Program-made: the position numbers and the translations under genes | Part shown: piece after piece, positions 1 to 55,323 of the stretch | Layout: every line of letters starts with the position of its first letter | Position numbering within the stretch: position 1 is the stretch's first letter | Notes under the pieces: model-generated | What the model saw: only the letters and a program-made list of their open reading frames with translations | Told to the model about the DNA's origin: nothing | The model's database searches: none | NCBI RefSeq assembly: GCF_009725985.1 | Contig: NZ_RCNR01000030.1 | Location: forward strand, 1-55,323 | Reading direction: 5' to 3' | DNA from: Zobellia amurskyensis | GTDB taxonomy: Bacteria > Bacteroidota > Bacteroidia > Flavobacteriales > Flavobacteriaceae | DNA: 55,323 bases

Positions 1-3000
1 AGGATTTTTTTCTACTAGCCTTCTTTAAATTGGCCAAATATTCTATTAAGTCTCGTAATTCCCTTTTTGAGATTAAACGGCCCATTGGCGGCATCGCCGA
101 TGGCATATTCTCACGTTTCTCAATCCTGGAAATAGGTATATCCAAAGGTTCTGCTTCAGAGGTTCTTAAAGTAAGTTCCTCGTGAGTTTCGGCCTCAAGA
201 ATACCATTTACTACTTGCCCATCTTTTAGGGTAAGGGAAACGCTACCGTAACCTGGGGCTAATCTTGCTCCTGGCTCAATAAGTGCTTCTAGGATTTGTT
301 CTCTACTTAATATATTTCCAATGTTTTCCAGAGATGGTCCTACGTCACCACCTGCGCTGCCAATAGCATGGCATCGGGTACACTGGGCAGTTGGATTTTT
401 ATTGAAAACATTTCTACCGTCACGGTAATTACCGCCTACTAGAGTTTCTTTAAAGGCATCCATAGAGTTACCATTTTCCTTTAATGGTTTTAATTGTGCA
501 ATTAGGTTTTCGTCTTCAGTAGCTTCTACGGCTTCAATAAGGTCTAGAATAACACTTTGCTTTAAGCGCTCTGCGCTAGCTTGCTTTATCAACCCTTCTA
601 AAACCTCGCCACTTTTTTCAACGGGAAGCTCACCTAAAACACTTAACAATTGTTGTTGTTCACGTACTGATCCTTTTTGGAAAATAGGTTTGATGATGTT
701 AGGAAGGTTCTCCTTGGATATTTCCATTTGAGGCATTAAGCTGATGGCCGTAGTACGCACATCATTGTCACCGTCTTTCATACCGTACTGCATGGCGGTT
801 TCAATTTTATCAAAGTTTAGGTTCCCTAATGCTTTCAAAACCTCAGACCTTACTTTTGGCGACTTGTTCTTTTTCATGATAGCAAAAAGAGCATCGTTAT
901 GTGTATCAATTCCTAAGTTGGCCAAGGTGTTGGTAATACCTATAATAATGTCAACATCCGTGTCCTCAAGAAAATCTGGAATATCTTTTTCAATTTTCTG
1001 TTTTACAATATTGGGGTCTCTTTTGATTTCTCCACGGAAACGACCATCAACTCTGTCAAGTACAGATGGTTCCGCCCAGGTGCCAATAGTGGCTAAAGCT
1101 TCACCTCTTAGTATATTAGACCTGTTTTTATCTTTAGCAAAAGCGATAAGGTTTTCTAATTCTTTGTCAGTTCCCACGCGAAGTGCAGCATTGATAGCCC
1201 TACGCAATAAAGGTTCTGAATTAAATTTTTCTACGGTTAACATATCTGCAAGCGCAGGAAGTGCAGCGTCAATAGACCAATCATCATTAATAGCTCTGGC
1301 GGCTTCAGTTACAATATATTCATCTTCGTCTTTTAAAAATTCTGCAACTGCAGGGTCTTGAAGTCTACGTAAAACCAGAACTGCGGCTATTCGTAAGCTT
1401 CGGTTGGGGTTGTGCGCTAGAGTGGTAATAGATTCGGTTTTTCCAATTCTAGATAGCGCTAAAACTGCGGCGTGCCTTAAATAAACATCTTCATCATTGT
1501 TTGCTACGATAAAGTCTAGCAAAGGCTGAATGGCAGCTTCGGTTTTAAATCTGCCCAAAGCTTGTGCGGCAAAGAACTTTACACGAGAATTGTCATGCTT
1601 TAAAAGAGGAATCAATTTTGTTCCTGCATCAATATAATTTGCATCTCCTAAAACTTTAGCGGACTGAGCAATAATCTCAGGGTCGCTATCAGCTAATAGT
1701 GCCACAAGTGGCTCCGCTTCCGAAGCATCTTTGTCAGCAACCTGACCAATACCCCAAATAGCATGGATACGTGCAAATTGATTTGCATTATTAGCGGCCA
1801 CTTCTTTAAGTGCGTTGTAACCTTTTGAGGCATTTTTTACCAATTGAAATTGAGCTTTCTTTCTAATACGCATATCTCCATAAGAAAGTAATTTTACCAA
1901 CTCATCTGTGGATTGCTCTTTATAGTCCAAGGTCATTAGACGTTCGGTCTCTTTTCGTTCTTTCTCTAGGTCATTTTTAGAATCGCTAACATCTAGTTTC
2001 CAAACGCGACCATAGTTTTTAGTACCCCACCCGGTAATCCAATCGGCAACGTACATGGCGCCATCCGGACCAAATTGAATTCCTGTAGGTAGAACACCAC
2101 TTAAGATACTTTTGTCCGTATTCAGCTCAAAAGAAGCTCCTTTAGGTTTTAAATCAAAAGCCCAAATGTTAGATCGGTCAGGGTTGCCCACAAACTCTAC
2201 TAAAAAGAATTTATTGAGCCAATCCTTACCTAAAGCTGTACCTGGGTTAAAAGCCATTCCGGTTGGTCCGTTATGGAAATTTTCAATAGGAGGTACAATG
2301 TATGCGGCTTGGCCTTCCCAACGGGGAGTGAACAGCTTTTCATCCATCCAAACCTTGTAACCATTGTTCTTGGGGTCTGTATATTTACCATATTGCCAGT
2401 TAGAGCGCCATCCTGAATCGGAACCCTCTACTAAATGAACAAGTCGTTCACTTTCGCCTGCATGGTCACCATCATTATCGGAAGAAATAATATTTCCGTA
2501 GGCATCAAAAACAAATTCGTGGGTGTTTCTTAATCCTCTGGCAAATACTTCAAAATTACTTCCATCAGGGTTGGAACGTACAATTACACCTTGATTTGGG
2601 TATTTTAGGTTTTGGCCGTCAACAGTAGTAAGGTTAGCGCCAATGTCACCAATGCCCCAGTATATTTTGCCATCAGGGCCTTCAATGGCTCCGGACATTC
2701 CATGAGCACCAAACCCAATATGCACAGCAAATCCATGAGCGATTGATGTTTTTTCATCTAAGATCAAATCATCATTGGTGTCTGTTAAACGCCACATGTC
2801 CGGACCTACGCCCACAAAGACATCGTCTTCACGGACTAAAAGTGCTCCGGCAACATCGGTTATTTCTTCATTAAAATCTTCTAGAATTCGAGTTGATCTG
2901 TCTGCAATTCCATTATTGTTGCTGTCTTCCAGCATCCAGATTTCATCTTTTTCAACTGTCAAATCTTTCCAATCGTGACTTCCATCTTCGTTAAGGTCAG

Positions 3001-3424
3001 GGAACCATTCGTTTTCTTCACTTTTTTCAGGAGCGAATGTTTCATGTAAGAACTTACGACGGTCTTCAACAGATTGTAAAGAAATAGAAGCGGTCATCCA
3101 ATGTTGATACCCTCTAATATCGAATTCTGAATTTTTTTGACGATTGGTACGGGTAAGATACACTTTGCCCTCGTCATCAATTTGCATGGCAATAGGGTCA
3201 GGGGCTAAAGAATCTGAAGCCCAGAGCGTTAATTCTAGTCCGTCTGCAATTTTAGGACTAATACCTTCACGTATTTCTTGTGCTCTACTTACTTCCGTAA
3301 GGGAGTCTTCTACGATAACCAATGGGGTTTCCTTCGGTTTTTTAGGTTTGGAGTCGCAAGCGCTAAATAAGGTGATAAATAGCGATAGTGCTAATAACTG
3401 GATGAGTTTGGTTTTGTTTGTCAT
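1..3424 (-). CDS. PVC-type c-type cytochrome lipoprotein with dehydrogenase-like propeller and HEAT repeats (3' end outside window)
   Basis: The reading frame is open from the ATG at 3424 to the left edge (about 1,141 codons, no stop), so the C-terminus is missing. Residues 1-23 form a lipoprotein signal ending in FSAC (Cys23), which suggests an exported, lipid-anchored protein. Residues of about 45-470 resemble the sugar-dehydrogenase-like beta-propeller of PVC-type heme-binding proteins and include Asp/Asn-rich loops (DLNEDG, EDSNNNG, DTNDD) of calcium-binding type. Residues of about 480-970 are helical HEAT-like repeats. A single CTRCH heme motif (CxxCH, residues 1015-1019, bases 368-382) lies in a C-terminal cytochrome c domain and is in frame with the start, which argues against a net frameshift. 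The family is inferred to oxidise a sugar or related substrate and pass electrons to the heme; the substrate is unknown. Confidence 0.85.
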   Translation of the reverse strand, partial: MTNKTKLIQLLALSLFITLFSACDSKPKKPKETPLVIVEDSLTEVSRAQEIREGISPKIADGLELTLWASDSLAPDPIAMQIDDEGKVYLTRTNRQKNSEFDIRGYQHWMTASISLQSVEDRRKFLHETFAPEKSEENEWFPDLNEDGSHDWKDLTVEKDEIWMLEDSNNNGIADRSTRILEDFNEEITDVAGALLVREDDVFVGVGPDMWRLTDTNDDLILDEKTSIAHGFAVHIGFGAHGMSGAIEGPDGKIYWGIGDIGANLTTVDGQNLKYPNQGVIVRSNPDGSNFEVFARGLRNTHEFVFDAYGNIISSDNDGDHAGESERLVHLVEGSDSGWRSNWQYGKYTDPKNNGYKVWMDEKLFTPRWEGQAAYIVPPIENFHNGPTGMAFNPGTALGKDWLNKFFLVEFVGNPDRSNIWAFDLKPKGASFELNTDKSILSGVLPTGIQFGPDGAMYVADWITGWGTKNYGRVWKLDVSDSKNDLEKERKETERLMTLDYKEQSTDELVKLLSYGDMRIRKKAQFQLVKNASKGYNALKEVAANNANQFARIHAIWGIGQVADKDASEAEPLVALLADSDPEIIAQSAKVLGDANYIDAGTKLIPLLKHDNSRVKFFAAQALGRFKTEAAIQPLLDFIVANNDEDVYLRHAAVLALSRIGKTESITTLAHNPNRSLRIAAVLVLRRLQDPAVAEFLKDEDEYIVTEAARAINDDWSIDAALPALADMLTVEKFNSEPLLRRAINAALRVGTDKELENLIAFAKDKNRSNILRGEALATIGTWAEPSVLDRVDGRFRGEIKRDPNIVKQKIEKDIPDFLEDTDVDIIIGITNTLANLGIDTHNDALFAIMKKNKSPKVRSEVLKALGNLNFDKIETAMQYGMKDGDNDVRTTAISLMPQMEISKENLPNIIKPIFQKGSVREQQQLLSVLGELPVEKSGEVLEGLIKQASAERLKQSVILDLIEAVEATEDENLIAQLKPLKENGNSMDAFKETLVGGNYRDGRNVFNKNPTAQCTRCHAIGSAGGDVGPSLENIGNILSREQILEALIEPGARLAPGYGSVSLTLKDGQVVNGILEAETHEELTLRTSEAEPLDIPISRIEKRENMPSAMPPMGRLISKRELRDLIEYLANLKKASRKKS

Positions 3425-3494
3425 TGTTGTTTTGTATTCATTGGTAAGTAGCCGATAAAAATAGGCAATTCTGAATACAGTAAACAACTAGCTT

Positions 3495-3728
3495 TTAATC
3501 TTTTTGCTGTGCAGCTATGGCCCTGACGATAATCATAGCTTTATCCTTTTCATCTTCTCGCACATGGATATCTAGCTCTCCGTTAATATTGGCGGCAAAC
3601 CCCGCTAAACGGGCAGATTCAGTAGCGTCTTTGATAATGGGATTAATACCAACTTCATTCAGTTTTTCCTCAATACGCTGGGCTGTGAAGCGGTTTCCTG
3701 AGTAAATTTTAACTTCTTTAGATTTCAT
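3495..3728 (-). CDS. DUF2007-family small protein
   Basis: This is a 77-residue cytoplasmic protein with no signal peptide or membrane segment. The N-terminal pattern (VKIYSGNRFTAQRIEEKL, then GINPIIKDA) and the C-terminal ELDIHVREDEKDKAMIIV match the small ferredoxin-fold DUF2007 family, often called putative signal-transducing proteins because some PII-like proteins carry it. Its length is normal for a stand-alone member. No partner is obvious: the cytochrome gene downstream starts 70 bases away and may be independent. The biochemical role is unknown. Confidence 0.8.
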   Translation of the reverse strand: MKSKEVKIYSGNRFTAQRIEEKLNEVGINPIIKDATESARLAGFAANINGELDIHVREDEKDKAMIIVRAIAAQQKD

Positions 3729-3768
3729 AAGTTTATTTTTATAACAATATGAAGTTAGTGTGTTATGG

Positions 3769-3776
3769 CAAATTTA
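3769..3776 (-). promoter_or_regulatory. Possible -7 element for the DUF2007 gene
   Basis: On the minus strand this reads TAAATTTG, a match to the Bacteroidota TAnnTTTG element, 41 bases upstream of the DUF2007 ATG. No TTG lies at the right distance upstream, so this is a half-site prediction only. Confidence 0.35.
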
Positions 3777-3838
3777 GGACCCCATAAAAAGTTAATTTTT
3801 AATGTTATAAAATTATTGGACAAATAGCGTCTTTAATT

Positions 3839-4348
3839 TTAGGAAGAAGTAAGGATACTTGCCGTTACCAATAATTGCCCCACATGGCGTTGACTGTGTT
3901 CTGCGGCATGAAAAAGAAGACCTAAAGTTGTTGATGGAAGCTTTTTTCTTCCTACCGAACGCTTCTCTTTTAAAGTAGCCTCGGTCAGCGTCTTAAAAAA
4001 CGATAAGGCTTGTTCAGTTTTGTTTTGAAAGTTGATGATAAGGTCCGAGGAGAGAAGTTGTTCATTGGGCTTACCTTCCTGAGAGAGATAGTTGAATTGC
4101 ACATCTGATAAATTTTCAGATTTGGCATAGGTCATCATACGGTCTAGGACTCCGGTAATATGCTGTAAGTGAAATCCAACTGAAGCTCTTCCAACAATTT
4201 TGGTCCATAGTTTGTCCTCGGGAAAACCGAGCAAATAGCGCTCTATTTCTTCGGAAGATTGCAATAGTGCATGTGCGGCAGGTTGCAATAGTTGCGGAAT
4301 TTCAGGAATAGGTCCGCGGAGCCAGACTTCAGGTTTAGGGTCTTGCAT
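3839..4348 (-). CDS. DinB-like four-helix-bundle protein
   Basis: This 169-residue protein has no signal peptide. It shows the spaced histidines of the DinB/YfiT-like metal-binding bundle: one in VGFHLQHITG (about residues 58-66) and a cluster near the C-terminus (LLFHAAEHSQRHVGQLL, about residues 145-161). Members of this superfamily bind a divalent metal and act as thiol-dependent transferases or in stress roles, but most, including this one, have no assigned substrate. It lies 15 bases after the DUF3500 gene on the same strand, so the two are probably co-transcribed. A second bundle protein (DUF1572) lies at 26189-26716. Confidence 0.8.
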   Translation of the reverse strand: MQDPKPEVWLRGPIPEIPQLLQPAAHALLQSSEEIERYLLGFPEDKLWTKIVGRASVGFHLQHITGVLDRMMTYAKSENLSDVQFNYLSQEGKPNEQLLSSDLIINFQNKTEQALSFFKTLTEATLKEKRSVGRKKLPSTTLGLLFHAAEHSQRHVGQLLVTASILTSS

Positions 4349-4363
4349 GGGTTTTGTGCGAGT

Positions 4364-5383
4364 TTAATGGCTGTGATCGTAATGATCTTTTAAAATATCT
4401 TGACCAAAATCATTGGTTAAATCCCGAACTACGGTATGCACGTGGTTAGCATTGTTTTGTATGTTATCATACTCAATTAAAATGGTAGGCCCTTGAATAT
4501 GGTAATAATGTCCTTGGCCAGGTTTTTGGCTACCGGCCCAAGCAAAAGAAAGGTTGTTGAAACCTGCTTCTTCAATCTTGGTTTTAAGCGATTTTGAAAA
4601 CCTAGCTTCGTAATTGTCTAAATACAGATTTAATAATTTTTGAAAGGAAGCTTTTTGTTCTTCGGATAAATCAGCAAATAGAATTCCTTTAGGTTCTAAG
4701 TTAGATACGGTTCTGTGGTTACGTGTAAATATCTCGTAGGGAGCCTCATTAGAAAATATAGCTTGTGCCAATTGTTTTTCCGAGAGTGAATTAAGAAGTT
4801 CAAAACCTATTTCGGTTTCTTTTTTTAGCACTTGTTTCCCTTTTGATTCTCCACTGGGTACTGTACCGGGATTAGAACCCATGAAAGATGGTGTTGCAGA
4901 TAAAATAGCTCCTTTAGAAGCAATAAAATTTAAAGATACATGATGGCCTTCAAAACGCCAGCCCCAAAATTCTCCTGCAGCAGGTTCGCCAAATATGGAG
5001 AAGTGATAGTTTAGGGCGTCTCGCATAGGGGTGCCGTCTGGCATCATGCGTTCATTGTTTTCAAGAACGGCCAAAATATTTTCTAGGGCCATAATTTCGG
5101 ATGCTTTGCGAAAACCTTCTTGGCTCAAAGAGGCTTTTAATAAATTGGTTGCGGCCTCTTTTTGCTCGGTATTAAAATCATTAAAGGTTGGGCCCTTTCT
5201 TGCTACAGGTACATAATTGAAATTAAAACGTTCCGCATCGCTAATTTTAAACTGGATCTTTTCTAGTAGGTCGGCATTTAAAGTATGCAGAAAGGTTTGA
5301 GCAAAAGTATGTAGGTCTTGACTGCGGCCTGTTGCAATAGCTAAAATGCAAAATGGCAAGAGTAGTAGTTTTTTTAATCTCAT
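4364..5383 (-). CDS. DUF3500-family exported protein
   Basis: This 339-residue protein begins with a signal peptide (residues 1-21, MRLKKLLLLPFCILAIATG then RSQ). The rest matches the DUF3500 family: LNFNYVP-type N-terminal region, an EFWGWRFEGHHVSLNF segment near the middle, and a C-terminal GHYYHIQGPTILIEYDN followed by HVHTVVRDLTNDFG. The several His residues in the conserved blocks could bind a metal, but that is inference. The family is common in marine bacteria with no demonstrated activity. It is the promoter-proximal gene of a two-gene unit with the DinB-like gene. Confidence 0.85.
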   Translation of the reverse strand: MRLKKLLLLPFCILAIATGRSQDLHTFAQTFLHTLNADLLEKIQFKISDAERFNFNYVPVARKGPTFNDFNTEQKEAATNLLKASLSQEGFRKASEIMALENILAVLENNERMMPDGTPMRDALNYHFSIFGEPAAGEFWGWRFEGHHVSLNFIASKGAILSATPSFMGSNPGTVPSGESKGKQVLKKETEIGFELLNSLSEKQLAQAIFSNEAPYEIFTRNHRTVSNLEPKGILFADLSEEQKASFQKLLNLYLDNYEARFSKSLKTKIEEAGFNNLSFAWAGSQKPGQGHYYHIQGPTILIEYDNIQNNANHVHTVVRDLTNDFGQDILKDHYDHSH

Positions 5384-5474
5384 TTCTATGGTTTTTGTTG
5401 AGATGGCCCTCTAAGCTAGTTTAAATTTAATAAACTGTAGGCTAATTCACTAACCATAGAACATCTGACTAAAT

Positions 5475-6008
5475 TCAGTAAACGTTGTAGTTCAACAGGT
5501 TTAGGGTGGGTTTGCGCATGAGGTCTAATTCTTCTGAATATCCAGACTTTTTAAAGGTACGTAGCAATGCTTCAAAATTATTGCCATTGGTAATCAATTT
5601 CAACTGGTAGTCCACGCATTTAATGGTAATCTGAGTTTCGGATATCTTGTATTCGGAAGGGTAAACTTTAAAGAAGCGAGATATGCGGCTTGGTATGCCC
5701 AACTTCAATAAGATGTGCATAGGAGACAGGTAAAATGTGTCTATTGTTTCTTTTCCCCGAACTAAACTTATTGATTCTATTTCGTCTTTTAAAACCGGAA
5801 TTATACTGTCATGGTTATCAAAGTTGCCAACCACCATTACCCCCTTGGGTAGAATTTCTAAATTACATCTCGTTTGAGATAAAAGTAAATCTGTTTTGTA
5901 GTCCTTATTTTTAAAATCTACAAGACGAAATTTATACTTTGGTTGAGGCCGTAAAAAATTGAAAAAGGTTGCTGACGATTTCGCAGTTAACGGAGATGTC
6001 TTTTTCAT
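5475..6008 (-). CDS. Hypothetical protein, 177 residues
   Basis: I do not recognise this protein. It starts at a clear ATG and has no signal peptide or membrane segment. The centre (about residues 50-125) alternates short hydrophobic strands with charged turns (CNLEILPKGVMVVGNF, ITIKCVDYQLKLIT), as in a small beta-sandwich or PH-like fold, but this is a guess. The sequence 5' to it (6009-6304) has no recognisable promoter, and its downstream neighbour is 91 bases away, so it is probably a single-gene unit. Codon use looks like that of its neighbours. Confidence 0.65.
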   Translation of the reverse strand: MKKTSPLTAKSSATFFNFLRPQPKYKFRLVDFKNKDYKTDLLLSQTRCNLEILPKGVMVVGNFDNHDSIIPVLKDEIESISLVRGKETIDTFYLSPMHILLKLGIPSRISRFFKVYPSEYKISETQITIKCVDYQLKLITNGNNFEALLRTFKKSGYSEELDLMRKPTLNLLNYNVY

Positions 6009-6304
6009 TCCTGTTCTGTAGGTTTGGTTCGTTGTTAAGCTTTTTTCGGTTGGTATTTTAGATACCTTAGGGGGAGTGCAATTTACAGAATTATGCCGAT
6101 TATTCTGAACTCTTAATCGGTTGATGGGGTATAAATGAAGGTTGTTAGAGATGCCTTTTATCGATTAACACTTGATAGAATAAGGGGTGGAAATATCTTT
6201 TAGAGTGCATTTAAAAGTTATCAACATGAGCGTTGGTGATAACTTGTTGAAAACTTTTTTAAGTTTTTCTCGTTATGACGAGCGATAGTATTTATAGGAA
6301 GTGG
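6009..6304. other. Intergenic region between the orphan gene and the DUF58 operon
   Basis: This 296-base spacer lies upstream of the 177-residue gene and downstream of the six-gene minus-strand operon. It holds a 9-bp hairpin (listed separately) and a small CTCGT/ACGAG hairpin at 6269-6282. I see no conserved open reading frame, RNA gene or TAnnTTTG promoter. Confidence 0.6.
6215..6245 (-). terminator. Possible terminator or structured 3' end of the MoxR/DUF58 operon
   Basis: AAGTTATCA (6215-6223) and TGATAACTT (6237-6245) are perfect 9-bp inverted arms around a 13-base loop, 60 bases downstream of the DUF58 stop. On the minus strand the distal arm runs into CTTTTAAA, a weak U-tract, so termination is plausible but not strong. 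Confidence 0.35.
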
Positions 6305-7636
6305 CTAAAGAAGGCCGCGAGCCTTTATTTCTAGGTACTTGTTGATGGTATTCATTGTTAGGTTTTCTGGTTTGGTAAGAATGGTCTGAATACCATATTT
6401 CTGAAGTTCTTTTTGCATCAGACGCTTCTCCATCGTGAATTTTTCGGCTATGGTCTTGTGGTAGATGGACTGTAAATCTTCCGCATCTGTTGAAATCAGT
6501 GTGTCTAATTCTGTGTTTTCAAAGAATATAACCACCAGTACATGTTTTTTAGAAATGGCAGTCAAAAAAGGAAGCTGTCTTTTTAAGGCTGAAATGTGTT
6601 CAAAGTTGGTGTAGAGCAGCAAAAGACTTCTTTGGTTCACCTTACGTTTTATATGTGCGTAGAGCATACCAAAATCTGCATCTGTAAACTCGGTATTTAT
6701 ATTGTAAAGCTTTTCTAGAATGGTGTTCAAATGTGTAATTTTCTGAACGGCAGGAACAAAAGATTCTATTTTTTTTGAGAACGTTATCATTCCTGTTTTA
6801 TCGTTACGTTTTAGAGCAACATTGGAGAAGGCTAAAGCGGAATTAATAGCATAGTCCAACAGTTTAAGCTCATTAAAGGGCATTTTCATTACTCGGCCCG
6901 TATCAATTATGGAATAAATGGGTTGAGAACGTTCATCTTGGTATTGGTTGACCATTAACTGATTCTGTTTGGCCGTAGCCTTCCAGTTAACGGTTCTAAA
7001 ATCATCACCTTGAACATACTCCTTTATCTGCTCAAATTCTTGGGTGTGCCCAATACGGCGTATTTTTTTGAGTCCAACTTCGGTAAGTTGGTTATTGATA
7101 GCCAAAAAGTCGTATTGCTGCATCTGAATGATGCTCGGGTATACGGGAACCATTTGGTCCTTTTGAAAAACAAATTTTCGCTTTATTATTTTTAAGGACG
7201 ATGAGGCGAACACATTTAGATTACCAAAAACGTACTCACCACGGTCAACAGGTCTAACGGTGTAGCGGTATTCTTTTTTATCCCCTTTTGATAAACTGGT
7301 TTTATATTCAAAATCGCGCTTTTGAAATTGAGCGGGAAGTTCATCTATAATTGATACATGGACTAGAAATGCATACTGACTCTCAAACTGTATTAAAATA
7401 GGGTTTAAATCGCTGTTGGATAATTTTTTTGGTAATATCCTAGATGCTTTTATACCTGTTTTAGCGGTATATAATAAATACGCATCAAATAAGAAGAGCG
7501 CAATTAAAAGTAGGGTTAAAAGCCATGTAATAGGGTAGAGCATCGGAACCCAATAGCTGAGTATAAAGCTGGCGGAAAGAACAGCGATATACCTAAAAAA
7601 AACATTGTGTATGTAGAACGTTTTTAAAAATTGCAT
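6305..7636 (-). CDS. DUF58 domain protein
   Basis: This 443-residue protein has two N-terminal membrane segments (about residues 12-30 and 33-52). The DUF58 signature appears at about residues 205-245 (YVQGDDFRTVNWKATAKQ), followed by a von Willebrand A-like region beginning with YSIIDTGRVM. DUF58 proteins are the usual partners of MoxR ATPases, which are thought to act as chaperones for vWA proteins. It is the last gene of the operon and starts 2 bases after the moxR stop, which implies coupled translation. In other Bacteroidota similar clusters (the bat/aerotolerance type) affect envelope or stress fitness; the role here is inferred. Confidence 0.9.
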   Translation of the reverse strand: MQFLKTFYIHNVFFRYIAVLSASFILSYWVPMLYPITWLLTLLLIALFLFDAYLLYTAKTGIKASRILPKKLSNSDLNPILIQFESQYAFLVHVSIIDELPAQFQKRDFEYKTSLSKGDKKEYRYTVRPVDRGEYVFGNLNVFASSSLKIIKRKFVFQKDQMVPVYPSIIQMQQYDFLAINNQLTEVGLKKIRRIGHTQEFEQIKEYVQGDDFRTVNWKATAKQNQLMVNQYQDERSQPIYSIIDTGRVMKMPFNELKLLDYAINSALAFSNVALKRNDKTGMITFSKKIESFVPAVQKITHLNTILEKLYNINTEFTDADFGMLYAHIKRKVNQRSLLLLYTNFEHISALKRQLPFLTAISKKHVLVVIFFENTELDTLISTDAEDLQSIYHKTIAEKFTMEKRLMQKELQKYGIQTILTKPENLTMNTINKYLEIKARGLL

Positions 7637-7638
7637 GC

Positions 7639-8637
7639 CTATCTCGGAATTTCTACCGACTCCGTTATCATTTGAATTACGCTTTCCGTTGTCATGCCCT
7701 CCATTTCACGTTCGGGAGTTAAAATTACCCTGTGGTTAAGAATTGGTACCAAAGCTTTCTTAATATCTTCTGGAGTTACAAAATCCCTTCCATTAATTGC
7801 AGCAAAGGCTTTTGCGGCATTTAAAGTAGCAATGGAAGCCCTAGGTGACCCGCCCAAATAAAGATGCGGGTGGTTTCTTGTTTTGGAAATGATTTCGGCA
7901 ATGTACCGTATAATTTTTTCCTCAACTATAACCTCTTGAATGTTCGCTTTAAAGCCAGCTAGTTTTTCGGGTGTAAGCACACCGTTTATCATTTCTTTTA
8001 CGACAGTACCTTTACGTTCATGATGAGTTTTTATAATCAGAATTTCCTCATCAAGCGAAGGGTATTCTACTTTTATTTTGAATAGAAAACGATCTAGTTG
8101 CGCTTCTGGTAAGGCGTAAGTTCCTTCTTGATCAATTGGGTTTTGCGTAGCCAATACCATAAAAGGAGCTTTCATTTTATAGGTGGTTCCGTCCATAGTT
8201 ACTTGACGTTCTTCCATGGTTTCGAACATGGCGGCCTGTGTTTTGGCAGGAGCACGGTTTATTTCATCAATAAGGATGATGTTGGAAAAAATAGGGCCCT
8301 TTTTATATTCGAACTCGGAAGTTTTTATATTGAAAATTGATGTGCCAAGAATATCACTGGGCATAAGATCTGGTGTAAATTGAATCCTGCTAAAATCGGT
8401 CTTTAGAGTTTTGGCAAAAAGCTTTGCGGTAATGGTCTTGGCAATACCCGGAACCCCTTCAATAAGTACATGGCCATCAACCAAGAGGGATACAATGAGA
8501 AGTTCAATAAAATTTTCTTGTCCTATTATGACTTTAGAAAGCTCCTTTTTGATTTCACCAACGGCATTCTTTAAATCTTCAAGTGGAACGCGATTGTTAA
8601 AGTTGAGGTCTTCGTTTTGGATCTCATTATTTTCCAT
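7639..8637 (-). CDS. MoxR-family AAA+ ATPase
   Basis: This 332-residue protein has a Walker A motif GVPGIAKT (residues 61-68), a Walker B motif IILIDEIN (120-127), a sensor-1 region (VLATQNPIDQEGTYALPEAQLDRFLF) and a helical lid with GGSPRAS as sensor 2. The substitution GxPGxAKT for the usual GKT form is characteristic of MoxR. MoxR ATPases are thought to help assemble metal or vWA-containing complexes. The start overlaps the 3' end of the DUF4350 gene by 11 bases and its stop is 2 bases before DUF58, so it sits in the core of a translationally coupled operon. Confidence 0.93.
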   Translation of the reverse strand: MENNEIQNEDLNFNNRVPLEDLKNAVGEIKKELSKVIIGQENFIELLIVSLLVDGHVLIEGVPGIAKTITAKLFAKTLKTDFSRIQFTPDLMPSDILGTSIFNIKTSEFEYKKGPIFSNIILIDEINRAPAKTQAAMFETMEERQVTMDGTTYKMKAPFMVLATQNPIDQEGTYALPEAQLDRFLFKIKVEYPSLDEEILIIKTHHERKGTVVKEMINGVLTPEKLAGFKANIQEVIVEEKIIRYIAEIISKTRNHPHLYLGGSPRASIATLNAAKAFAAINGRDFVTPEDIKKALVPILNHRVILTPEREMEGMTTESVIQMITESVEIPR

Positions 8638-9844
8638 GTGATTTCTTTTTAAAATTTTCTATGCCCGAATTCAGTTTCTGTAACTCTTCATCGGTTAAAT
8701 TATTCTTTGCTTCCAATTGTGCTATAAGTGAGAAAAGGGCTTTTATTTCTTCTTTGGTATGATTGCTTCGTGATGCCAAATTATTATAGAATTCATCATC
8801 TTTTTTTAATGTGCTCAAATAATAACGAGAGCGGACATACTCCAGAAAATGAACGACTTTATGTTCCACAATTTGCTTTCGTTCACCTTTTTCAAAGTAC
8901 ATATCCGCTATGGTACGGGTAAATGCCAGCGTTTGATTTTTAAGTGGAGTAATCACTGGTATAGCCCTTTGCTTTCGTTTCCCTTCAAAAAAGACATAAA
9001 TAACCACGCCGATCAAAGCAAGATAATAGGCCCATTTGAATTCCTTGGTATTTAGAAAAACATACATAGGCGAAGTGTAAACGGCTTTTCCGCTTTTGTA
9101 ATGGTTATCCACATAAATGGTGCGGGAGTCGTCTAAATAAGACAGAATCCCCGCAGTATACTGCCTATTGTTATCTTTTAAGATAAAATAATTTGTAAAG
9201 GCTTTAGGAAAAGTACTGAGAATAATCTCTCCCTGTCCAAATGACCTTTTGATTACGTTGTTTACTTCTTCATCTTTCTTTTGGGTCTTCTCTATATTGG
9301 TTACAGTTCCTAAGATAGTCATGGAATCTGTCCCATATTTCATAAAATACGTAACATAATCTTCTTTATTAAAAACGTAACCGTCTTCTAAATCTAGCGC
9401 AGGGTTAACCAATTTATGTTTATGGGACCGTATGTTTTCTAATCCGCTAAAAAGAGTGGCGGTATTTAGTTTAAGAGTATCCAAAAGTTTTTCTTCGTAA
9501 TCTTCAGAAGCTATAAATAATGTATTGCCCTTTTTTACCCAATCTAAAAGAGAGAACAGTTCCGAATCACCAAAACTTACATTGTTATTTACAAAAAAAT
9601 AGGTTCCTGATGCTTCTTCGTTAGTTTTGAGAAATTCAAAAGGAGGTATGTTTACCTGCTTTACTTTATTTTCAAAAAGATGCTCCATAACATCGTTCAA
9701 GACAAAGGTTCCATAGGGTATTTTGTGCTTGGCTACGTACGAGTTGGTCCAGTTGATCTGTTTAGGACTACTGTATTGAATAATCATTAACAGGGCTACT
9801 GTTGCTACGGCTACTATTATATATTTTATCCCTTTTTTATCCAT
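8627..9844 (-). CDS. DUF4350 domain membrane protein
   Basis: This 405-residue protein has an N-terminal membrane anchor (about residues 7-24) and a second membrane segment in the C-terminal third (KWAYYLALIGVVIYVFF). Between them is an extracytoplasmic domain with the DUF4350 pattern (PYGTFVLNDVMEHLF, then LLDWVKKGNTLFIASEDY), related to glutamine-amidotransferase-like folds. The cytoplasmic C-terminal part is helical and charged. DUF4350 genes regularly sit beside MoxR, DUF58 and DUF4129. It overlaps the genes on both sides (8 and 11 bases), so production is probably stoichiometrically linked to its partners. Confidence 0.85.
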   Translation of the reverse strand: MDKKGIKYIIVAVATVALLMIIQYSSPKQINWTNSYVAKHKIPYGTFVLNDVMEHLFENKVKQVNIPPFEFLKTNEEASGTYFFVNNNVSFGDSELFSLLDWVKKGNTLFIASEDYEEKLLDTLKLNTATLFSGLENIRSHKHKLVNPALDLEDGYVFNKEDYVTYFMKYGTDSMTILGTVTNIEKTQKKDEEVNNVIKRSFGQGEIILSTFPKAFTNYFILKDNNRQYTAGILSYLDDSRTIYVDNHYKSGKAVYTSPMYVFLNTKEFKWAYYLALIGVVIYVFFEGKRKQRAIPVITPLKNQTLAFTRTIADMYFEKGERKQIVEHKVVHFLEYVRSRYYLSTLKKDDEFYNNLASRSNHTKEEIKALFSLIAQLEAKNNLTDEELQKLNSGIENFKKKSHGK

Positions 9845-10577
9845 TAGAGCTTATGATTTTTTCAATGGATAAAAAGGTTTTTTCTGCTTTTCGATATTCT
9901 ATTTCGGTAATATGAAAATCTCCATACCACGTAAAGTTATATAAGCGTGTAATGCTCGTAAACGGGTTTTGGAGTTCTGTTTTGGCAATTTCATTTAAAT
10001 AATCATCATTGGTTTTTTGAAGTTCCCAAGTAATGATTTCTTTCTCACTCATTAATTTTAATACCTGTAGATAAGAATAACGTACCGCCAACCGGAAGTC
10101 TTTTTTGGCAAGGGCTTGATTTATAAGGTCCTGGATGTTTTCGTTCTTAATGATGTGCTCTTCTTCGGAAACGGAAACCAAAGCCTTGTTTTTTGAGGCT
10201 TGCTTAAGTGCACTGGCGTTAATATTCAGAAAAAACCGAATGAGAATATATATCAGTACGCCCAGAAGCAAATAAGGTACAAGGCGTATGAATGCGGCAA
10301 GAATGCCGGAAGCTTCCTCAATACCAAAAATATTTTCAAAAATACGGAGCATGAGGTTGTTCAGCCAACTTTTAAAATCGTCCCACCAGGTAGGATCGGT
10401 TTCGTCTACTTCATATTGAAAAGCTTTGTCTTCATAAAACTTACTTAGATCTGAGTCGCTAATGGTTTTTACTTCAAGAGCATCCGTGTCATAGGAGATG
10501 TTTAGGGAGTCCTTCTGAGCAGATAAAATTCCGGCCCAACATATGCCAAGCAATAAAAAGAAATGCAGTTTTCGCAT
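9837..10577 (-). CDS. DUF4129 domain membrane protein
   Basis: This 246-residue protein has a signal peptide (residues 1-20), an extracytoplasmic segment containing WWDDFKSWL, one membrane helix (LVPYLLLGVLIYILIRFFL) and a cytoplasmic C-terminal DUF4129 domain with AVRYSYLQVLKLMSEK and TSITRLYNFTWYGDF. DUF4129 is often fused to transglutaminase proteins or encoded near MoxR and DUF58; here it stands alone. It starts 2 bases after the preceding membrane gene. The function is inferred only from its place in the operon. Confidence 0.85.
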   Translation of the reverse strand: MRKLHFFLLLGICWAGILSAQKDSLNISYDTDALEVKTISDSDLSKFYEDKAFQYEVDETDPTWWDDFKSWLNNLMLRIFENIFGIEEASGILAAFIRLVPYLLLGVLIYILIRFFLNINASALKQASKNKALVSVSEEEHIIKNENIQDLINQALAKKDFRLAVRYSYLQVLKLMSEKEIITWELQKTNDDYLNEIAKTELQNPFTSITRLYNFTWYGDFHITEIEYRKAEKTFLSIEKIISSNG

Positions 10578-10579
10578 AT

Positions 10580-11452
10580 TTATTCGTCGGCCGTTCCTCC
10601 AAGATTTTTTATGCGTTCATAAGTACCCGTAAAATTCTTTTTCTCGTTCAGATCAAAATAGATTAAAACACTGGCAACAACGGAGATTATATTCAATAGA
10701 AATTGTGCAAGCGTGCTTATGATTCCTAGGATTATGGAAATAGGGTCTGCTACGGTAAAATTTTCGGCATCTATTTCACCAGAAAGGATGCCCATTTTAG
10801 CATAGGTATAAATGGTGGCCGGTAAGGCGAATGCATAACTGGTTACCATAACAATGATACCTACCACAAAAAGAGAGGCAAAGGTAACCCACCAATATTC
10901 CTTTACCAATGTAAAGCTATCACTAAAAGCATCTGAAACACCTTTACCGTCAAAAGCAAGAATACTAAATGAGAGCACAAGCGGCACATAGAGGTAGATG
11001 CCGGGAATTAGGCAGAAAAGAAAACCGAATCCTACACATATAGCAACTAAAAAACCGAGGCCTATAAACTTCCAAAAAGAGTCGTAGACATTTTCCTTAA
11101 TCTCAGAAAAATCTATGGTACCGTTGTTCTTGATATAAGATTTAATATAAAATAGTGTGGTAGCCTGAGCCATAACGTAGGTAGTAACCGTTGCAAGTAA
11201 AAAAATAAGAGCAACAAAAAAAACAGTTATACCACTCAGGATTGAGTTGGAACCGCTCACGCTAAAATTCATTAAATCTCCAATCTGGAACATGTAAAAA
11301 CCATAGCTAATGAGCATAACCACTAAGTAAGGGGCGATAATCTTAAAAAACACACCAAAAAATGTTTTGAATTCGTTCCGGAGAAAGCCAAAAGTATCAG
11401 ATAAAATCTGGCTCATTTCCCGTTGTTTTTTAAACTCTATAAACTGTTTCAT
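10580..11452 (-). CDS. Multipass membrane protein of the MoxR operon
   Basis: This 290-residue protein has about six hydrophobic helices (for example the stretches around residues 38-56, 72-95, 128-150 and 185-215) and a charged N-terminus (MKQFIEFKKQREMSQIL). It resembles membrane regions grouped with glycerophosphodiester phosphodiesterase membrane domains, but no catalytic residues are visible and I do not assign a function. Its start codon overlaps the stop of the SpoIIM-like gene as ATGA (11449-11452), and it ends 2 bases before the DUF4129 gene. Confidence 0.75.
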   Translation of the reverse strand: MKQFIEFKKQREMSQILSDTFGFLRNEFKTFFGVFFKIIAPYLVVMLISYGFYMFQIGDLMNFSVSGSNSILSGITVFFVALIFLLATVTTYVMAQATTLFYIKSYIKNNGTIDFSEIKENVYDSFWKFIGLGFLVAICVGFGFLFCLIPGIYLYVPLVLSFSILAFDGKGVSDAFSDSFTLVKEYWWVTFASLFVVGIIVMVTSYAFALPATIYTYAKMGILSGEIDAENFTVADPISIILGIISTLAQFLLNIISVVASVLIYFDLNEKKNFTGTYERIKNLGGTADE

Positions 11453-12408
11453 GGTGTAGGTCTTTTGTTGAGTCGTTTAGGATATATAACGTAGTAAAAA
11501 AGAATTAGTGCCAAAGAGGCTAAAATTATAAGAATGGCCAAAGCATCCGGCATTTCTGTATGGCGGGTAACAAAACCTTCTAAGAAACCGGCAATGATAA
11601 AAAACGGCACGGTGCTTAGCATTATTTTCAATCCATTCTGCACCCCACGTTTAAAGGATTCAAGCCGGGAGTAGGTGCCTGGGAATAAAATACCGTTGGC
11701 CAGAACAAGACCCGCACAACCTGCAATAATGATAACGGCTATTTCTATGGTGCCATGTATCCAAATTGTACGAACAGATTCCCAAAGCAATCCTTTTTCA
11801 TAGAAGAAATATTGAAAACTTCCTAGCATAATCCCATTCTGCATCATGACGAACAATGTTCCTATGCCCAATAAAATACCATATGCAAATGCCATTAATG
11901 CCACACGAATATTATTAATGGTAATACCTAAGAACATGTTGAATTCTCCCATTTGCTTATATACCGCCATAGGGTCTCCTTTTTCAATATTTTCCAAGGT
12001 CATATTTACATAGCCATCGCCCAAAATTGAACGAACAAACGTACCTTCGTTGGCAGCTGAAAAGGCGCCTACCAAACTAAAAAAGAGGAAAACCAGAAAG
12101 GCGATCAGTAATTCGCGTTGATGGTGGTAGAACATTGTAGGGAATTCTGTTTTCCAAAATTCTAGAATCCGGTTTTTAGGTTCGCGTTTGGTCTTGTAAA
12201 TTTTTTGGTGGGCCTGAGAGGCTAAAGTGTTGAGGTAAAACTCCGTATTGCTGCCTGCGTAAAAGGTTTTGGCGTAACTAAGATGGTCCGTAATTTCAAT
12301 ATAGAGATCGGACAATTTATCTGGTGTCAATGCCGTTTTGTTGGTCAGGGCATTTTCAAAAGTAGCCCATTTGTCTTTATTTTGCTTTACAAAGGCGGCT
12401 TCGCGCAT
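11449..12408 (-). CDS. Stage II sporulation protein M (SpoIIM/DUF95)-like membrane protein
   Basis: This 319-residue integral membrane protein is read from the ATG at 12408; a TTG one codon upstream (12411) is the only extension. After a cytoplasmic helical region of about 100 residues come about five membrane helices with the SpoIIM/DUF95 patterns ITINNIRVALMAFAYGI and WIHGTIEIAVIIIAGCAG. In Bacillus SpoIIM acts in forespore engulfment; non-sporulating bacteria carry homologs with unknown roles. It is the first gene of the six-gene minus-strand operon and diverges from the RDD gene across only 32 bases. Confidence 0.88.
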   Translation of the reverse strand: MREAAFVKQNKDKWATFENALTNKTALTPDKLSDLYIEITDHLSYAKTFYAGSNTEFYLNTLASQAHQKIYKTKREPKNRILEFWKTEFPTMFYHHQRELLIAFLVFLFFSLVGAFSAANEGTFVRSILGDGYVNMTLENIEKGDPMAVYKQMGEFNMFLGITINNIRVALMAFAYGILLGIGTLFVMMQNGIMLGSFQYFFYEKGLLWESVRTIWIHGTIEIAVIIIAGCAGLVLANGILFPGTYSRLESFKRGVQNGLKIMLSTVPFFIIAGFLEGFVTRHTEMPDALAILIILASLALILFYYVIYPKRLNKRPTP

Positions 12409-12413
12409 CAACT

Positions 12414-12429
12414 TTTGGTTTATACCAAA
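12414..12429. promoter_or_regulatory. Palindrome in the SpoIIM/RDD divergent spacer
   Basis: TTTGGT (12414-12419) and ACCAAA (12424-12429) form a perfect 6-bp dyad with a 4-base centre, filling half of the 32-base gap between two divergent start codons. It could be an operator that controls both directions, or chance. Confidence 0.35.
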
Positions 12430-12440
12430 GAAACGAAACT

Positions 12441-13157
12441 ATGGAACAATTTCAAATAGAAACAGCCCAAAATATAACCATTAACCAGCATACGGCACAT
12501 CTTGGAGACCGCATGCTCGCTTATATCATAGATAGCTTTATTGTCTTGGCCTATACCATACTCATGATTATAGCACTACTGTCATTAGACATTGAGTTTG
12601 GAGATATGTGGGCGCTTTATATGCTCATTAGCTTACCCGCGTTTTTGTACTATGTACTTCTGGAAACTTTTATGGATGGGCAAACCGTTGGTAAAACCGT
12701 AATGAAGATACGTGTAGTAAAGTTAGATGGTTCAAAACCTGGTTTTTCTAGCTATTTTGTACGGTGGATTTTACGTATCATAGATGTCGTGCTTACTACG
12801 GGAGGTGTTGCCGTGCTCACTATCTTAATTAGGGGGAATGGCCAACGTGTAGGCGATATAGCTGCTGGAACAACCGTAATCAGCGAGAAAAAACGAGTTT
12901 CTTTAAAGGACACTTTGTTACGTGATTTACCCGAGGATTACAGACCGCAATTCCCACAGGTCACTATTTTCAAAGACCGGGAGATGCAGACTATAAAAGA
13001 ATTTTACGATGCTGCAAAACGCAACGGAAATCACAATGTAATTGTATCTTTGAGCGATCAAATAAAAAAAGTGACAAGTATTACTACGGATATGACACCT
13101 TTGGATTTTGTAGATAGAATAATCAAGGATTATAGCTACTATACGCAACAGCTGTAA
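12441..13157 (+). CDS. RDD-family membrane protein
   Basis: This 238-residue protein has the RDD domain in its first 150 residues: LGDRMLAYIIDSFIVLAYTIL (the eponymous Arg-Asp region), a second helix, GQTVGKTVMKIRVVKLDG and a third helix ending in GQRVGDIAAGTTVI. About 85 soluble residues follow. RDD proteins are small transporters or membrane modulators of uncertain substrate; some are linked to Na+/H+ exchange. Divergent pairing with SpoIIM, DUF58 and MoxR genes is frequent in Bacteroidota and suggests a shared envelope role. Confidence 0.9.
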   Translation: MEQFQIETAQNITINQHTAHLGDRMLAYIIDSFIVLAYTILMIIALLSLDIEFGDMWALYMLISLPAFLYYVLLETFMDGQTVGKTVMKIRVVKLDGSKPGFSSYFVRWILRIIDVVLTTGGVAVLTILIRGNGQRVGDIAAGTTVISEKKRVSLKDTLLRDLPEDYRPQFPQVTIFKDREMQTIKEFYDAAKRNGNHNVIVSLSDQIKKVTSITTDMTPLDFVDRIIKDYSYYTQQL

Positions 13158-13233
13158 TTCATTAATTCTATTTTTCTTAAACGTTGCGTGGTTACCCTAA
13201 AACACTACAAACTCTCTAAAATACCTTTAGCGC

Positions 13234-13851
13234 ATGTTTTATTTTTTAATTGATATTTTGGGGACTATAGCGTTTGCTATTTCTGGGGTGTTGGTGGCCA
13301 TGGATAAGAAACTTGATCTGTTTGGGATTTTTATTATCTCATTCGTTACGGCGGTGGGTGGCGGTACGCTTCGTGATGTGCTCATAGGAAACACTCCCGT
13401 GCTTTGGATGCGAGAGCCTGTTTATATTACGGTAATAGCTATTGCGGTAATCTTCTCGGTTATTTTTGTGAAGCAGTTAAAATATTTGAGAAGAACCTTG
13501 TTCTTGTTCGATACCATTGGTATTGGCCTTTTTACCATGTTAGGTATAGAAAAAGGCTTGTCTGCAGACTTATTACCTGTAATGTGTATAGCCTTGGGTA
13601 CAATTACGGCATGCTTTGGTGGTGTTATTCGCGATATGCTCTGTAATGAGATTCCGGTAATTTTTAGGAGAAAAGAAATCTATGCAACGGCCTGTATTAT
13701 GGGAGGTGTTAGTTATTTTGTATTGGTACTTCTGCCTTTTGACGCTGCCTATGCGTATGTTGGAGCCATATTGATAATTATTGTTACCCGTCTATTAGCT
13801 GTTAAGTTTGGTATAGCGCTGCCCAATATTTATAGAAAAGTAGATAGTTAA
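13234..13851 (+). CDS. TRIC-like (UPF0126) cation channel-family protein
   Basis: This 205-residue protein has seven predicted membrane helices in two homologous halves. Each half carries the glycine/arginine hairpin of the UPF0126/TRIC family: VTAVGGGTLRDVLIG near residues 38-52 and ITACFGGVIRDMLCNEIPVIF near residues 120-140. Prokaryotic TRIC proteins form trimeric K+/cation channels, and the two GG-x-x-RD motifs line the pore region. The gene is 76 bases downstream of the RDD gene with no terminator seen between them. The channel function comes from the family and is not shown here. Confidence 0.88.
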   Translation: MFYFLIDILGTIAFAISGVLVAMDKKLDLFGIFIISFVTAVGGGTLRDVLIGNTPVLWMREPVYITVIAIAVIFSVIFVKQLKYLRRTLFLFDTIGIGLFTMLGIEKGLSADLLPVMCIALGTITACFGGVIRDMLCNEIPVIFRRKEIYATACIMGGVSYFVLVLLPFDAAYAYVGAILIIIVTRLLAVKFGIALPNIYRKVDS

Positions 13852-13866
13852 ACCTCCTAATTTACT

Positions 13867-14577
13867 CTATTCTATGACTTCGGCTTTTTGAATATAGATG
13901 TTTTGAGAAGGCCAATCTCCTTCACCAATTTTTACACTGTTTATTTTATCTACAACATCCATTCCTTCTATGACCTTGCCAAAAGGGGTGAATTCACCAT
14001 CTAAATGGTAAGAGCCTGGCTTTGTAACCACGATAAAAAACTCATAAGGTGATGCCAGCATATGCGGATTGTCAATTTCGCTGCTAGGCATGGAAATAAC
14101 CCCTCTGTGATGTTTGTGCCCTTTGCGGGTATCCGGAGGTAACAGGTATCGTCCAATTTCACTTCGTTTTTTTCCTGTTTTTCTGTCGTCTGAATTTCCT
14201 CCTTGAATGATGAAATTTTTGACTACACGGTGAAATTGGGTATCGTTGAAGTACCCTTTACGCGTTAAATAGATGAAATTGGCCTTATGATACGGAACAT
14301 TGTCGAACAATTGAACGGTAAAGCTTCCAAACCGTGTGGTGATCTTTACTTTATCAACTTTGAGGTCTTTTTGGTATTCAAAGAAAAAGTCGATGGCATT
14401 TTCTTCCGTCAGAACAAATTCCTTTTCTTTTTCTATTTCAGAAGAATCAATTTGAACAGAATCTTTTTTCACTTCGGCTTTAACCGTAGACTTTTGCTTT
14501 TCTTTAGGACTTTCGCCACAGGATGCGAGAAAAATAAGTGGTAATATTGCTAATCTAAAAGAATTTCTGATTGTCAT
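13867..14577 (-). CDS. Cyclophilin-type peptidyl-prolyl isomerase lipoprotein
   Basis: This 236-residue protein has a lipoprotein signal ending in LASC (Cys20), a highly charged Lys/Glu linker (residues 21-75) and a cyclophilin domain (about residues 78-236). The domain includes FHRVVKNFIIQGG with the catalytic-type Arg, and HHRGVISMPS. Its expected place is a membrane surface outside the cytoplasm, where it would speed proline isomerisation in exported proteins. The catalytic Arg and Phe positions are present, while the domain is interrupted by flavobacterial insertions (DRKTGKKRSEIGRY). Its ATG overlaps the ATG of the divergent NUDIX gene by two bases. Confidence 0.9.
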   Translation of the reverse strand: MTIRNSFRLAILPLIFLASCGESPKEKQKSTVKAEVKKDSVQIDSSEIEKEKEFVLTEENAIDFFFEYQKDLKVDKVKITTRFGSFTVQLFDNVPYHKANFIYLTRKGYFNDTQFHRVVKNFIIQGGNSDDRKTGKKRSEIGRYLLPPDTRKGHKHHRGVISMPSSEIDNPHMLASPYEFFIVVTKPGSYHLDGEFTPFGKVIEGMDVVDKINSVKIGEGDWPSQNIYIQKAEVIE

Positions 14578-15220
14578 GAATTTTGATGATTTCTCTATTC
14601 GAATCCCAAAAATAAAGAATCTGCCTTTACCCGGGGAAGCTTCGCATTTAAAAATGGCTCCTCAATTTAGATTAGAGGAACTCCAAAATGCTCGTAAAAA
14701 GCCTCAAATAACAAAAAAAGCCGCAGTTATGGCTCTTTTTTATCCAGATGAGGCAAATCTAACTCGGTTATTGCTCATTTTACGTAAAAGCCACCCAAAA
14801 GATGTCCATTCCAATCAGATAGGGTTTCCTGGAGGACAGGTCGAAGCCCAGGATATCGATATGATGGAGACAGCTTTGCGGGAAACTTATGAAGAAGTAG
14901 GGGTAGACCCTAGAAATATTGAGGTAGTAAAATCATTGACGGAAATTTATATTCCACCTAGTAATTTTGATGTTCATCCTTTCATTGGGCTATATAATAG
15001 AACGGAACCCTTTTTGCTACAAGAGACCGAAGTAGAGGAATTAGTAGAGGTTTCATTGCCTGATTTTATGGACGATGCCAATATTTTTACTGAAGAATTG
15101 ACTACTTCATACGCTACAAATGTGCCCGTACCTGCCTTTAAATTAAATGGTTATACGGTTTGGGGAGCTACAGGAATGATGCTTAGTGAAATCAAGTCCT
15201 TGTTACAACAGGTTTTATAG
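14576..15220 (+). CDS. NUDIX hydrolase of the CoA pyrophosphatase type
   Basis: This 214-residue protein has the upstream motif of CoA diphosphatases, LLLILRKSHPKDVHSNQIGFPGG (residues about 65-87, read in parts), directly followed by a NUDIX box ending ALRETYEEVGV (residues 100-110, with Arg102, Glu103, Glu106 and Glu107). Family members cleave CoA and acyl-CoA to 3',5'-ADP and phosphopantetheine using Mg2+ or Mn2+. Its start codon is inside the CATG shared with the cyclophilin gene (14575-14578), so its promoter must lie within that gene. A PlsC-like gene follows 25 bases downstream. Confidence 0.88.
   Translation: MNFDDFSIRIPKIKNLPLPGEASHLKMAPQFRLEELQNARKKPQITKKAAVMALFYPDEANLTRLLLILRKSHPKDVHSNQIGFPGGQVEAQDIDMMETALRETYEEVGVDPRNIEVVKSLTEIYIPPSNFDVHPFIGLYNRTEPFLLQETEVEELVEVSLPDFMDDANIFTEELTTSYATNVPVPAFKLNGYTVWGATGMMLSEIKSLLQQVL
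14607..14614 (-). promoter_or_regulatory. Possible -7 element for the cyclophilin gene inside the NUDIX coding region
   Basis: On the minus strand this reads TATTTTTG, a full TAnnTTTG match, 30 bases upstream of the cyclophilin ATG. It would place the start of transcription near 14603, inside the first codons of the divergent NUDIX gene. No TTG is visible at the ideal distance. Confidence 0.4.
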
Positions 15221-15231
15221 GGGTAAATTCG

Positions 15232-15239
15232 TATTTTTG
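15232..15239 (+). promoter_or_regulatory. Possible -7 element for the PlsC-like gene
   Basis: TATTTTTG matches TAnnTTTG and lies 6 bases before the preferred ATG at 15246, which would give an almost leaderless mRNA. No good TTG lies 17-23 bases upstream, so co-transcription with the NUDIX gene remains likely. Confidence 0.3.
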
Positions 15240-15245
15240 CCTCCT

Positions 15246-16061
15246 ATGGGCATATTTAAGGAAAATCCTTTCGGACATATCTTGTTTCTAAAAAAGTGGC
15301 TTATCCGTCTTATTGGGATAGTTACGCATTCTAGGTATAAGCGTTTTAACAGTCTAGAAATAGAAGGGTCTGACATTATCCGGTCACTACCGGAGAGGAA
15401 CGTACTTTTTGTTAGCAATCACCAAACCTATTTTGCAGACGTAGTTGCCATGTTCCATGTGTTCAATGCCAGCCTTAAAGGGCGTGACAATAGCATTAAG
15501 AACGTGGGGTATATCTGGAACCCGAAGTTGAACATGTACTATGTTGCAGCAGCGGAAACCATGAAAAAGAGCCTTCTGACCAAAATATTTGCCTATGCCG
15601 GGTCTGTAAGTGTAGAGCGAACATGGCGTGCCGAAGGAAAAGATATCAACCGACAGGTAAAAATGAGCGATATATCTAGCATTGGTAAAGCATTGAACGA
15701 TGGTTGGGTAATTACCTTTCCGCAGGGGACTACTACGCCTTGGAAACCCTTAAGAAAGGGTACCGCGCATATCATAAAAAAATATAAACCTGTTGTAGTA
15801 CCAGTAGTTATTGATGGTTTTAGACGTTCTTTTGATAAAAAAGGACTTCGTATTAAGAAGAAAGGTATTCTTCAATCTATCGTAATCAAAGAGCCTTTAG
15901 ATATAGATTATGAGAACGAATCGTTTGACGCTATCATAGAAAAGCTAGAATATGCCATTGAGCAACATCCGTCTTTCCTAAAGGTGATTTCTAAAAAAGA
16001 CCTATTGGCTTACGAGGAGGAAAATGAGTTGAGAAGGTTTCGTAACAGACATAAAATTTAG
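15246..16061 (+). CDS. 1-acyl-sn-glycerol-3-phosphate acyltransferase-like (PlsC family) protein
   Basis: The ATG at 15246 gives 271 residues; an upstream GTG at 15186 would overlap the NUDIX gene by 35 bases and is less likely. The acyltransferase motifs are a SNHQTYFAD block (His59, Asp65) and FPQGTTTPWKPLRKG (residues 158-172). Both depart from the standard form: the His and Asp are five residues apart rather than the usual HxxxxD spacing, and FPQGT replaces FPEGT. The protein should acylate lysophosphatidic acid or a related lipid at the inner membrane, as is usual for the family. Its stop overlaps the stop of the facing gene (16058-16061). Confidence 0.82.
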   Translation: MGIFKENPFGHILFLKKWLIRLIGIVTHSRYKRFNSLEIEGSDIIRSLPERNVLFVSNHQTYFADVVAMFHVFNASLKGRDNSIKNVGYIWNPKLNMYYVAAAETMKKSLLTKIFAYAGSVSVERTWRAEGKDINRQVKMSDISSIGKALNDGWVITFPQGTTTPWKPLRKGTAHIIKKYKPVVVPVVIDGFRRSFDKKGLRIKKKGILQSIVIKEPLDIDYENESFDAIIEKLEYAIEQHPSFLKVISKKDLLAYEEENELRRFRNRHKI

Positions 16062-16708
16062 ACTTCTAGTTTTTTCAATTCCTTGTAGTTATTCTTCAGT
16101 TTGCGAAGAAGCAAACCATAAAGGAGAAAATAGACTCCTCCAAAGAAAGCTATCATAACAACTCCCAAAATAGCCATAGATACCATTAGGGTGGTTTTTA
16201 GCTTCTCTGGGGAAACGTTTTGAGCACCACCCGCCATTTCCGTAAAGTTATCCATAAAACTATCGTTCAGGTAGATTCCTATAATAACTATGGCTATGAA
16301 TATCAATATGGTAGATAGTGAAAATATCACATAATACTTTACCGTTCTTCTGGTTCTAATAATCTTACGCATAAGATTCTTGGCGCTATCTAGAACCGAT
16401 ATTTCTTTATAGCGCTTATAGAAAAGATATACAAAATAGAAAACCACTACGTAGTAAATAATAGTCATTGCTAAAAAGTAATGGTCTACAATGGTATTTT
16501 CGTAGATGCTCATACTTTTTCTAAAAGAGGGTATTAAATAGAGGAGATTGGGTATGACTATCTCTAAGATACTTATAATCAATATCCATTTAACTATGGA
16601 TGATGATTTTCTCCATGTCATTTTATGAATGTCGGTATAGGTCAACTTAGGAAGTTCATCTCCCTTCTTTTGCCAATCTTTCTTTAAAAGTTCCAGTTCG
16701 TCCATCAT
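16058..16708 (-). CDS. Four-helix membrane protein paired with an ECF sigma factor
   Basis: This 216-residue protein has an N-terminal charged region (residues 1-38, MMDELELLKKDWQKKGDEL) and four hydrophobic helices (about residues 39-57, 77-95, 125-145 and 172-198), ending in a Lys-rich tail. It starts 9 bases after the sigma factor stop. The position and topology suggest a membrane-bound regulator that holds the sigma factor, but no anti-sigma zinc motif (HxxxCxxC) is visible, so this is inference. Its TAA stop overlaps the TAG of the PlsC-like gene in TTAG. Confidence 0.7.
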   Translation of the reverse strand: MMDELELLKKDWQKKGDELPKLTYTDIHKMTWRKSSSIVKWILIISILEIVIPNLLYLIPSFRKSMSIYENTIVDHYFLAMTIIYYVVVFYFVYLFYKRYKEISVLDSAKNLMRKIIRTRRTVKYYVIFSLSTILIFIAIVIIGIYLNDSFMDNFTEMAGGAQNVSPEKLKTTLMVSMAILGVVMIAFFGGVYFLLYGLLLRKLKNNYKELKKLEV

Positions 16709-16717
16709 CTCATCTCC

Positions 16718-17212
16718 TTAAGGATTCAATACGGTTCTTAATTTTGTCTTGATCCGGTTCATCTTCACACGTGCGTTTACTTCGCTAATACCTAATGTTT
16801 CACTTATTTCTCGGTAATCTTTATCCTCCAGATATAAAAAAACCAGGGCTTTATCTATATCGCCTAATTGTTTTACTGCCTTGTACATGAGCTTTAATTG
16901 CTCTTCTTGGGTAGCATCATATTCGTCGGCTTTTATTTTAAAAATTACCGACTCATAATCTTGAGTCTGAACACGCCGTTTCGATTTTCGGTAAAGCGTA
17001 ATTGCCGTATTCAATGCCACCCGGTACATCCACGTACTAAATTTAGATTCGCCCCTAAACTTTGGGTAAGCTTTCCAGAGCTGTATCGTAATTTCTTGAA
17101 ACAGGTCATTGTGCGAATCTCTATCATTGGTGTACAATGTGCAGACCTTGTGAACAATGTTCTGATTGTTCTCAAGCTCCGTCACAAATTGATGTTCCAG
17201 TTCGTTATTCAC
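16718..17212 (-). CDS. ECF-type RNA polymerase sigma factor
   Basis: This 164-residue protein has the sigma-2 region (NDLFQEITIQLWKAYPKFRG, then STWMYRVALNTAITLYRKSKRR, residues 35-80) and the sigma-4 helix-turn-helix (YREISETLGISEVNARVKMNRI, residues 130-155), with no other domain. Only a GTG (17212) can start it: the frame is closed by a stop at 17246-17248 and no ATG lies between. It precedes a membrane protein by 9 bases, a typical sigma factor and membrane-partner pair. The signal it answers is unknown. Confidence 0.9.
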   Translation of the reverse strand: MNNELEHQFVTELENNQNIVHKVCTLYTNDRDSHNDLFQEITIQLWKAYPKFRGESKFSTWMYRVALNTAITLYRKSKRRVQTQDYESVIFKIKADEYDATQEEQLKLMYKAVKQLGDIDKALVFLYLEDKDYREISETLGISEVNARVKMNRIKTKLRTVLNP

Positions 17213-17535
17213 GGCAAGGTGGTGGGTTGTTAGACTATAAGTAGCCTAAAAGGATTAATTGTTACAGAGATATTTTTGATGAATTGAGAAAAAAAGTGGG
17301 ATTGAAGTGTTGAGATAATCAAATTATATTGGTTTTTAGATAGTTGCGGTTTGTTTTCAGAGCAAAATTAGTATGTGTTTTTTTGTTCTATGTTCAATGT
17401 AATGTTTCTAAAGGATAAGTGAATCATGTGTGATTATGAATTTTCTTACATTTTGGAGAATTTAAATATAATAAAAGCTGAGGTTTCTTGGCAGAGGAAC
17501 CAAGTGAATGTTTAATTTTGATAATATTTTAGTTT
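17213..17535. other. Divergent spacer between the ECF sigma gene and ndh
   Basis: This 323-base AT-rich spacer serves both divergent genes. It contains the ndh promoter and a small dyad (listed separately) near its right end, and an isolated TATTTTTG at 17271-17278 that lacks a well-placed upstream TTG. I see no small gene, RNA or repeat. No promoter for the sigma factor gene is recognisable, which would fit if it is read by its own sigma factor. Confidence 0.6.
17488..17520 (+). promoter_or_regulatory. Promoter for ndh with overlapping dyad
   Basis: TTG (17488-17490), 22 bases, then TAATTTTG (17513-17520) is a close match to the Bacteroidota promoter, with transcription expected near 17524 and a 12-base leader. 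CTTGG (17487-17491) and CCAAG (17500-17504) form an inverted repeat over the -33 element, where a regulator could block the polymerase. Confidence 0.6.
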
Positions 17536-18858
17536 ATGTCAGATACAGATGCACTTAATATTCCTAAATCCAGCTTACCGCGCATAGTAATTGTTGGTGG
17601 TGGTTTTGGAGGAGTAGCCTTAGCTAAAAAGTTGAGCAAAAAAGAGGTACAAGTAGTACTTTTAGATAAAAACAACTACCATACTTTTCAACCCTTATTG
17701 TATCAAGTATCTACGGGTGGTCTTGAGCCTGATTCCATTGCTTATCCCATTCGGAAAATATTACAGGATTATAGTAATTTTTTCTTTCGTTTGGCCGAGG
17801 TTGAAAAGGTAGAAGTGGAATCCAAGGCTGTTGTAACTAACATAGGCCGACTTCAGTATGATTATTTAGTAGTTGCGGCAGGTTCTACAACTAATTTTTT
17901 TGGAAATACGGCAATAGAACGTAATGGTATGGCTATGAAGACCATTCCGCAATCACTGAATCTTAGGAGCCTTATACTTGAGAATTTTGAGCAAGCCTTA
18001 TTAACTGACGATCTTCATGAACGGGATGCACTAATGAATTTCGTGATTGTTGGCGGCGGCCCTACGGGCGTAGAATTGGCCGGTGCTTTGGCAGAAATAA
18101 AAAAGGGAATACTTCCAAAAGATTACCCAGATCTAGATACCCGAAGGGCACAGATAAACCTGGTGCAGTCTGGTGATAGTTTACTAAAGGGTATGAGTGA
18201 AAACGCTTCAAAAAAAGCGGAAGATTTTCTTGAGAGCCTCGGGGTTAATATCTGGAAAAATACGCGGGTTACCAGTTATGACGGTAAGACCGCAGTTACT
18301 AAAACAGAGCTGACATTTGAGGCAGCTACTTTAGTATGGGCGGCCGGTGTAAAAGGTGTTCCCATTGGCGGACTGGATGCCGAGGAGTTCCTAGTAAGGG
18401 GAAATCGACTTAAAGTAAATGAGTTCAATCAAATAATAGGACAAGATTCCATTTTTGCTGTTGGCGATATAGCCTGCATGCAAACCGAAGATACTCCCTA
18501 TGGTCATCCAATGATGGCTCAACCCGCCATTCAACAAGGAAGGAATTTAGGAGATAATTTATTGAGATTGGTTCGTAAGGAGCCTATGAAACCCTTTGTT
18601 TACAAGGATAAAGGAAGTATGGCCACCGTAGGCCGTAATAAGGCGGTGGTAGATATGAAGAACTACAGGTTTCAAGGTGTTTTTGCTTGGTTCGTGTGGA
18701 TGTTCGTTCACCTTTTCTTTCTAATCGGTTTTAGAAATAGAGTAGTGGTATTCGTAAACTGGGTGTATAATTATGTGCGTTTTGATAGGGAGGCACGATT
18801 GATCATACGTCCCTATAAACGCGACTATTCCTTATTTAAAGATCAAAAAACTTTATAG
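17536..18858 (+). CDS. ndh: Type II NADH dehydrogenase (non-proton-pumping)
   Basis: This 440-residue flavoprotein has two dinucleotide-binding folds: IVIVGGGFGGVALAKKL (about residues 17-33) for FAD and FVIVGGGPTGVELAGALAEI (about residues 170-190) for NADH. It also has the FAQVGDIA-like region IFAVGDIACM near residue 313 and a C-terminal hydrophobic/aromatic segment (FAWFVWMFVHLFFLIGF) that binds the membrane. The enzyme passes electrons from NADH to menaquinone at the inner membrane without pumping ions. It has its own promoter, and its 3' end overlaps the facing GH13 gene by 16 bases. Confidence 0.9.
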   Translation: MSDTDALNIPKSSLPRIVIVGGGFGGVALAKKLSKKEVQVVLLDKNNYHTFQPLLYQVSTGGLEPDSIAYPIRKILQDYSNFFFRLAEVEKVEVESKAVVTNIGRLQYDYLVVAAGSTTNFFGNTAIERNGMAMKTIPQSLNLRSLILENFEQALLTDDLHERDALMNFVIVGGGPTGVELAGALAEIKKGILPKDYPDLDTRRAQINLVQSGDSLLKGMSENASKKAEDFLESLGVNIWKNTRVTSYDGKTAVTKTELTFEAATLVWAAGVKGVPIGGLDAEEFLVRGNRLKVNEFNQIIGQDSIFAVGDIACMQTEDTPYGHPMMAQPAIQQGRNLGDNLLRLVRKEPMKPFVYKDKGSMATVGRNKAVVDMKNYRFQGVFAWFVWMFVHLFFLIGFRNRVVVFVNWVYNYVRFDREARLIIRPYKRDYSLFKDQKTL

Positions 18859-20546
18859 ATTACTGCCTGGTATGGTGTAAGTTCAAAGCTATTATCCGTT
18901 TTGTTGTTTATTGCATCGTCATTAGAAATTATTAGATGTGCCTTGTTAAAATGGACTTCATCTATCGTAACCGAGTTTCTTTTGGTTGAAAAATTTAATA
19001 GAACTAAAAACCGTTCATTTTCCCATGTTCGCAAATAGGCATACACCTGCTCGTTTTTTGCTAATAGCAAACGGTAATCTCCATATACTAGCGCAAGATG
19101 ATTTTTGCGAACTTGAACCATATTTCTAAAGTAGTTGAGAACCGAGTCTTTTTCTGGTTCTTGTTCTGCAACGTTTATACCTTCCTTAAAATTATCGTTC
19201 ACCTTAAGCCATGGTTTAGCTTTTGTAAACCCTGAGTTTAAATTTGTGCCCCATTGCATTGGGGTTCTGGCATTGTCCCTGCCTGCTCTTTTTTCATCCT
19301 CGATGAAAGCATTCAGGTCACCACCGGCCTTTTTAATACCTTCGTAACGGGTGCGGGTATTGATGTCCTGATAATCGGTTATGCGGTCAAATTTTATATT
19401 GGTCATACCTATTTCTTCCCCGTAAAGAAAATACGGAGTACCTCTCATAGAAAGTAAAAAGGTCTGTAATAAAGTAGCGGAGTTCTGCCAGTGCATTTTA
19501 GAGTCGTTACCCCAACGGCTAACGCTTCTAGGGAAATCATGATTGTTCAGGTATAGGCTTCCCCATCCTTTTTCGGCAAAAACATCATCCCACTCGGAGA
19601 ATATTTTTTTAAACTCGGTAAGCTTCCACTGTTCTTGCCTCATTTTAAAGGTTTCACCAGGCTCGCGGTCAAGTGACATAAGACTAAAATGAAAGAACAT
19701 GTTAAGCTCTTTACGGTCTTCATCCACAAAATTCAAGGCTTGCTCTTTGCTAACGCCCGGTGCTTCGCCCACGGTCATAACATCGTATTTGCTCAGAACC
19801 TCTTGATTCATTTCTTTAATATACTCGTGCAAATGTGGTCCATCTGCATAGTAAGGAATAAAATCTCCTTTATATTTTCCTGGAAGCTCCGGATAATCAA
19901 TATCTTTTGAAATGGTTGAAATTACATCCATGCGGAAACCGTCAACACCTTTTTCAAACCAGAATTTCATAAGGTCATACACTTCTTCCCTCACTTTTGG
20001 GTTTTCCCATTTAAGGTCTGGCTGCTTGGCCGAATAATAGTGTAGGTAATACGAATCTGTGGGCTCATCATATTTCCAGGCATTGCTGTCCACATCAAAA
20101 TAGCTAAATCGCTTTGGAGGCGTACCTTTTTCGGCAGGCCACCAGTGGTAATAGTCCCGATATTCATTATCTCTTGACTTTCTCGATTCTATAAACCATT
20201 CATGCTCGTCACTACTATGATTAACAACAAGGTCCATGACCAAGCGAAGACCTCTTTTCTTCATTTCGGTCATTAGTTCATCAATATCGGCCATAGTGCC
20301 AAACTCGGACATAATATTTCTATAGTCCGAAATATCGTAACCATTATCGTCGTTGGGAGAAGTGTACACGGGATTGAGCCAAATGATGTCTACGCCAAGG
20401 CTTTTTATATAATCAAGTCTTTTGATGATGCCTTGCAGGTCACCAATTCCGTTACCGGTGGTATCTTGAAAACTCCTAGGATAAATCTGATAGACTACGC
20501 CTTCTTTCCACCATTTTCGGTCGGTGTTCTTTTCCATATTCAGCAT
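18843..20546 (-). CDS. GH13 alpha-glucosidase (oligo-1,6-glucosidase type)
   Basis: This 567-residue protein has no signal peptide and is probably cytoplasmic. It shows the GH13 catalytic barrel: VVYQIYPRSFQD at the start, LVMDLVVNHSSDEH, GFRMDVIS with nucleophile Asp207, VGEAPG with acid/base Glu261, and NNHDFPRSVSRWG with Asp337. Together these fit the oligo-1,6-glucosidase/alpha-glucosidase subfamilies that release glucose from short alpha-glucans, sucrose or isomaltose. It is a single gene convergent with ndh (16-base overlap). The branching enzyme and GH31 glucosidase at 28168-32564 point to the same pathway. Confidence 0.9.
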   Translation of the reverse strand: MLNMEKNTDRKWWKEGVVYQIYPRSFQDTTGNGIGDLQGIIKRLDYIKSLGVDIIWLNPVYTSPNDDNGYDISDYRNIMSEFGTMADIDELMTEMKKRGLRLVMDLVVNHSSDEHEWFIESRKSRDNEYRDYYHWWPAEKGTPPKRFSYFDVDSNAWKYDEPTDSYYLHYYSAKQPDLKWENPKVREEVYDLMKFWFEKGVDGFRMDVISTISKDIDYPELPGKYKGDFIPYYADGPHLHEYIKEMNQEVLSKYDVMTVGEAPGVSKEQALNFVDEDRKELNMFFHFSLMSLDREPGETFKMRQEQWKLTEFKKIFSEWDDVFAEKGWGSLYLNNHDFPRSVSRWGNDSKMHWQNSATLLQTFLLSMRGTPYFLYGEEIGMTNIKFDRITDYQDINTRTRYEGIKKAGGDLNAFIEDEKRAGRDNARTPMQWGTNLNSGFTKAKPWLKVNDNFKEGINVAEQEPEKDSVLNYFRNMVQVRKNHLALVYGDYRLLLAKNEQVYAYLRTWENERFLVLLNFSTKRNSVTIDEVHFNKAHLIISNDDAINNKTDNSFELTPYQAVIYKVF

Positions 20547-20704
20547 TTAATTTTAAATATAGAATATGTAAACGGAACAAAACAAAGCGGATGCATATGG
20601 GTTTGAACTACAACGTTTTCGGTTAATAAATTTATATTTAAGGTGAAAAATCAGAGTAAAATTGAGCATTTTGAGTACATCAATAAATAGTTAAACTTGT
20701 CAGA

Positions 20705-20719
20705 AAAAACGTCGTTTTT
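20705..20719. promoter_or_regulatory. Short dyad upstream of a secreted-protein gene
   Basis: AAAAACG and CGTTTTT are perfect inverted arms on either side of a single T, 40 bases before the ATG at 20759. With TATATTTA at 20733-20740 (one base short of TAnnTTTG) it would overlap the -33 region and could be an operator. Confidence 0.3.
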
Positions 20720-20758
20720 AGGAAGGTGTTCTTATATTTATCGAAGCAAAACCAAACT

Positions 20759-21265
20759 ATGATTACACTTGTCCGAATCATATTTCTTCTTTTATGTATG
20801 GCTATAGGGAAGGCTCAAAGTCCAGCAGGTACAAATCAGGATTTTGGACAATCTACGGAAACTTCTGATTTTTATACGGAGAGCTTTGCTTACCCTATTT
20901 TTATGGATAATGAAATGCATTCACGGTTCACCATAGGCTATAAGTTAGATGATGATTTTTTGATAGAACTTCAGAATTACTACGATACCTATCGCTCATT
21001 TGATGTACAGCGTGTAGAATTAAAAGTGAAAAATTACCTGAGTGATAAGTTATATCTAGTAAACGGTGTTGCAATGGAGCGAGAGTTGGATAAGCATGGT
21101 GCAAATGCAGCCAAGCCGCGTTATATCATGACTAACGGTGTTGGCTATGACATCAATAAAAATGTTATGATGGAAGTTAATCACGACTTGAATTTCAATT
21201 CATCTAACATTGGTAGTTACGGAATGCCAAGTTTACTTTCCGTAAAAAGTAAAATCAAATTCTAA
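20759..21265 (+). CDS. Exported hypothetical protein, probably an outer-membrane strand protein
   Basis: The ATG at 20759 gives 168 residues with a clean signal peptide (MITLVRIIFLLLCMAIGKA, cut near QS); a GTG at 20726 would add 11 residues that spoil it. The mature part has alternating polar/hydrophobic strands (FTIGYKLDDDFLIEL, RVELKVKNYL, MMEVNHDLNF) and ends in Phe, which is typical of small beta-barrels inserted by the BAM machinery. I do not recognise a family. Its 3' end is 11 bases from the facing xerD gene. Confidence 0.7.
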   Translation: MITLVRIIFLLLCMAIGKAQSPAGTNQDFGQSTETSDFYTESFAYPIFMDNEMHSRFTIGYKLDDDFLIELQNYYDTYRSFDVQRVELKVKNYLSDKLYLVNGVAMERELDKHGANAAKPRYIMTNGVGYDINKNVMMEVNHDLNFNSSNIGSYGMPSLLSVKSKIKF

Positions 21266-21275
21266 CTCTTGAGTT

Positions 21276-22172
21276 CTATTTTCTTGGGTGATATTTGTTC
21301 ATGACCTCTGTAAGGTGTGTGCGATCAACATGCACATACACTTCTGTTGTAGTAATACTTTCGTGCCCCAACATTTGTTGAATGGCTCTTAAATCAGCTC
21401 CATTTTGCAATAAATGTGTTGCAAAAGAATGCCTAAACGTATGCGGACTGATACTTTTTTTAAGATTAATTTCTACGGACAGGCGTTTAATTATGGTGAA
21501 AATCATGGCGCGGGTAAGTTGTCTGCCCCTTCGGTTTAGAAACAAGATGTCTTCAAACCCTTTTTTAATATCTTGATGTACCCGTACCTCGTTTCGGTAG
21601 ATGGTAATATATTTTTTATTTACCTCGCTAATAGGCACAAAACGTTGTTTGTCTCCTTTGCCGGTTACTTTTATAAAATCTTCTTCAAAAAATAGATCGG
21701 AGATTTTTAAATCTACCAATTCAGATACCCGAAGTCCGCATCCATAAAGGGTTTCGAGCATTGCTCGGTTACGTTCGCCTTCTGCTTTGGAGAGGTCTAT
21801 GGCCTCTATAATTTTATTGATTTCATCTTCGGATAGGGTATCCGGTAACTTTCGGCCTATTTTGGGAGATTCTATTAAATCCATAGGGTTATCTTCCCTG
21901 TAATCTTCAAATACTAGGTAATTGAAGAAGCTTTTAATTCCTGATATAATTCGCGCTTGAGACCTGGGGTTCATGGTCTTTGCTACTTCGTAGATAAATT
22001 GCTGTAGCGTTTCTTTTTGTATTTGTTTGGGGGTGTCTTTTAAAGAATTACTTTTTAAAAACTCGATCAGTTTTATAATATCCCAACTGTAGTTCTTAAT
22101 AGAGTTATCAGACAGGCCCCGTTCTATTCTAAGATAATGTTTGTAGTCTTGAAGCGCTTGGTCCCAGTTCAT
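21276..22172 (-). CDS. xerD: Tyrosine site-specific recombinase XerD
   Basis: This 298-residue protein has the length of XerC/D and a SAM-like N-terminal DNA-binding domain (residues 1-100). All catalytic residues are visible: Arg148 (GCGLRVSEL), Lys172 (GKGDKQR), His244 and Arg247 (PHTFRHSFATH), His270 (LGHESITTTEVY) and nucleophile Tyr279. Members resolve chromosome dimers at dif, loaded by FtsK. No integron, phage or repeat lies nearby, so this is the housekeeping recombinase and not a mobile-element integrase; XerC versus XerD is not certain from sequence alone. Confidence 0.88.
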   Translation of the reverse strand: MNWDQALQDYKHYLRIERGLSDNSIKNYSWDIIKLIEFLKSNSLKDTPKQIQKETLQQFIYEVAKTMNPRSQARIISGIKSFFNYLVFEDYREDNPMDLIESPKIGRKLPDTLSEDEINKIIEAIDLSKAEGERNRAMLETLYGCGLRVSELVDLKISDLFFEEDFIKVTGKGDKQRFVPISEVNKKYITIYRNEVRVHQDIKKGFEDILFLNRRGRQLTRAMIFTIIKRLSVEINLKKSISPHTFRHSFATHLLQNGADLRAIQQMLGHESITTTEVYVHVDRTHLTEVMNKYHPRK

Positions 22173-22256
22173 AATGTAAAGTTAACCAATGTCTATGCAA
22201 GACCATTCTATTTTTTTAATGACAGGAAAAATAAAAGCTAATTTTTGTGTAAAGAA

Positions 22257-22286
22257 TTGACGCTAAGTAAAGTTTTCTATCTTTGG
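22257..22286 (+). promoter_or_regulatory. Promoter for the beta-barrel gene at 22412
   Basis: TTG (22257-22259), 19 bases, TATCTTTG (22279-22286) is a near-consensus Bacteroidota promoter. Transcription would begin near 22290, leaving a leader of about 120 bases that could fold or bind a regulator. A second TAATTTTG at 22312-22319 has no well-spaced TTG. Confidence 0.6.
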
Positions 22287-22411
22287 TTATGATATAACTA
22301 TGAACCAACTTTAATTTTGGTCTTTATTTCCTCCTCCTCAAAACTTTCTTTAACAAGGAAAAAAGGGAGCGATAACGGATTAAAATAAGGTTCTTAAAAA
22401 CAACCGTAATC

Positions 22412-22999
22412 ATGAAAATTAAGTTTTGCGTTATTCTAACGTTGGTTTTTTTTGGCGTACAAAGTAGTATTGCACAAACCGTAATACAGGGTACTGGCCC
22501 TTCAAGCGGATTTAACACTGGAGATATTAAATTTGGGGGAAAGGCCGGTATAAACTTTACAACTTGGCTTGGTAATGATTTTGATGGTGTATCTGCCAAA
22601 GTAGGCGCCTATTTTGGTGGTATTGTGGAGATACCTGTTATGGATGATTTTTATGTGCAACCTGAGTTGTTGTTCGCTCTGCAGGGGGCAGATTTGGGGC
22701 CATCTAATGTAAACTTGGCTTACTTGCAAATACCTGTAATGGGTAAATATCATATTACGGATGAGGTAGCTGTGGAGTTAGGTCCGCAAGTAGGGTTTCT
22801 CTTAGCGGATAACTGGGAAGAAGACTTGCAGTTCCAAGATACCAAATCCATTGAATTAGGTTTGAATATTGGAGCGGGTTACCGTATGGATGAAAATTTT
22901 TATTTTCAGTTCAGAATAGGGGTAGGGCTTACGGAAGTGTTGGAAATTACCAAAGCACGTAACGGAGGTGTATCCGTTGGTGCCGTATACTTTTTGTAA
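22412..22999 (+). CDS. Outer-membrane beta-barrel protein
   Basis: This 195-residue protein has a signal peptide (MKIKFCVILTLVFFGVQSSIA, residues 1-21). The mature protein has the pattern of the porin/OmpA-like beta-barrel (PorT-type) family: FGGKAGINFTTW, AYFGGIVEIPVMDDFYVQPELLF, GPQVGFLLADNW, IGAGYRMDENFYFQFRIGVGLTEV, and a strand ending near the C-terminus. Such proteins sit in the outer membrane with no known specific cargo. A strong terminator follows immediately (23022-23047), so it is a single-gene unit with its own promoter. Confidence 0.82.
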   Translation: MKIKFCVILTLVFFGVQSSIAQTVIQGTGPSSGFNTGDIKFGGKAGINFTTWLGNDFDGVSAKVGAYFGGIVEIPVMDDFYVQPELLFALQGADLGPSNVNLAYLQIPVMGKYHITDEVAVELGPQVGFLLADNWEEDLQFQDTKSIELGLNIGAGYRMDENFYFQFRIGVGLTEVLEITKARNGGVSVGAVYFL

Positions 23000-23021
23000 T
23001 CTATAAAACATATCAAAATAT

Positions 23022-23047
23022 AACGGCCGCCATTAGCGGCCGTTTTT
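23022..23047 (+). terminator. Intrinsic terminator after the beta-barrel gene
   Basis: AACGGCCGC (23022-23030) and GCGGCCGTT (23036-23044) are perfect 9-bp GC-rich arms with a 5-base loop, and the stem runs into five T's (23043-23047). Confidence 0.8.
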
Positions 23048-23055
23048 AATTTCTC

Positions 23056-23089
23056 TTGTTAAAAAATCACATTAAAAAGTTTATTTTTG
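23056..23089 (+). promoter_or_regulatory. Promoter for aroQ
   Basis: TTG (23056-23058), 23 bases, TATTTTTG (23082-23089) lies just downstream of a terminator, as expected of a separate transcription unit. The initiating base would be at or within a few bases of the aroQ ATG (23094), giving a leaderless or nearly leaderless mRNA. Confidence 0.5.
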
Positions 23090-23093
23090 AAGT

Positions 23094-23510
23094 ATGAAAG
23101 TAATCATTATCAACGGTCCTAACCTGAATCTATTAGGGAAACGCGAACCTGAAGTATACGGAAACAAAACATTTGAAGATTATTTTGCTGATCTACAGTT
23201 TAAGTTCAAAGACGTTCAGTTAGAATATTTTCAATCCAATATTGAAGGGGATCTTATTGGTAAAATACAGGAGGTAGGTTTTTCCTATGACGGTATCGTT
23301 CTGAATGCTGCAGCCTACACACATACTTCCGTAGGTATTGGAGATGCTATAAAAGCAGTGTCTACACCCGTTGTTGAAGTTCATATTTCAAATACACACA
23401 AACGTGAAGAGTTTAGGCATGTATCCTATATTTCTCCCGTAGCAAAAGGAGTAATCCTTGGTTTTGGGCTTCAAAGTTATGATTTGGCCATACAGAGTTT
23501 TGTGAAGTAG
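23094..23510 (+). CDS. aroQ: Type II 3-dehydroquinate dehydratase
   Basis: This 138-residue protein starts with the conserved NGPNLNLLGKREPEVYG block (residues 7-23) with catalytic Tyr22 and Arg17. It continues with VLNAAAYTHTSVGIGDAI and ends with VEVHISNTHKREEFRHVS, where His97 acts as proton donor. The length is normal for the family. The enzyme dehydrates 3-dehydroquinate to 3-dehydroshikimate in the shikimate pathway and forms dodecamers. No other shikimate gene lies next to it. The AroB-like gene at 53979-55139 is of the EboD type and does not belong to this pathway. Confidence 0.93.
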   Translation: MKVIIINGPNLNLLGKREPEVYGNKTFEDYFADLQFKFKDVQLEYFQSNIEGDLIGKIQEVGFSYDGIVLNAAAYTHTSVGIGDAIKAVSTPVVEVHISNTHKREEFRHVSYISPVAKGVILGFGLQSYDLAIQSFVK

Positions 23511-23687
23511 TTGGGTTAAATGTGCTTGTTTTTAGGTCGGTTTTCTGTTCTAAAGAACTTTTTTAAAAGATAATAGGTCGGCGGTCACACAACGATTTTT
23601 GATTTGTAGCAACAACAAAAAGGCAATGAACTTCGTTTAGCCTTTAGTTTTACCAAACAACCAGCACAAACCAAATTTAAAATTGCC

Positions 23688-24206
23688 ATGATCAAATCTT
23701 TCTGTTTATTCCTGACCTTGACCTTTTCGAGTATTTCGTTATTTGCCCAGGAGGGCTTTAAAATTGGTGCCCATGCGGGTATGCCTCTTGGAGAGTATAA
23801 TGATTACGTAAGTGTTGTTATTGGTGCCGATGTAGGTTATATGTGGGCTCCCAACAAAGCATTTGATCTTGGGGTAAAAGCAGGTATAATTCACGGCTTT
23901 GCAGAAACGTTTACCGGTCAGAATATTACTGTAGATTACCCAAGTGTTCAATTTTTGCCACTTGCGGCCTCAATTAGATTGTGGCCTTCAAAGACCTTCT
24001 CTATTGGTGGGGACATAGGAAACGCCTTTGGATTAAACAAAGGGAATGATGGTGGGTTTTATTACCGCCCACAAATTGGCTTTCAAGTGGGGCCAAAATC
24101 TGAACTCAATTTTTCGTATACCGGTATCACAATAAACGATAGCACATGGAATACCGTAACCATGGGGTTTGTCTATACTTTTTTATCAGCAAGACATTTT
24201 AGATAA
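23688..24206 (+). CDS. Outer-membrane beta-barrel protein
   Basis: This 172-residue protein has a signal peptide (residues 1-20, ending LFAQ) and a mature part of short amphipathic strands with glycine turns (FKIGAHAGMPLGEY, YMWAPNKAFDLGVKAGI, FSIGGDIGNAFGL, FYYRPQIGFQVGPKSELNFSY, VTMGFVYTFL). This fits a small eight-stranded outer-membrane barrel. It resembles the beta-barrel at 22412 in size and type, though I see no long identical stretch that would prove recent duplication. The 177-base spacer before it (23511-23687) has a weak AAAGGC/GCCTTT hairpin and no clear promoter. Confidence 0.75.
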   Translation: MIKSFCLFLTLTFSSISLFAQEGFKIGAHAGMPLGEYNDYVSVVIGADVGYMWAPNKAFDLGVKAGIIHGFAETFTGQNITVDYPSVQFLPLAASIRLWPSKTFSIGGDIGNAFGLNKGNDGGFYYRPQIGFQVGPKSELNFSYTGITINDSTWNTVTMGFVYTFLSARHFR

Positions 24207-24224
24207 GCTAGTTTTAAGAGGGAT

Positions 24225-24515
24225 TTAGGCTTGCGCCGTGTTTTCGCTCAAGTACTTTTTTTCCACATAAAAAGTGGCAAAAGGTAACAGGGACGCGACA
24301 AGTAGTATAATTCCTTTTTTGATACTCCATTTTTTCTCCATCCACAGGACTACGGCCAAAATAATATAGGTAATAAAGAGTACACCGTGTGCGTAGCCTA
24401 CGTATTTATTGGGCATGGGAAGACCAGCCAAATACTTTAACGGCATAGTTACGGCAAATAGGGCCAAATAGGAGATACCTTCTAAAATTGCTGTAATCCG
24501 AAAAAAGTTGAGCAT
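24225..24515 (-). CDS. DUF3817 small membrane protein
   Basis: This 96-residue protein has three hydrophobic helices separated by short loops, and the DUF3817 pattern: FRITAILEGISYLALFAVTMPLKY at the start, YAHGVLFITYIILAV in the middle and KKGIILLVASLLPFATFYVEKKYL at the end. DUF3817 occurs as a stand-alone protein and as a region attached to MFS transporters; its role is unknown. It is downstream of lpdA, but a strong terminator lies between them, so it probably has its own weak promoter. Confidence 0.85.
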   Translation of the reverse strand: MLNFFRITAILEGISYLALFAVTMPLKYLAGLPMPNKYVGYAHGVLFITYIILAVVLWMEKKWSIKKGIILLVASLLPFATFYVEKKYLSENTAQA

Positions 24516-24550
24516 ACGGAATGAATTTTTACTGTGTTCGTTCTAATAAA

Positions 24551-24600
24551 AAATAATGGGCCTGTGAGATGTATTTGAGAACAATCTTACTAGGCCCATT
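24551..24600 (-). terminator. Intrinsic terminator after lpdA
   Basis: AATGGGCCT (24555-24563) and AGGCCCATT (24592-24600) are perfect arms, with further pairing inside (TGAGAT against ATCTTA). On the minus strand the structure is followed by a T-rich tract (ATTTTTTATT), so it terminates transcription coming from lpdA. Confidence 0.65.
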
Positions 24601-24631
24601 TCTAATTTAATTTAATCTAATTGTAATTCTG

Positions 24632-26023
24632 TTATAAGTGTATCACCTCGTCGTAAGCAGCTGCTACGGCTTCCATAACGGCTTCACTCATTGTTGGGTG
24701 AGGGTGAACCGCTTTTAAGATTTCGTGGCCCGTAGTCTCTAGTTTTCTAGCAACAACAGCTTCTGCAATCATATCAGTTACACCGGCACCGATCATATGA
24801 CAACCTAACCACTCACCATATTTGGCATCAAAAATAACCTTTACGAAACCATCTGGAGTACCGGCAGCTTTTGCTTTACCACTGGCAGAGAAAGGAAATT
24901 TGCCAACTTTAATGTCCAATCCTTTTTCCTTGGCTTGCTTTTCAGTAAGACCTACAGATGCAATCTCAGGAGTACAATACGTACATCCAGGAATGTTACC
25001 GTAATCTAACGGCTCAACATGCATGTCAGCTATTTTTTCAACACAAAGAATACCTTCGGCGGAAGCAACGTGTGCTAGCGCCTGACCTGGAGTTACATCA
25101 CCAATAGCGTAGTATCCGGGTATGTTGGTCTGGTAGTAATTGTTTACTAATATTTTATCCCTATCGGTAGAAATCCCCACGTTTTCAAGACCAATGTTCT
25201 CAATGTTGGTTTTGATACCAACAGCAGAAAGAACAATGTCCGCTTCTAGAATTTCTTCCCCTTTAGCAGTCTTTACAGTTGCTTTTATGCCTTCACCGGA
25301 AGTGTCAACAGAAGTAACCTCTGCAGAAGTCTTGATTTTTATACCGGCTTTCTTTAAGCTGCGCTCCAGTTGTTTTGAAATATCCTCATCTTCTACCGGT
25401 ACTATATTGGGTAGGTATTCCACTACGGTTACTTCAGTGCCCATAGCGTTATAGAAATAAGCAAATTCAATACCAATGGCACCACTACCAACAACAACCA
25501 TTTTCTTTGGTTGCTCTTTTAAGGTCATAGCCTCACGGTAGCCAATAATCTTTTTACCATCTTGTGGTAAGCTAGGCAATTCGCGGCTACGGGCTCCGGT
25601 AGCGATAATAATATGGTCTGCACCGTATTCTGTTTCTTTGCCTTCGTCATCCTTTACGGATACCTTTTTGCCTGCTTTTAAAGTTCCGTATCCTTTGATG
25701 ACCTCAATTTTATTTTTCTTCATCAAAAACTGGACACCTTTACTCATGCCATCGGCAACGCCACGGCTTCTTTTGACCACAGCATCAAAATCCTTATCCA
25801 CATTTTCTGCGGATAGACCATAGTCTTCGGCATGCTTTAGGTAATTAAAAACCTGAGCTGATTTCAAAAGTGCCTTGGTAGGGATACAACCCCAGTTTAA
25901 GCATACACCGCCTAGATTTTCTTTCTCGATAATGGCCGTTTTAAAGCCCAATTGAGAGGCTCTAATGGCGGTAACATATCCTCCGGGTCCGCTACCCAAA
26001 ACAATAACATCGAAATTGCTCAT
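24632..26023 (-). CDS. lpdA: Dihydrolipoyl dehydrogenase (E3)
   Basis: This 463-residue flavoprotein has the FAD fold VIVLGSGPGGYVTAIRA, the redox pair Cys41 and Cys46 in GGVCLNWGCIPTK, an NAD-binding VVGSGAIGIEFAYFYN and the catalytic His442 and Glu447 in HPHPTMSEAV near the C-terminus. It reoxidises dihydrolipoyl groups for the pyruvate and 2-oxoglutarate dehydrogenase complexes and the glycine cleavage system, passing electrons to NAD+. No E1 or E2 subunit is encoded nearby, so it is the shared stand-alone E3. A terminator follows it. Confidence 0.95.
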   Translation of the reverse strand: MSNFDVIVLGSGPGGYVTAIRASQLGFKTAIIEKENLGGVCLNWGCIPTKALLKSAQVFNYLKHAEDYGLSAENVDKDFDAVVKRSRGVADGMSKGVQFLMKKNKIEVIKGYGTLKAGKKVSVKDDEGKETEYGADHIIIATGARSRELPSLPQDGKKIIGYREAMTLKEQPKKMVVVGSGAIGIEFAYFYNAMGTEVTVVEYLPNIVPVEDEDISKQLERSLKKAGIKIKTSAEVTSVDTSGEGIKATVKTAKGEEILEADIVLSAVGIKTNIENIGLENVGISTDRDKILVNNYYQTNIPGYYAIGDVTPGQALAHVASAEGILCVEKIADMHVEPLDYGNIPGCTYCTPEIASVGLTEKQAKEKGLDIKVGKFPFSASGKAKAAGTPDGFVKVIFDAKYGEWLGCHMIGAGVTDMIAEAVVARKLETTGHEILKAVHPHPTMSEAVMEAVAAAYDEVIHL

Positions 26024-26079
26024 ATTTTTTATTTTTTTGCTGTTGTAAATTTAAGAAGCCAGCTATAGCTAAGCAGGTG

Positions 26080-26087
26080 CAAAAGTA
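26080..26087 (-). promoter_or_regulatory. Possible -7 element for lpdA
   Basis: On the minus strand this is TACTTTTG, 57 bases before the lpdA ATG. A minus-strand TTG at 26113-26115 is 25 bases away, slightly beyond the usual 17-23. Confidence 0.4.
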
Positions 26088-26188
26088 CAAAACCTAACGG
26101 AAAGATTAATACCAAAATTAAAGTCTAGTTCTAAAAAGAGGAAGTTTGGTACTGCTTTGAATCAAGATTTTGTGGCGTACATAACAAC

Positions 26189-26716
26189 TCACTTCTCAAA
26201 CATGTTCTTGTTATATTGGTCCGAGTGGCCTTTTGGAATGGAAAGTGATACCCATGCCGTACCCTTGATCATTTTACCCAAAAGAACAATTTGGCCCACA
26301 TGGCCACTGTAATGTGCAAGTTGTCTGTGTACGGCTTGGACTATGCTGTGGTTCTCGTTTCGTATCTTAATTACCGTATCAAAATTTTCTGTAGATACTG
26401 ATTTTAAAGCGTTGAAGAGACATTGCCAACCACTTTCCCAAGCGGCTAGCATTTCTGTTTTTGTTGTGGAGGGGTTCTCAAATTCGTCCTCGCGGTTGCG
26501 CCAAGGTTTTTCTCCATCCTCGGTCAGGAAGTTGGTCCAACGGCTTAACATATTGCCGGACATATGTTTAACTATCAGGGCAACAGAATTGTTATTTTCG
26601 TTCAACTTCCAGTGAATATCTTCTTCGCTGAGTTGTTCAAAAGTTCTGTCGCCCATCGTTTTGTATCTATTAAATTCAAAAAGGGCACTTTCAATAAATT
26701 TCTCAGGATAGTTCAT
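26189..26716 (-). CDS. DUF1572 (DinB-like) protein
   Basis: This 175-residue protein has no signal peptide. The DUF1572 features are KFIESALFEFNRYK at the start, a histidine in SVALIVKHMSGNMLSRW (about residues 44-60), and the C-terminal pair AHYSGHVGQIVLLGK, which together place three metal-binding histidines in a four-helix bundle. Family members are widespread in Bacteroidota without a known substrate; some relatives are bacillithiol or mycothiol transferases. It has a good promoter that begins inside msrB (26753-26783). Confidence 0.85.
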   Translation of the reverse strand: MNYPEKFIESALFEFNRYKTMGDRTFEQLSEEDIHWKLNENNNSVALIVKHMSGNMLSRWTNFLTEDGEKPWRNREDEFENPSTTKTEMLAAWESGWQCLFNALKSVSTENFDTVIKIRNENHSIVQAVHRQLAHYSGHVGQIVLLGKMIKGTAWVSLSIPKGHSDQYNKNMFEK

Positions 26717-26752
26717 ACATACTGTAATTAATACTATAAAATTATTGAATTA

Positions 26753-26783
26753 CAAAAGTAAGGGCACTATTCCGCAGGCACAA
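26753..26783 (-). promoter_or_regulatory. Promoter for the DUF1572 gene, inside the end of msrB
   Basis: On the minus strand TTG (26783-26781), 20 bases, TACTTTTG (26760-26753) matches the Bacteroidota promoter well. The TTG is in the last codons of msrB, so DUF1572 can be expressed independently, starting near 26749 with a leader of about 33 bases. Confidence 0.6.
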
Positions 26784-27264
26784 AATTTAGCGCAACTCCA
26801 TTTATACAGTGCCTTAAGCCAGTGGGCTTGGGGCCATCTTCAAAAACGTGCCCTAAATGACCACCGCAGGTAGCACAGTGTTCCTCGGTTCTTTTATAAC
26901 CAATTTTATAATCCACATCATAACCCACATTTCCTTTTATTTCTTCGTAGAAACTAGGCCATCCCGTACCGGAATCAAATTTGGTATTGCTTTTGAACAA
27001 CTCCGTACCGCAGGCCGCGCAGACATAGGTGCCTTCTTTTTTGTTTTTCAATAAATCCGATGAAAAAGGGTTTTCGGTAGCGGCCTTGCGGAGTACATAA
27101 TATTCCGCATCCGTAAGTTCTTTTTGCCACTCCGCATCTGTTTTTACTACGCTAAAGTTTGTTTCTTTTTTGTCTGTTGTTTTTTGAGCTGTTTCTTTTT
27201 TTTGAGAGTTACCTTGACACCCTACAAGGGCAAAACCAATGGCAATAAGTATATTTTTGTACAT
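26767..27264 (-). CDS. msrB: Peptide-methionine (R)-S-oxide reductase lipoprotein
   Basis: This 165-residue protein starts with a short lipoprotein signal (residues 1-15, then Cys16), so it should act outside the cytoplasm. Residues 41-165 are the MsrB domain: a zinc-binding pair (Cys82, Cys85; Cys130, Cys133), SGTGWPSF, the GHLGHVFEDGP loop and catalytic Cys153 in GLRHCING. It reduces methionine-R-sulfoxide in damaged exported proteins and needs an electron donor that is not encoded here. A charged linker (residues 20-40) separates the anchor from the domain. Confidence 0.92.
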   Translation of the reverse strand: MYKNILIAIGFALVGCQGNSQKKETAQKTTDKKETNFSVVKTDAEWQKELTDAEYYVLRKAATENPFSSDLLKNKKEGTYVCAACGTELFKSNTKFDSGTGWPSFYEEIKGNVGYDVDYKIGYKRTEEHCATCGGHLGHVFEDGPKPTGLRHCINGVALNFVPAE

Positions 27265-27319
27265 AGCGTTTTTAATTTTTTTAGGTTTTCAATTAGACGA
27301 AAGAGAAGCTTCTTCCTTT

Positions 27320-27327
27320 CAAATTTA
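27320..27327 (-). promoter_or_regulatory. Possible -7 element for msrB
   Basis: The minus strand reads TAAATTTG, 56 bases before the msrB ATG. No TTG lies at the standard distance, so the match is partial. Confidence 0.35.
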
Positions 27328-27370
27328 ACTGTATTTACGATATTTTTTAGAAATGGTTTTGGTTTCCCTT

Positions 27371-27414
27371 AAAAACGGAACACCCTGCTCCAATTAGGGC
27401 AGGGCGTTCGTTTT
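27371..27414 (-). terminator. Intrinsic terminator after the collagen-like lipoprotein gene
   Basis: CCCTGC and GCAGGG pair, extended outward by GAAC with GTTC across one mismatch and by AAAAC with GTTTT, giving a long stem with an 8-base loop. On the minus strand it ends in CGTTTTTAAG, and it lies about 20 bases after the gene. Confidence 0.65.
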
Positions 27415-27432
27415 ATGTTTACAATTTAAATA

Positions 27433-27987
27433 TTACTTGTGATATGTTTTTTTAACGTCTTTTTCGGTTAAGCCTAAACTACTCATAACATTAGTAATAT
27501 TACTGTTATCTATTTTTACTGATGCTCGGAAGTCTGTTGGAACGATAACTATTCTAAAAATTTGATTCTGTACAAAATCAGCTTGAACAAGCGATGCATC
27601 GAATTCAGGCTCTACGAAAATACTATAATCACCTTGAGTAAAATCGAAGTTGTAATAAAGCAAACCTTCATCACTGAAAAAAGGTTGAGGTAACTGGCGC
27701 CAGACATCTGTACCATTAACAACTTCTTCTAACCTGTATATTAATATAGCATCACCGGAACGAAGAGTGATGTCGGACGGATAAAGTTCAAATAAAAATT
27801 CATACCTGTTTAAATCGGAATTCAGAGATAGATCAATATCAATTTCGAAGGCGGCAGCTTCGAAAGCAGCTCCATCAATCCCATCACGCCCATCAAACCC
27901 TGGAGGGCCGGTTGGACCTTCACAGGCAGTAAAAAAAAGTGTAAAGAATGTGCCGAGCAAAAGAAGGGATTTTTTCATAGTATTCAT
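27433..27987 (-). CDS. Lipoprotein with a short collagen-like segment
   Basis: This 184-residue protein has a lipoprotein signal (residues 1-22, TAC, with Cys22) and immediately after it five Gly-X-Y triplets (GPT GPP GFD GRD GID, then G), a miniature collagen motif. The rest (about residues 40-184) is rich in beta structure with aromatic and Asp residues, and has no family I recognise. Collagen-like lipoproteins of this plan are often found in Flavobacteriia. Five triplets are too few for a stable triple helix by themselves, so the role of the stalk is uncertain. A second in-frame ATG lies three codons in. Confidence 0.75.
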   Translation of the reverse strand: MNTMKKSLLLLGTFFTLFFTACEGPTGPPGFDGRDGIDGAAFEAAAFEIDIDLSLNSDLNRYEFLFELYPSDITLRSGDAILIYRLEEVVNGTDVWRQLPQPFFSDEGLLYYNFDFTQGDYSIFVEPEFDASLVQADFVQNQIFRIVIVPTDFRASVKIDNSNITNVMSSLGLTEKDVKKTYHK

Positions 27988-28079
27988 TTTATAGTTGAAA
28001 ATTTTAAAGATATTTAAGAATCTTTTTTCAAAAAGCGTTCCATTTTTGAATTATTCGTATCTTTTATTTGTAACATTGA

Positions 28080-28148
28080 AATGCTGACATAAAGTTAATT
28101 AACAAATATGTAACCTTTTTTGTAAAGTTGCTTAGATTTGTCAGCATT
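28080..28148. promoter_or_regulatory. Perfect 10-bp dyad around the glgB promoter
   Basis: AATGCTGACA (28080-28089) is inverted as TGTCAGCATT (28139-28148), with a 49-base centre. The centre includes GTTAATTAAC (28094-28103), itself a palindrome, and the TAGATTTG promoter element (28133-28140) overlaps the right arm. Two sites facing each other around a promoter suggest a looped or cooperatively bound repressor or activator. Confidence 0.45.
28133..28140 (+). promoter_or_regulatory. Possible -7 element for glgB
   Basis: TAGATTTG matches TAnnTTTG, 27 bases before the glgB ATG. No TTG lies 17-23 bases upstream; a TTT at 28115-28117 is 15 bases away. The partial match may mean that an activator is needed. 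Confidence 0.4.
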
Positions 28149-28167
28149 ACCTAACTAATCGAACACT

Positions 28168-30066
28168 ATGCCACAAGTAACTGTTTTTAGTCTTTTCTCC
28201 GAATTTGATATTGACCTTTTTAAATCAGGTAAACATTTTAGATTATATGAGAAATTAGGTTCCCATCCAATGGAATTGAATGGTGTTAAAGGCACTTACT
28301 TTGCTGTCTGGGCACCGTCTGCCCGTGCGGTATCCGTAATTGGAAATTTTAATGATTGGAATGACAGCGAGCATATGCTTAATGTTAGATGGGATGGGAG
28401 TGGTATATGGGAAGGCTTTATCCCAGAAGTTGGTGTGGGTGAGATTTATAAGTATAAAATTTATTCTAATAATCACGGAGCCGTAACGGAAAAGGCAGAT
28501 CCGTTTGCGAGATATTGTGAGCATCCTCCAAAAACGGCTTCCATTGTTTGGAAGGCAGATTACAAATGGGAAGACAAAAAGTGGATGGATACTCGAAAAG
28601 CGAAAAATGCATTGGATGCACCTTTTTCTGTATACGAAGTTCATTTGGGGTCTTGGAAACGAGATAAGGACGGAAACTTCCTTACTTATGAGCAATTGGC
28701 CATAGACCTAGTTGCTTATGTAAAAGATATGGGTTTTACGCATATTGAGTTTATGCCTATAATGGAGTTTCCTTATGATCCTTCATGGGGTTATCAACTT
28801 ACAGGGTATTTTGCGCCCACATCAAGATTTGGTGATCCAGAAGGCTTTAAGCTGTTGGTAGATGCATTGCACCAAGCGGAAATAGGTGTTATCTTGGATT
28901 GGGTTCCTTCTCATTTTCCAGAAGATGCGCATGGTCTTGGCTTTTTTGATGGATCACACCTTTATGAACACCCGGATAGAAGAAGAGGATATCATCCGGA
29001 TTGGAAGAGTTTGATTTTTAACTACGGAAGAAATGAAGTTCGAGCCTTTTTAATTAGTAATGCCATTTTCTGGTTGGATCAATTCCATGCAGATGCCTTA
29101 CGTGTAGATGCGGTAGCTTCTATGCTTTACTTGGATTACTCTAGGGAAGAAGGGGAGTGGGAACCTAATATGTACGGTAATAACGAAAACCTTGAAGCCT
29201 TGTCTTTCATTCGTGAGTTCAATGAGGCGGTTTACGGTAGTTTTCCAGATGTGCAGACTATTGCAGAAGAGTCTACAGCATTTTCTGGGGTTTCAAAACC
29301 CGTTATGTACGGAGGTTTAGGTTTTGGAATGAAGTGGATGATGGGTTGGATGCACGATACGTTAGAGTACTTCAAAAAAGAGTCGATTTATAGAAAGCAT
29401 CACCAGAACGATCTTACATTTAGTGCTACCTATGCCTTTACCGAAAACTTTATGTTGCCATTTTCACATGATGAGGTGGTATATGGTAAACAATCGTTGG
29501 TGTACAGAATGCCGGGTGATGAGTGGCAGCGTTTTGCCAATCTTCGTTTGATGTTTGGTTATATGTTTACCCATCCTGGTACAAACCTTATTTTTATGGG
29601 GGGTGAATTTGGGCAAACATCAGAATGGAATTTCCAAAAAAGTTTGGATTGGCATCTTACGCAGTATGACGTTCACAGCGGAGTACAAGAGCTTATAAAA
29701 GACTTGAATGCTATCTATAAAAACTTTCCTGCCTTACATCAAAAGCAATTTAGTCCGGATGGTTTTCAGTGGATAGATTATGGAGATCATGAAAATTCTG
29801 TATTGACTTATATTAGAAGAGGTAATAATACTAAAGACGATGTTTTTGTAGCATGTAACTTTACTCCGGTTCCTAGAGAAAAGTATAGAGTAGGTGTACC
29901 TAAAGCATCCGGTAAATTAAAGATTATCTTAAACAGTGATGACAAAAAGTACGGTGGAGCTGGGACAGATCCTAAAATTTCAGGTATAAAAGAAAAAGCA
30001 TGGCACGGTCGCGAACAATCGGTAGAAATGACGATTCCGCCTTTGAGTATTGTTATTTTTCAATAG
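28168..30066 (+). CDS. glgB: 1,4-alpha-glucan branching enzyme
   Basis: This 632-residue protein has a CBM48 module (FAVWAPSARAVSVIGNFNDW, about residues 40-65) followed by the GH13 barrel: GYQLTGYFAPTSRFG, ALRVDAVASMLY with nucleophile Asp314, IAEEST with acid/base Glu367, and SHDEVVYGKQ with Asp435. It transfers alpha-1,4-glucan segments to alpha-1,6 branch points, building glycogen in the cytoplasm. The first 40 residues (MPQVTVFSLFSEFDIDLF) are longer than a minimal CBM48 lead. It is probably co-transcribed with the GH31 gene 98 bases downstream; no terminator is seen between them. Confidence 0.94.
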   Translation: MPQVTVFSLFSEFDIDLFKSGKHFRLYEKLGSHPMELNGVKGTYFAVWAPSARAVSVIGNFNDWNDSEHMLNVRWDGSGIWEGFIPEVGVGEIYKYKIYSNNHGAVTEKADPFARYCEHPPKTASIVWKADYKWEDKKWMDTRKAKNALDAPFSVYEVHLGSWKRDKDGNFLTYEQLAIDLVAYVKDMGFTHIEFMPIMEFPYDPSWGYQLTGYFAPTSRFGDPEGFKLLVDALHQAEIGVILDWVPSHFPEDAHGLGFFDGSHLYEHPDRRRGYHPDWKSLIFNYGRNEVRAFLISNAIFWLDQFHADALRVDAVASMLYLDYSREEGEWEPNMYGNNENLEALSFIREFNEAVYGSFPDVQTIAEESTAFSGVSKPVMYGGLGFGMKWMMGWMHDTLEYFKKESIYRKHHQNDLTFSATYAFTENFMLPFSHDEVVYGKQSLVYRMPGDEWQRFANLRLMFGYMFTHPGTNLIFMGGEFGQTSEWNFQKSLDWHLTQYDVHSGVQELIKDLNAIYKNFPALHQKQFSPDGFQWIDYGDHENSVLTYIRRGNNTKDDVFVACNFTPVPREKYRVGVPKASGKLKIILNSDDKKYGGAGTDPKISGIKEKAWHGREQSVEMTIPPLSIVIFQ

Positions 30067-30164
30067 TTTAGTCTGGTATAATCACAATAGTTGGTAAATG
30101 TTGTGAAATCATTTCTTTTTTAAGGTTTAAAGTCTTTTTTTGTTAGTCTTTAAATATCAAACTA

Positions 30165-32564
30165 ATGATAACCAATACAGAACTAGAATATAAAGGAAAC
30201 CTTTACCCTAATCATATTGTAGATTATGTAAGGGATAAGGATAAATTCTATTTTACTACAGAGAACGGGGTAATTTTAGAAATAACGGTCATACAGGATA
30301 GGACCATACGTTTCAGGTATGGAACTGATCATGCGTTTCAGCCAGATTTTTCGTATGCTATTGACCCTAATGCGAGTAGAGGTTATAGTCACTTAGACTG
30401 CTTAGAAACAAAAACGGAATATATAATAGAGACCTCAAAACTTCAGGTCCTTGTAGATAAAAAAACATTACGTACTCAAATATCCGATTTAAACGGTAAT
30501 ATCATCAGTGAAGATGAGTTGGGTTTTCATTGGGAAGAAAACTATGAACACGGTGGCAATACCGTGAAAATGAGTAAAATCACCCAAAATACCGAGAGTT
30601 TCTATGGTATGGGAGATAAAGCTACACATAGTAACCTTAAAGGAAAAAGGGTAAACAACTGGGTAACCGATCAATATGCATACGGTAAAGATCAGGACCC
30701 GCTTTATAAGGCAATACCTTTTTATATAGGCTTGCACAGCGGACAAGCTTACGGAGTTTTCTTTGATAATAGTTTTAGAACTCATTTTGATTTTGCACAC
30801 GAACGCCGCTCTACCACAAGTTTTTGGGGAGATGGTGGTGAAATGAACTACTACTTTTTCTACGGACCGGAAATGCACAAAGTAGTTAGGGCGTATACGA
30901 ATTTAACAGGTGCTCCTGAATTACCACCTTTGTGGGCTTTAGGGTATCACCAATCAAAATGGAGCTATTTTCCAGAGAGTAACGTAAAAGAAATAACCAA
31001 AAAATTTAGAGACCTTAAGATTCCATGTGATGCCATTTATTTGGATATTGATTATATGGATGGTTTTAGATGTTTTACTTGGGATAAAAAGAGATTCCCG
31101 GAACCTAAACGGATGATCGATGAGCTTTATGAAGACGGCTTTAAGACCGTGGTTATGATCGATCCGGGTATTAAAGTAGATAAAGATTATTGGATATATC
31201 AAGAAGCTTTAGAAAACGATTATTTCTGTAAGCGGGCAGATGGTCCAAGAATGAAAGGTAAAGTATGGCCGGGGGAATGTAATTTCCCTGATTTCACCAA
31301 TCCAGAAGTACGTGAATGGTGGGCGGAACTTTACAAAGAATTCATGGCCGAGATAGGAGTGCATGCCGTTTGGAACGATATGAACGAACCGGCGGTAATG
31401 GAAGTTCCTTCTAAAACGGCTCCATTAGATACACGCCATGACTATGACGGACACCCTAGTAGTCACAGAAAAGCGCATAACATTTATGGTATGCAAATGG
31501 TACGGGCAACTTATGAAGGTGTTAAAAGGTATGTGTACCCTAAGAGACCTTTGGTTATAACAAGGGCGGCTTATGCAGGTACACAACGTTTTGCTTCAAC
31601 ATGGACAGGAGATAATGTTGCTACTTGGGAGCATTTATGGATAGCCAATGTGCAAATGCAGCGTATGTGTATGAGCGGCTACTCTTTTGTGGGTTCTGAT
31701 ATTGGAGGCTTTGCCGAGCAACCTAACGGTGAGCTTTTTGCTAGATGGATTCAGTTGGGTATTTTTCACCCATTTTGTAGAGTGCATTCCAGTGGGGACC
31801 ACGGGGATCAAGAGCCTTGGTCTTTTGGAACAGAGATTACGGACATTGTTAGAAAATTTATAGAATTACGCTATGAATTGTTGCCATACCTGTACACTAT
31901 GTTCTGGAGGTATTCAAAAGAAGGTACACCAATGTTACTGCCCATTGTTTGTTATGATCAAGAAGATACGCAAACACATTTTAGAACGGATGAGTTCATT
32001 TTTGGAGAACAGATTTTAGTATGTCCTATCCAGGAACCGAATGCTAAAGGACGTAGAATGTACATTCCTAAAGGCGATTGGTACAATTATTGGAACGACG
32101 AAGTTGTAGAAGGAGGAAAAGAGAAGTGGGTAGTTGCTGATATTGATAAGATTCCTTTGTTTATTAAGGCGGGTGCCATTATTCCAAAATATCCTGTACA
32201 ACAGTATGTAGGTGAATTGGAAATCAAAGAATTAGTATTGGATGTTTACTTTACCGAAGGAGCAGAAAATTCTACTGTTTACGAAGATGCAGAAGATGGG
32301 TATGCTTATGAAAACGGAAAATATAGTTTAAGGAATTTTAAACTTTTGGGTAAAGAAGGTGAGTTAAAAATAGAACAGTTTAAAGACGGTGCATTTATCA
32401 CCACCTATGAAACGTTCAAGATTAAATTACATGGTCTTCCGTTCAAAATAGGAAAAGTGCAAATAGATAATGAAAAAGTGGCCTTAAAGGAGATTATGCC
32501 AAACGGAAATAATATTGTTCATGTGAACAAAGATTTTACTCAATTGCGCATAACTGCTGAATAA
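30165..32564 (+). CDS. GH31 alpha-glucosidase
   Basis: This 799-residue protein has no signal peptide, so it is cytoplasmic. The GH31 catalytic region is clear: nucleophile Asp405 in VWNDMNEPAV and acid/base Asp483 in TGDNVATWEHL, with GSDIGGFAEQPNGELFARW following. An N-terminal galactose-mutarotase-like beta domain (to about residue 230) and C-terminal beta domains (from about residue 640) complete the family plan. It should hydrolyse terminal alpha-linked glucose, such as maltooligosaccharides. Its neighbourhood with glgB suggests glycogen or storage-glucan turnover. Confidence 0.92.
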   Translation: MITNTELEYKGNLYPNHIVDYVRDKDKFYFTTENGVILEITVIQDRTIRFRYGTDHAFQPDFSYAIDPNASRGYSHLDCLETKTEYIIETSKLQVLVDKKTLRTQISDLNGNIISEDELGFHWEENYEHGGNTVKMSKITQNTESFYGMGDKATHSNLKGKRVNNWVTDQYAYGKDQDPLYKAIPFYIGLHSGQAYGVFFDNSFRTHFDFAHERRSTTSFWGDGGEMNYYFFYGPEMHKVVRAYTNLTGAPELPPLWALGYHQSKWSYFPESNVKEITKKFRDLKIPCDAIYLDIDYMDGFRCFTWDKKRFPEPKRMIDELYEDGFKTVVMIDPGIKVDKDYWIYQEALENDYFCKRADGPRMKGKVWPGECNFPDFTNPEVREWWAELYKEFMAEIGVHAVWNDMNEPAVMEVPSKTAPLDTRHDYDGHPSSHRKAHNIYGMQMVRATYEGVKRYVYPKRPLVITRAAYAGTQRFASTWTGDNVATWEHLWIANVQMQRMCMSGYSFVGSDIGGFAEQPNGELFARWIQLGIFHPFCRVHSSGDHGDQEPWSFGTEITDIVRKFIELRYELLPYLYTMFWRYSKEGTPMLLPIVCYDQEDTQTHFRTDEFIFGEQILVCPIQEPNAKGRRMYIPKGDWYNYWNDEVVEGGKEKWVVADIDKIPLFIKAGAIIPKYPVQQYVGELEIKELVLDVYFTEGAENSTVYEDAEDGYAYENGKYSLRNFKLLGKEGELKIEQFKDGAFITTYETFKIKLHGLPFKIGKVQIDNEKVALKEIMPNGNNIVHVNKDFTQLRITAE

Positions 32565-32602
32565 GTTTTTTCGTATTTTACAGGTCTAAACACAAAACCG
32601 TA

Positions 32603-33412
32603 ATGAAGAAGATAATTTTAGTTTTAGCCCTCTTCTTGGGGGTAGCCTCGTGTAAAACGAATCCGTTTACAGGCAAAAAAGTATTGAACTTTTATCCGAA
32701 CAGTCAGCTTTTCCCAACTGCATTTGCTCAGTACGATCAATTCTTGACAGAGAATAAAGTAGTAGAGAGTTCGGCAGACGCAAAAATGATTACCAAAGTA
32801 GGACAGCGGATATCCTCTGCGGCAGAAAAATGGTTGACGGCAAATGGTTATGCCGGATATCTTAAAGATTATAAATGGGAATATAACCTAGTAGATGATA
32901 AAACAGTTAACGCATGGTGTATGCCAGGCGGGAAAATTGTTTTCTATACAGGTATTTTACCTATTTGTGCTGGCGAGAGAGGTGTTGCTGTAGTTATGGG
33001 TCATGAGGTGGCACATGCTTTGGCGGATCACGGTGCGCAACGTATGAGTGCAGGTACTTTACAACAATTAGGTGCAGTGGCCGGTAATGTAGCTATTCAA
33101 GATCCACAGAAAAGAGAGATTTTTAATCAAGCTTATGGTGTTGGGTCTCAAGTAGGCGTAATGTTGCCTTTTAGTAGAAGCCATGAAACCGAAGCGGATC
33201 GCATAGGTCTTCAGATTATGGCTATTGCAGGTTATGACCCTACGGAAGCAGCGGAATTATGGAAACGAATGAAAGCGAATAGTGGGGGAGAAGCACCACC
33301 GGAATTTATGAGCACTCACCCTTCTAATGATACTAGAATCAACAACCTTACGGAATGGGCTCCAGCAGCCAAAGCCGAGGCTAGAAAGTTTGGTGTAACT
33401 ACCTTTCAGTAA
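32603..33412 (+). CDS. M48-family metalloprotease lipoprotein
   Basis: This 269-residue protein has a lipoprotein signal (VASC, Cys17), an HEVAH zinc site (His134, Glu135, His138) preceded by GVAVVMG, and a third ligand in HETEADRIGLQ near residue 195. This fits M48 periplasmic proteases of the LoiP/BepA type, which clean up misassembled outer-membrane proteins. It follows GH31 by 38 bases, so it may share its mRNA, but it has no metabolic link to it. A terminator follows (33436-33465). Confidence 0.9.
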   Translation: MKKIILVLALFLGVASCKTNPFTGKKVLNFYPNSQLFPTAFAQYDQFLTENKVVESSADAKMITKVGQRISSAAEKWLTANGYAGYLKDYKWEYNLVDDKTVNAWCMPGGKIVFYTGILPICAGERGVAVVMGHEVAHALADHGAQRMSAGTLQQLGAVAGNVAIQDPQKREIFNQAYGVGSQVGVMLPFSRSHETEADRIGLQIMAIAGYDPTEAAELWKRMKANSGGEAPPEFMSTHPSNDTRINNLTEWAPAAKAEARKFGVTTFQ

Positions 33413-33435
33413 ATATTAACAATTATTGTATATTT

Positions 33436-33465
33436 AAAACCGTTCTCAAAAAGAACGGTTTTTTT
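33436..33465 (+). terminator. Intrinsic terminator after the M48 protease gene
   Basis: AAAACCGTTC (33436-33445) and GAACGGTTTT (33453-33462) form a perfect 10-bp stem with a 7-base loop and a T-tract to 33465. It ends only 8 bases before the next ATG, so it also insulates the MFS gene. Confidence 0.82.
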
Positions 33466-33473
33466 ATACCATT

Positions 33474-34811
33474 ATGCCAAAAACCAACCTTCCAAAAGGA
33501 AGTAAAAAACTTTTGAATGCTTGGGCATTCTACGATTGGGCCAACTCAGTTTATAACTTGGTAATTTCGTCTGCTATATTTCCTATATTTTATGGCGCAC
33601 TTACCCTAGTGAAAAATGAAGAAGGCAAAGTTATAAATGATACTGTTCGTTTTTTGGGCGTTGATTTTAATAATGATACTTTAATTAGTTACGTAACGGC
33701 GGCGGCCTTTTTAGTCGTTTCTTTTTTAAGCCCTTTTTTAAGTGGAATAGCTGATTATGTGGGCAACAAGAAAATTTTTATGAAATTCTTTTGCTACCTA
33801 GGGGCGCTCTCGTGTATAGGTTTGTATTGGTTTAGCATGGATTTTTTGTGGTTTGGATTGCTATGCTATTTTACTGCTTTAATAGGATTTTGGTCCAGCT
33901 TGGTTTTTTACAATTCGTATTTGCCTGATATTGCTTTTCCCGAGCAGCAAGATGCCATCAGTGCTAAAGGGTATTCTTTAGGATATATAGGTAGTGTAGT
34001 GCTTCTGATTGTTTGTTTAGCAATGATTTTAAAGTTCGATTCTTTTGGTTTTGAGGATGAATCAACTCCTACACGGCTCTCGTTTGTTTTAACAGGGTTA
34101 TGGTGGATTGCTTTTAGTCAATATAGTTATTACCACTTGCCAAAAGGAAATAAAAAAGAAGCTTTCACCAAAGACATTCTTTTCAATGGTTTTAAAGAAT
34201 TGAAGCTGATTTGGTCAAAAATAAAGACCAATGTGCCATTAAAACGATACTTAGGGGCATTTTTCGTGTATAGTATGGCTGTGCAGACCATTATGCTGAT
34301 AGCTACCTATTTTGGGATAGAAGAACTGGATTGGGGAACCACGGATTCAACTACGGGTCTTATAGTGAGTATTTTGCTAATTCAGATTGTTGCTGTTTTG
34401 GGGGCATTTGTAACTTCACGGTGTTCTGCGCGTTTTGGAAATATTAATACATTGATTGTTCTAAACCTGATTTGGATTTTTATCTGTGTTTTTGCTTATA
34501 CTATTACCACTCCAATGGAGTTTTATATTACTGCTGGGGCAGTGGGTCTTGTAATGGGGGGAATACAATCACTATCAAGGTCAACTTATTCCAAGCTTTT
34601 GCCGGAGGATGCAGTAGACACCACCTCTTATTTTAGTTTTTATGATGTCTCGGAAAAAATAGGAATTGTTATAGGAATGCTTAGCTACGGGTACATTGCT
34701 CAGATAACGGGAAGCATCAGATATTCGATTATTTTTTTAGGCCTGTTTTTTTTAATAGGAATGTTTCTTTTGACACGGGTCAATAAAAAAGCCTCTATAA
34801 AAGAGGCTTAA
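33474..34811 (+). CDS. MFS transporter of the UMF1/Atg22-like family
   Basis: This 445-residue protein has about twelve membrane helices and the family start LNAWAFYDWANSVYNLVI. It also has LSGIADYVGNKKIFMKFF between helices 2 and 3, and GGIQSLSRSTYSKLLPEDAVDTTSYFSFYDVSEKIGI. UMF1/Atg22-like bacterial transporters have no established substrate. The gene may start from its own promoter, since a terminator precedes it. Its last codons contain a hairpin that works as a terminator for the facing GIN gene (34785-34809). Confidence 0.88.
   Translation: MPKTNLPKGSKKLLNAWAFYDWANSVYNLVISSAIFPIFYGALTLVKNEEGKVINDTVRFLGVDFNNDTLISYVTAAAFLVVSFLSPFLSGIADYVGNKKIFMKFFCYLGALSCIGLYWFSMDFLWFGLLCYFTALIGFWSSLVFYNSYLPDIAFPEQQDAISAKGYSLGYIGSVVLLIVCLAMILKFDSFGFEDESTPTRLSFVLTGLWWIAFSQYSYYHLPKGNKKEAFTKDILFNGFKELKLIWSKIKTNVPLKRYLGAFFVYSMAVQTIMLIATYFGIEELDWGTTDSTTGLIVSILLIQIVAVLGAFVTSRCSARFGNINTLIVLNLIWIFICVFAYTITTPMEFYITAGAVGLVMGGIQSLSRSTYSKLLPEDAVDTTSYFSFYDVSEKIGIVIGMLSYGYIAQITGSIRYSIIFLGLFFLIGMFLLTRVNKKASIKEA
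34785..34809 (-). terminator. Terminator for the GIN-domain gene, inside the MFS coding end
   Basis: AAGCCTCT (34789-34796) and AGAGGCTT (34802-34809) form a perfect 8-bp hairpin with a 5-base loop. Read on the minus strand it ends in TTTTTTATT, while the plus strand has no T-tract after it. It spans the last codons and stop of the MFS gene, 35 bases past the GIN stop. Confidence 0.65.
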
Positions 34812-34843
34812 TTAGATGACTGTAGTAATCGCTTTTTGATGTA

Positions 34844-35566
34844 TTATCCTTTTGAAACATCACCCGACCCCGATGTTTTTGTGTCCACTTTTTTAGGATT
34901 TCCGCGGTAGCTTATATCTCCCGAACCAGAAACCCTTGCTTTTAATTTTTCGTTGGCAGTAACTTTAATGTCCGCCGAACCGGAAACCGTAGCTTCTACA
35001 TTATCGGCGTTCAAATCGTACGCCTTAATATCACCGGAACCGGAAATAGTGGCTTCAAAATCATGGGTGTTGCCGCTAAGGTTCATATCTCCCGAACCAG
35101 ACATGGTGGCAACAAGAGTATTGGTATCTACCTCTAAAGTAATATCACCTGAACCTGACATGGAGGTTTTAAACCGAGGTGTTTTTAAAGTAGTGTGTCC
35201 AACAATGTCCCCTGAACCGGATAGGCTTAGCGCATCAATACTTTCTACAGGTACTTTTATTTTAATGCCTCCGTTGTGTAAAGAGGGTTTTAGGTTAACC
35301 CCTTTTTGCACCTTTATGACCAATTTTCCGTCTTCTACCTTGGTAACGATATATTGCAACAAATTCTCCTCCCCTTTAACGGTGAGTTCTCCTTCGGTAC
35401 CTTCAACCAAGTCAATATCAAAAGACCCTGATACCGCAATGGCATCGTAATCACCAACACTACGCTCTGTACTTACAACGTTTCCGTTACCTTTTATGCC
35501 TTTTCCCCACTGTGCGGAGCAAGAAATGACTACCAATGCTAAACTTAATGTTACCCAATTTTTCAT
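34844..35566 (-). CDS. GIN-domain (DUF2807) repeat lipoprotein
   Basis: This 240-residue protein has a lipoprotein signal (VISC, Cys16). It contains eight SGSGD-like repeats (SGSFDI, SGSGDI, SGSGDI, SGSGDM, SGSGDI, SGSADI, SGSGDI, SGSGDV) spaced about 17-25 residues apart, typical of a GIN-domain beta-helix in which each turn carries the Gly-Asp step. The head GIN domain is widespread in Bacteroidota, and its ligand is unknown. It ends the sigma-anti-sigma operon, 33 bases after the DUF4097-like gene. The DNA copies (for example CCTGAACCTGACAT on the plus strand) vary in wobble bases, so the repeat is kept at protein level. Confidence 0.9.
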   Translation of the reverse strand: MKNWVTLSLALVVISCSAQWGKGIKGNGNVVSTERSVGDYDAIAVSGSFDIDLVEGTEGELTVKGEENLLQYIVTKVEDGKLVIKVQKGVNLKPSLHNGGIKIKVPVESIDALSLSGSGDIVGHTTLKTPRFKTSMSGSGDITLEVDTNTLVATMSGSGDMNLSGNTHDFEATISGSGDIKAYDLNADNVEATVSGSADIKVTANEKLKARVSGSGDISYRGNPKKVDTKTSGSGDVSKG

Positions 35567-35599
35567 GACTGTTTGTTTTAATTTGATTTTGATGATGAT

Positions 35600-36691
35600 T
35601 TAATTTTTATAAAATGATACGCCCCCGTAATCACTTGAAATAGAAACGGAATTGTCGCTATTTCCAGAACCGTGATAGCCTTTGTAAAAAGTGCTTGTGT
35701 TTTTTTCTTCGCTTATGTTTATTTCAAAATTATCCTTACCGCTAACCCCTGCATATGATGTTTTTATTTCAAAGTTGAAGTGATAATTTGGATCGTACCC
35801 TATTTTTACTCCAGTGTAATCGGTTCTAAGTTGTATGTTTCCAGCATCTTCAGCCATGTTTTCCACTTTAAGGGAGCCATAGTCCGCTACGATATCCACA
35901 TTGCCATGAACGGTACCTAATTGTACATTTATATAATCTCCTGTTCCTTGTACATTATTAACTTCCCCTATTTCAATTTTGCCATAATTGCTGGAGTATT
36001 CCAGGTTCTCCATCTTTTCTACGGAGCTGTTGGTGTAATCTGTACGAATAATAAGGTTACCTGCTTTTTCGATATTAAACCCAGAATAGTCCGCTGAAAT
36101 ATTACCACTATTAATATACGAAATTGTTGATTTAGAGGTGTAATCAAAATTTAATTGATTGTTTCTCCCGTGAAGTTCGCCAATATCCAATCTGCCATAA
36201 TCGCAGCTTATCTTGGCATGTCCGTCTACTCTGTCAATGCTAATGCTTCCATAATCATTGTCTAAATCAATATTGTTCTTTATGGGGAGTTTAATTGTGT
36301 AGTTGATTTGCATATTTACATTGTTGCTTTTTCCCCAGTTCCATCCCCAACCACTTCTATTGTCGCGAATATTAGTTCTTGCGGAAACCAAACTTCTATC
36401 GGCTTCAAAATCCACAGAAATCTCGTCTAGTTTTTCTTGTGCTTTTTCTTCGCTATTGCTGTTGGTCTTTATATGTACCTCAATAAGAATGCGATTCTCG
36501 TTCCAGGAAATGATGTTCAGATTACCATAGCTATTATCTACTTTTAATAGGGCATCGGCATTCACGTTAAATTCCTTTTTTATCGTCTTTTCTTTACTGT
36601 ACTTGCCTCTAGGTTCTCCTGTGTTTGCCAAGAGCAATACGGGAATCATTATAAAAAATAGGGCAATAGGGTTATATCGTAGTTTTTGCAT
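35600..36691 (-). CDS. DUF4097-like beta-helix envelope protein
   Basis: This 363-residue protein has a signal peptide (residues 1-23). Its body has a run of DY[GTS] or NYG/SYA turns (DNDYGSISI, SCDYGRLDI, NFDYTSKST, SADYSGFNI, RTDYTNSSV, SSNYGKIEI, VADYGSLKV, RTDYTGVKI, SSDYGGVSF), one about every 20 residues. This pattern fits the right-handed beta-helix of DUF4097/adhesin-like families. Its 5' end overlaps the anti-sigma gene by 20 bases. The protein is expected in the periplasm or on the outer membrane. Ligand and function are unknown. Confidence 0.78.
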   Translation of the reverse strand: MQKLRYNPIALFFIMIPVLLLANTGEPRGKYSKEKTIKKEFNVNADALLKVDNSYGNLNIISWNENRILIEVHIKTNSNSEEKAQEKLDEISVDFEADRSLVSARTNIRDNRSGWGWNWGKSNNVNMQINYTIKLPIKNNIDLDNDYGSISIDRVDGHAKISCDYGRLDIGELHGRNNQLNFDYTSKSTISYINSGNISADYSGFNIEKAGNLIIRTDYTNSSVEKMENLEYSSNYGKIEIGEVNNVQGTGDYINVQLGTVHGNVDIVADYGSLKVENMAEDAGNIQLRTDYTGVKIGYDPNYHFNFEIKTSYAGVSGKDNFEINISEEKNTSTFYKGYHGSGNSDNSVSISSDYGGVSFYKN

Positions 36692-37232
36692 TATCGTAAT
36701 TTTTTAAATTCTTTATAGTTTCAATCGTATTGAGAACCTCTTGTAAAAGGTCAATACGGGTTTGAAAATTAGTGATCATAGCGCTTAAAATAAGCTTGCT
36801 GTTGCCTCCATTTACTAGGTCATGTTCCAATTCTGTGTAATTGGTTTCTAATTTTTTAAGCTGTACCATGGTGTCATCAACAATCTTTTTTGTTTCCGGT
36901 GTGCTTTCATTTTTAAGCTCGTTAACCTGTTGTTCAATAAGGCTTGCAAAATAAAATTCGGTACGTGATACTTCAGGTGAAATTTTGTTGACCTGTTGTT
37001 CCAGAGTAGGCTTGGATTGGTAAAGACCATAAGTAACAATACATAAAATGGCAATTGAAGCTGCGATAGATAGTGGTTTCCACCATGGTCTATTTTTTGT
37101 TCGCAAGATTTTAGTGCCTTGTTGTTTATTCAGTTTTTCAAGAAACCGTTGCTCATGACCGTGGGCAGGTGCCTCAAGGTCAAAAGAACCTTCTAGGTTT
37201 TTGAATAGATTGTCTATGTCGTCTTCTTTCAT
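36672..37232 (-). CDS. Putative anti-sigma factor (single membrane segment)
   Basis: This 186-residue protein has a cytoplasmic segment of about 50 residues (MKEDDIDNLFKNLEGSFDLE), one membrane helix (PLSIAASIAILCIVTYGLY, about residues 51-70) and a helical periplasmic region with heptad-like spacing. It starts 1 base after the sigma factor stop. I see no HxxxCxxC zinc motif, so it is not a ZAS-domain anti-sigma factor. Its position and topology support the role by inference. Its helical tail could sense the envelope, perhaps through the two beta-helix proteins encoded next. Confidence 0.72.
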   Translation of the reverse strand: MKEDDIDNLFKNLEGSFDLEAPAHGHEQRFLEKLNKQQGTKILRTKNRPWWKPLSIAASIAILCIVTYGLYQSKPTLEQQVNKISPEVSRTEFYFASLIEQQVNELKNESTPETKKIVDDTMVQLKKLETNYTELEHDLVNGGNSKLILSAMITNFQTRIDLLQEVLNTIETIKNLKNYDNAKTTI

Positions 37233-37233
37233 C

Positions 37234-37788
37234 TTAAGTTTCCATCATTTTATTTCTCAGGCTTTCCTTTGCCCTAGAAATAGTAGTTCTACAATTGGCA
37301 TAACTCATATTCATAATTTCACCTATTTCTTCATAATCGTAACCTTCAACAAGATGTAAGGTCAAAGAAATTCTGTAGGTGTCTTTTAACCGCTTCATGG
37401 TCTCCATCACTTTTTGAGCCTTCGTTTCTGTAAACGCATGTGGGTCGATAACGCCTATTTCATTATCTTCAACCTTGTACAATACATCCTCTATAGCAAC
37501 TTCGTTCTTTTTTTGTTGCTTTCGGTAATGATAGATACTGTTGTTTATTACAATGCGCTTTAACCAAGAGCCAAAAGTTACCTCGCCTTTAAATGTATGC
37601 AGTTTCGTAAACGCGTTCAGAAACGATTCTTGCATGACATCTTCGGCTTCATCGCTCTTTTTTACAATGCGTACGGCCGTATTGTACATGGCCTTGTAAT
37701 AGCGATTGTAAACTTCGAGCTGGGCACTTTGCTTTCCGTCTAGACACATTTGTAATAAAGCGTCAATATGTTCTCTTTCTTGGCTCAA
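37234..37788 (-). CDS. ECF-type sigma factor of the beta-helix operon
   Basis: This 184-residue protein has sigma-2 (YYKAMYNTAVRIVKKSDEAEDVMQESFLNAF, split here into NTAVRIVKKSDEAEDV and QESFLNAF) and sigma-4 (LVEGYDYEEIGEIMNMSYANCRTTISRAKESL) regions. The only in-frame start before the first conserved residues is TTG (37788); an ATG 13 codons downstream would cut family-typical sequence. It is promoter-proximal in a four-gene unit with the putative anti-sigma factor and two envelope repeat proteins. The stimulus is unknown. Confidence 0.88.
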   Translation of the reverse strand: MSQEREHIDALLQMCLDGKQSAQLEVYNRYYKAMYNTAVRIVKKSDEAEDVMQESFLNAFTKLHTFKGEVTFGSWLKRIVINNSIYHYRKQQKKNEVAIEDVLYKVEDNEIGVIDPHAFTETKAQKVMETMKRLKDTYRISLTLHLVEGYDYEEIGEIMNMSYANCRTTISRAKESLRNKMMET

Positions 37789-37983
37789 AAAGTGAAAGGT
37801 TTTCTTAAAGATGACCTAAGATATGGATTGTTACAGTTTGGGGATAAAATAAATGAACGGCATTTATTTGGGTATGGCATAAGAATTGTCAATAATGCAC
37901 CGATAGAAAAGGCGCTATTCTGCATTTTGGCAATGTTTACGGTGCTTTTGATGAATATGATGATAACAGATAACTAAGGGTTT

Positions 37984-37999
37984 TGTCATTAAAATGACA
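37984..37999. promoter_or_regulatory. Dyad next to the lon start codon
   Basis: TGTCATT (37984-37990) and AATGACA (37993-37999) are perfect 7-bp arms with AA between them, ending 2 bases before the lon ATG. It could be an operator, or a hairpin that hides the start codon. A clear TAnnTTTG promoter is not seen in the 213-base spacer with the sigma factor gene. Confidence 0.4.
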
Positions 38000-38001
38000 G
38001 A

Positions 38002-40470
38002 ATGACCGCAAATAATACTATGGGAGATCCTAAATTCACGAATTTTGACAATATGTCGCTACAGTCCATTGATGAAGATGCTGAACTGATACCCCTTTTG
38101 ACCGCAGAAGATGAAGAGGAAATGAATAATGAAGCCTTGCCGGAAACGCTTCCGATACTTCCATTACGGAATACAGTTTTATTCCCGGGTGTCGTAATTC
38201 CGATTACTGCAGGAAGGGATTCATCTATCAACTTAATAAAGGATGCCAATAACGGATCTAAGGTTATTGGTGTTGTTGCCCAAAAGGATAAGGATACCGA
38301 AAACCCAACGGTTGGCGATATAAATGTTTTGGGTACGGTAGCGCGTATTTTAAGAGTGTTAAAAATGCCCGATGGGAACACTACTGTTATTCTACAGGGG
38401 AAAAAGCGTTTTGAAGTAGCAGAAATGCTTACGGAAGAGCCGTATATGACTGCAACGGTTAGGGATACCAATGAAGAAAGACCGAACCAGACTGAACCGG
38501 AATTTTTAGCGATTATAGAGTCTATTAAAGACTTGGCATTAAAAATTATCCGAGACAACCCCAATATTCCTAGTGAGGCCTCTTTTGCTATTAAGAACAT
38601 TCAAAGTAATTCGTTCTTGATCAATTTTGTTTCGTCTAATCTTAATCTTGGTGTTAAGGAGAAACAAGAACTTCTTGAAATTAATAGTTTACAAGAAAGG
38701 GCCCTTGCCACGCTAAAGCACATGAATCTTGAACTTCAGAAATTGGAGTTGAAGAATGACATACAGTCAAAGGTGCGTAATGACATGGATCAGCAGCAGC
38801 GTGAGTATTTCTTGCACCAGCAAATGAAAACCATTCAGGAAGAGTTGGGTGGAGTTTCCCATGATGACGAAATCTTTGAGATGCGCAAGAGGGCAAAAAA
38901 GAAGAAATGGGATGTAAAGGTCAAAGAGCACTTTGATAAAGAGCTGTCCAAAATGCAGCGAATGAATCCGCAAGTGGCAGAATACTCTATCCAAAGAAAT
39001 TATTTAGACCTTTTTCTAGATTTGCCATGGAACGTTTTTTCAAAAGATAAGTTCGATTTAAAACGGGCACAGAGAATATTGGACCGTGATCATTACGGTC
39101 TGGAAGATGTTAAGCGTCGTATTATTGAATATTTGGCGGTTCTTAAGTTGAGAAACGATATGAAGTCTCCAATTCTTTGTTTGTACGGACCTCCGGGAGT
39201 GGGTAAAACATCTTTAGGTAAATCCGTAGCGGAAGCTTTGGGGCGTGAATATGTGAGAATTTCTTTAGGTGGTTTAAGGGATGAGGCAGAAATACGTGGG
39301 CACCGTAAAACATATATTGGAGCTATGCCGGGTAGAATTGTACAAAGCCTTAAAAAGGCGGGTACATCCAACCCAGTTTTTATTCTAGATGAAATAGATA
39401 AGTTGTCTAGTAGTAGCCAGGGCGATCCTTCATCGGCAATGCTAGAGGTTTTGGATCCGGAACAGAACAGTGAGTTTTATGATAATTTTTTGGAAATGGG
39501 GTATGACCTTTCTAAAGTTATGTTCATAGCTACGGCAAATAATCTAGGGACAATTCAGCCTGCGCTTCGCGACAGAATGGAAATCATAAATGTTACCGGC
39601 TATACCATTGAGGAAAAAGTGGAAATTGGAAAAAGACATTTGCTTCCAAAGCAATTAAAAGAACATGGTCTTACTGCTAAGGATTTAACCATAGCCAAAC
39701 CTCAGTTAGAGAAAATAGTTGAAGGTTATACACGAGAGTCGGGAGTAAGGTCCTTAGAAAAGCAGATTGCAAAAATGGTGCGATATGCGGCTAAGAGTAT
39801 TGCTTTTGAAGAGGAGTACGATGTAAAGGTGGTTAATGAAGTTGTTGAAAAGGTCTTAGGCCCTGCTAGATTAGAGCGTGATAAGTACGAGAACAATGAT
39901 GTAGCGGGAGTTGTAACCGGTCTTGCATGGACAAGCGTTGGTGGCGATATACTTTTTATTGAATCTATTTTATCCAAAGGTAAAGGTGCTTTAAATGTTA
40001 CCGGTAATTTAGGTAAGGTCATGAAGGAGTCGGCAACTATTGCTATGGAGTACATTAAATCCAATGCAGATAGATTTGGGATAGATTCGGAAGTATTCGA
40101 TAAATACAATGTGCATATTCACGTGCCGGAAGGTGCTACGCCCAAAGACGGACCTAGTGCCGGAATAACCATGCTAACTTCTTTAGTTTCGTTGTTTACG
40201 CAGAAAAAGGTAAAGAAAAGTTTAGCCATGACCGGAGAGATTACCCTTAGGGGCAAAGTGCTGCCTGTGGGTGGAATCAAGGAGAAAATTCTTGCGGCAA
40301 AACGAGCTAGAATTAAAGAGTTAATTCTTTGTAAAGAGAATGAAAGAGATATTTTAGAGATAAAAAAAGAGTATCTTAAGGGTCTGAAATTTCATTATGT
40401 GACGGACATGCATGAAGTGGTAGATATTGCAATTACAAATCAAAATGTAAAGAACCCTAAAAAGCTCTAA
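38002..40470 (+). CDS. lon: ATP-dependent protease Lon
   Basis: This 822-residue protein has the N-terminal substrate domain ([19 protein letters not shown], about residues 50-70) and a coiled region with [12 protein letters not shown]. The AAA+ module has Walker A GPPGVGKT (residues 396-403), and the C-terminal protease has the Ser719/Lys762 dyad ([10 protein letters not shown] and GGIKEKIL). The length is slightly above E. coli Lon because of an N-terminal extension. It degrades misfolded and regulatory proteins in the cytoplasm. Its TAA overlaps the cmk ATG by one base (TAATG), so the two are co-translated. Confidence 0.96.
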
Positions 40471-41162
40471 TGTCAAAAATTACAATAGCCATTGACGGTT
40501 TTTCTTCAACAGGAAAAAGTACGTTAGCCAAGCAATTAGCAAAGGAACTTGGGTATGTGTATGTAGATACAGGTGCCATGTACCGCGCTATAACATTGTT
40601 TGCAATGCGTAACAGTTTTATAGGAAATGGAGAAGAACGCCTAGAAGATTTGGTAAAGTTATTGCCAAAAATAAATTTGCGTTTTGTTCCTAATGCGGAG
40701 CTTGGTTTTTCTGAAATGTATTTGAACGATGAAAACGTTGAGAAAGAAATCCGTACCATGCAAGTATCTAAATTTGTTAGTAGAGTTGCTGAAATAGAGC
40801 AAGTGCGCTACAAATTGGTAGAGATGCAGAAGAATATGGGCAAGGAAAAGGGCATTGTTATGGATGGTAGGGATATAGGTACCGTTGTTTTTCCTGATGC
40901 GGAACTCAAGGTGTTTATGACTGCATCGCCTCAGGCAAGAGCTACACGTAGGTATAAAGAATTATTGGATAGAGGAGAGGATGTCTTGTATAAAGATGTT
41001 TTGGAGAATGTTGAAAAGCGTGATTTTATAGATTCGCATCGTGAGTTTTCCCCTCTCAGAAAAGCAAAGGATGCCATTGAGTTTGATAATAGTGATATGG
41101 GTCTAAAAGAACAGTTTGAACGGCTGTTAAGTATAGCTGATCGCTTTATTGAAAAAGTATAA
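40470..41162 (+). CDS. cmk: Cytidylate kinase
   Basis: This 230-residue protein has the P-loop IDGFSSTGKSTLAK (Gly10-Ser17 region), the Asp-rich GYVYVDTGAMYRA block and the NMP-binding GIVMDGRDIGTVVFP. The P-loop GFSSTGKS replaces the usual GPSGSGKS and is a lineage variant. It phosphorylates CMP and dCMP with ATP, feeding RNA, DNA and lipid precursors. The start shares a base with the lon stop, and a symmetrical terminator follows (41164-41197). Confidence 0.93.
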   Translation: MSKITIAIDGFSSTGKSTLAKQLAKELGYVYVDTGAMYRAITLFAMRNSFIGNGEERLEDLVKLLPKINLRFVPNAELGFSEMYLNDENVEKEIRTMQVSKFVSRVAEIEQVRYKLVEMQKNMGKEKGIVMDGRDIGTVVFPDAELKVFMTASPQARATRRYKELLDRGEDVLYKDVLENVEKRDFIDSHREFSPLRKAKDAIEFDNSDMGLKEQFERLLSIADRFIEKV

Positions 41163-41163
41163 A

Positions 41164-41197
41164 AAAAGCCTGCCAAATTTAAATTTGGCAGGCTTTT
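41164..41197. terminator. Bidirectional terminator between cmk and the LysM gene
   Basis: The 34 bases are a perfect palindrome of two 17-base arms, from AAAAGCCTGCC to GGCAGGCTTTT, with an A-tract before and a T-tract after. It serves both converging genes; a physical loop would open a few central bases. Confidence 0.78.
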
Positions 41198-41225
41198 ATG
41201 TTTTAAGTCAGATTCTAAAAATCCC

Positions 41226-41606
41226 TTACAAATTTGGAATGACTAAAACCTGATCAGGTTGAATTACATCCGGGTTGCTCAATATGCCTGTGTTGGCAGA
41301 AAAAATCTGCTTGTACTTCATTGGGTCTCCATAGTATTGTTTTGCAATTTTACTTAAAGATTCACCGCTCTTAACAGTATGTCTGTGGTAAACAGAAGAA
41401 TCAGAAACAGAAATGTTCGCTTTAAGGTCAGAAGGGTTCTCTCCTCCTAGTTGCTTAATTTTATCCCAAAGCAAGTTTTTCTCATATTGGGTTCCAGCTT
41501 CACCTTTTATTTTTAGCACTCCGTTTTCTTCGGAAACGTCTCCATTTTTTATACCCAATTCTTCACCAAGATTTAAAACTTCTTGATATTTTGCTTTAAC
41601 GCTCAT
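41226..41606 (-). CDS. BON-LysM protein (Kbp/YgaU-like)
   Basis: This 126-residue protein has an N-terminal BON-like region (residues 5-58, YQEVLNLGEELGIKNG and NGVLKIKGEAG) and a C-terminal LysM domain (HTVKSGESLSKIAKQYYGDPMKYKQIF, residues 74-124). It has no signal peptide. The order matches Kbp, a K+-binding cytoplasmic protein that needs both domains; the low isoelectric look and size also agree. Its terminator is the shared palindrome with cmk. Its upstream region is shared with the rpsA promoter. Confidence 0.87.
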   Translation of the reverse strand: MSVKAKYQEVLNLGEELGIKNGDVSEENGVLKIKGEAGTQYEKNLLWDKIKQLGGENPSDLKANISVSDSSVYHRHTVKSGESLSKIAKQYYGDPMKYKQIFSANTGILSNPDVIQPDQVLVIPNL

Positions 41607-41720
41607 ACTTAATACTTTTTAATGGTTAATATTTGTGACCCTAAGATAACGATAAAACCACTGTTTTACGTATAAAAAGGTGTAAAAAAAGGTCTCGAAA
41701 GGAATGCTGTAGATAGAAGG

Positions 41721-41751
41721 TTGGTAAACTAATAAAAAAGATGTATTTTTG
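41721..41751 (+). promoter_or_regulatory. Promoter for rpsA
   Basis: TTG (41721-41723), 20 bases, TATTTTTG (41744-41751) is the best consensus match in the window. Transcription should begin near 41755, leaving a leader of about 118 bases; ribosomal protein S1 binds its own mRNA in other bacteria, so the leader may be an autoregulatory target. Confidence 0.72.
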
Positions 41752-41872
41752 CACTCCTTTTTTACAAATTCATCAAGAGCGAAAAGGAAAGATAAAAAAT
41801 TGACAGATAACAACTTCTACGATCATTGTTTAACTCTTGTGACGTCGTGGAATACAAATTTATAATCAGCAA

Positions 41873-43702
41873 ATGGCTGAAGAAAAAGCAACTGCTCAGG
41901 TAGAAGATACTACTGAAGCAAAACAAGAAGTAAAAGAACAAGCTCCAAAACAAGATCCAAAAGAATTTTTGGAAAGCTTTGATTGGGAGAAGTACGAAGA
42001 AGGTATTGAAAGAGTAGATGACTCTAAATTAGAGGAATTCGAAAAATTAGTAGCTGAAAACTTCGTAGATACTGCCGATGAAGAGGTAGTTGAAGGTAAG
42101 GTGGTTTATTTGACCGACCGTGAGGCGATCATAGACATCAATGCCAAGTCTGAAGGTGTTATTTCTTTGAACGAATTCCGTTACAACCCTAATTTAAAAG
42201 TGGGTGATAAGGTAGAAGTTCTTATTGATATCCGTGAAGACAAGAGTGGCCAGTTGGTACTATCTCACAGAAAGGCTAGAACCATTATGGCTTGGGATCG
42301 TGTAAATGCGGCCCACGATAAAGAAGAAATTGTTAGTGGTTTCGTTAAGTGTAGAACTAAAGGTGGTATGATCGTAGATGTTTTTGGCATCGAAGCTTTC
42401 TTACCAGGTTCGCAAATTGATGTGAAGCCTATTCGTGATTACGATCAATACGTTGGTAAGACAATGGAATTCAAAGTGGTTAAAATTAACCATGAGTTCA
42501 AGAACGTTGTAGTATCTCATAAAGCGTTGATCGAAGCAGATATCGAAGAGCAGAAGAAAGAAATCATCAGCCAGTTAGAAAAAGGACAGGTGTTAGAAGG
42601 TGTTGTGAAAAACATCACTTCTTACGGTGTGTTTGTTGATCTTGGTGGTGTAGATGGTTTAGTACATATTACTGACCTTTCTTGGAGCCGTATCAACCAC
42701 CCGAACGAGGTTGTAGAATTGGATCAGAAAATCAACGTTGTTATACTTGATTTTGATGAGAACAAATCTAGAATCCAGTTGGGTATGAAGCAATTGGAGA
42801 AACATCCTTGGGATGCCTTGAGCGACGAAATCAAAATTGGAGACAAAGTAAAAGGTAAAGTAGTTGTAATCGCAGATTACGGTGCATTTATTGAGGTTGT
42901 TGAAGGTGTTGAAGGTTTGATCCACGTTTCTGAAATGTCTTGGTCTACGCACTTGCGTTCAGCTCAAGATTTCGTAAAAGTTGGTGATGAAGTAGAAGCG
43001 GTTGTGTTGACATTAGATCGTGAAGATCGTAAAATGTCTCTAGGTATCAAGCAATTGACTCCAGACCCATGGACTGATATTACTACTAAATACCCTGTTG
43101 GTTCAAGACATTCAGGTATCGTTAGAAACTTTACCAACTTTGGTGTCTTTGTAGAGATGGAAGAAGGTATTGATGGTTTGATCTATATTTCTGATCTTTC
43201 TTGGACTAAGAAAATCAAGCACCCATCTGAGTTTGTTTCTGTTGGAGACAAAATGGAAGTTGAAGTGTTGGAATTGGATGTTGAAGGTCGTAAGCTTAGC
43301 TTAGGTCACAAACAGACTACTGAGAATCCTTGGGATAAGTATGAGGCTGAATTTGCTGTTGATACTGTTCATAAAGCAACTATTACTGATATCGTTGATA
43401 AAGGTGCTACAATAGACTTTAATGAAGATATCACTGCTTTCATTCCGCAACGTCATTTAGAGAAGGAAGATGGTAAGAAATTAGGCAAAGGAGACGAAGC
43501 TGAATTTAAGATCATTGAATTCAATAAAGATTTCAAGCGTGTTGTTGCAAGTCATACTGCTATCTTCCGTGAAGAAGAGCAGCGTAACGTTAAAGCACAG
43601 CAGAAGAAAGCTGCTGCATCTGCAGACGAAGCTAAGCCTACTTTAGGTGATGCTAACGAAGCATTGCAAGCGTTGAAAGATAAGATGGAAGGTAAGAGCT
43701 AA
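41873..43702 (+). CDS. rpsA: Ribosomal protein S1
   Basis: This 609-residue protein has six S1 RNA-binding domains (centres near residues 85, 170, 255, 340, 425 and 510). Domains 3-5 keep the strong motifs (YGVFVDLGGVDGLVHITDLSW, YGAFIEVVEGVEGLIHVSE and FGVFVEMEEGIDGLIYISD, quoted in part). An acidic N-terminus and a Lys/Ala-rich tail flank them. S1 helps mRNA bind the 30S subunit, important in Bacteroidota where Shine-Dalgarno sites are weak or absent. A strong promoter precedes it and a strong terminator follows. Confidence 0.95.
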   Translation: MAEEKATAQVEDTTEAKQEVKEQAPKQDPKEFLESFDWEKYEEGIERVDDSKLEEFEKLVAENFVDTADEEVVEGKVVYLTDREAIIDINAKSEGVISLNEFRYNPNLKVGDKVEVLIDIREDKSGQLVLSHRKARTIMAWDRVNAAHDKEEIVSGFVKCRTKGGMIVDVFGIEAFLPGSQIDVKPIRDYDQYVGKTMEFKVVKINHEFKNVVVSHKALIEADIEEQKKEIISQLEKGQVLEGVVKNITSYGVFVDLGGVDGLVHITDLSWSRINHPNEVVELDQKINVVILDFDENKSRIQLGMKQLEKHPWDALSDEIKIGDKVKGKVVVIADYGAFIEVVEGVEGLIHVSEMSWSTHLRSAQDFVKVGDEVEAVVLTLDREDRKMSLGIKQLTPDPWTDITTKYPVGSRHSGIVRNFTNFGVFVEMEEGIDGLIYISDLSWTKKIKHPSEFVSVGDKMEVEVLELDVEGRKLSLGHKQTTENPWDKYEAEFAVDTVHKATITDIVDKGATIDFNEDITAFIPQRHLEKEDGKKLGKGDEAEFKIIEFNKDFKRVVASHTAIFREEEQRNVKAQQKKAAASADEAKPTLGDANEALQALKDKMEGKS

Positions 43703-43723
43703 ATCTTACATCAATCTATATAG

Positions 43724-43759
43724 AAATCCCCATAGCCTTTTGGTTATGGGGATTTTTTT
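43724..43759 (+). terminator. Intrinsic terminator after rpsA
   Basis: AAATCCCCATAGCC (43724-43737) pairs with GGTTATGGGGATTT (43742-43755) with one G-U wobble and a TTTT loop; seven T's (43753-43759) follow. It lies 21 bases after the rpsA stop. Confidence 0.88.
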
Positions 43760-43866
43760 GGTCTATAAAACTTTATTTAAAGGGCTTAAGAAGCTTCTGA
43801 ATTTTATTACTTTTCAAGAAAACCAGATACATTTAGAATGACGCTTTTTTTCTAAGCAGAATTGCC

Positions 43867-43874
43867 TATTTTTG
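43867..43874 (+). promoter_or_regulatory. Possible -7 element for the pyrR operon
   Basis: TATTTTTG lies 23 bases before the pyrR ATG, after a T-rich tract (43845-43851) that can only give TTT, not TTG, at the -33 position. Transcription would begin near 43878 and leave a leader of about 20 bases. Confidence 0.45.
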
Positions 43875-43897
43875 TTGAGCTAAACCATTAAAGCAGT

Positions 43898-44437
43898 ATG
43901 AGTCAAAAAGTACTTCTTTCTGAAAAGGAAATAAACATCATACTCCATCGTTTGGCATGTCAACTTCTCGAGAACCACTTAGATTTTAAAGATACCGTAC
44001 TTATAGGCATTCAGCCTAGAGGTATTTTTGTGGCCGAAAGACTGACTAAAATCTTGAAAGAAGAGTACGGCGTAAAAGAAATTAAACTAGGGTTTTTAGA
44101 TATCACTTTTTACAGGGATGACTTTAGAAGGGGAGATAAAACCTTAGAAGCTACCAAGACTAAAATAGATTTTTTAATAGAGGATAAAAAAGTGGTTCTT
44201 ATAGATGATGTACTCTATACTGGCCGCAGTATCCGTTCAGCTCTAACTGCTATACAATCTTTTGGCAGACCTTCTGAGATAGAGTTGCTGGCACTTATTG
44301 ATAGACGTTTTAGTAGACACCTGCCTATACAGCCTAATTACCGTGGGAGACAGGTAGATGCTATAAACAATGAAAAAGTTAAGGTTCTTTGGAAAGAGAA
44401 CGATGGCGAAGACGTGATATATTTGATAAATAAATAA
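43898..44437 (+). CDS. pyrR: PyrR: pyrimidine operon regulator/uracil phosphoribosyltransferase
   Basis: This 179-residue protein has the PRPP-binding loop VVLIDDVLYTGRS (residues 99-111), the N-terminal GIQPRGIFVAERL and the C-terminal DRRFSRHLPIQPNYRG. In Bacillus PyrR binds pyr mRNA to cause attenuation and also has weak uracil phosphoribosyltransferase activity. Here no attenuator is visible: the predicted leader is about 20 bases and the gap to pyrB only 2 bases, so the enzyme role, or regulation elsewhere, is more likely. Confidence 0.92.
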   Translation: MSQKVLLSEKEINIILHRLACQLLENHLDFKDTVLIGIQPRGIFVAERLTKILKEEYGVKEIKLGFLDITFYRDDFRRGDKTLEATKTKIDFLIEDKKVVLIDDVLYTGRSIRSALTAIQSFGRPSEIELLALIDRRFSRHLPIQPNYRGRQVDAINNEKVKVLWKENDGEDVIYLINK

Positions 44438-44439
44438 CA

Positions 44440-45366
44440 ATGGCGGAACTGAGTGTAAAACACTTATTAGGAATCAAATACTTAAATGAGAATGATATTC
44501 AACTCATTTTCGAGACCGCTGATCATTTTAAGGAAGTTATCAATCGTTCTATCAAAAAAGTTCCTTCCTTACGAGATATAACCATTGCCAATATTTTTTT
44601 TGAAAATAGTACCCGTACCAAATTATCTTTTGAACTAGCTGAGAAACGACTTTCTGCGGATGTCATTAATTTTTCGGCAGCACAATCATCGGTAAAAAAA
44701 GGGGAAACCTTAATAGATACGGTTAACAATATCCTCTCTATGAAAGTGGATATGGTGGTTATGCGCCATCCAAATCCTGGAGCGGGTATATTCTTGTCCA
44801 AGCATGTTAAGGCGTCTATAGTAAATGCAGGAGACGGGGCACATGAGCATCCTACACAGGCACTTTTGGATTCATATTCCATTAGAGAAAAGTTAGGCGA
44901 TGTGGCTGGTAAGAATGTGGTTATTGTGGGTGATATTCTGCATTCCCGCGTGGCGTTGTCCAATATTTTCGCACTCAAGTTACAAGGAGCTAATGTAAAG
45001 GTATGCGGGCCAAAAACCTTGTTGCCAAAACATATAGAGTCTTTAGGGGTGACTGTTGAGACCGACTTAAGAAAAGCCTTAAATTGGTGCGATGTGGCTA
45101 ATATGTTACGTATTCAGAACGAGAGATTGGATATAAGTTACTTTCCTACCACAAGAGAATATACACAGCAGTTTGGTGTCAATAAAAAATTATTGAATAG
45201 CTTAGACAAAGAAATTGTGATTATGCACCCTGGGCCAATTAACAGAGGTGTGGAAATTACAAGTGATGTGGCCGATTCAAAACAGTCCATCATATTAAAT
45301 CAAGTAGAAAATGGGGTTGCCATTCGTATGGCAGTGATTTATTTATTAGCTTCAAAAATAAAATAA
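44440..45366 (+). CDS. pyrB: Aspartate carbamoyltransferase catalytic subunit
   Basis: This 308-residue protein has the carbamoyl-phosphate motif FFENSTRTKLSFE (Ser57-Thr60 region), MRHPNPGAG and HPGPINRGVEI, and a normal length for the catalytic chain. It makes carbamoylaspartate, the committed step of pyrimidine synthesis. No pyrI regulatory subunit follows; instead a 110-residue unknown gene comes 7 bases later. It is 2 bases after pyrR, so the two are translated together. Confidence 0.94.
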   Translation: MAELSVKHLLGIKYLNENDIQLIFETADHFKEVINRSIKKVPSLRDITIANIFFENSTRTKLSFELAEKRLSADVINFSAAQSSVKKGETLIDTVNNILSMKVDMVVMRHPNPGAGIFLSKHVKASIVNAGDGAHEHPTQALLDSYSIREKLGDVAGKNVVIVGDILHSRVALSNIFALKLQGANVKVCGPKTLLPKHIESLGVTVETDLRKALNWCDVANMLRIQNERLDISYFPTTREYTQQFGVNKKLLNSLDKEIVIMHPGPINRGVEITSDVADSKQSIILNQVENGVAIRMAVIYLLASKIK

Positions 45367-45373
45367 TAAAAGT

Positions 45374-45706
45374 ATGATTTTTGACTCAGACGGTTCTACA
45401 ACTATCGTTTCTCAAGAAAACACCACGCTTTCTATTTTCTTGAAAAACTTAAATGACGCTTACCCGAAAATAAAAAACGACAATATTGTCATAAACCTTT
45501 TTTCCTTTTCAAAACTAAAAGCAGGAGATGTTCTTGAGTTTTTGCAAATTTCTGATTTGCACAAAAAGTCTAAGAAATCCTTTGTTTTGGTCACCGATAA
45601 AGTTTCCTATGATGAGGTACCCGATGCTATAATGGTTGTGCCAACTATTAAAGAAGCACGCGATATTATAGAAATGGAAGAAATTGAAAGAGATTTAGAT
45701 TTATGA
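45374..45706 (+). CDS. Conserved hypothetical protein in the pyrB-rnz operon
   Basis: This 110-residue soluble protein ends in an acidic helix (EARDIIEMEEIERDLDL). The middle (IVINLFSFSKLKAGDVLEFL, then KKSFVLVTDK and IMVVPTIKEARDII) alternates strand and helix, as in a STAS-like or Rossmann-like half-domain. Databases sometimes label its relatives ribonuclease Z because of the neighbour, but no HxHxDH motif is present. Its stop overlaps the next start (ATGA, 45703-45706), so it is translated in step with the DUF3291 gene. The function is unknown. Confidence 0.78.
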   Translation: MIFDSDGSTTIVSQENTTLSIFLKNLNDAYPKIKNDNIVINLFSFSKLKAGDVLEFLQISDLHKKSKKSFVLVTDKVSYDEVPDAIMVVPTIKEARDIIEMEEIERDLDL

Positions 45707-46176
45707 GTAACTACCACCTAGCTCAAGTAAATATTGCAAAAATGTTGGCTCCTATTGATAGCCCTGTCATGGCAGATTTTGTCAATGATCTAGACCGTAT
45801 AAATGCCATTGCAGATAAGAGCACGGGGTTTGTTTGGAGGCTAAAGGGTGACGAGGATAATGCAACTGCATTACGAGTTTTTGAAGACGATTTTCTTATA
45901 ATCAATATGTCGGTTTGGGAATCAAAAGAAGCATTGTTCAACTTTACATATGCCTCGCAACATGCAGGAGTTATGAAAAGAAAGAAGGAGTGGTTCCACA
46001 ATATGTCAGATATGCATATGTGTTTGTGGTATACTAAAGTAGGGCATGTGCCCGATCCTGAAGAAGCAAAGGAACGTTTAAAGTACTTAAACGAGCATGG
46101 CGAGTCTCCTTATGCTTTCAGTTTTAAAGGGCAATTTACGGCGGAGGATGCTTTAACTTATTCGCCCAAGAACTAG
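45703..46176 (+). CDS. DUF3291 protein
   Basis: This 157-residue protein starts YHLAQVNIAKMLAPIDSPVMADF and has VWRLKGDEDNATALRVF, INMSVWESKEALFNFTY and a His-rich HMCLWYTKVGHVPDPEEA. These are the features of DUF3291, a dimeric alpha-beta barrel fold related to antibiotic-biosynthesis monooxygenases. The activity is unknown. It begins inside the end of the preceding gene and ends 4 bases before rnz, which places it in the same operon as pyrB and rnz. Confidence 0.85.
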   Translation: MSNYHLAQVNIAKMLAPIDSPVMADFVNDLDRINAIADKSTGFVWRLKGDEDNATALRVFEDDFLIINMSVWESKEALFNFTYASQHAGVMKRKKEWFHNMSDMHMCLWYTKVGHVPDPEEAKERLKYLNEHGESPYAFSFKGQFTAEDALTYSPKN

Positions 46177-46180
46177 GAAA

Positions 46181-47086
46181 ATGAAACTTCACATTCTTGG
46201 TTGCTATGCGGCAACACCACGCACTCTTACCAACCCTACCTCTCAAGTGTTGGAAGTTAAGAATCATATGTTTTTAATTGATTGTGGTGAGGGTACACAG
46301 GTGCAACTCCGAAAGCATAAAATCAAGTTTTCGCGTATCAATCATATTTTTATATCCCATTTACATGGCGATCATTTTTTTGGCTTGCCAGGACTTGTTT
46401 CAACCTTTCGTTTATTAGGCAGGGATAAAGAATTGCATATATATGGCCCAAAAGGGATTAAAGAAGCTATTACACTTTTGTTAAAGCTTGGAGATTCATG
46501 GACCAATTATCAATTATATTTTCATGAGCTCACTAATAAGGAACCCGAAATCATCTTTGAGGATAATAAAGTTACGGTAGAAACCATTCGTTTAAGTCAT
46601 AGGGTATATACCAATGGCTTTCTTTTTAAGGAGAAAGTAGGTGAGCGTAAACTTAGTATAGAGGCTGTTGCAAAGTACAAAATAGATAAAGCCTATTTTC
46701 AAAATATAAAAAACGGTAGGGATGTTACTTTAGATAATGGAACGGTAGTTCCTAACGCTGAATTGAGTTTTGATCCACCTCCGCCAAAAAGTTATGCGTA
46801 TTGTAGTGATACGGGCTATAAGCCGGATATTGTCGGTCAAATTAGTAATGCAACGGCTTTGTACCATGAATCTACATTTTTAGAGACTGAGGCGCATTTA
46901 GCTGTAAAAACGAAGCATTCTACGGCAAAAGAAGCGGCGGCAATTGCCAAAGCGGCCAATGTAGGTAGCCTTATTTTAGGACATTATTCTACACGTTACA
47001 AATCTATTGATCTTTTTAAAGAAGAAGCATTAGAGGTGTTTCCAAATGTTGAGCTAGCCGATGACGGTAAGTTTTTTGAGTTTTAG
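46181..47086 (+). CDS. rnz: Ribonuclease Z
   Basis: This 301-residue protein has the metallo-beta-lactamase HLHGDH (residues 60-65), IDCGEGTQVQL before it, YCSDTGYKPDI and YHESTFL later, and KHSTAKEAAAIAKAA with GHYSTRYK. These are the short-form tRNase Z motifs. It trims 3' trailers from pre-tRNA with two zinc ions. The length is normal. It lies in the pyrR-pdxH string of plus-strand genes. Confidence 0.93.
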   Translation: MKLHILGCYAATPRTLTNPTSQVLEVKNHMFLIDCGEGTQVQLRKHKIKFSRINHIFISHLHGDHFFGLPGLVSTFRLLGRDKELHIYGPKGIKEAITLLLKLGDSWTNYQLYFHELTNKEPEIIFEDNKVTVETIRLSHRVYTNGFLFKEKVGERKLSIEAVAKYKIDKAYFQNIKNGRDVTLDNGTVVPNAELSFDPPPPKSYAYCSDTGYKPDIVGQISNATALYHESTFLETEAHLAVKTKHSTAKEAAAIAKAANVGSLILGHYSTRYKSIDLFKEEALEVFPNVELADDGKFFEF

Positions 47087-47156
47087 TCATCTTCCTACTT
47101 TTTCGTTACCAATCTTTTGCTGAACTTTGGTTAAAAGGTTTTTAGCAAAGAATATT

Positions 47157-47804
47157 ATGCAAAAAGATTTGGGTGATTACCGAAAATCATATGAAAAAAG
47201 TGCGCTATTGGAGGGTTCCATTTCGGATAATCCTATGGAGTTGTTTCAAAAATGGTTTTATGAAACCGAAGCATCGGACGGAGTAGATGAACCTAATGCT
47301 ATGACGGTTTCTACTATTGGTTTAGATGGCTACCCCAAAAGCAGGGTGGTGCTGCTAAAAAAGTTTACCCATGAAGGGTTTATCTTCTATACAAATTATC
47401 ATAGTGAAAAAGGAAGGGCTATTGCGGCCAATCCCAATGTATGCGTATCTTTCTTTTGGCCTAATATGGAAAGGCAGATCATAATAAAAGGTAAGGCCGA
47501 AAAAATAGCGGAAAATTTATCGGATGGTTATTTTGAATCACGTCCTGAAGGCAGTAAGTTAGGTGCTTTGGTTTCTGAGCAAAGCTCGGTTATCCCTTCT
47601 AGGGAAGCTTTGGAGAATACCTTGAAGAATTTAGAGAATGAGTATGAGAATAAAGAGATTCTAAGACCGGATTACTGGGGTGGTTACATTGTGAAGCCAC
47701 AATCTATAGAATTTTGGCAAGGTAGACCCAACCGGCTACATGATCGTATTAGATACTCATTGGTAGATAATTTAGACTGGAAAATGGAACGCTTGGCTCC
47801 TTAA
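47157..47804 (+). CDS. pdxH: Pyridoxamine 5'-phosphate oxidase
   Basis: The ATG at 47157 gives 215 residues, the usual PdxH length; a TTG 10 codons upstream (47127) is not needed. The protein has DYRKSYEKSAL at the start, a flavin-binding SRVVLLKKFTHEGFIFYTNYHSEKGRAIA, and a C-terminal FWQGRPNRLHDRIRY (quoted in parts) that is conserved in PdxH. It oxidises pyridoxine or pyridoxamine phosphate to pyridoxal phosphate using FMN and oxygen. It is 70 bases downstream of rnz; no terminator is visible. Confidence 0.93.
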   Translation: MQKDLGDYRKSYEKSALLEGSISDNPMELFQKWFYETEASDGVDEPNAMTVSTIGLDGYPKSRVVLLKKFTHEGFIFYTNYHSEKGRAIAANPNVCVSFFWPNMERQIIIKGKAEKIAENLSDGYFESRPEGSKLGALVSEQSSVIPSREALENTLKNLENEYENKEILRPDYWGGYIVKPQSIEFWQGRPNRLHDRIRYSLVDNLDWKMERLAP

Positions 47805-47866
47805 GCAGACTTCTTAGGTCTGGCGCATACGGTCAAAACATTTTTAAAACTTTAAATTTCGGTTAA

Positions 47867-48352
47867 ATGAAAACATTAATAATGGTCAGGCATGGCAAAT
47901 CTTCTTGGGATTATTCGGTGAGTGATAGGGATCGGCCGCTTCAAGAAAGAGGTGTAAACGATGCTCTTTTAGTGTCGTCAAAATTTCATTCGAGTGCTCA
48001 AAAAGTTGATGCTGTTTTCTCAAGTCCTGCCAACAGGGCGTTACATACCTGTATGATTTTTGTTAGGCAATTGCAGATACCATTATCCTTTGTGGAGCTA
48101 ACCAACGAGCTGTATGATTTTTCAGGGGAATCAGTTTTAGACTTTATTTCAAACCTTGATGATTCGTTAGATTCTGTGATGATTTTTGGTCATAATCACG
48201 CTTTTACGCATGTTGCCAATTCTTTGGGAAATACTTATATTGACAACGTTTCTACCAGTGGGCTGGTGCATCTTAATTTTGCAGTTGATAACTGGAATTT
48301 AGTTGAGAAAGGAATAACAAAACAAACCATTTTCCCGAAAGAACTTAGATAA
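47867..48352 (+). CDS. sixA: SixA-like phosphohistidine phosphatase
   Basis: This 161-residue protein has the histidine phosphatase motif MVRHGKSSWDYSVSDRDRPL (catalytic His near residue 9), a second conserved His in MIFGHNHAFTHVANSLGN and a SSPANRALHT block. It has the length and single-domain plan of SixA phosphohistidine phosphatases, which remove phosphate from histidine in phosphorelay proteins. Its stop abuts the ppk1 start with no gap. This neighbour pair is common in bacteria and may tie phosphohistidine turnover to polyphosphate, but that is inference. Confidence 0.88.
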   Translation: MKTLIMVRHGKSSWDYSVSDRDRPLQERGVNDALLVSSKFHSSAQKVDAVFSSPANRALHTCMIFVRQLQIPLSFVELTNELYDFSGESVLDFISNLDDSLDSVMIFGHNHAFTHVANSLGNTYIDNVSTSGLVHLNFAVDNWNLVEKGITKQTIFPKELR

Positions 48353-50455
48353 ATGATAAAGACAAATTACAAATATATAAATAGAGAAATTAGTTGGTTA
48401 CGTTTTAATGAAAGGGTGCTTCAAGAGTGTGAAGATGAAAACGTGCCTTTAATTGAACGTCTTCGTTTTTTAGGTATTTTCTCTAATAATCTAGATGAGT
48501 TCTTTAAGGTGCGTTATGCAACCGTAAAACGTATTTTTGAAGCGGGAAAATCCGGTAAAAGTGTTTTGGGGGGTGAGAAGGCCAAAGATTTACTTGTGGA
48601 AATTACCAAGTTCGTTATAGAACAGCAACGTAAAAGTGTTGAGATACTAAAAAATATTGAAAACGAGCTTGAGGAGCAAGATGTATTTTTGTTGAATGAG
48701 AATGAGCTTTCGGAAAAACAAGGTGAGTTTGTTAGAAAGTATTTCAATCAGATGGTCAGTCCTCAACTTATGACCATTATTTTGAATGACTTGGCGGAGT
48801 TTCCAATGCTGAAAGACACAGCTGCTTATTTGGCGGTAAAAATGGTATTGAAAAGTGATGACCGCACTAAACGTACATATGAGAAGAAGGAGAAGCGGTA
48901 CGCTTTAATTGAAATTCCTAAAGGCATTGATCGCTTTGTGGTACTTCCTAAAGAAGGCAACAAGAACTACATTATAATATTAGACGATGTTATCAGGTAC
49001 TGTATGGACAGTGTTTTTCCTATGTTTGATTACAAGTCTATTTCTGCTCATATGATCAAGATAACCAGAGACGCAGAACTGGATATTGATAATGATTTGA
49101 GCAAAAGTTTTATAGAGAAAATATATTCAAGCGTTGAGCACCGTAAAATCAGTGATCCGGTACGTTTTGTATATGACAAAAATATTGAAAGTGATACGCT
49201 AGATTTCTTAAAGGATAAAATGGGTATTGAAGACGCGGATAGTGTTATACCCGGTGGTAGATATCATAACAAAAGAGACTATATGGGCTTTCCTAGTTTA
49301 GGAAGGCAAGACCTTATGTATGAAAAGATAACTCCTCTGCCTGTAAAGGGGCTAAACCTAGAAGGGAGTTTGCTGGAGAAAATAGCGGAGAAAGATTATT
49401 TGCAATATACTCCTTACCACACCTTTTCCTATATATTAAAGTTTTTAAGGGAAGCCGCATTGGACCCTAAAGTAAAAACTATTAAGATAACGGTGTATCG
49501 TTTGGCTAATGATTCTCAAGTGGCAGCTTGTCTATCAAATGCAGTTAAGAACGGTAAGCAAGTAACCTTGCAAATAGAGCTTCGTGCTCGTTTTGATGAA
49601 CAGGCCAATATTAGATATGCAGAGGAACTTCAAGCAGAAGGAGTAAAGCTCATATTTGGTGTGCCCGGTCTAAAAGTACATAGTAAAATATGTATGATTG
49701 AACGAGAAGAAAATGATTTGATCAAACGTTACGGTTTTATTAGTACGGGTAACTTTAATGAATCTACCGCTAGAATATATACGGATTATACGTTGTTCAC
49801 GGCAAACGAGCCTATCCTAAAAGAATTGAACAAGGTTTTTGATTTCTTTGAAACTACGTATAAAATAAATAAGTACAAGCATTTAATAGTGTCTCCGCAC
49901 TATACAAAATCGTTCTTTCTTAAACTTATAGATAAAGAAATTTCGAATGCTAAAGCTGGCAAAGAGGCATACATCAAAATAAAGATGAATAGCTTTACTT
50001 CGTACAAGATGATCGATAAATTGTACGAAGCAAGTAATGCAGGTGTTAAGATACAGTTGATTGTGCGCGGTATTAATTGCTTGATTCCTGGGATAAAGGG
50101 AATGAGTGAAAATATTGAAGCAATTAGTATTGTGGATAAATTTTTAGAGCACCCGCGCATCTTCATTTTTTGTAATGATGGTGATACCCGCGTATTTATT
50201 TCCTCGGCAGATTTTATGACCCGTAACCTAGAGAATAGGGTAGAGGTAGGTTGTCCTATTTATGATGAAGATGTTAAGCAGGAATTGATAGATACCTATG
50301 AAATCTCTTGGAACGATAATGTAAAGGCCAGGGTATTCAACGAAGAACAAGATAACGCTTATCGTGTTAACGATAAGCCTAAATTACGTTCGCAGTTTGC
50401 TACTTACGATTATTATAAAGATAAATTAGGACCTGATATTCCTACAGCGGAATAA
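48353..50455 (+). CDS. ppk1: Polyphosphate kinase 1
   Basis: This 700-residue protein has the four-domain PPK1 plan: NREISWLRFNERVLQE at the start, and a C-terminal catalytic half with GVPGLKVHSKICMI (phosphorylated His443) and FLEHPRIFIFCND (His600). STGNFNESTARIYTDYTLF and SSADFMTRNLENRVEVGCPI (in parts) complete the active site. It reversibly makes inorganic polyphosphate from ATP at the membrane. It begins directly at the sixA stop. A strong hairpin lies after its stop (50468-50513). Confidence 0.95.
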   Translation: MIKTNYKYINREISWLRFNERVLQECEDENVPLIERLRFLGIFSNNLDEFFKVRYATVKRIFEAGKSGKSVLGGEKAKDLLVEITKFVIEQQRKSVEILKNIENELEEQDVFLLNENELSEKQGEFVRKYFNQMVSPQLMTIILNDLAEFPMLKDTAAYLAVKMVLKSDDRTKRTYEKKEKRYALIEIPKGIDRFVVLPKEGNKNYIIILDDVIRYCMDSVFPMFDYKSISAHMIKITRDAELDIDNDLSKSFIEKIYSSVEHRKISDPVRFVYDKNIESDTLDFLKDKMGIEDADSVIPGGRYHNKRDYMGFPSLGRQDLMYEKITPLPVKGLNLEGSLLEKIAEKDYLQYTPYHTFSYILKFLREAALDPKVKTIKITVYRLANDSQVAACLSNAVKNGKQVTLQIELRARFDEQANIRYAEELQAEGVKLIFGVPGLKVHSKICMIEREENDLIKRYGFISTGNFNESTARIYTDYTLFTANEPILKELNKVFDFFETTYKINKYKHLIVSPHYTKSFFLKLIDKEISNAKAGKEAYIKIKMNSFTSYKMIDKLYEASNAGVKIQLIVRGINCLIPGIKGMSENIEAISIVDKFLEHPRIFIFCNDGDTRVFISSADFMTRNLENRVEVGCPIYDEDVKQELIDTYEISWNDNVKARVFNEEQDNAYRVNDKPKLRSQFATYDYYKDKLGPDIPTAE

Positions 50456-50467
50456 AAGTAATTAAGA

Positions 50468-50513
50468 TTTCAAGTTTTAGATAAGACTATGTGGTATTGT
50501 CTAAAGCTTGAAA
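50468..50513. terminator. Terminator hairpin between ppk1 and the MiaE-like gene
   Basis: TTTCAAGTTTTAGA (50468-50481) pairs with TCTAAAGCTTGAAA (50500-50513), all 14 positions including one U-G, and the 18-base centre pairs further in part. It lies between two converging genes, and the minus strand continues T-rich, so it probably stops both. Confidence 0.62.
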
Positions 50514-50516
50514 TTA

Positions 50517-51098
50517 TTATCCATGAATACTTTCTTTGTTGCTCAGGCCTTTCATAATTTCCGCCTCAAAATCTAAAAGCGCCTGCCACTTCTCATCTAC
50601 TTCGGCGCGGTCTCCGTATTGTCTTGCAAACTTTAGGAACATGGTGTAGTGTCCAGCTTCACTTACCATAAGTTTATGGTAGAAATCAGCAAGTTCTTTA
50701 TCTTCTAATTCTTCGGAAAGTAGTCTAAAACGTTCACAGCTTCGGGCTTCGATTAAAGCAGCATATAAAAGCCGATGAACTAATTGGGTGGTGCGGCTTC
50801 CGCCTTTTGGGAAAAATTTAATTAATTGAAGCACATATTCGTCCTTTCTATCGCGGCCTAAACTTTGTCCTCTTGCGGTTATCCGGTCATGTACCATTTT
50901 AAAATGTGCCATTTCTTCTCTAGAAAGCGCTATCATTTCCTCGACCAACTCGGTGTATTCAGGAAAACTTATGATTAATGATATGGCCGTGCTTGCTGCT
51001 TTTTGCTCGCAATAGGCATGATCGGTCAAAATTTCATCTATATTTTTCTCAACAATATTCACCCATCTTGGGTCAGTTGGTAACTTAAGGCCTAGCAT
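50517..51098 (-). CDS. miaE: MiaE-like tRNA-(ms2io6A)-hydroxylase
   Basis: This 193-residue protein has the diiron ferritin-like ligands of MiaE: Glu31 (AYCEQKAA), Glu62 and His65 (EEMAHFKM), Glu117 (LIEARSCERF), Glu147 and His150 (SEAGHYTM). It has no signal peptide. MiaE adds a hydroxyl to the isopentenyl group of modified adenosine 37 in tRNA, using molecular oxygen. No MiaA or MiaB gene is nearby. It converges with ppk1, and its promoter would lie in the 177-base spacer with eboA, where no -7 element in its direction is visible. Confidence 0.88.
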   Translation of the reverse strand: MLGLKLPTDPRWVNIVEKNIDEILTDHAYCEQKAASTAISLIISFPEYTELVEEMIALSREEMAHFKMVHDRITARGQSLGRDRKDEYVLQLIKFFPKGGSRTTQLVHRLLYAALIEARSCERFRLLSEELEDKELADFYHKLMVSEAGHYTMFLKFARQYGDRAEVDEKWQALLDFEAEIMKGLSNKESIHG

Positions 51099-51187
51099 AA
51101 TTCAATTTTTCGTAAAATTAGAAGATTCTTTGTAAACTATAACTAGAATTTAGCATCTTAAATATCCAGTTTCCCCCAAAGAATAAT

Positions 51188-51195
51188 TAGTTTTG
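51188..51195 (+). promoter_or_regulatory. Possible -7 element for the ebo operon
   Basis: TAGTTTTG matches TAnnTTTG, 81 bases before the eboA ATG; transcription would begin near 51199. The only upstream T-run, TTT at 51170-51172, is 15 bases away, shorter than the usual spacing, so confirmation is needed. Confidence 0.38.
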
Positions 51196-51275
51196 TGAAT
51201 AGTTGTTTTTTATTAGGCCTGAAGGCACAAAAAACAGGGTTGTTACCACTTGTCAAGAAACCCGAATAACAGATT

Positions 51276-52133
51276 ATGGAATTAACCAAAATAGACCAAG
51301 AGCTTCAGTCTTTATTGAGCAGTAATTTAGACTCAGGAATAGATTCATGGTTGCATGAAAAATTAGAGCAAATTATTAGCTCTAGTTCTACGAAGGACCT
51401 GTATATGACATATAGTCTACTGGCTAGTAAAATAGATTCAAGCGTTATTTTGAATCTAAGTGAGGATACAGATGAGGTAACCCAATATTTAAAAACGCAA
51501 CATGCTACAACGCTTCAAGTAGCCCGAATTTATCTTTTAATAAAGGTATTAAAGGCTAACGGAGATTTCTTTGTACCCAAAGTTGCCAATCTTATTCAGG
51601 TTGCAGATACTGGGGAACTAGAAACCTTTTTAAAATACTTGGTTCTGTTGCCTAATGCCGAAAATTACAAACAAACGGCGGTAGAGGCATTACGGACCAA
51701 TATTGCTACTATTTTTGAAGCAATTAGTATGCAGAATCCGTATCCCGCAAAGTACTTTAACGACCAACAATGGAACCAAATGTTTCTTAAGGCGGCATTT
51801 ATGCAATTAGACCTTTCGACTATTTTGAGCATTGATGAGCGTGCTAATAAAGATTTAGCACGTATCATATCGGATTATGCGCATGAACGTTGGGCGGCTT
51901 CACGAGAAATTGAACCTTTGTTTTGGAGACCTGTAGCTGCATTTTTAGATGAAAATTTATTGCAGGATATGGAGCGCTTGTTTGCAAGTGACAATCCTGT
52001 TGAAAATAAAGTGGCCGCTTTATGTTGTTTAAATTCAGAAGAGCCAAAGGCGAAGGAATTATTGGCAAAGCATCCCAAGTTGAAAGCTCAAGTAGAGAAT
52101 AAAACTATTACCTGGAAAAATATAAAAGATTAG
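51276..52133 (+). CDS. eboA: EboA domain protein
   Basis: This 285-residue protein is mostly alpha-helical, without a signal peptide or membrane segment. The EboA-type patterns are visible mainly in its C-terminal half (WNQMFLKAAFMQLDLSTILSIDERANKDLARIISDYAHERWAA read in short parts, and WRPVAAFLDENLLQDMERLF). No catalytic motif is seen. In other bacteria eboA heads the eboABCDEF cluster and is a scaffold or partner of unknown activity. It starts the operon here, 2 bases before eboB. The assignment rests on the family resemblance plus the order of the four genes that follow. Confidence 0.82.
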   Translation: MELTKIDQELQSLLSSNLDSGIDSWLHEKLEQIISSSSTKDLYMTYSLLASKIDSSVILNLSEDTDEVTQYLKTQHATTLQVARIYLLIKVLKANGDFFVPKVANLIQVADTGELETFLKYLVLLPNAENYKQTAVEALRTNIATIFEAISMQNPYPAKYFNDQQWNQMFLKAAFMQLDLSTILSIDERANKDLARIISDYAHERWAASREIEPLFWRPVAAFLDENLLQDMERLFASDNPVENKVAALCCLNSEEPKAKELLAKHPKLKAQVENKTITWKNIKD

Positions 52134-52134
52134 T

Positions 52135-53043
52135 ATGGAAGATAAAATGATGATAATCGACCCGCATGTGCATATGACATCGCGAACTACGGACGATTAT
52201 GAAGCCATGGCCGCGGCCGGAGTAGTAGCTATAATAGAGCCTTCTTTTTGGTTGGGGCAACCCAGAACCCAAGTAGGTTCTTTTCAAGATTATTACAGCA
52301 GTTTGGTAGGCTGGGAACCTTTTAGGGCTAGTCAATTTGGTATTCAGCACTATTGTACCATTGGTCTAAATTCTAAAGAGGCCAATAATGAAGCATTGGC
52401 AGAGCAGGTTATTGAACTATTGCCCTTATATGTTCACAAGCAGAATGTTGTGGCTATTGGTGAAATAGGTTATGATGATCAAACGCCAGCGGAAGACAAG
52501 TATTTTCGCATGCAATTGGAAATGGCTAAGGAGTTGGGTATGGTCGTACAAGTTCATACGCCTCACCGCGATAAAAAGGCAGGTACTCTAAAAAGCATGG
52601 AGGTTTGTTTGGAGCACGGTCTAGATCCGTCACAAGTGGTCATTGATCATAATAATGAAGAAACGGTTAAGGACGTTCTTGATAGAGGTTTTATTGCTGC
52701 ATTTACTATTTACCCAAAAACAAAAATGGGTAACGAGCGTATGGTAGAGGTGGTCAAAAAATACGGAAGCAATAATATTATTGTAGATAGTTCGGCAGAC
52801 TGGGGTGTTAGTGATCCTTTAGCTGTGCCAAAAACGGCAAATCTCATGCTTAAGAGAGGTATTGCAAGAGAGGACGTTGTAAAGACATGTTATCAAAATG
52901 CTTTGGATGTTTTTGGTTCTAACGGCAAAATGAAAGAAGAGCATTGGTTAAAGCCCAATGGTATTAATCAAGCTCAGCTCTTTAATGATAACAGCGTATT
53001 AAGAGGGCAGGAGCCTAGAATAGATTCTGATCAGATTAAGTAA
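52135..53043 (+). CDS. eboB: EboB, TatD-like metal-dependent hydrolase
   Basis: This 302-residue protein has the amidohydrolase metal motif HVH (His11, His13 in IDPHVHMTSRTTDDY). Further likely ligands follow: Glu in AIGEIGYDDQTPAEDKYF, His in VQVHTPHRDKK, His in VIDHNNEETVKD and Asp in IIVDSSADWGVSD. Long identical stretches such as EPSFWLGQPRTQVGSF mark it as the Ebo type rather than TatD DNase. It should be a cytoplasmic hydrolase with two metal ions; its substrate is unknown. It shares one base with the start of eboC (TAATG, 53041-53045). Confidence 0.9.
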   Translation: MEDKMMIIDPHVHMTSRTTDDYEAMAAAGVVAIIEPSFWLGQPRTQVGSFQDYYSSLVGWEPFRASQFGIQHYCTIGLNSKEANNEALAEQVIELLPLYVHKQNVVAIGEIGYDDQTPAEDKYFRMQLEMAKELGMVVQVHTPHRDKKAGTLKSMEVCLEHGLDPSQVVIDHNNEETVKDVLDRGFIAAFTIYPKTKMGNERMVEVVKKYGSNNIIVDSSADWGVSDPLAVPKTANLMLKRGIAREDVVKTCYQNALDVFGSNGKMKEEHWLKPNGINQAQLFNDNSVLRGQEPRIDSDQIK

Positions 53044-53945
53044 TGAATCGCACATTTCTTGGTTATGCGCGATTGGCAAGGCCCGCTAATTTACCCACTG
53101 CCGCGGCCGATATTTTGGCAGGTGTGGCTATTGGGGGTGTTTTTGTAGGTGGCGTTCAAACTGATTTTATTGGTTCGGAGCGGTTTCTCAGTATTATATA
53201 CCTTGTATTTTCATCCGTGTTTCTTTATGCGGGTGGCGTAATTCTAAATGATGTATTCGACTTTAAGATAGATCAAGTAGAACGACCGGAAAGACCTATA
53301 CCTAGCGGTGTAGTTTCGTACAATTCGGCGGCGTTGTATGGCGGGATTACGTTAGTTATTGGGGTATTGTTGGCATTCTTGGTGTCGGTAACGTCTGGTA
53401 TGGTTGCCGTAGCACTGGCCCTAGCTATACTTTTGTATGATGCGGTGGCCAAAAAATATGACTTTTTTGGACCGTTAAGTATGGGGTTGTGCAGGGGCGT
53501 AAATTTGCTATTGGGGATGTCCATTTTGGGTAACTTCAATTATTGGTTTATGGCCATTATTCCCATCGTATATATCTTTGCTATCACGTTGATTAGTAGA
53601 GGGGAGGTTCATGGAAAAAACAAAAATCATATTGTCTTGGCAGGAGCTCTATATGGTACTGTAATTTTAGCTGTTGCAACTATGGCCTTTTTACATACGG
53701 ATGCTCTTTTATTTCCGTTATTGTTTTTAGTATTGTTTGCGTTCACGGTTTTTAGACCTTTGATAAAGGCACACTCCGTAAATTCACCAGAGAATATTAA
53801 AAAGGCCGTTATGGCAGGTGTCATAGCGCTAATTTTATTGGATTCGTCTATTGCCGTTGCTTTTTTTGATTGGTGGTACGGATTAATTATATTGGCATTA
53901 CTGCCTGTTTCAAAAGGCTTATCTAAAGTGTTTGCCGTTACCTAA
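53043..53945 (+). CDS. eboC: EboC, UbiA-type membrane prenyltransferase-like protein
   Basis: This 300-residue protein has about nine membrane helices. The UbiA signature is present: NDVFDFKIDQVERPERPIPSG (residues 76-96, quoted in parts) gives the first Asp-rich motif and its RP-PS tail, and YDAVAKKYDFFGPLSMGLCRGVN gives the second. UbiA enzymes attach prenyl chains to aromatic acceptors in the membrane. In Ebo clusters the acceptor is not known. Start and stop overlap or abut neighbours, so it is made together with EboB and EboD. Confidence 0.9.
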   Translation: MNRTFLGYARLARPANLPTAAADILAGVAIGGVFVGGVQTDFIGSERFLSIIYLVFSSVFLYAGGVILNDVFDFKIDQVERPERPIPSGVVSYNSAALYGGITLVIGVLLAFLVSVTSGMVAVALALAILLYDAVAKKYDFFGPLSMGLCRGVNLLLGMSILGNFNYWFMAIIPIVYIFAITLISRGEVHGKNKNHIVLAGALYGTVILAVATMAFLHTDALLFPLLFLVLFAFTVFRPLIKAHSVNSPENIKKAVMAGVIALILLDSSIAVAFFDWWYGLIILALLPVSKGLSKVFAVT

Positions 53946-53978
53946 GGTCAACTGTTATTGGCGTTCAAAAGAAAAACG

Positions 53979-55139
53979 ATGTTTAAAACGATAGAACAAA
54001 AATTTGAGGTTTCATATCAATATGGCCTCCACTTTACCGAAAATTTGTTCGGTATGGAGAATACCTTGTTCAAGGATATTATCAAAGTATATAAAAACGA
54101 GCCTGTTAAATTACTTTTTGTGATTGATGACGGTGTAGCTGCTGCTCATCCAAATCTCGTTAAGAATGTAAAAGCTTATTGCGAGCACTACCAAGAGAAT
54201 CTTGTACATATGAAAAGTATGATCGTGCAAGGCGGCGAGGTTTGTAAAAACGATGAAAGTCAAGTTGAAGCTATTCTCAAGGCGGTTAGCGAGTACGCTA
54301 TCTGCAGACATTCATTTGTTGTAGTTATTGGGGGAGGTGCGGTTATAGATATGGCCGGACACGCCGCTGCAATAGCGCATAGAGGAGTAAAGCTCATTCG
54401 TATACCAACAACTGTATTATCGCAAGATGATTCCGCCGTAGGCGTTAAAAATAGTGTGAATGCTTTTGGGAAGAAGAATTTTATAGGAACTTTTGCTCCG
54501 CCGTATGCGATTATAAACGATACGGATTTCCTTAAAACTTTGGAACAACGCGATTGGATTTCCGGTATTTCTGAAGCTCTAAAAGTAGCATTGATCAAGG
54601 ATAAGGTCTTTTTTGAGTACCTGGAGGAAAACGCATATAAATTACGAGATAGAAATATGGAAGCAATGCAGTACACGATTTACAGGTGTGCCGAAATGCA
54701 TATGCATCATATTGCTCAAGGAGGTGATCCTTTTGAAAGTGGTTCTTCTAGGCCATTGGACTTTGGTCACTGGGCCGCCCATAAATTGGAATATATGACC
54801 AACTACGCACTTCGTCATGGCGAAGCGGTAGCAAAGGGTATTGTCTTAGATGTAGCTTATGCTCATTTGGTCGGTTTAATAAATGAGACGGATTTAAACA
54901 GGGTAGTACGTGTTTTTCAGAACATTGGTTTTGATTTAAGTTTTCCATTGGCTTCGGAGAAAGAGGTAAATGAATTGCTTAATGGTATAGAGGAGTTTAG
55001 AGAGCACCTTGGTGGTGAACTTACCATAACCCTAATTTCAGATATTGGTGTAAAACATGATGTTCACGAAATTGACCGGCAGACCATGAAAAAGGCGCTG
55101 AACTTAGTAAACGAAATTTCAAAACTTAAAGTAGAGTAG
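53979..55139 (+). CDS. eboD: EboD, 3-dehydroquinate synthase-like sugar phosphate cyclase
   Basis: The ATG at 53979 gives 386 residues; a TTG 7 codons upstream (53958) is possible. The NAD-binding loop IGGGAVIDMAGH (Gly118-Asp124), the metal ligand Glu199 (SGISEALK), His264 (DFGHWAAHKLE) and His280 (LRHGEAVA) match the AroB fold. Where AroB has Asn before the Gly-His pair, this protein has Asp261 (DFGH), and the substrate-site Arg seems to be Ser257. The sequence is thus off the true DHQ synthase track, like known C7-cyclitol synthases, and I infer a different sugar phosphate substrate. It ends 1 base before eboE. Confidence 0.9.
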   Translation: MFKTIEQKFEVSYQYGLHFTENLFGMENTLFKDIIKVYKNEPVKLLFVIDDGVAAAHPNLVKNVKAYCEHYQENLVHMKSMIVQGGEVCKNDESQVEAILKAVSEYAICRHSFVVVIGGGAVIDMAGHAAAIAHRGVKLIRIPTTVLSQDDSAVGVKNSVNAFGKKNFIGTFAPPYAIINDTDFLKTLEQRDWISGISEALKVALIKDKVFFEYLEENAYKLRDRNMEAMQYTIYRCAEMHMHHIAQGGDPFESGSSRPLDFGHWAAHKLEYMTNYALRHGEAVAKGIVLDVAYAHLVGLINETDLNRVVRVFQNIGFDLSFPLASEKEVNELLNGIEEFREHLGGELTITLISDIGVKHDVHEIDRQTMKKALNLVNEISKLKVE

Positions 55140-55140
55140 C

Positions 55141-55323
55141 TTGCGCATAGATAATAATTTTCAACTTACGTATTGTACCAATATCCATCCAGGATTCGAT
55201 TGGAAGACCACTTTTGATAGTCTTAAAGAGCACGTCCCTAAGATAAAGAAAGAAGTATCATCAGGTAAGCCCTTTGGTTTGGGTTTACGATTATCCAATA
55301 AAGCAAGCGAGGAGTTAGCTTTG
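55141..55323 (+). CDS. eboE: EboE, xylose isomerase-like protein (5' part only)
   Basis: A TTG at 55141, 1 base after the eboD stop (55139), opens a frame that reaches the right edge (61 codons) with no stop. The start has no better ATG or GTG. The N-terminus LTYCTNIHPGFDWKTTF and then KPFGLGLRLSNKASEELA match EboE, a TIM-barrel protein of the sugar isomerase-like superfamily. It is truncated by the window. EboF would be expected beyond it. The close coupling supports one polycistronic operon. Confidence 0.85.
   Translation, partial: MRIDNNFQLTYCTNIHPGFDWKTTFDSLKEHVPKIKKEVSSGKPFGLGLRLSNKASEELAL

Follow-up and report, generated by a model that had tools for sequence, protein, structure and literature searches.

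Gene content and integrity of the locus

The window (the whole stretch of DNA analysed, 55,323 bp, corresponding to the entire contig C30 of Zobellia amurskyensis) carries at 51276-55323 the genes eboA-D followed by the opening 61 codons of eboE, all of them intact, open and co-directional and separated, from A-B to D-E, by gaps of 1, -1, 33 and 1 bases; the conserved gene order and the spacing given in the original prediction are borne out by the reading frames and by the profile matches. The contig ends at 55323 within eboE, and the continuation was recovered on contig C43 of the same genome, which starts with the remaining eboE, followed by eboF and by a gene coding for a TMEM220-family membrane protein. 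The features of the locus are the following:

51188..51195, plus strand: promoter-like element TAGTTTTG, of the form TAnnTTTG
51276..52133, plus strand: eboA, all-helical ARM/HEAT-like protein, 285 aa (profile search, AF2 model)
52135..53043, plus strand: eboB, TatD-like metallohydrolase, 302 aa (Pfam)
53043..53945, plus strand: eboC, UbiA-superfamily prenyltransferase, 300 aa (NCBIfam)
53979..55139, plus strand: eboD, sugar phosphate cyclase-like protein (AroB paralogue), 386 aa (NCBIfam/Pfam, nearest solved sequences)
55141..55323, plus strand: eboE, first 61 codons, TTG start, contig end inside the gene (NCBIfam NF035939, 63 bits over profile positions 1-52)
Contig C43, L010:1-1011: eboE remainder, 336 aa (NF035939, 411 bits, cut-off 250, positions 56-378)
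Contig C43, L010:1015-2388: eboF (PF01663 match)
Contig C43, L010:2391-2768: TMEM220-family membrane gene (PF15071 match)

The two pieces of eboE join in frame with zero codons missing, and eboA-eboF are co-directional and arranged in the order ABCDEF, with eboE split over two contigs; the locus is a complete Bacteroidota-type ebo operon with an assembly break inside eboE, and the TMEM220-family gene is likely its last cistron. For EboB and EboD, which have no ebo-specific model, the assignment is based on position and on similarity to other ebo loci. The element TAnnTTTG, which we take to be the -7 promoter motif of Bacteroidota, is kept in six out of six aligned sequences (the window and five relatives), whereas over its full length the miaE-eboA intergenic region is not conserved in these six. 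The operon lies in a housekeeping block, and the comparison of gene order with relatives indicates that the same miaE neighbour is common to 35 of 47 related ebo loci.

The dN/dS ratios calculated against Zobellia russellii range from 0.011 to 0.057 for eboA, B, C, D, F and the eboE remainder, values that are rough because dS is 0.84-1.45, near saturation; purifying selection, as judged from dN/dS, acts on seven genes of the locus. Frameshifts or chance ORFs are ruled out by the open frames, the family matches and the dN/dS ratios.

Properties of the Ebo proteins

EboA matches the EboA_domain profile (NF035938, 152 bits, cut-off 50) and scores 171 bits with the EboA_family profile (NF035937, cut-off 320); its AF2 model (pLDDT 95) is an all-helical solenoid, for which a fold search against the PDB found nothing at an E-value of 0.001 or lower. 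Fourteen columns are invariant among 55 aligned EboA sequences, and the dN/dS of the gene is 0.056. EboB (PF01026, 68 bits, cut-off 27) is the most conserved Ebo protein, with a dN/dS of 0.011 and an identity of 64-91% with 11 relatives and of 98% with Zobellia russellii; residues H11, H13, E110, H141, H172 and D222 are conserved. The conserved positions of EboB and EboD, which we take to be the metal ligands of the respective enzyme families, are kept in at least 97% of 140 EboB and 134 EboD sequences. EboC (NF035940, 370 bits, over the cut-off of 250) retains the motif NDxxDxxxD and displays gEvxG where a second Asp-rich motif is expected; its nearest solved sequence is digeranylgeranylglyceryl phosphate (DGGGP) synthase (6m31), an enzyme which prenylates a polyol lipid. 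Sequence searches found no related PDB sequence for EboE, EboA and TMEM220, and in the profile scans no transporter family was matched by any protein of the operon.

The identity of EboD deserves separate consideration, since it passes the NCBIfam model PRK06203, named 3-dehydroquinate synthase (553 bits, cut-off 333), and its nearest solved sequences are DHQ synthases (149 bits), ahead of the 4p53 'Cyclase' (109 bits), presumably ValA, and of DOI synthase (95 bits). These matches would fit a second 3-dehydroquinate synthase in an operon serving shikimate metabolism as a plain housekeeping function; this explanation is highly improbable, given that a separate, true aroB is found on contig C57 (327 bits, cut-off 305), that EboD remains below the cut-off of the same TIGR01357 aroB equivalog (234 bits), and that in at least 97% of 134 EboD sequences the DKK motif of DHQ synthases is replaced by F-x-E and LNxGHT by LDFGHW. 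On the same grounds EboD as the housekeeping AroB is excluded; judging from its sequence, EboD is not the AroB of this genome, which is a new result. Loci devoid of a recognisable eboD exist (L112 and L135). The fingerprint sites of sugar phosphate cyclases are mentioned, without residues, in the available part of PMC4426668.

EboF is annotated as a phosphodiesterase by its match to PF01663 (type I phosphodiesterase/nucleotide pyrophosphatase, 220 bits, cut-off 23). At the seven positions which, from NPP structures, we take to form the two-metal site, T, D and H are retained and D->V, H->Q and DH->EY changes are observed, both with respect to NPP 2gsn and to two family members encoded by the same genome (a third aligned ORF, at 1-1323 of L004, is a non-member of the family and was excluded). 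At least 97% of 131 EboF sequences share the altered site; by this alignment, four metal-site residues of EboF are lost, which is also a new result.

TMEM220 and the genomic surroundings of ebo

The TMEM220 protein (PF15071, 82 bits, cut-off 27) is a predicted four-helix membrane protein whose invariant residues fall on the predicted periplasmic side; a fold search found no counterpart at E-values up to 0.001. It is present in 46 of 48 ebo-containing against 23 of 251 ebo-lacking genomes of the family, a co-occurrence for which the kinship correction covers one genus of six genomes, while a control gene of equal frequency (11/48 against 59/251) is unassociated with ebo; in the phylum sample, the corresponding figures for TMEM220 are 21/28 and 22/317. 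The gene adjoins ebo in four arrangements, being directly upstream of eboA in seven loci, downstream of eboF but away from the dnaX site in three, convergent to eboF in three and before eboE in one (this survey scores L043 as lacking TMEM220, though the Pfam search detects it there). Several adjacency arrangements combined with co-occurrence mark TMEM220 as a candidate seventh ebo gene in Bacteroidota; it is not exclusive to ebo genomes, as the 23 ebo-lacking carriers indicate. These data, which are likewise new, suggest that this small membrane protein often belongs with ebo.

Alternatively, TMEM220 might be a neighbour of ebo by inherited synteny only, an explanation which is possible although we would not expect it on balance. 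Indeed, the arrangement miaE-TMEM220-dnaX is held without ebo in 5 of 17 TMEM220 loci from ebo-lacking genomes (17 of 23 such genomes being sampled) and in three out of three sampled genomes with ebo elsewhere (G110 and G226, two further such genomes outside the sample, carry ebo on another contig), and ebo-linked and unlinked copies are intermixed in the TMEM220 tree. The varied positions of the gene beside ebo and the phylum-wide co-occurrence, compared with the unassociated control, argue against mere synteny. Outside the family TMEM220 is adjacent in 3 of 20 sampled Bacteroidota ebo loci, and 11 of 12 cyanobacterial genomes with ebo lack it. The main text of PMC5133447 does not mention TMEM220, and the titles among the literature matches listed concern human or pig biology, with none on bacteria or ebo and none describing the biochemistry of the human family.

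The absence of cargo genes from the window, as stated in the original prediction, holds for the ORFs scanned with Pfam: in 38 of the 53 window ORFs (at least 100 aa) and in the eboE fragment, there was no match to PKS, NRPS or tryptophan-derived pathways, and no scytonemin biosynthesis genes were recognised beside ebo in the same 38 ORFs; on contig C43, four frames were scanned and the rest inspected as an ORF list. Clustering of the genes around 67 ebo loci gave nine groups that occur in 26-35 loci, all of them part of the inherited block (window and C43). Next in frequency were a protein of 300 aa adjacent to ppk, in 12 loci, the DUF3291 protein of 45703, in 11, and, in 10 loci each, the protein of 43898 and a probably spurious 71-aa ORF; the largest set outside the inherited block is an Arenibacter insertion (5, 4 and 3 loci). 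The presence of cargo genes beside ebo is rejected, the neighbours of the 67 loci giving no recurrent biosynthetic group. Some neighbours of non-syntenic loci, judged from their first residues, are candidates for sugar-oxidation-like proteins.

Possible function and comparison with known ebo systems

The locus had been singled out as the best candidate for an undescribed system; this does not stand, since the ebo operon was named in 2016 (PMC5133447) and is known from Bacteroidetes, Cyanobacteria, eustigmatophyte plastids and, in all, several bacterial phyla, knockouts in 2018 linked it to the export of a scytonemin precursor (PMC6282210), and an assay of EboC (Ubi-297) from Maribacter, Zobellia uliginosa and Algoriphagus followed in 2022 (PMC9235831). 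In Nostoc, each of five single deletions (eboA, B, C, E, F) keeps the scytonemin monomer from leaving the cytoplasm (PMC6282210); the available part of PMC9235831 reports that the EboC homologues transfer farnesyl, with quinolines as in vitro acceptors and no cyclitol acceptor named. The literature covered describes no isolated ebo product. It has been proposed in print, as in the original prediction, that the Ebo proteins make or move an unknown lipid- or sugar-derived molecule, and this idea agrees with the stand-alone locus, with the intactness of the putative metal ligands in EboB and EboD, and with that of the first Asp motif in EboC.

We infer, as a tentative but quite possible reading, that the ebo genes form a pathway complete in itself, whose product would be a prenylated lipid of the cyclitol type serving traffic in the envelope, with TMEM220 as the likely last cistron. 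EboD would cyclise a sugar phosphate to a cyclitol, to be modified by EboE and EboB, whose folds are those of metal-dependent isomerases and hydrolases, respectively; at the inner membrane EboC would add an isoprenoid, EboA would serve for binding or as a scaffold, and EboF, whose canonical phosphodiesterase zinc site is largely lost, may play a role other than ordinary phosphodiester cleavage. The resulting lipid with its prenylated head group would move or anchor a compound at the cell envelope, and TMEM220 may act on it. Gene identity, intactness, synteny, co-occurrence and the state of the motifs are established by the data, the chemistry and the role being our inference. In favour of this pathway are the family matches with their open frames, the in-frame join of eboE, the purifying selection, the relationship of EboC to DGGGP synthase, the separation of EboD from AroB, the absence of recurrent biosynthetic neighbours, the intact metal-ligand positions of EboB, the co-occurrence of TMEM220 and its four arrangements beside ebo, the five Nostoc deletions (PMC6282210) and the farnesyl transfer (PMC9235831); against it count the lack of an isolated ebo product in the literature covered, the quinoline acceptors of EboC (PMC9235831), the proximity of EboD to DHQ synthases, the eboD-less loci, TMEM220 occurring without ebo and holding its miaE-dnaX site there, its mixed tree, its rare adjacency outside the family and its cyanobacterial absence.

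Two other explanations, both improbable, have to be weighed. In one, ebo would yield a farnesylated aromatic (quinoline-type) metabolite, EboC using farnesyl diphosphate to prenylate an aromatic acid, for instance 8-hydroxyquinoline-2-carboxylic acid (8-HQA), and the other enzymes preparing or finishing the product; indeed, 8-HQA is farnesylated by the Maribacter, Zobellia uliginosa and Algoriphagus homologues in membrane assays (PMC9235831). However, the known acceptors are those that were offered (6 out of 14 accepted), and the R145A mutant is about equally active, so that these assays may have missed the native acceptor site; moreover, this explanation gives EboD no clear role, and recurrent biosynthetic genes were not found near the operon. 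In the other, Ebo would be a membrane-anchored complex exporting small molecules made elsewhere in the cell, with no product of its own, as the single phenotype of all five Nostoc deletions (PMC6282210) and the solenoid model of EboA might suggest; the conservation of the EboB and EboD metal-ligand positions, the operon without a transporter-family match and the lack of recurrent cargo beside ebo in related genomes speak against it.

Returning to the prenylated cyclitol lipid, a more specific version for Bacteroidota, which we consider rather unlikely as a whole, would have ebo make its own such lipid, with TMEM220 as the seventh component acting on the Ebo product from the periplasmic side and EboF as a repurposed fold. 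If true, the operon would stand alone, without serving a cargo pathway next to it; TMEM220 is also a human gene family, and its members elsewhere, the human protein among them, might then act on a related lipid. A stand-alone ebo locus without cargo genes recognised in its vicinity, in a marine bacterium associated with seaweed and belonging to a cultivable genus, is a clean place to seek the product, and the recurrent membrane partner and the broken zinc site of EboF provide new handles on the mechanism.

Compared with the ebo ABCDEF of PMC5133447, the Zobellia locus has the same six genes in the same order and direction, but TMEM220 comes after eboF. The Ubi-297/EboC operon of Maribacter sp. 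MS6 and Zobellia uliginosa (PMC9235831) is the same operon, in the latter case from the same genus; in that work, EboC was assayed in E. coli membranes with offered acceptors. The Ebo proteins of Nostoc punctiforme (PMC6282210) are homologous, EboB being 71-77% identical to the sampled cyanobacterial ones, whereas the cyanobacterial loci have extra genes between eboC and eboD in 11 of the 12 showing both and an adjacent TMEM220 in 0 of 14; furthermore, the Nostoc ebo is linked to scytonemin, while no scytonemin genes were seen at the Zobellia locus. The EDB cluster of Pseudomonas fluorescens NZI7, which has a nematode phenotype, contains, as presented in PMC6282210, an ebo cluster together with additional EDB genes.

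Completion of the operon across two contigs

The frames of eboA to eboD and the start of eboE (window 51276-55323, forward strand), together with the gaps between them, were confirmed as the original prediction had placed them. EboA, EboC and the EboE start were identified in the window by profile matches; in profile searches EboB matches TatD-type hydrolases and EboD matches cyclases of the AroB type (AroB, 3-dehydroquinate or DHQ synthase), and their order among the ebo genes is that of B and D. Upstream of eboA, a promoter-like TAnnTTTG (51188-51195) is kept in 6/6 aligned sequences, the window and five relatives.

The genome (5.1 Mb) is distributed over 120 contigs and the window is the whole of one of them, C30; the operon is therefore cut by the assembly. 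Extension past 55323, which the original prediction had proposed, recovered the eboE remainder and eboF on another contig, C43: the top match of a genome search with PF01663, the EboF family, lies at the start of C43 (220.6 bits), which opens in frame with 336 EboE residues (NF035939 positions 56-378, 411 bits). Together with the 61 residues in the window this gives 397, exactly as many as EboE of Zobellia russellii has, and zero residues are missing at the joint; we infer that C30 and C43 abut.

Genes following the eboE remainder on C43
eboF: after a gap of 3 bases
TMEM220-family protein, 125 residues (small membrane protein; PF15071, 82 bits): after eboF and a gap of 2 bases, its end overlapping a convergent dnaX-like gene

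An EboB identity of 98% to Z. russellii (locus L107) makes Zobellia the most likely genus of this genome. Compared with Z. russellii, all seven genes look to be under selection, as far as substitution ratios can indicate.

dN/dS versus Z. russellii (rough values, since dS is 0.84-1.45)
eboA: 0.056
eboB: 0.011
eboC: 0.057
eboD: 0.043
eboE remainder: 0.053
eboF: 0.025
TMEM220: 0.074

TMEM220 and its relation to ebo

In the family sample, EboC exceeds its cut-off in 48/299 genomes (ebo+; some genomes are incomplete) and PF15071 in 69/299; TMEM220 is present in 46 of the 48 ebo+ versus 23 of the 251 remaining (ebo-) genomes (Fisher p 3e-34, uncorrected for kinship), while microbial rhodopsin (PF01036), chosen as a control because it is about as frequent (70/299), is found in 11/48 versus 59/251 (p 1.0). 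In 345 genomes sampled across the phylum, some of them also in the family sample, the counts are 21/28 versus 22/317, and in the one genus followed further, with six genomes, the two that are ebo+ are the same two that have TMEM220.

Placement of TMEM220 in 147 ebo loci (two overlapping sets, so some genomes are counted twice)
After eboF, same direction: 73
Before eboA: 7
Facing eboF: 3
Before eboE: 1
Two genes off: 2
No TMEM220 shown: 40
Locus cut or placement undecided: 21

The eboF-TMEM220 pair is found outside the dnaX site in three loci (L135, L149, L155). In L027 two matches, one of them partial, lie near each other upstream of eboA.

TMEM220 also occurs without ebo. Loci were fetched from 17 of the 23 ebo- genomes having it: 5/17 show miaE-TMEM220-dnaX without ebo, and in 7/17 (L074, L076, L079-L083) a longer TMEM220 type stands beside a protein of 935-940 residues, the size of which suggests UvrA. 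When ebo+ genomes carry ebo elsewhere, TMEM220 stays at the dnaX site (3/3 fetched), and in the TMEM220 tree ebo-adjacent copies and copies without ebo are intermixed. Outside the family, TMEM220 is adjacent in only 3 of 20 fetched Bacteroidota ebo loci (L092, L093, L104); it is present in 2/2 Pontibacter, 1/1 Hymenobacter, 0/1 Burkholderiales and 1/12 cyanobacterial ebo genomes. The sole cyanobacterial match (Cyanothece sp. BG0011, the L186 genome; C195:3848-4189) lies on a contig that could be a contaminant. TMEM220 is thus a frequent ebo partner within Bacteroidota, outside the universal core, and must also have a role apart from ebo.

The Z. russellii TMEM220 model has four helices (pLDDT 94), and a fold search found no significant PDB match for it. 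Q-x-N-D-P-D, W and E-x-x-R-E are fixed in 37 sequences; charge counts over 87 sequences predict the N-terminus, middle loop and C-terminus to be inside and both motifs periplasmic, the second outer loop being also partly positive (2.2 K+R vs 5.5 D+E).

Properties of EboA to EboF

EboA is modelled as an all-helical solenoid (pLDDT 95), for which a fold search gave weak ARM/HEAT-type matches alone (best E 0.28); its 14 invariant columns, including R84, E114, R140, N154, W166, N167, K172, N191, E204, R205 and R210, suggest that it has a binding pocket and is more than a scaffold. The residues that bind metal in TatD-type enzymes (HxH, E, H, H and D) are conserved in at least 97% of the 140 EboB sequences compared. 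EboC, whose closest solved relative is DGGGP synthase, keeps NDxxDxxxD and has gEvxG in place of the second Asp-rich motif. EboD carries F-x-E in place of the DKK of DHQ synthase and LDFGHW in place of LNxGHT, although its nearest solved relatives by score are DHQ synthases; its candidacy as the AroB of this genome was rejected. The conserved E, D-x-C-H and E of EboE resemble the pattern of metal-dependent sugar isomerases.

EboF matches a phosphodiesterase family. Where the bacterial NPP 2gsn carries D, H, D and H, EboF carries V, Q, E and Y, and at least 97% of 131 EboF sequences share these; two other family members of this genome retain the usual residues. The label of hydrolase for a phosphate-containing substrate, given to EboF in PMC5133447, is doubtful because the metal-site residues are replaced. 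The genome has 54 PF01663 matches at E <=0.001 over many contigs, mostly weak; these are perhaps sulfatases of the same clan, fitting a degrader of seaweed polysaccharides.

Genomic setting and comparison with known ebo operons

Among the other 47 ebo loci fetched from the family sample, miaE lies beside eboA on the opposite strand in 35, as in the window; such loci usually have ppk before miaE, and TMEM220 and dnaX after eboF. The operon thus occupies a position among housekeeping genes that was passed on by inheritance. Clustering the neighbours of 67 loci revealed no recurrent biosynthetic genes near ebo, and the original prediction of a window free of cargo genes holds for the 38 of 53 ORFs of at least 100 aa scanned with Pfam, none of which matched a PKS, NRPS or tryptophan-derived pathway. 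Any cargo served by ebo here would have to be encoded in another part of the genome; a simpler view is that the operon yields a product of its own.

Seven loci (L028, L113, L119, L123, L126, L131, L148), six of them titled Arenibacter, have eboA separated from eboB by three inserted genes (about 650, 629 and 1116-1131 aa); in this interval L127 has the long gene alone and L050 the other two. eboD is not recognisable in L112 (Neolewinella antarctica) and L135 (a Leeuwenhoekiella MAG), the other ebo genes being present (ABC-EF); a Leeuwenhoekiella operon lacking eboD is reported in PMC5133447. EboB identity to Zobellia reaches 90% in L112, 88% in L129 (Saprospiraceae MAG) and 77% in L155 (Neomarinimicrobiota MAG), which may reflect horizontal transfer or misbinning.

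The naming, annotation and isoprenoid-cyclitol proposal come from PMC5133447, the Nostoc export phenotype in PMC6282210 and an EboC assay in the genus Zobellia in PMC9235831; with PMC6092422 and PMC4426668, these cover as a set the naming, six-gene order, cyclitol-prenyl proposal, Nostoc phenotype and EboC assay. PMC5133447, PMC6282210 and PMC6092422 do not use the term TMEM in their main text, and no paper in the literature library searched combines TMEM220, bacteria and operon. The mechanism of the operon is a matter of inference. The undescribed system of the original prediction is not upheld: the operon is a new example of the known ebo operon, to which the present analysis adds the completed gene set, the TMEM220 link set against a control, and the finding that EboF has a broken metal site.
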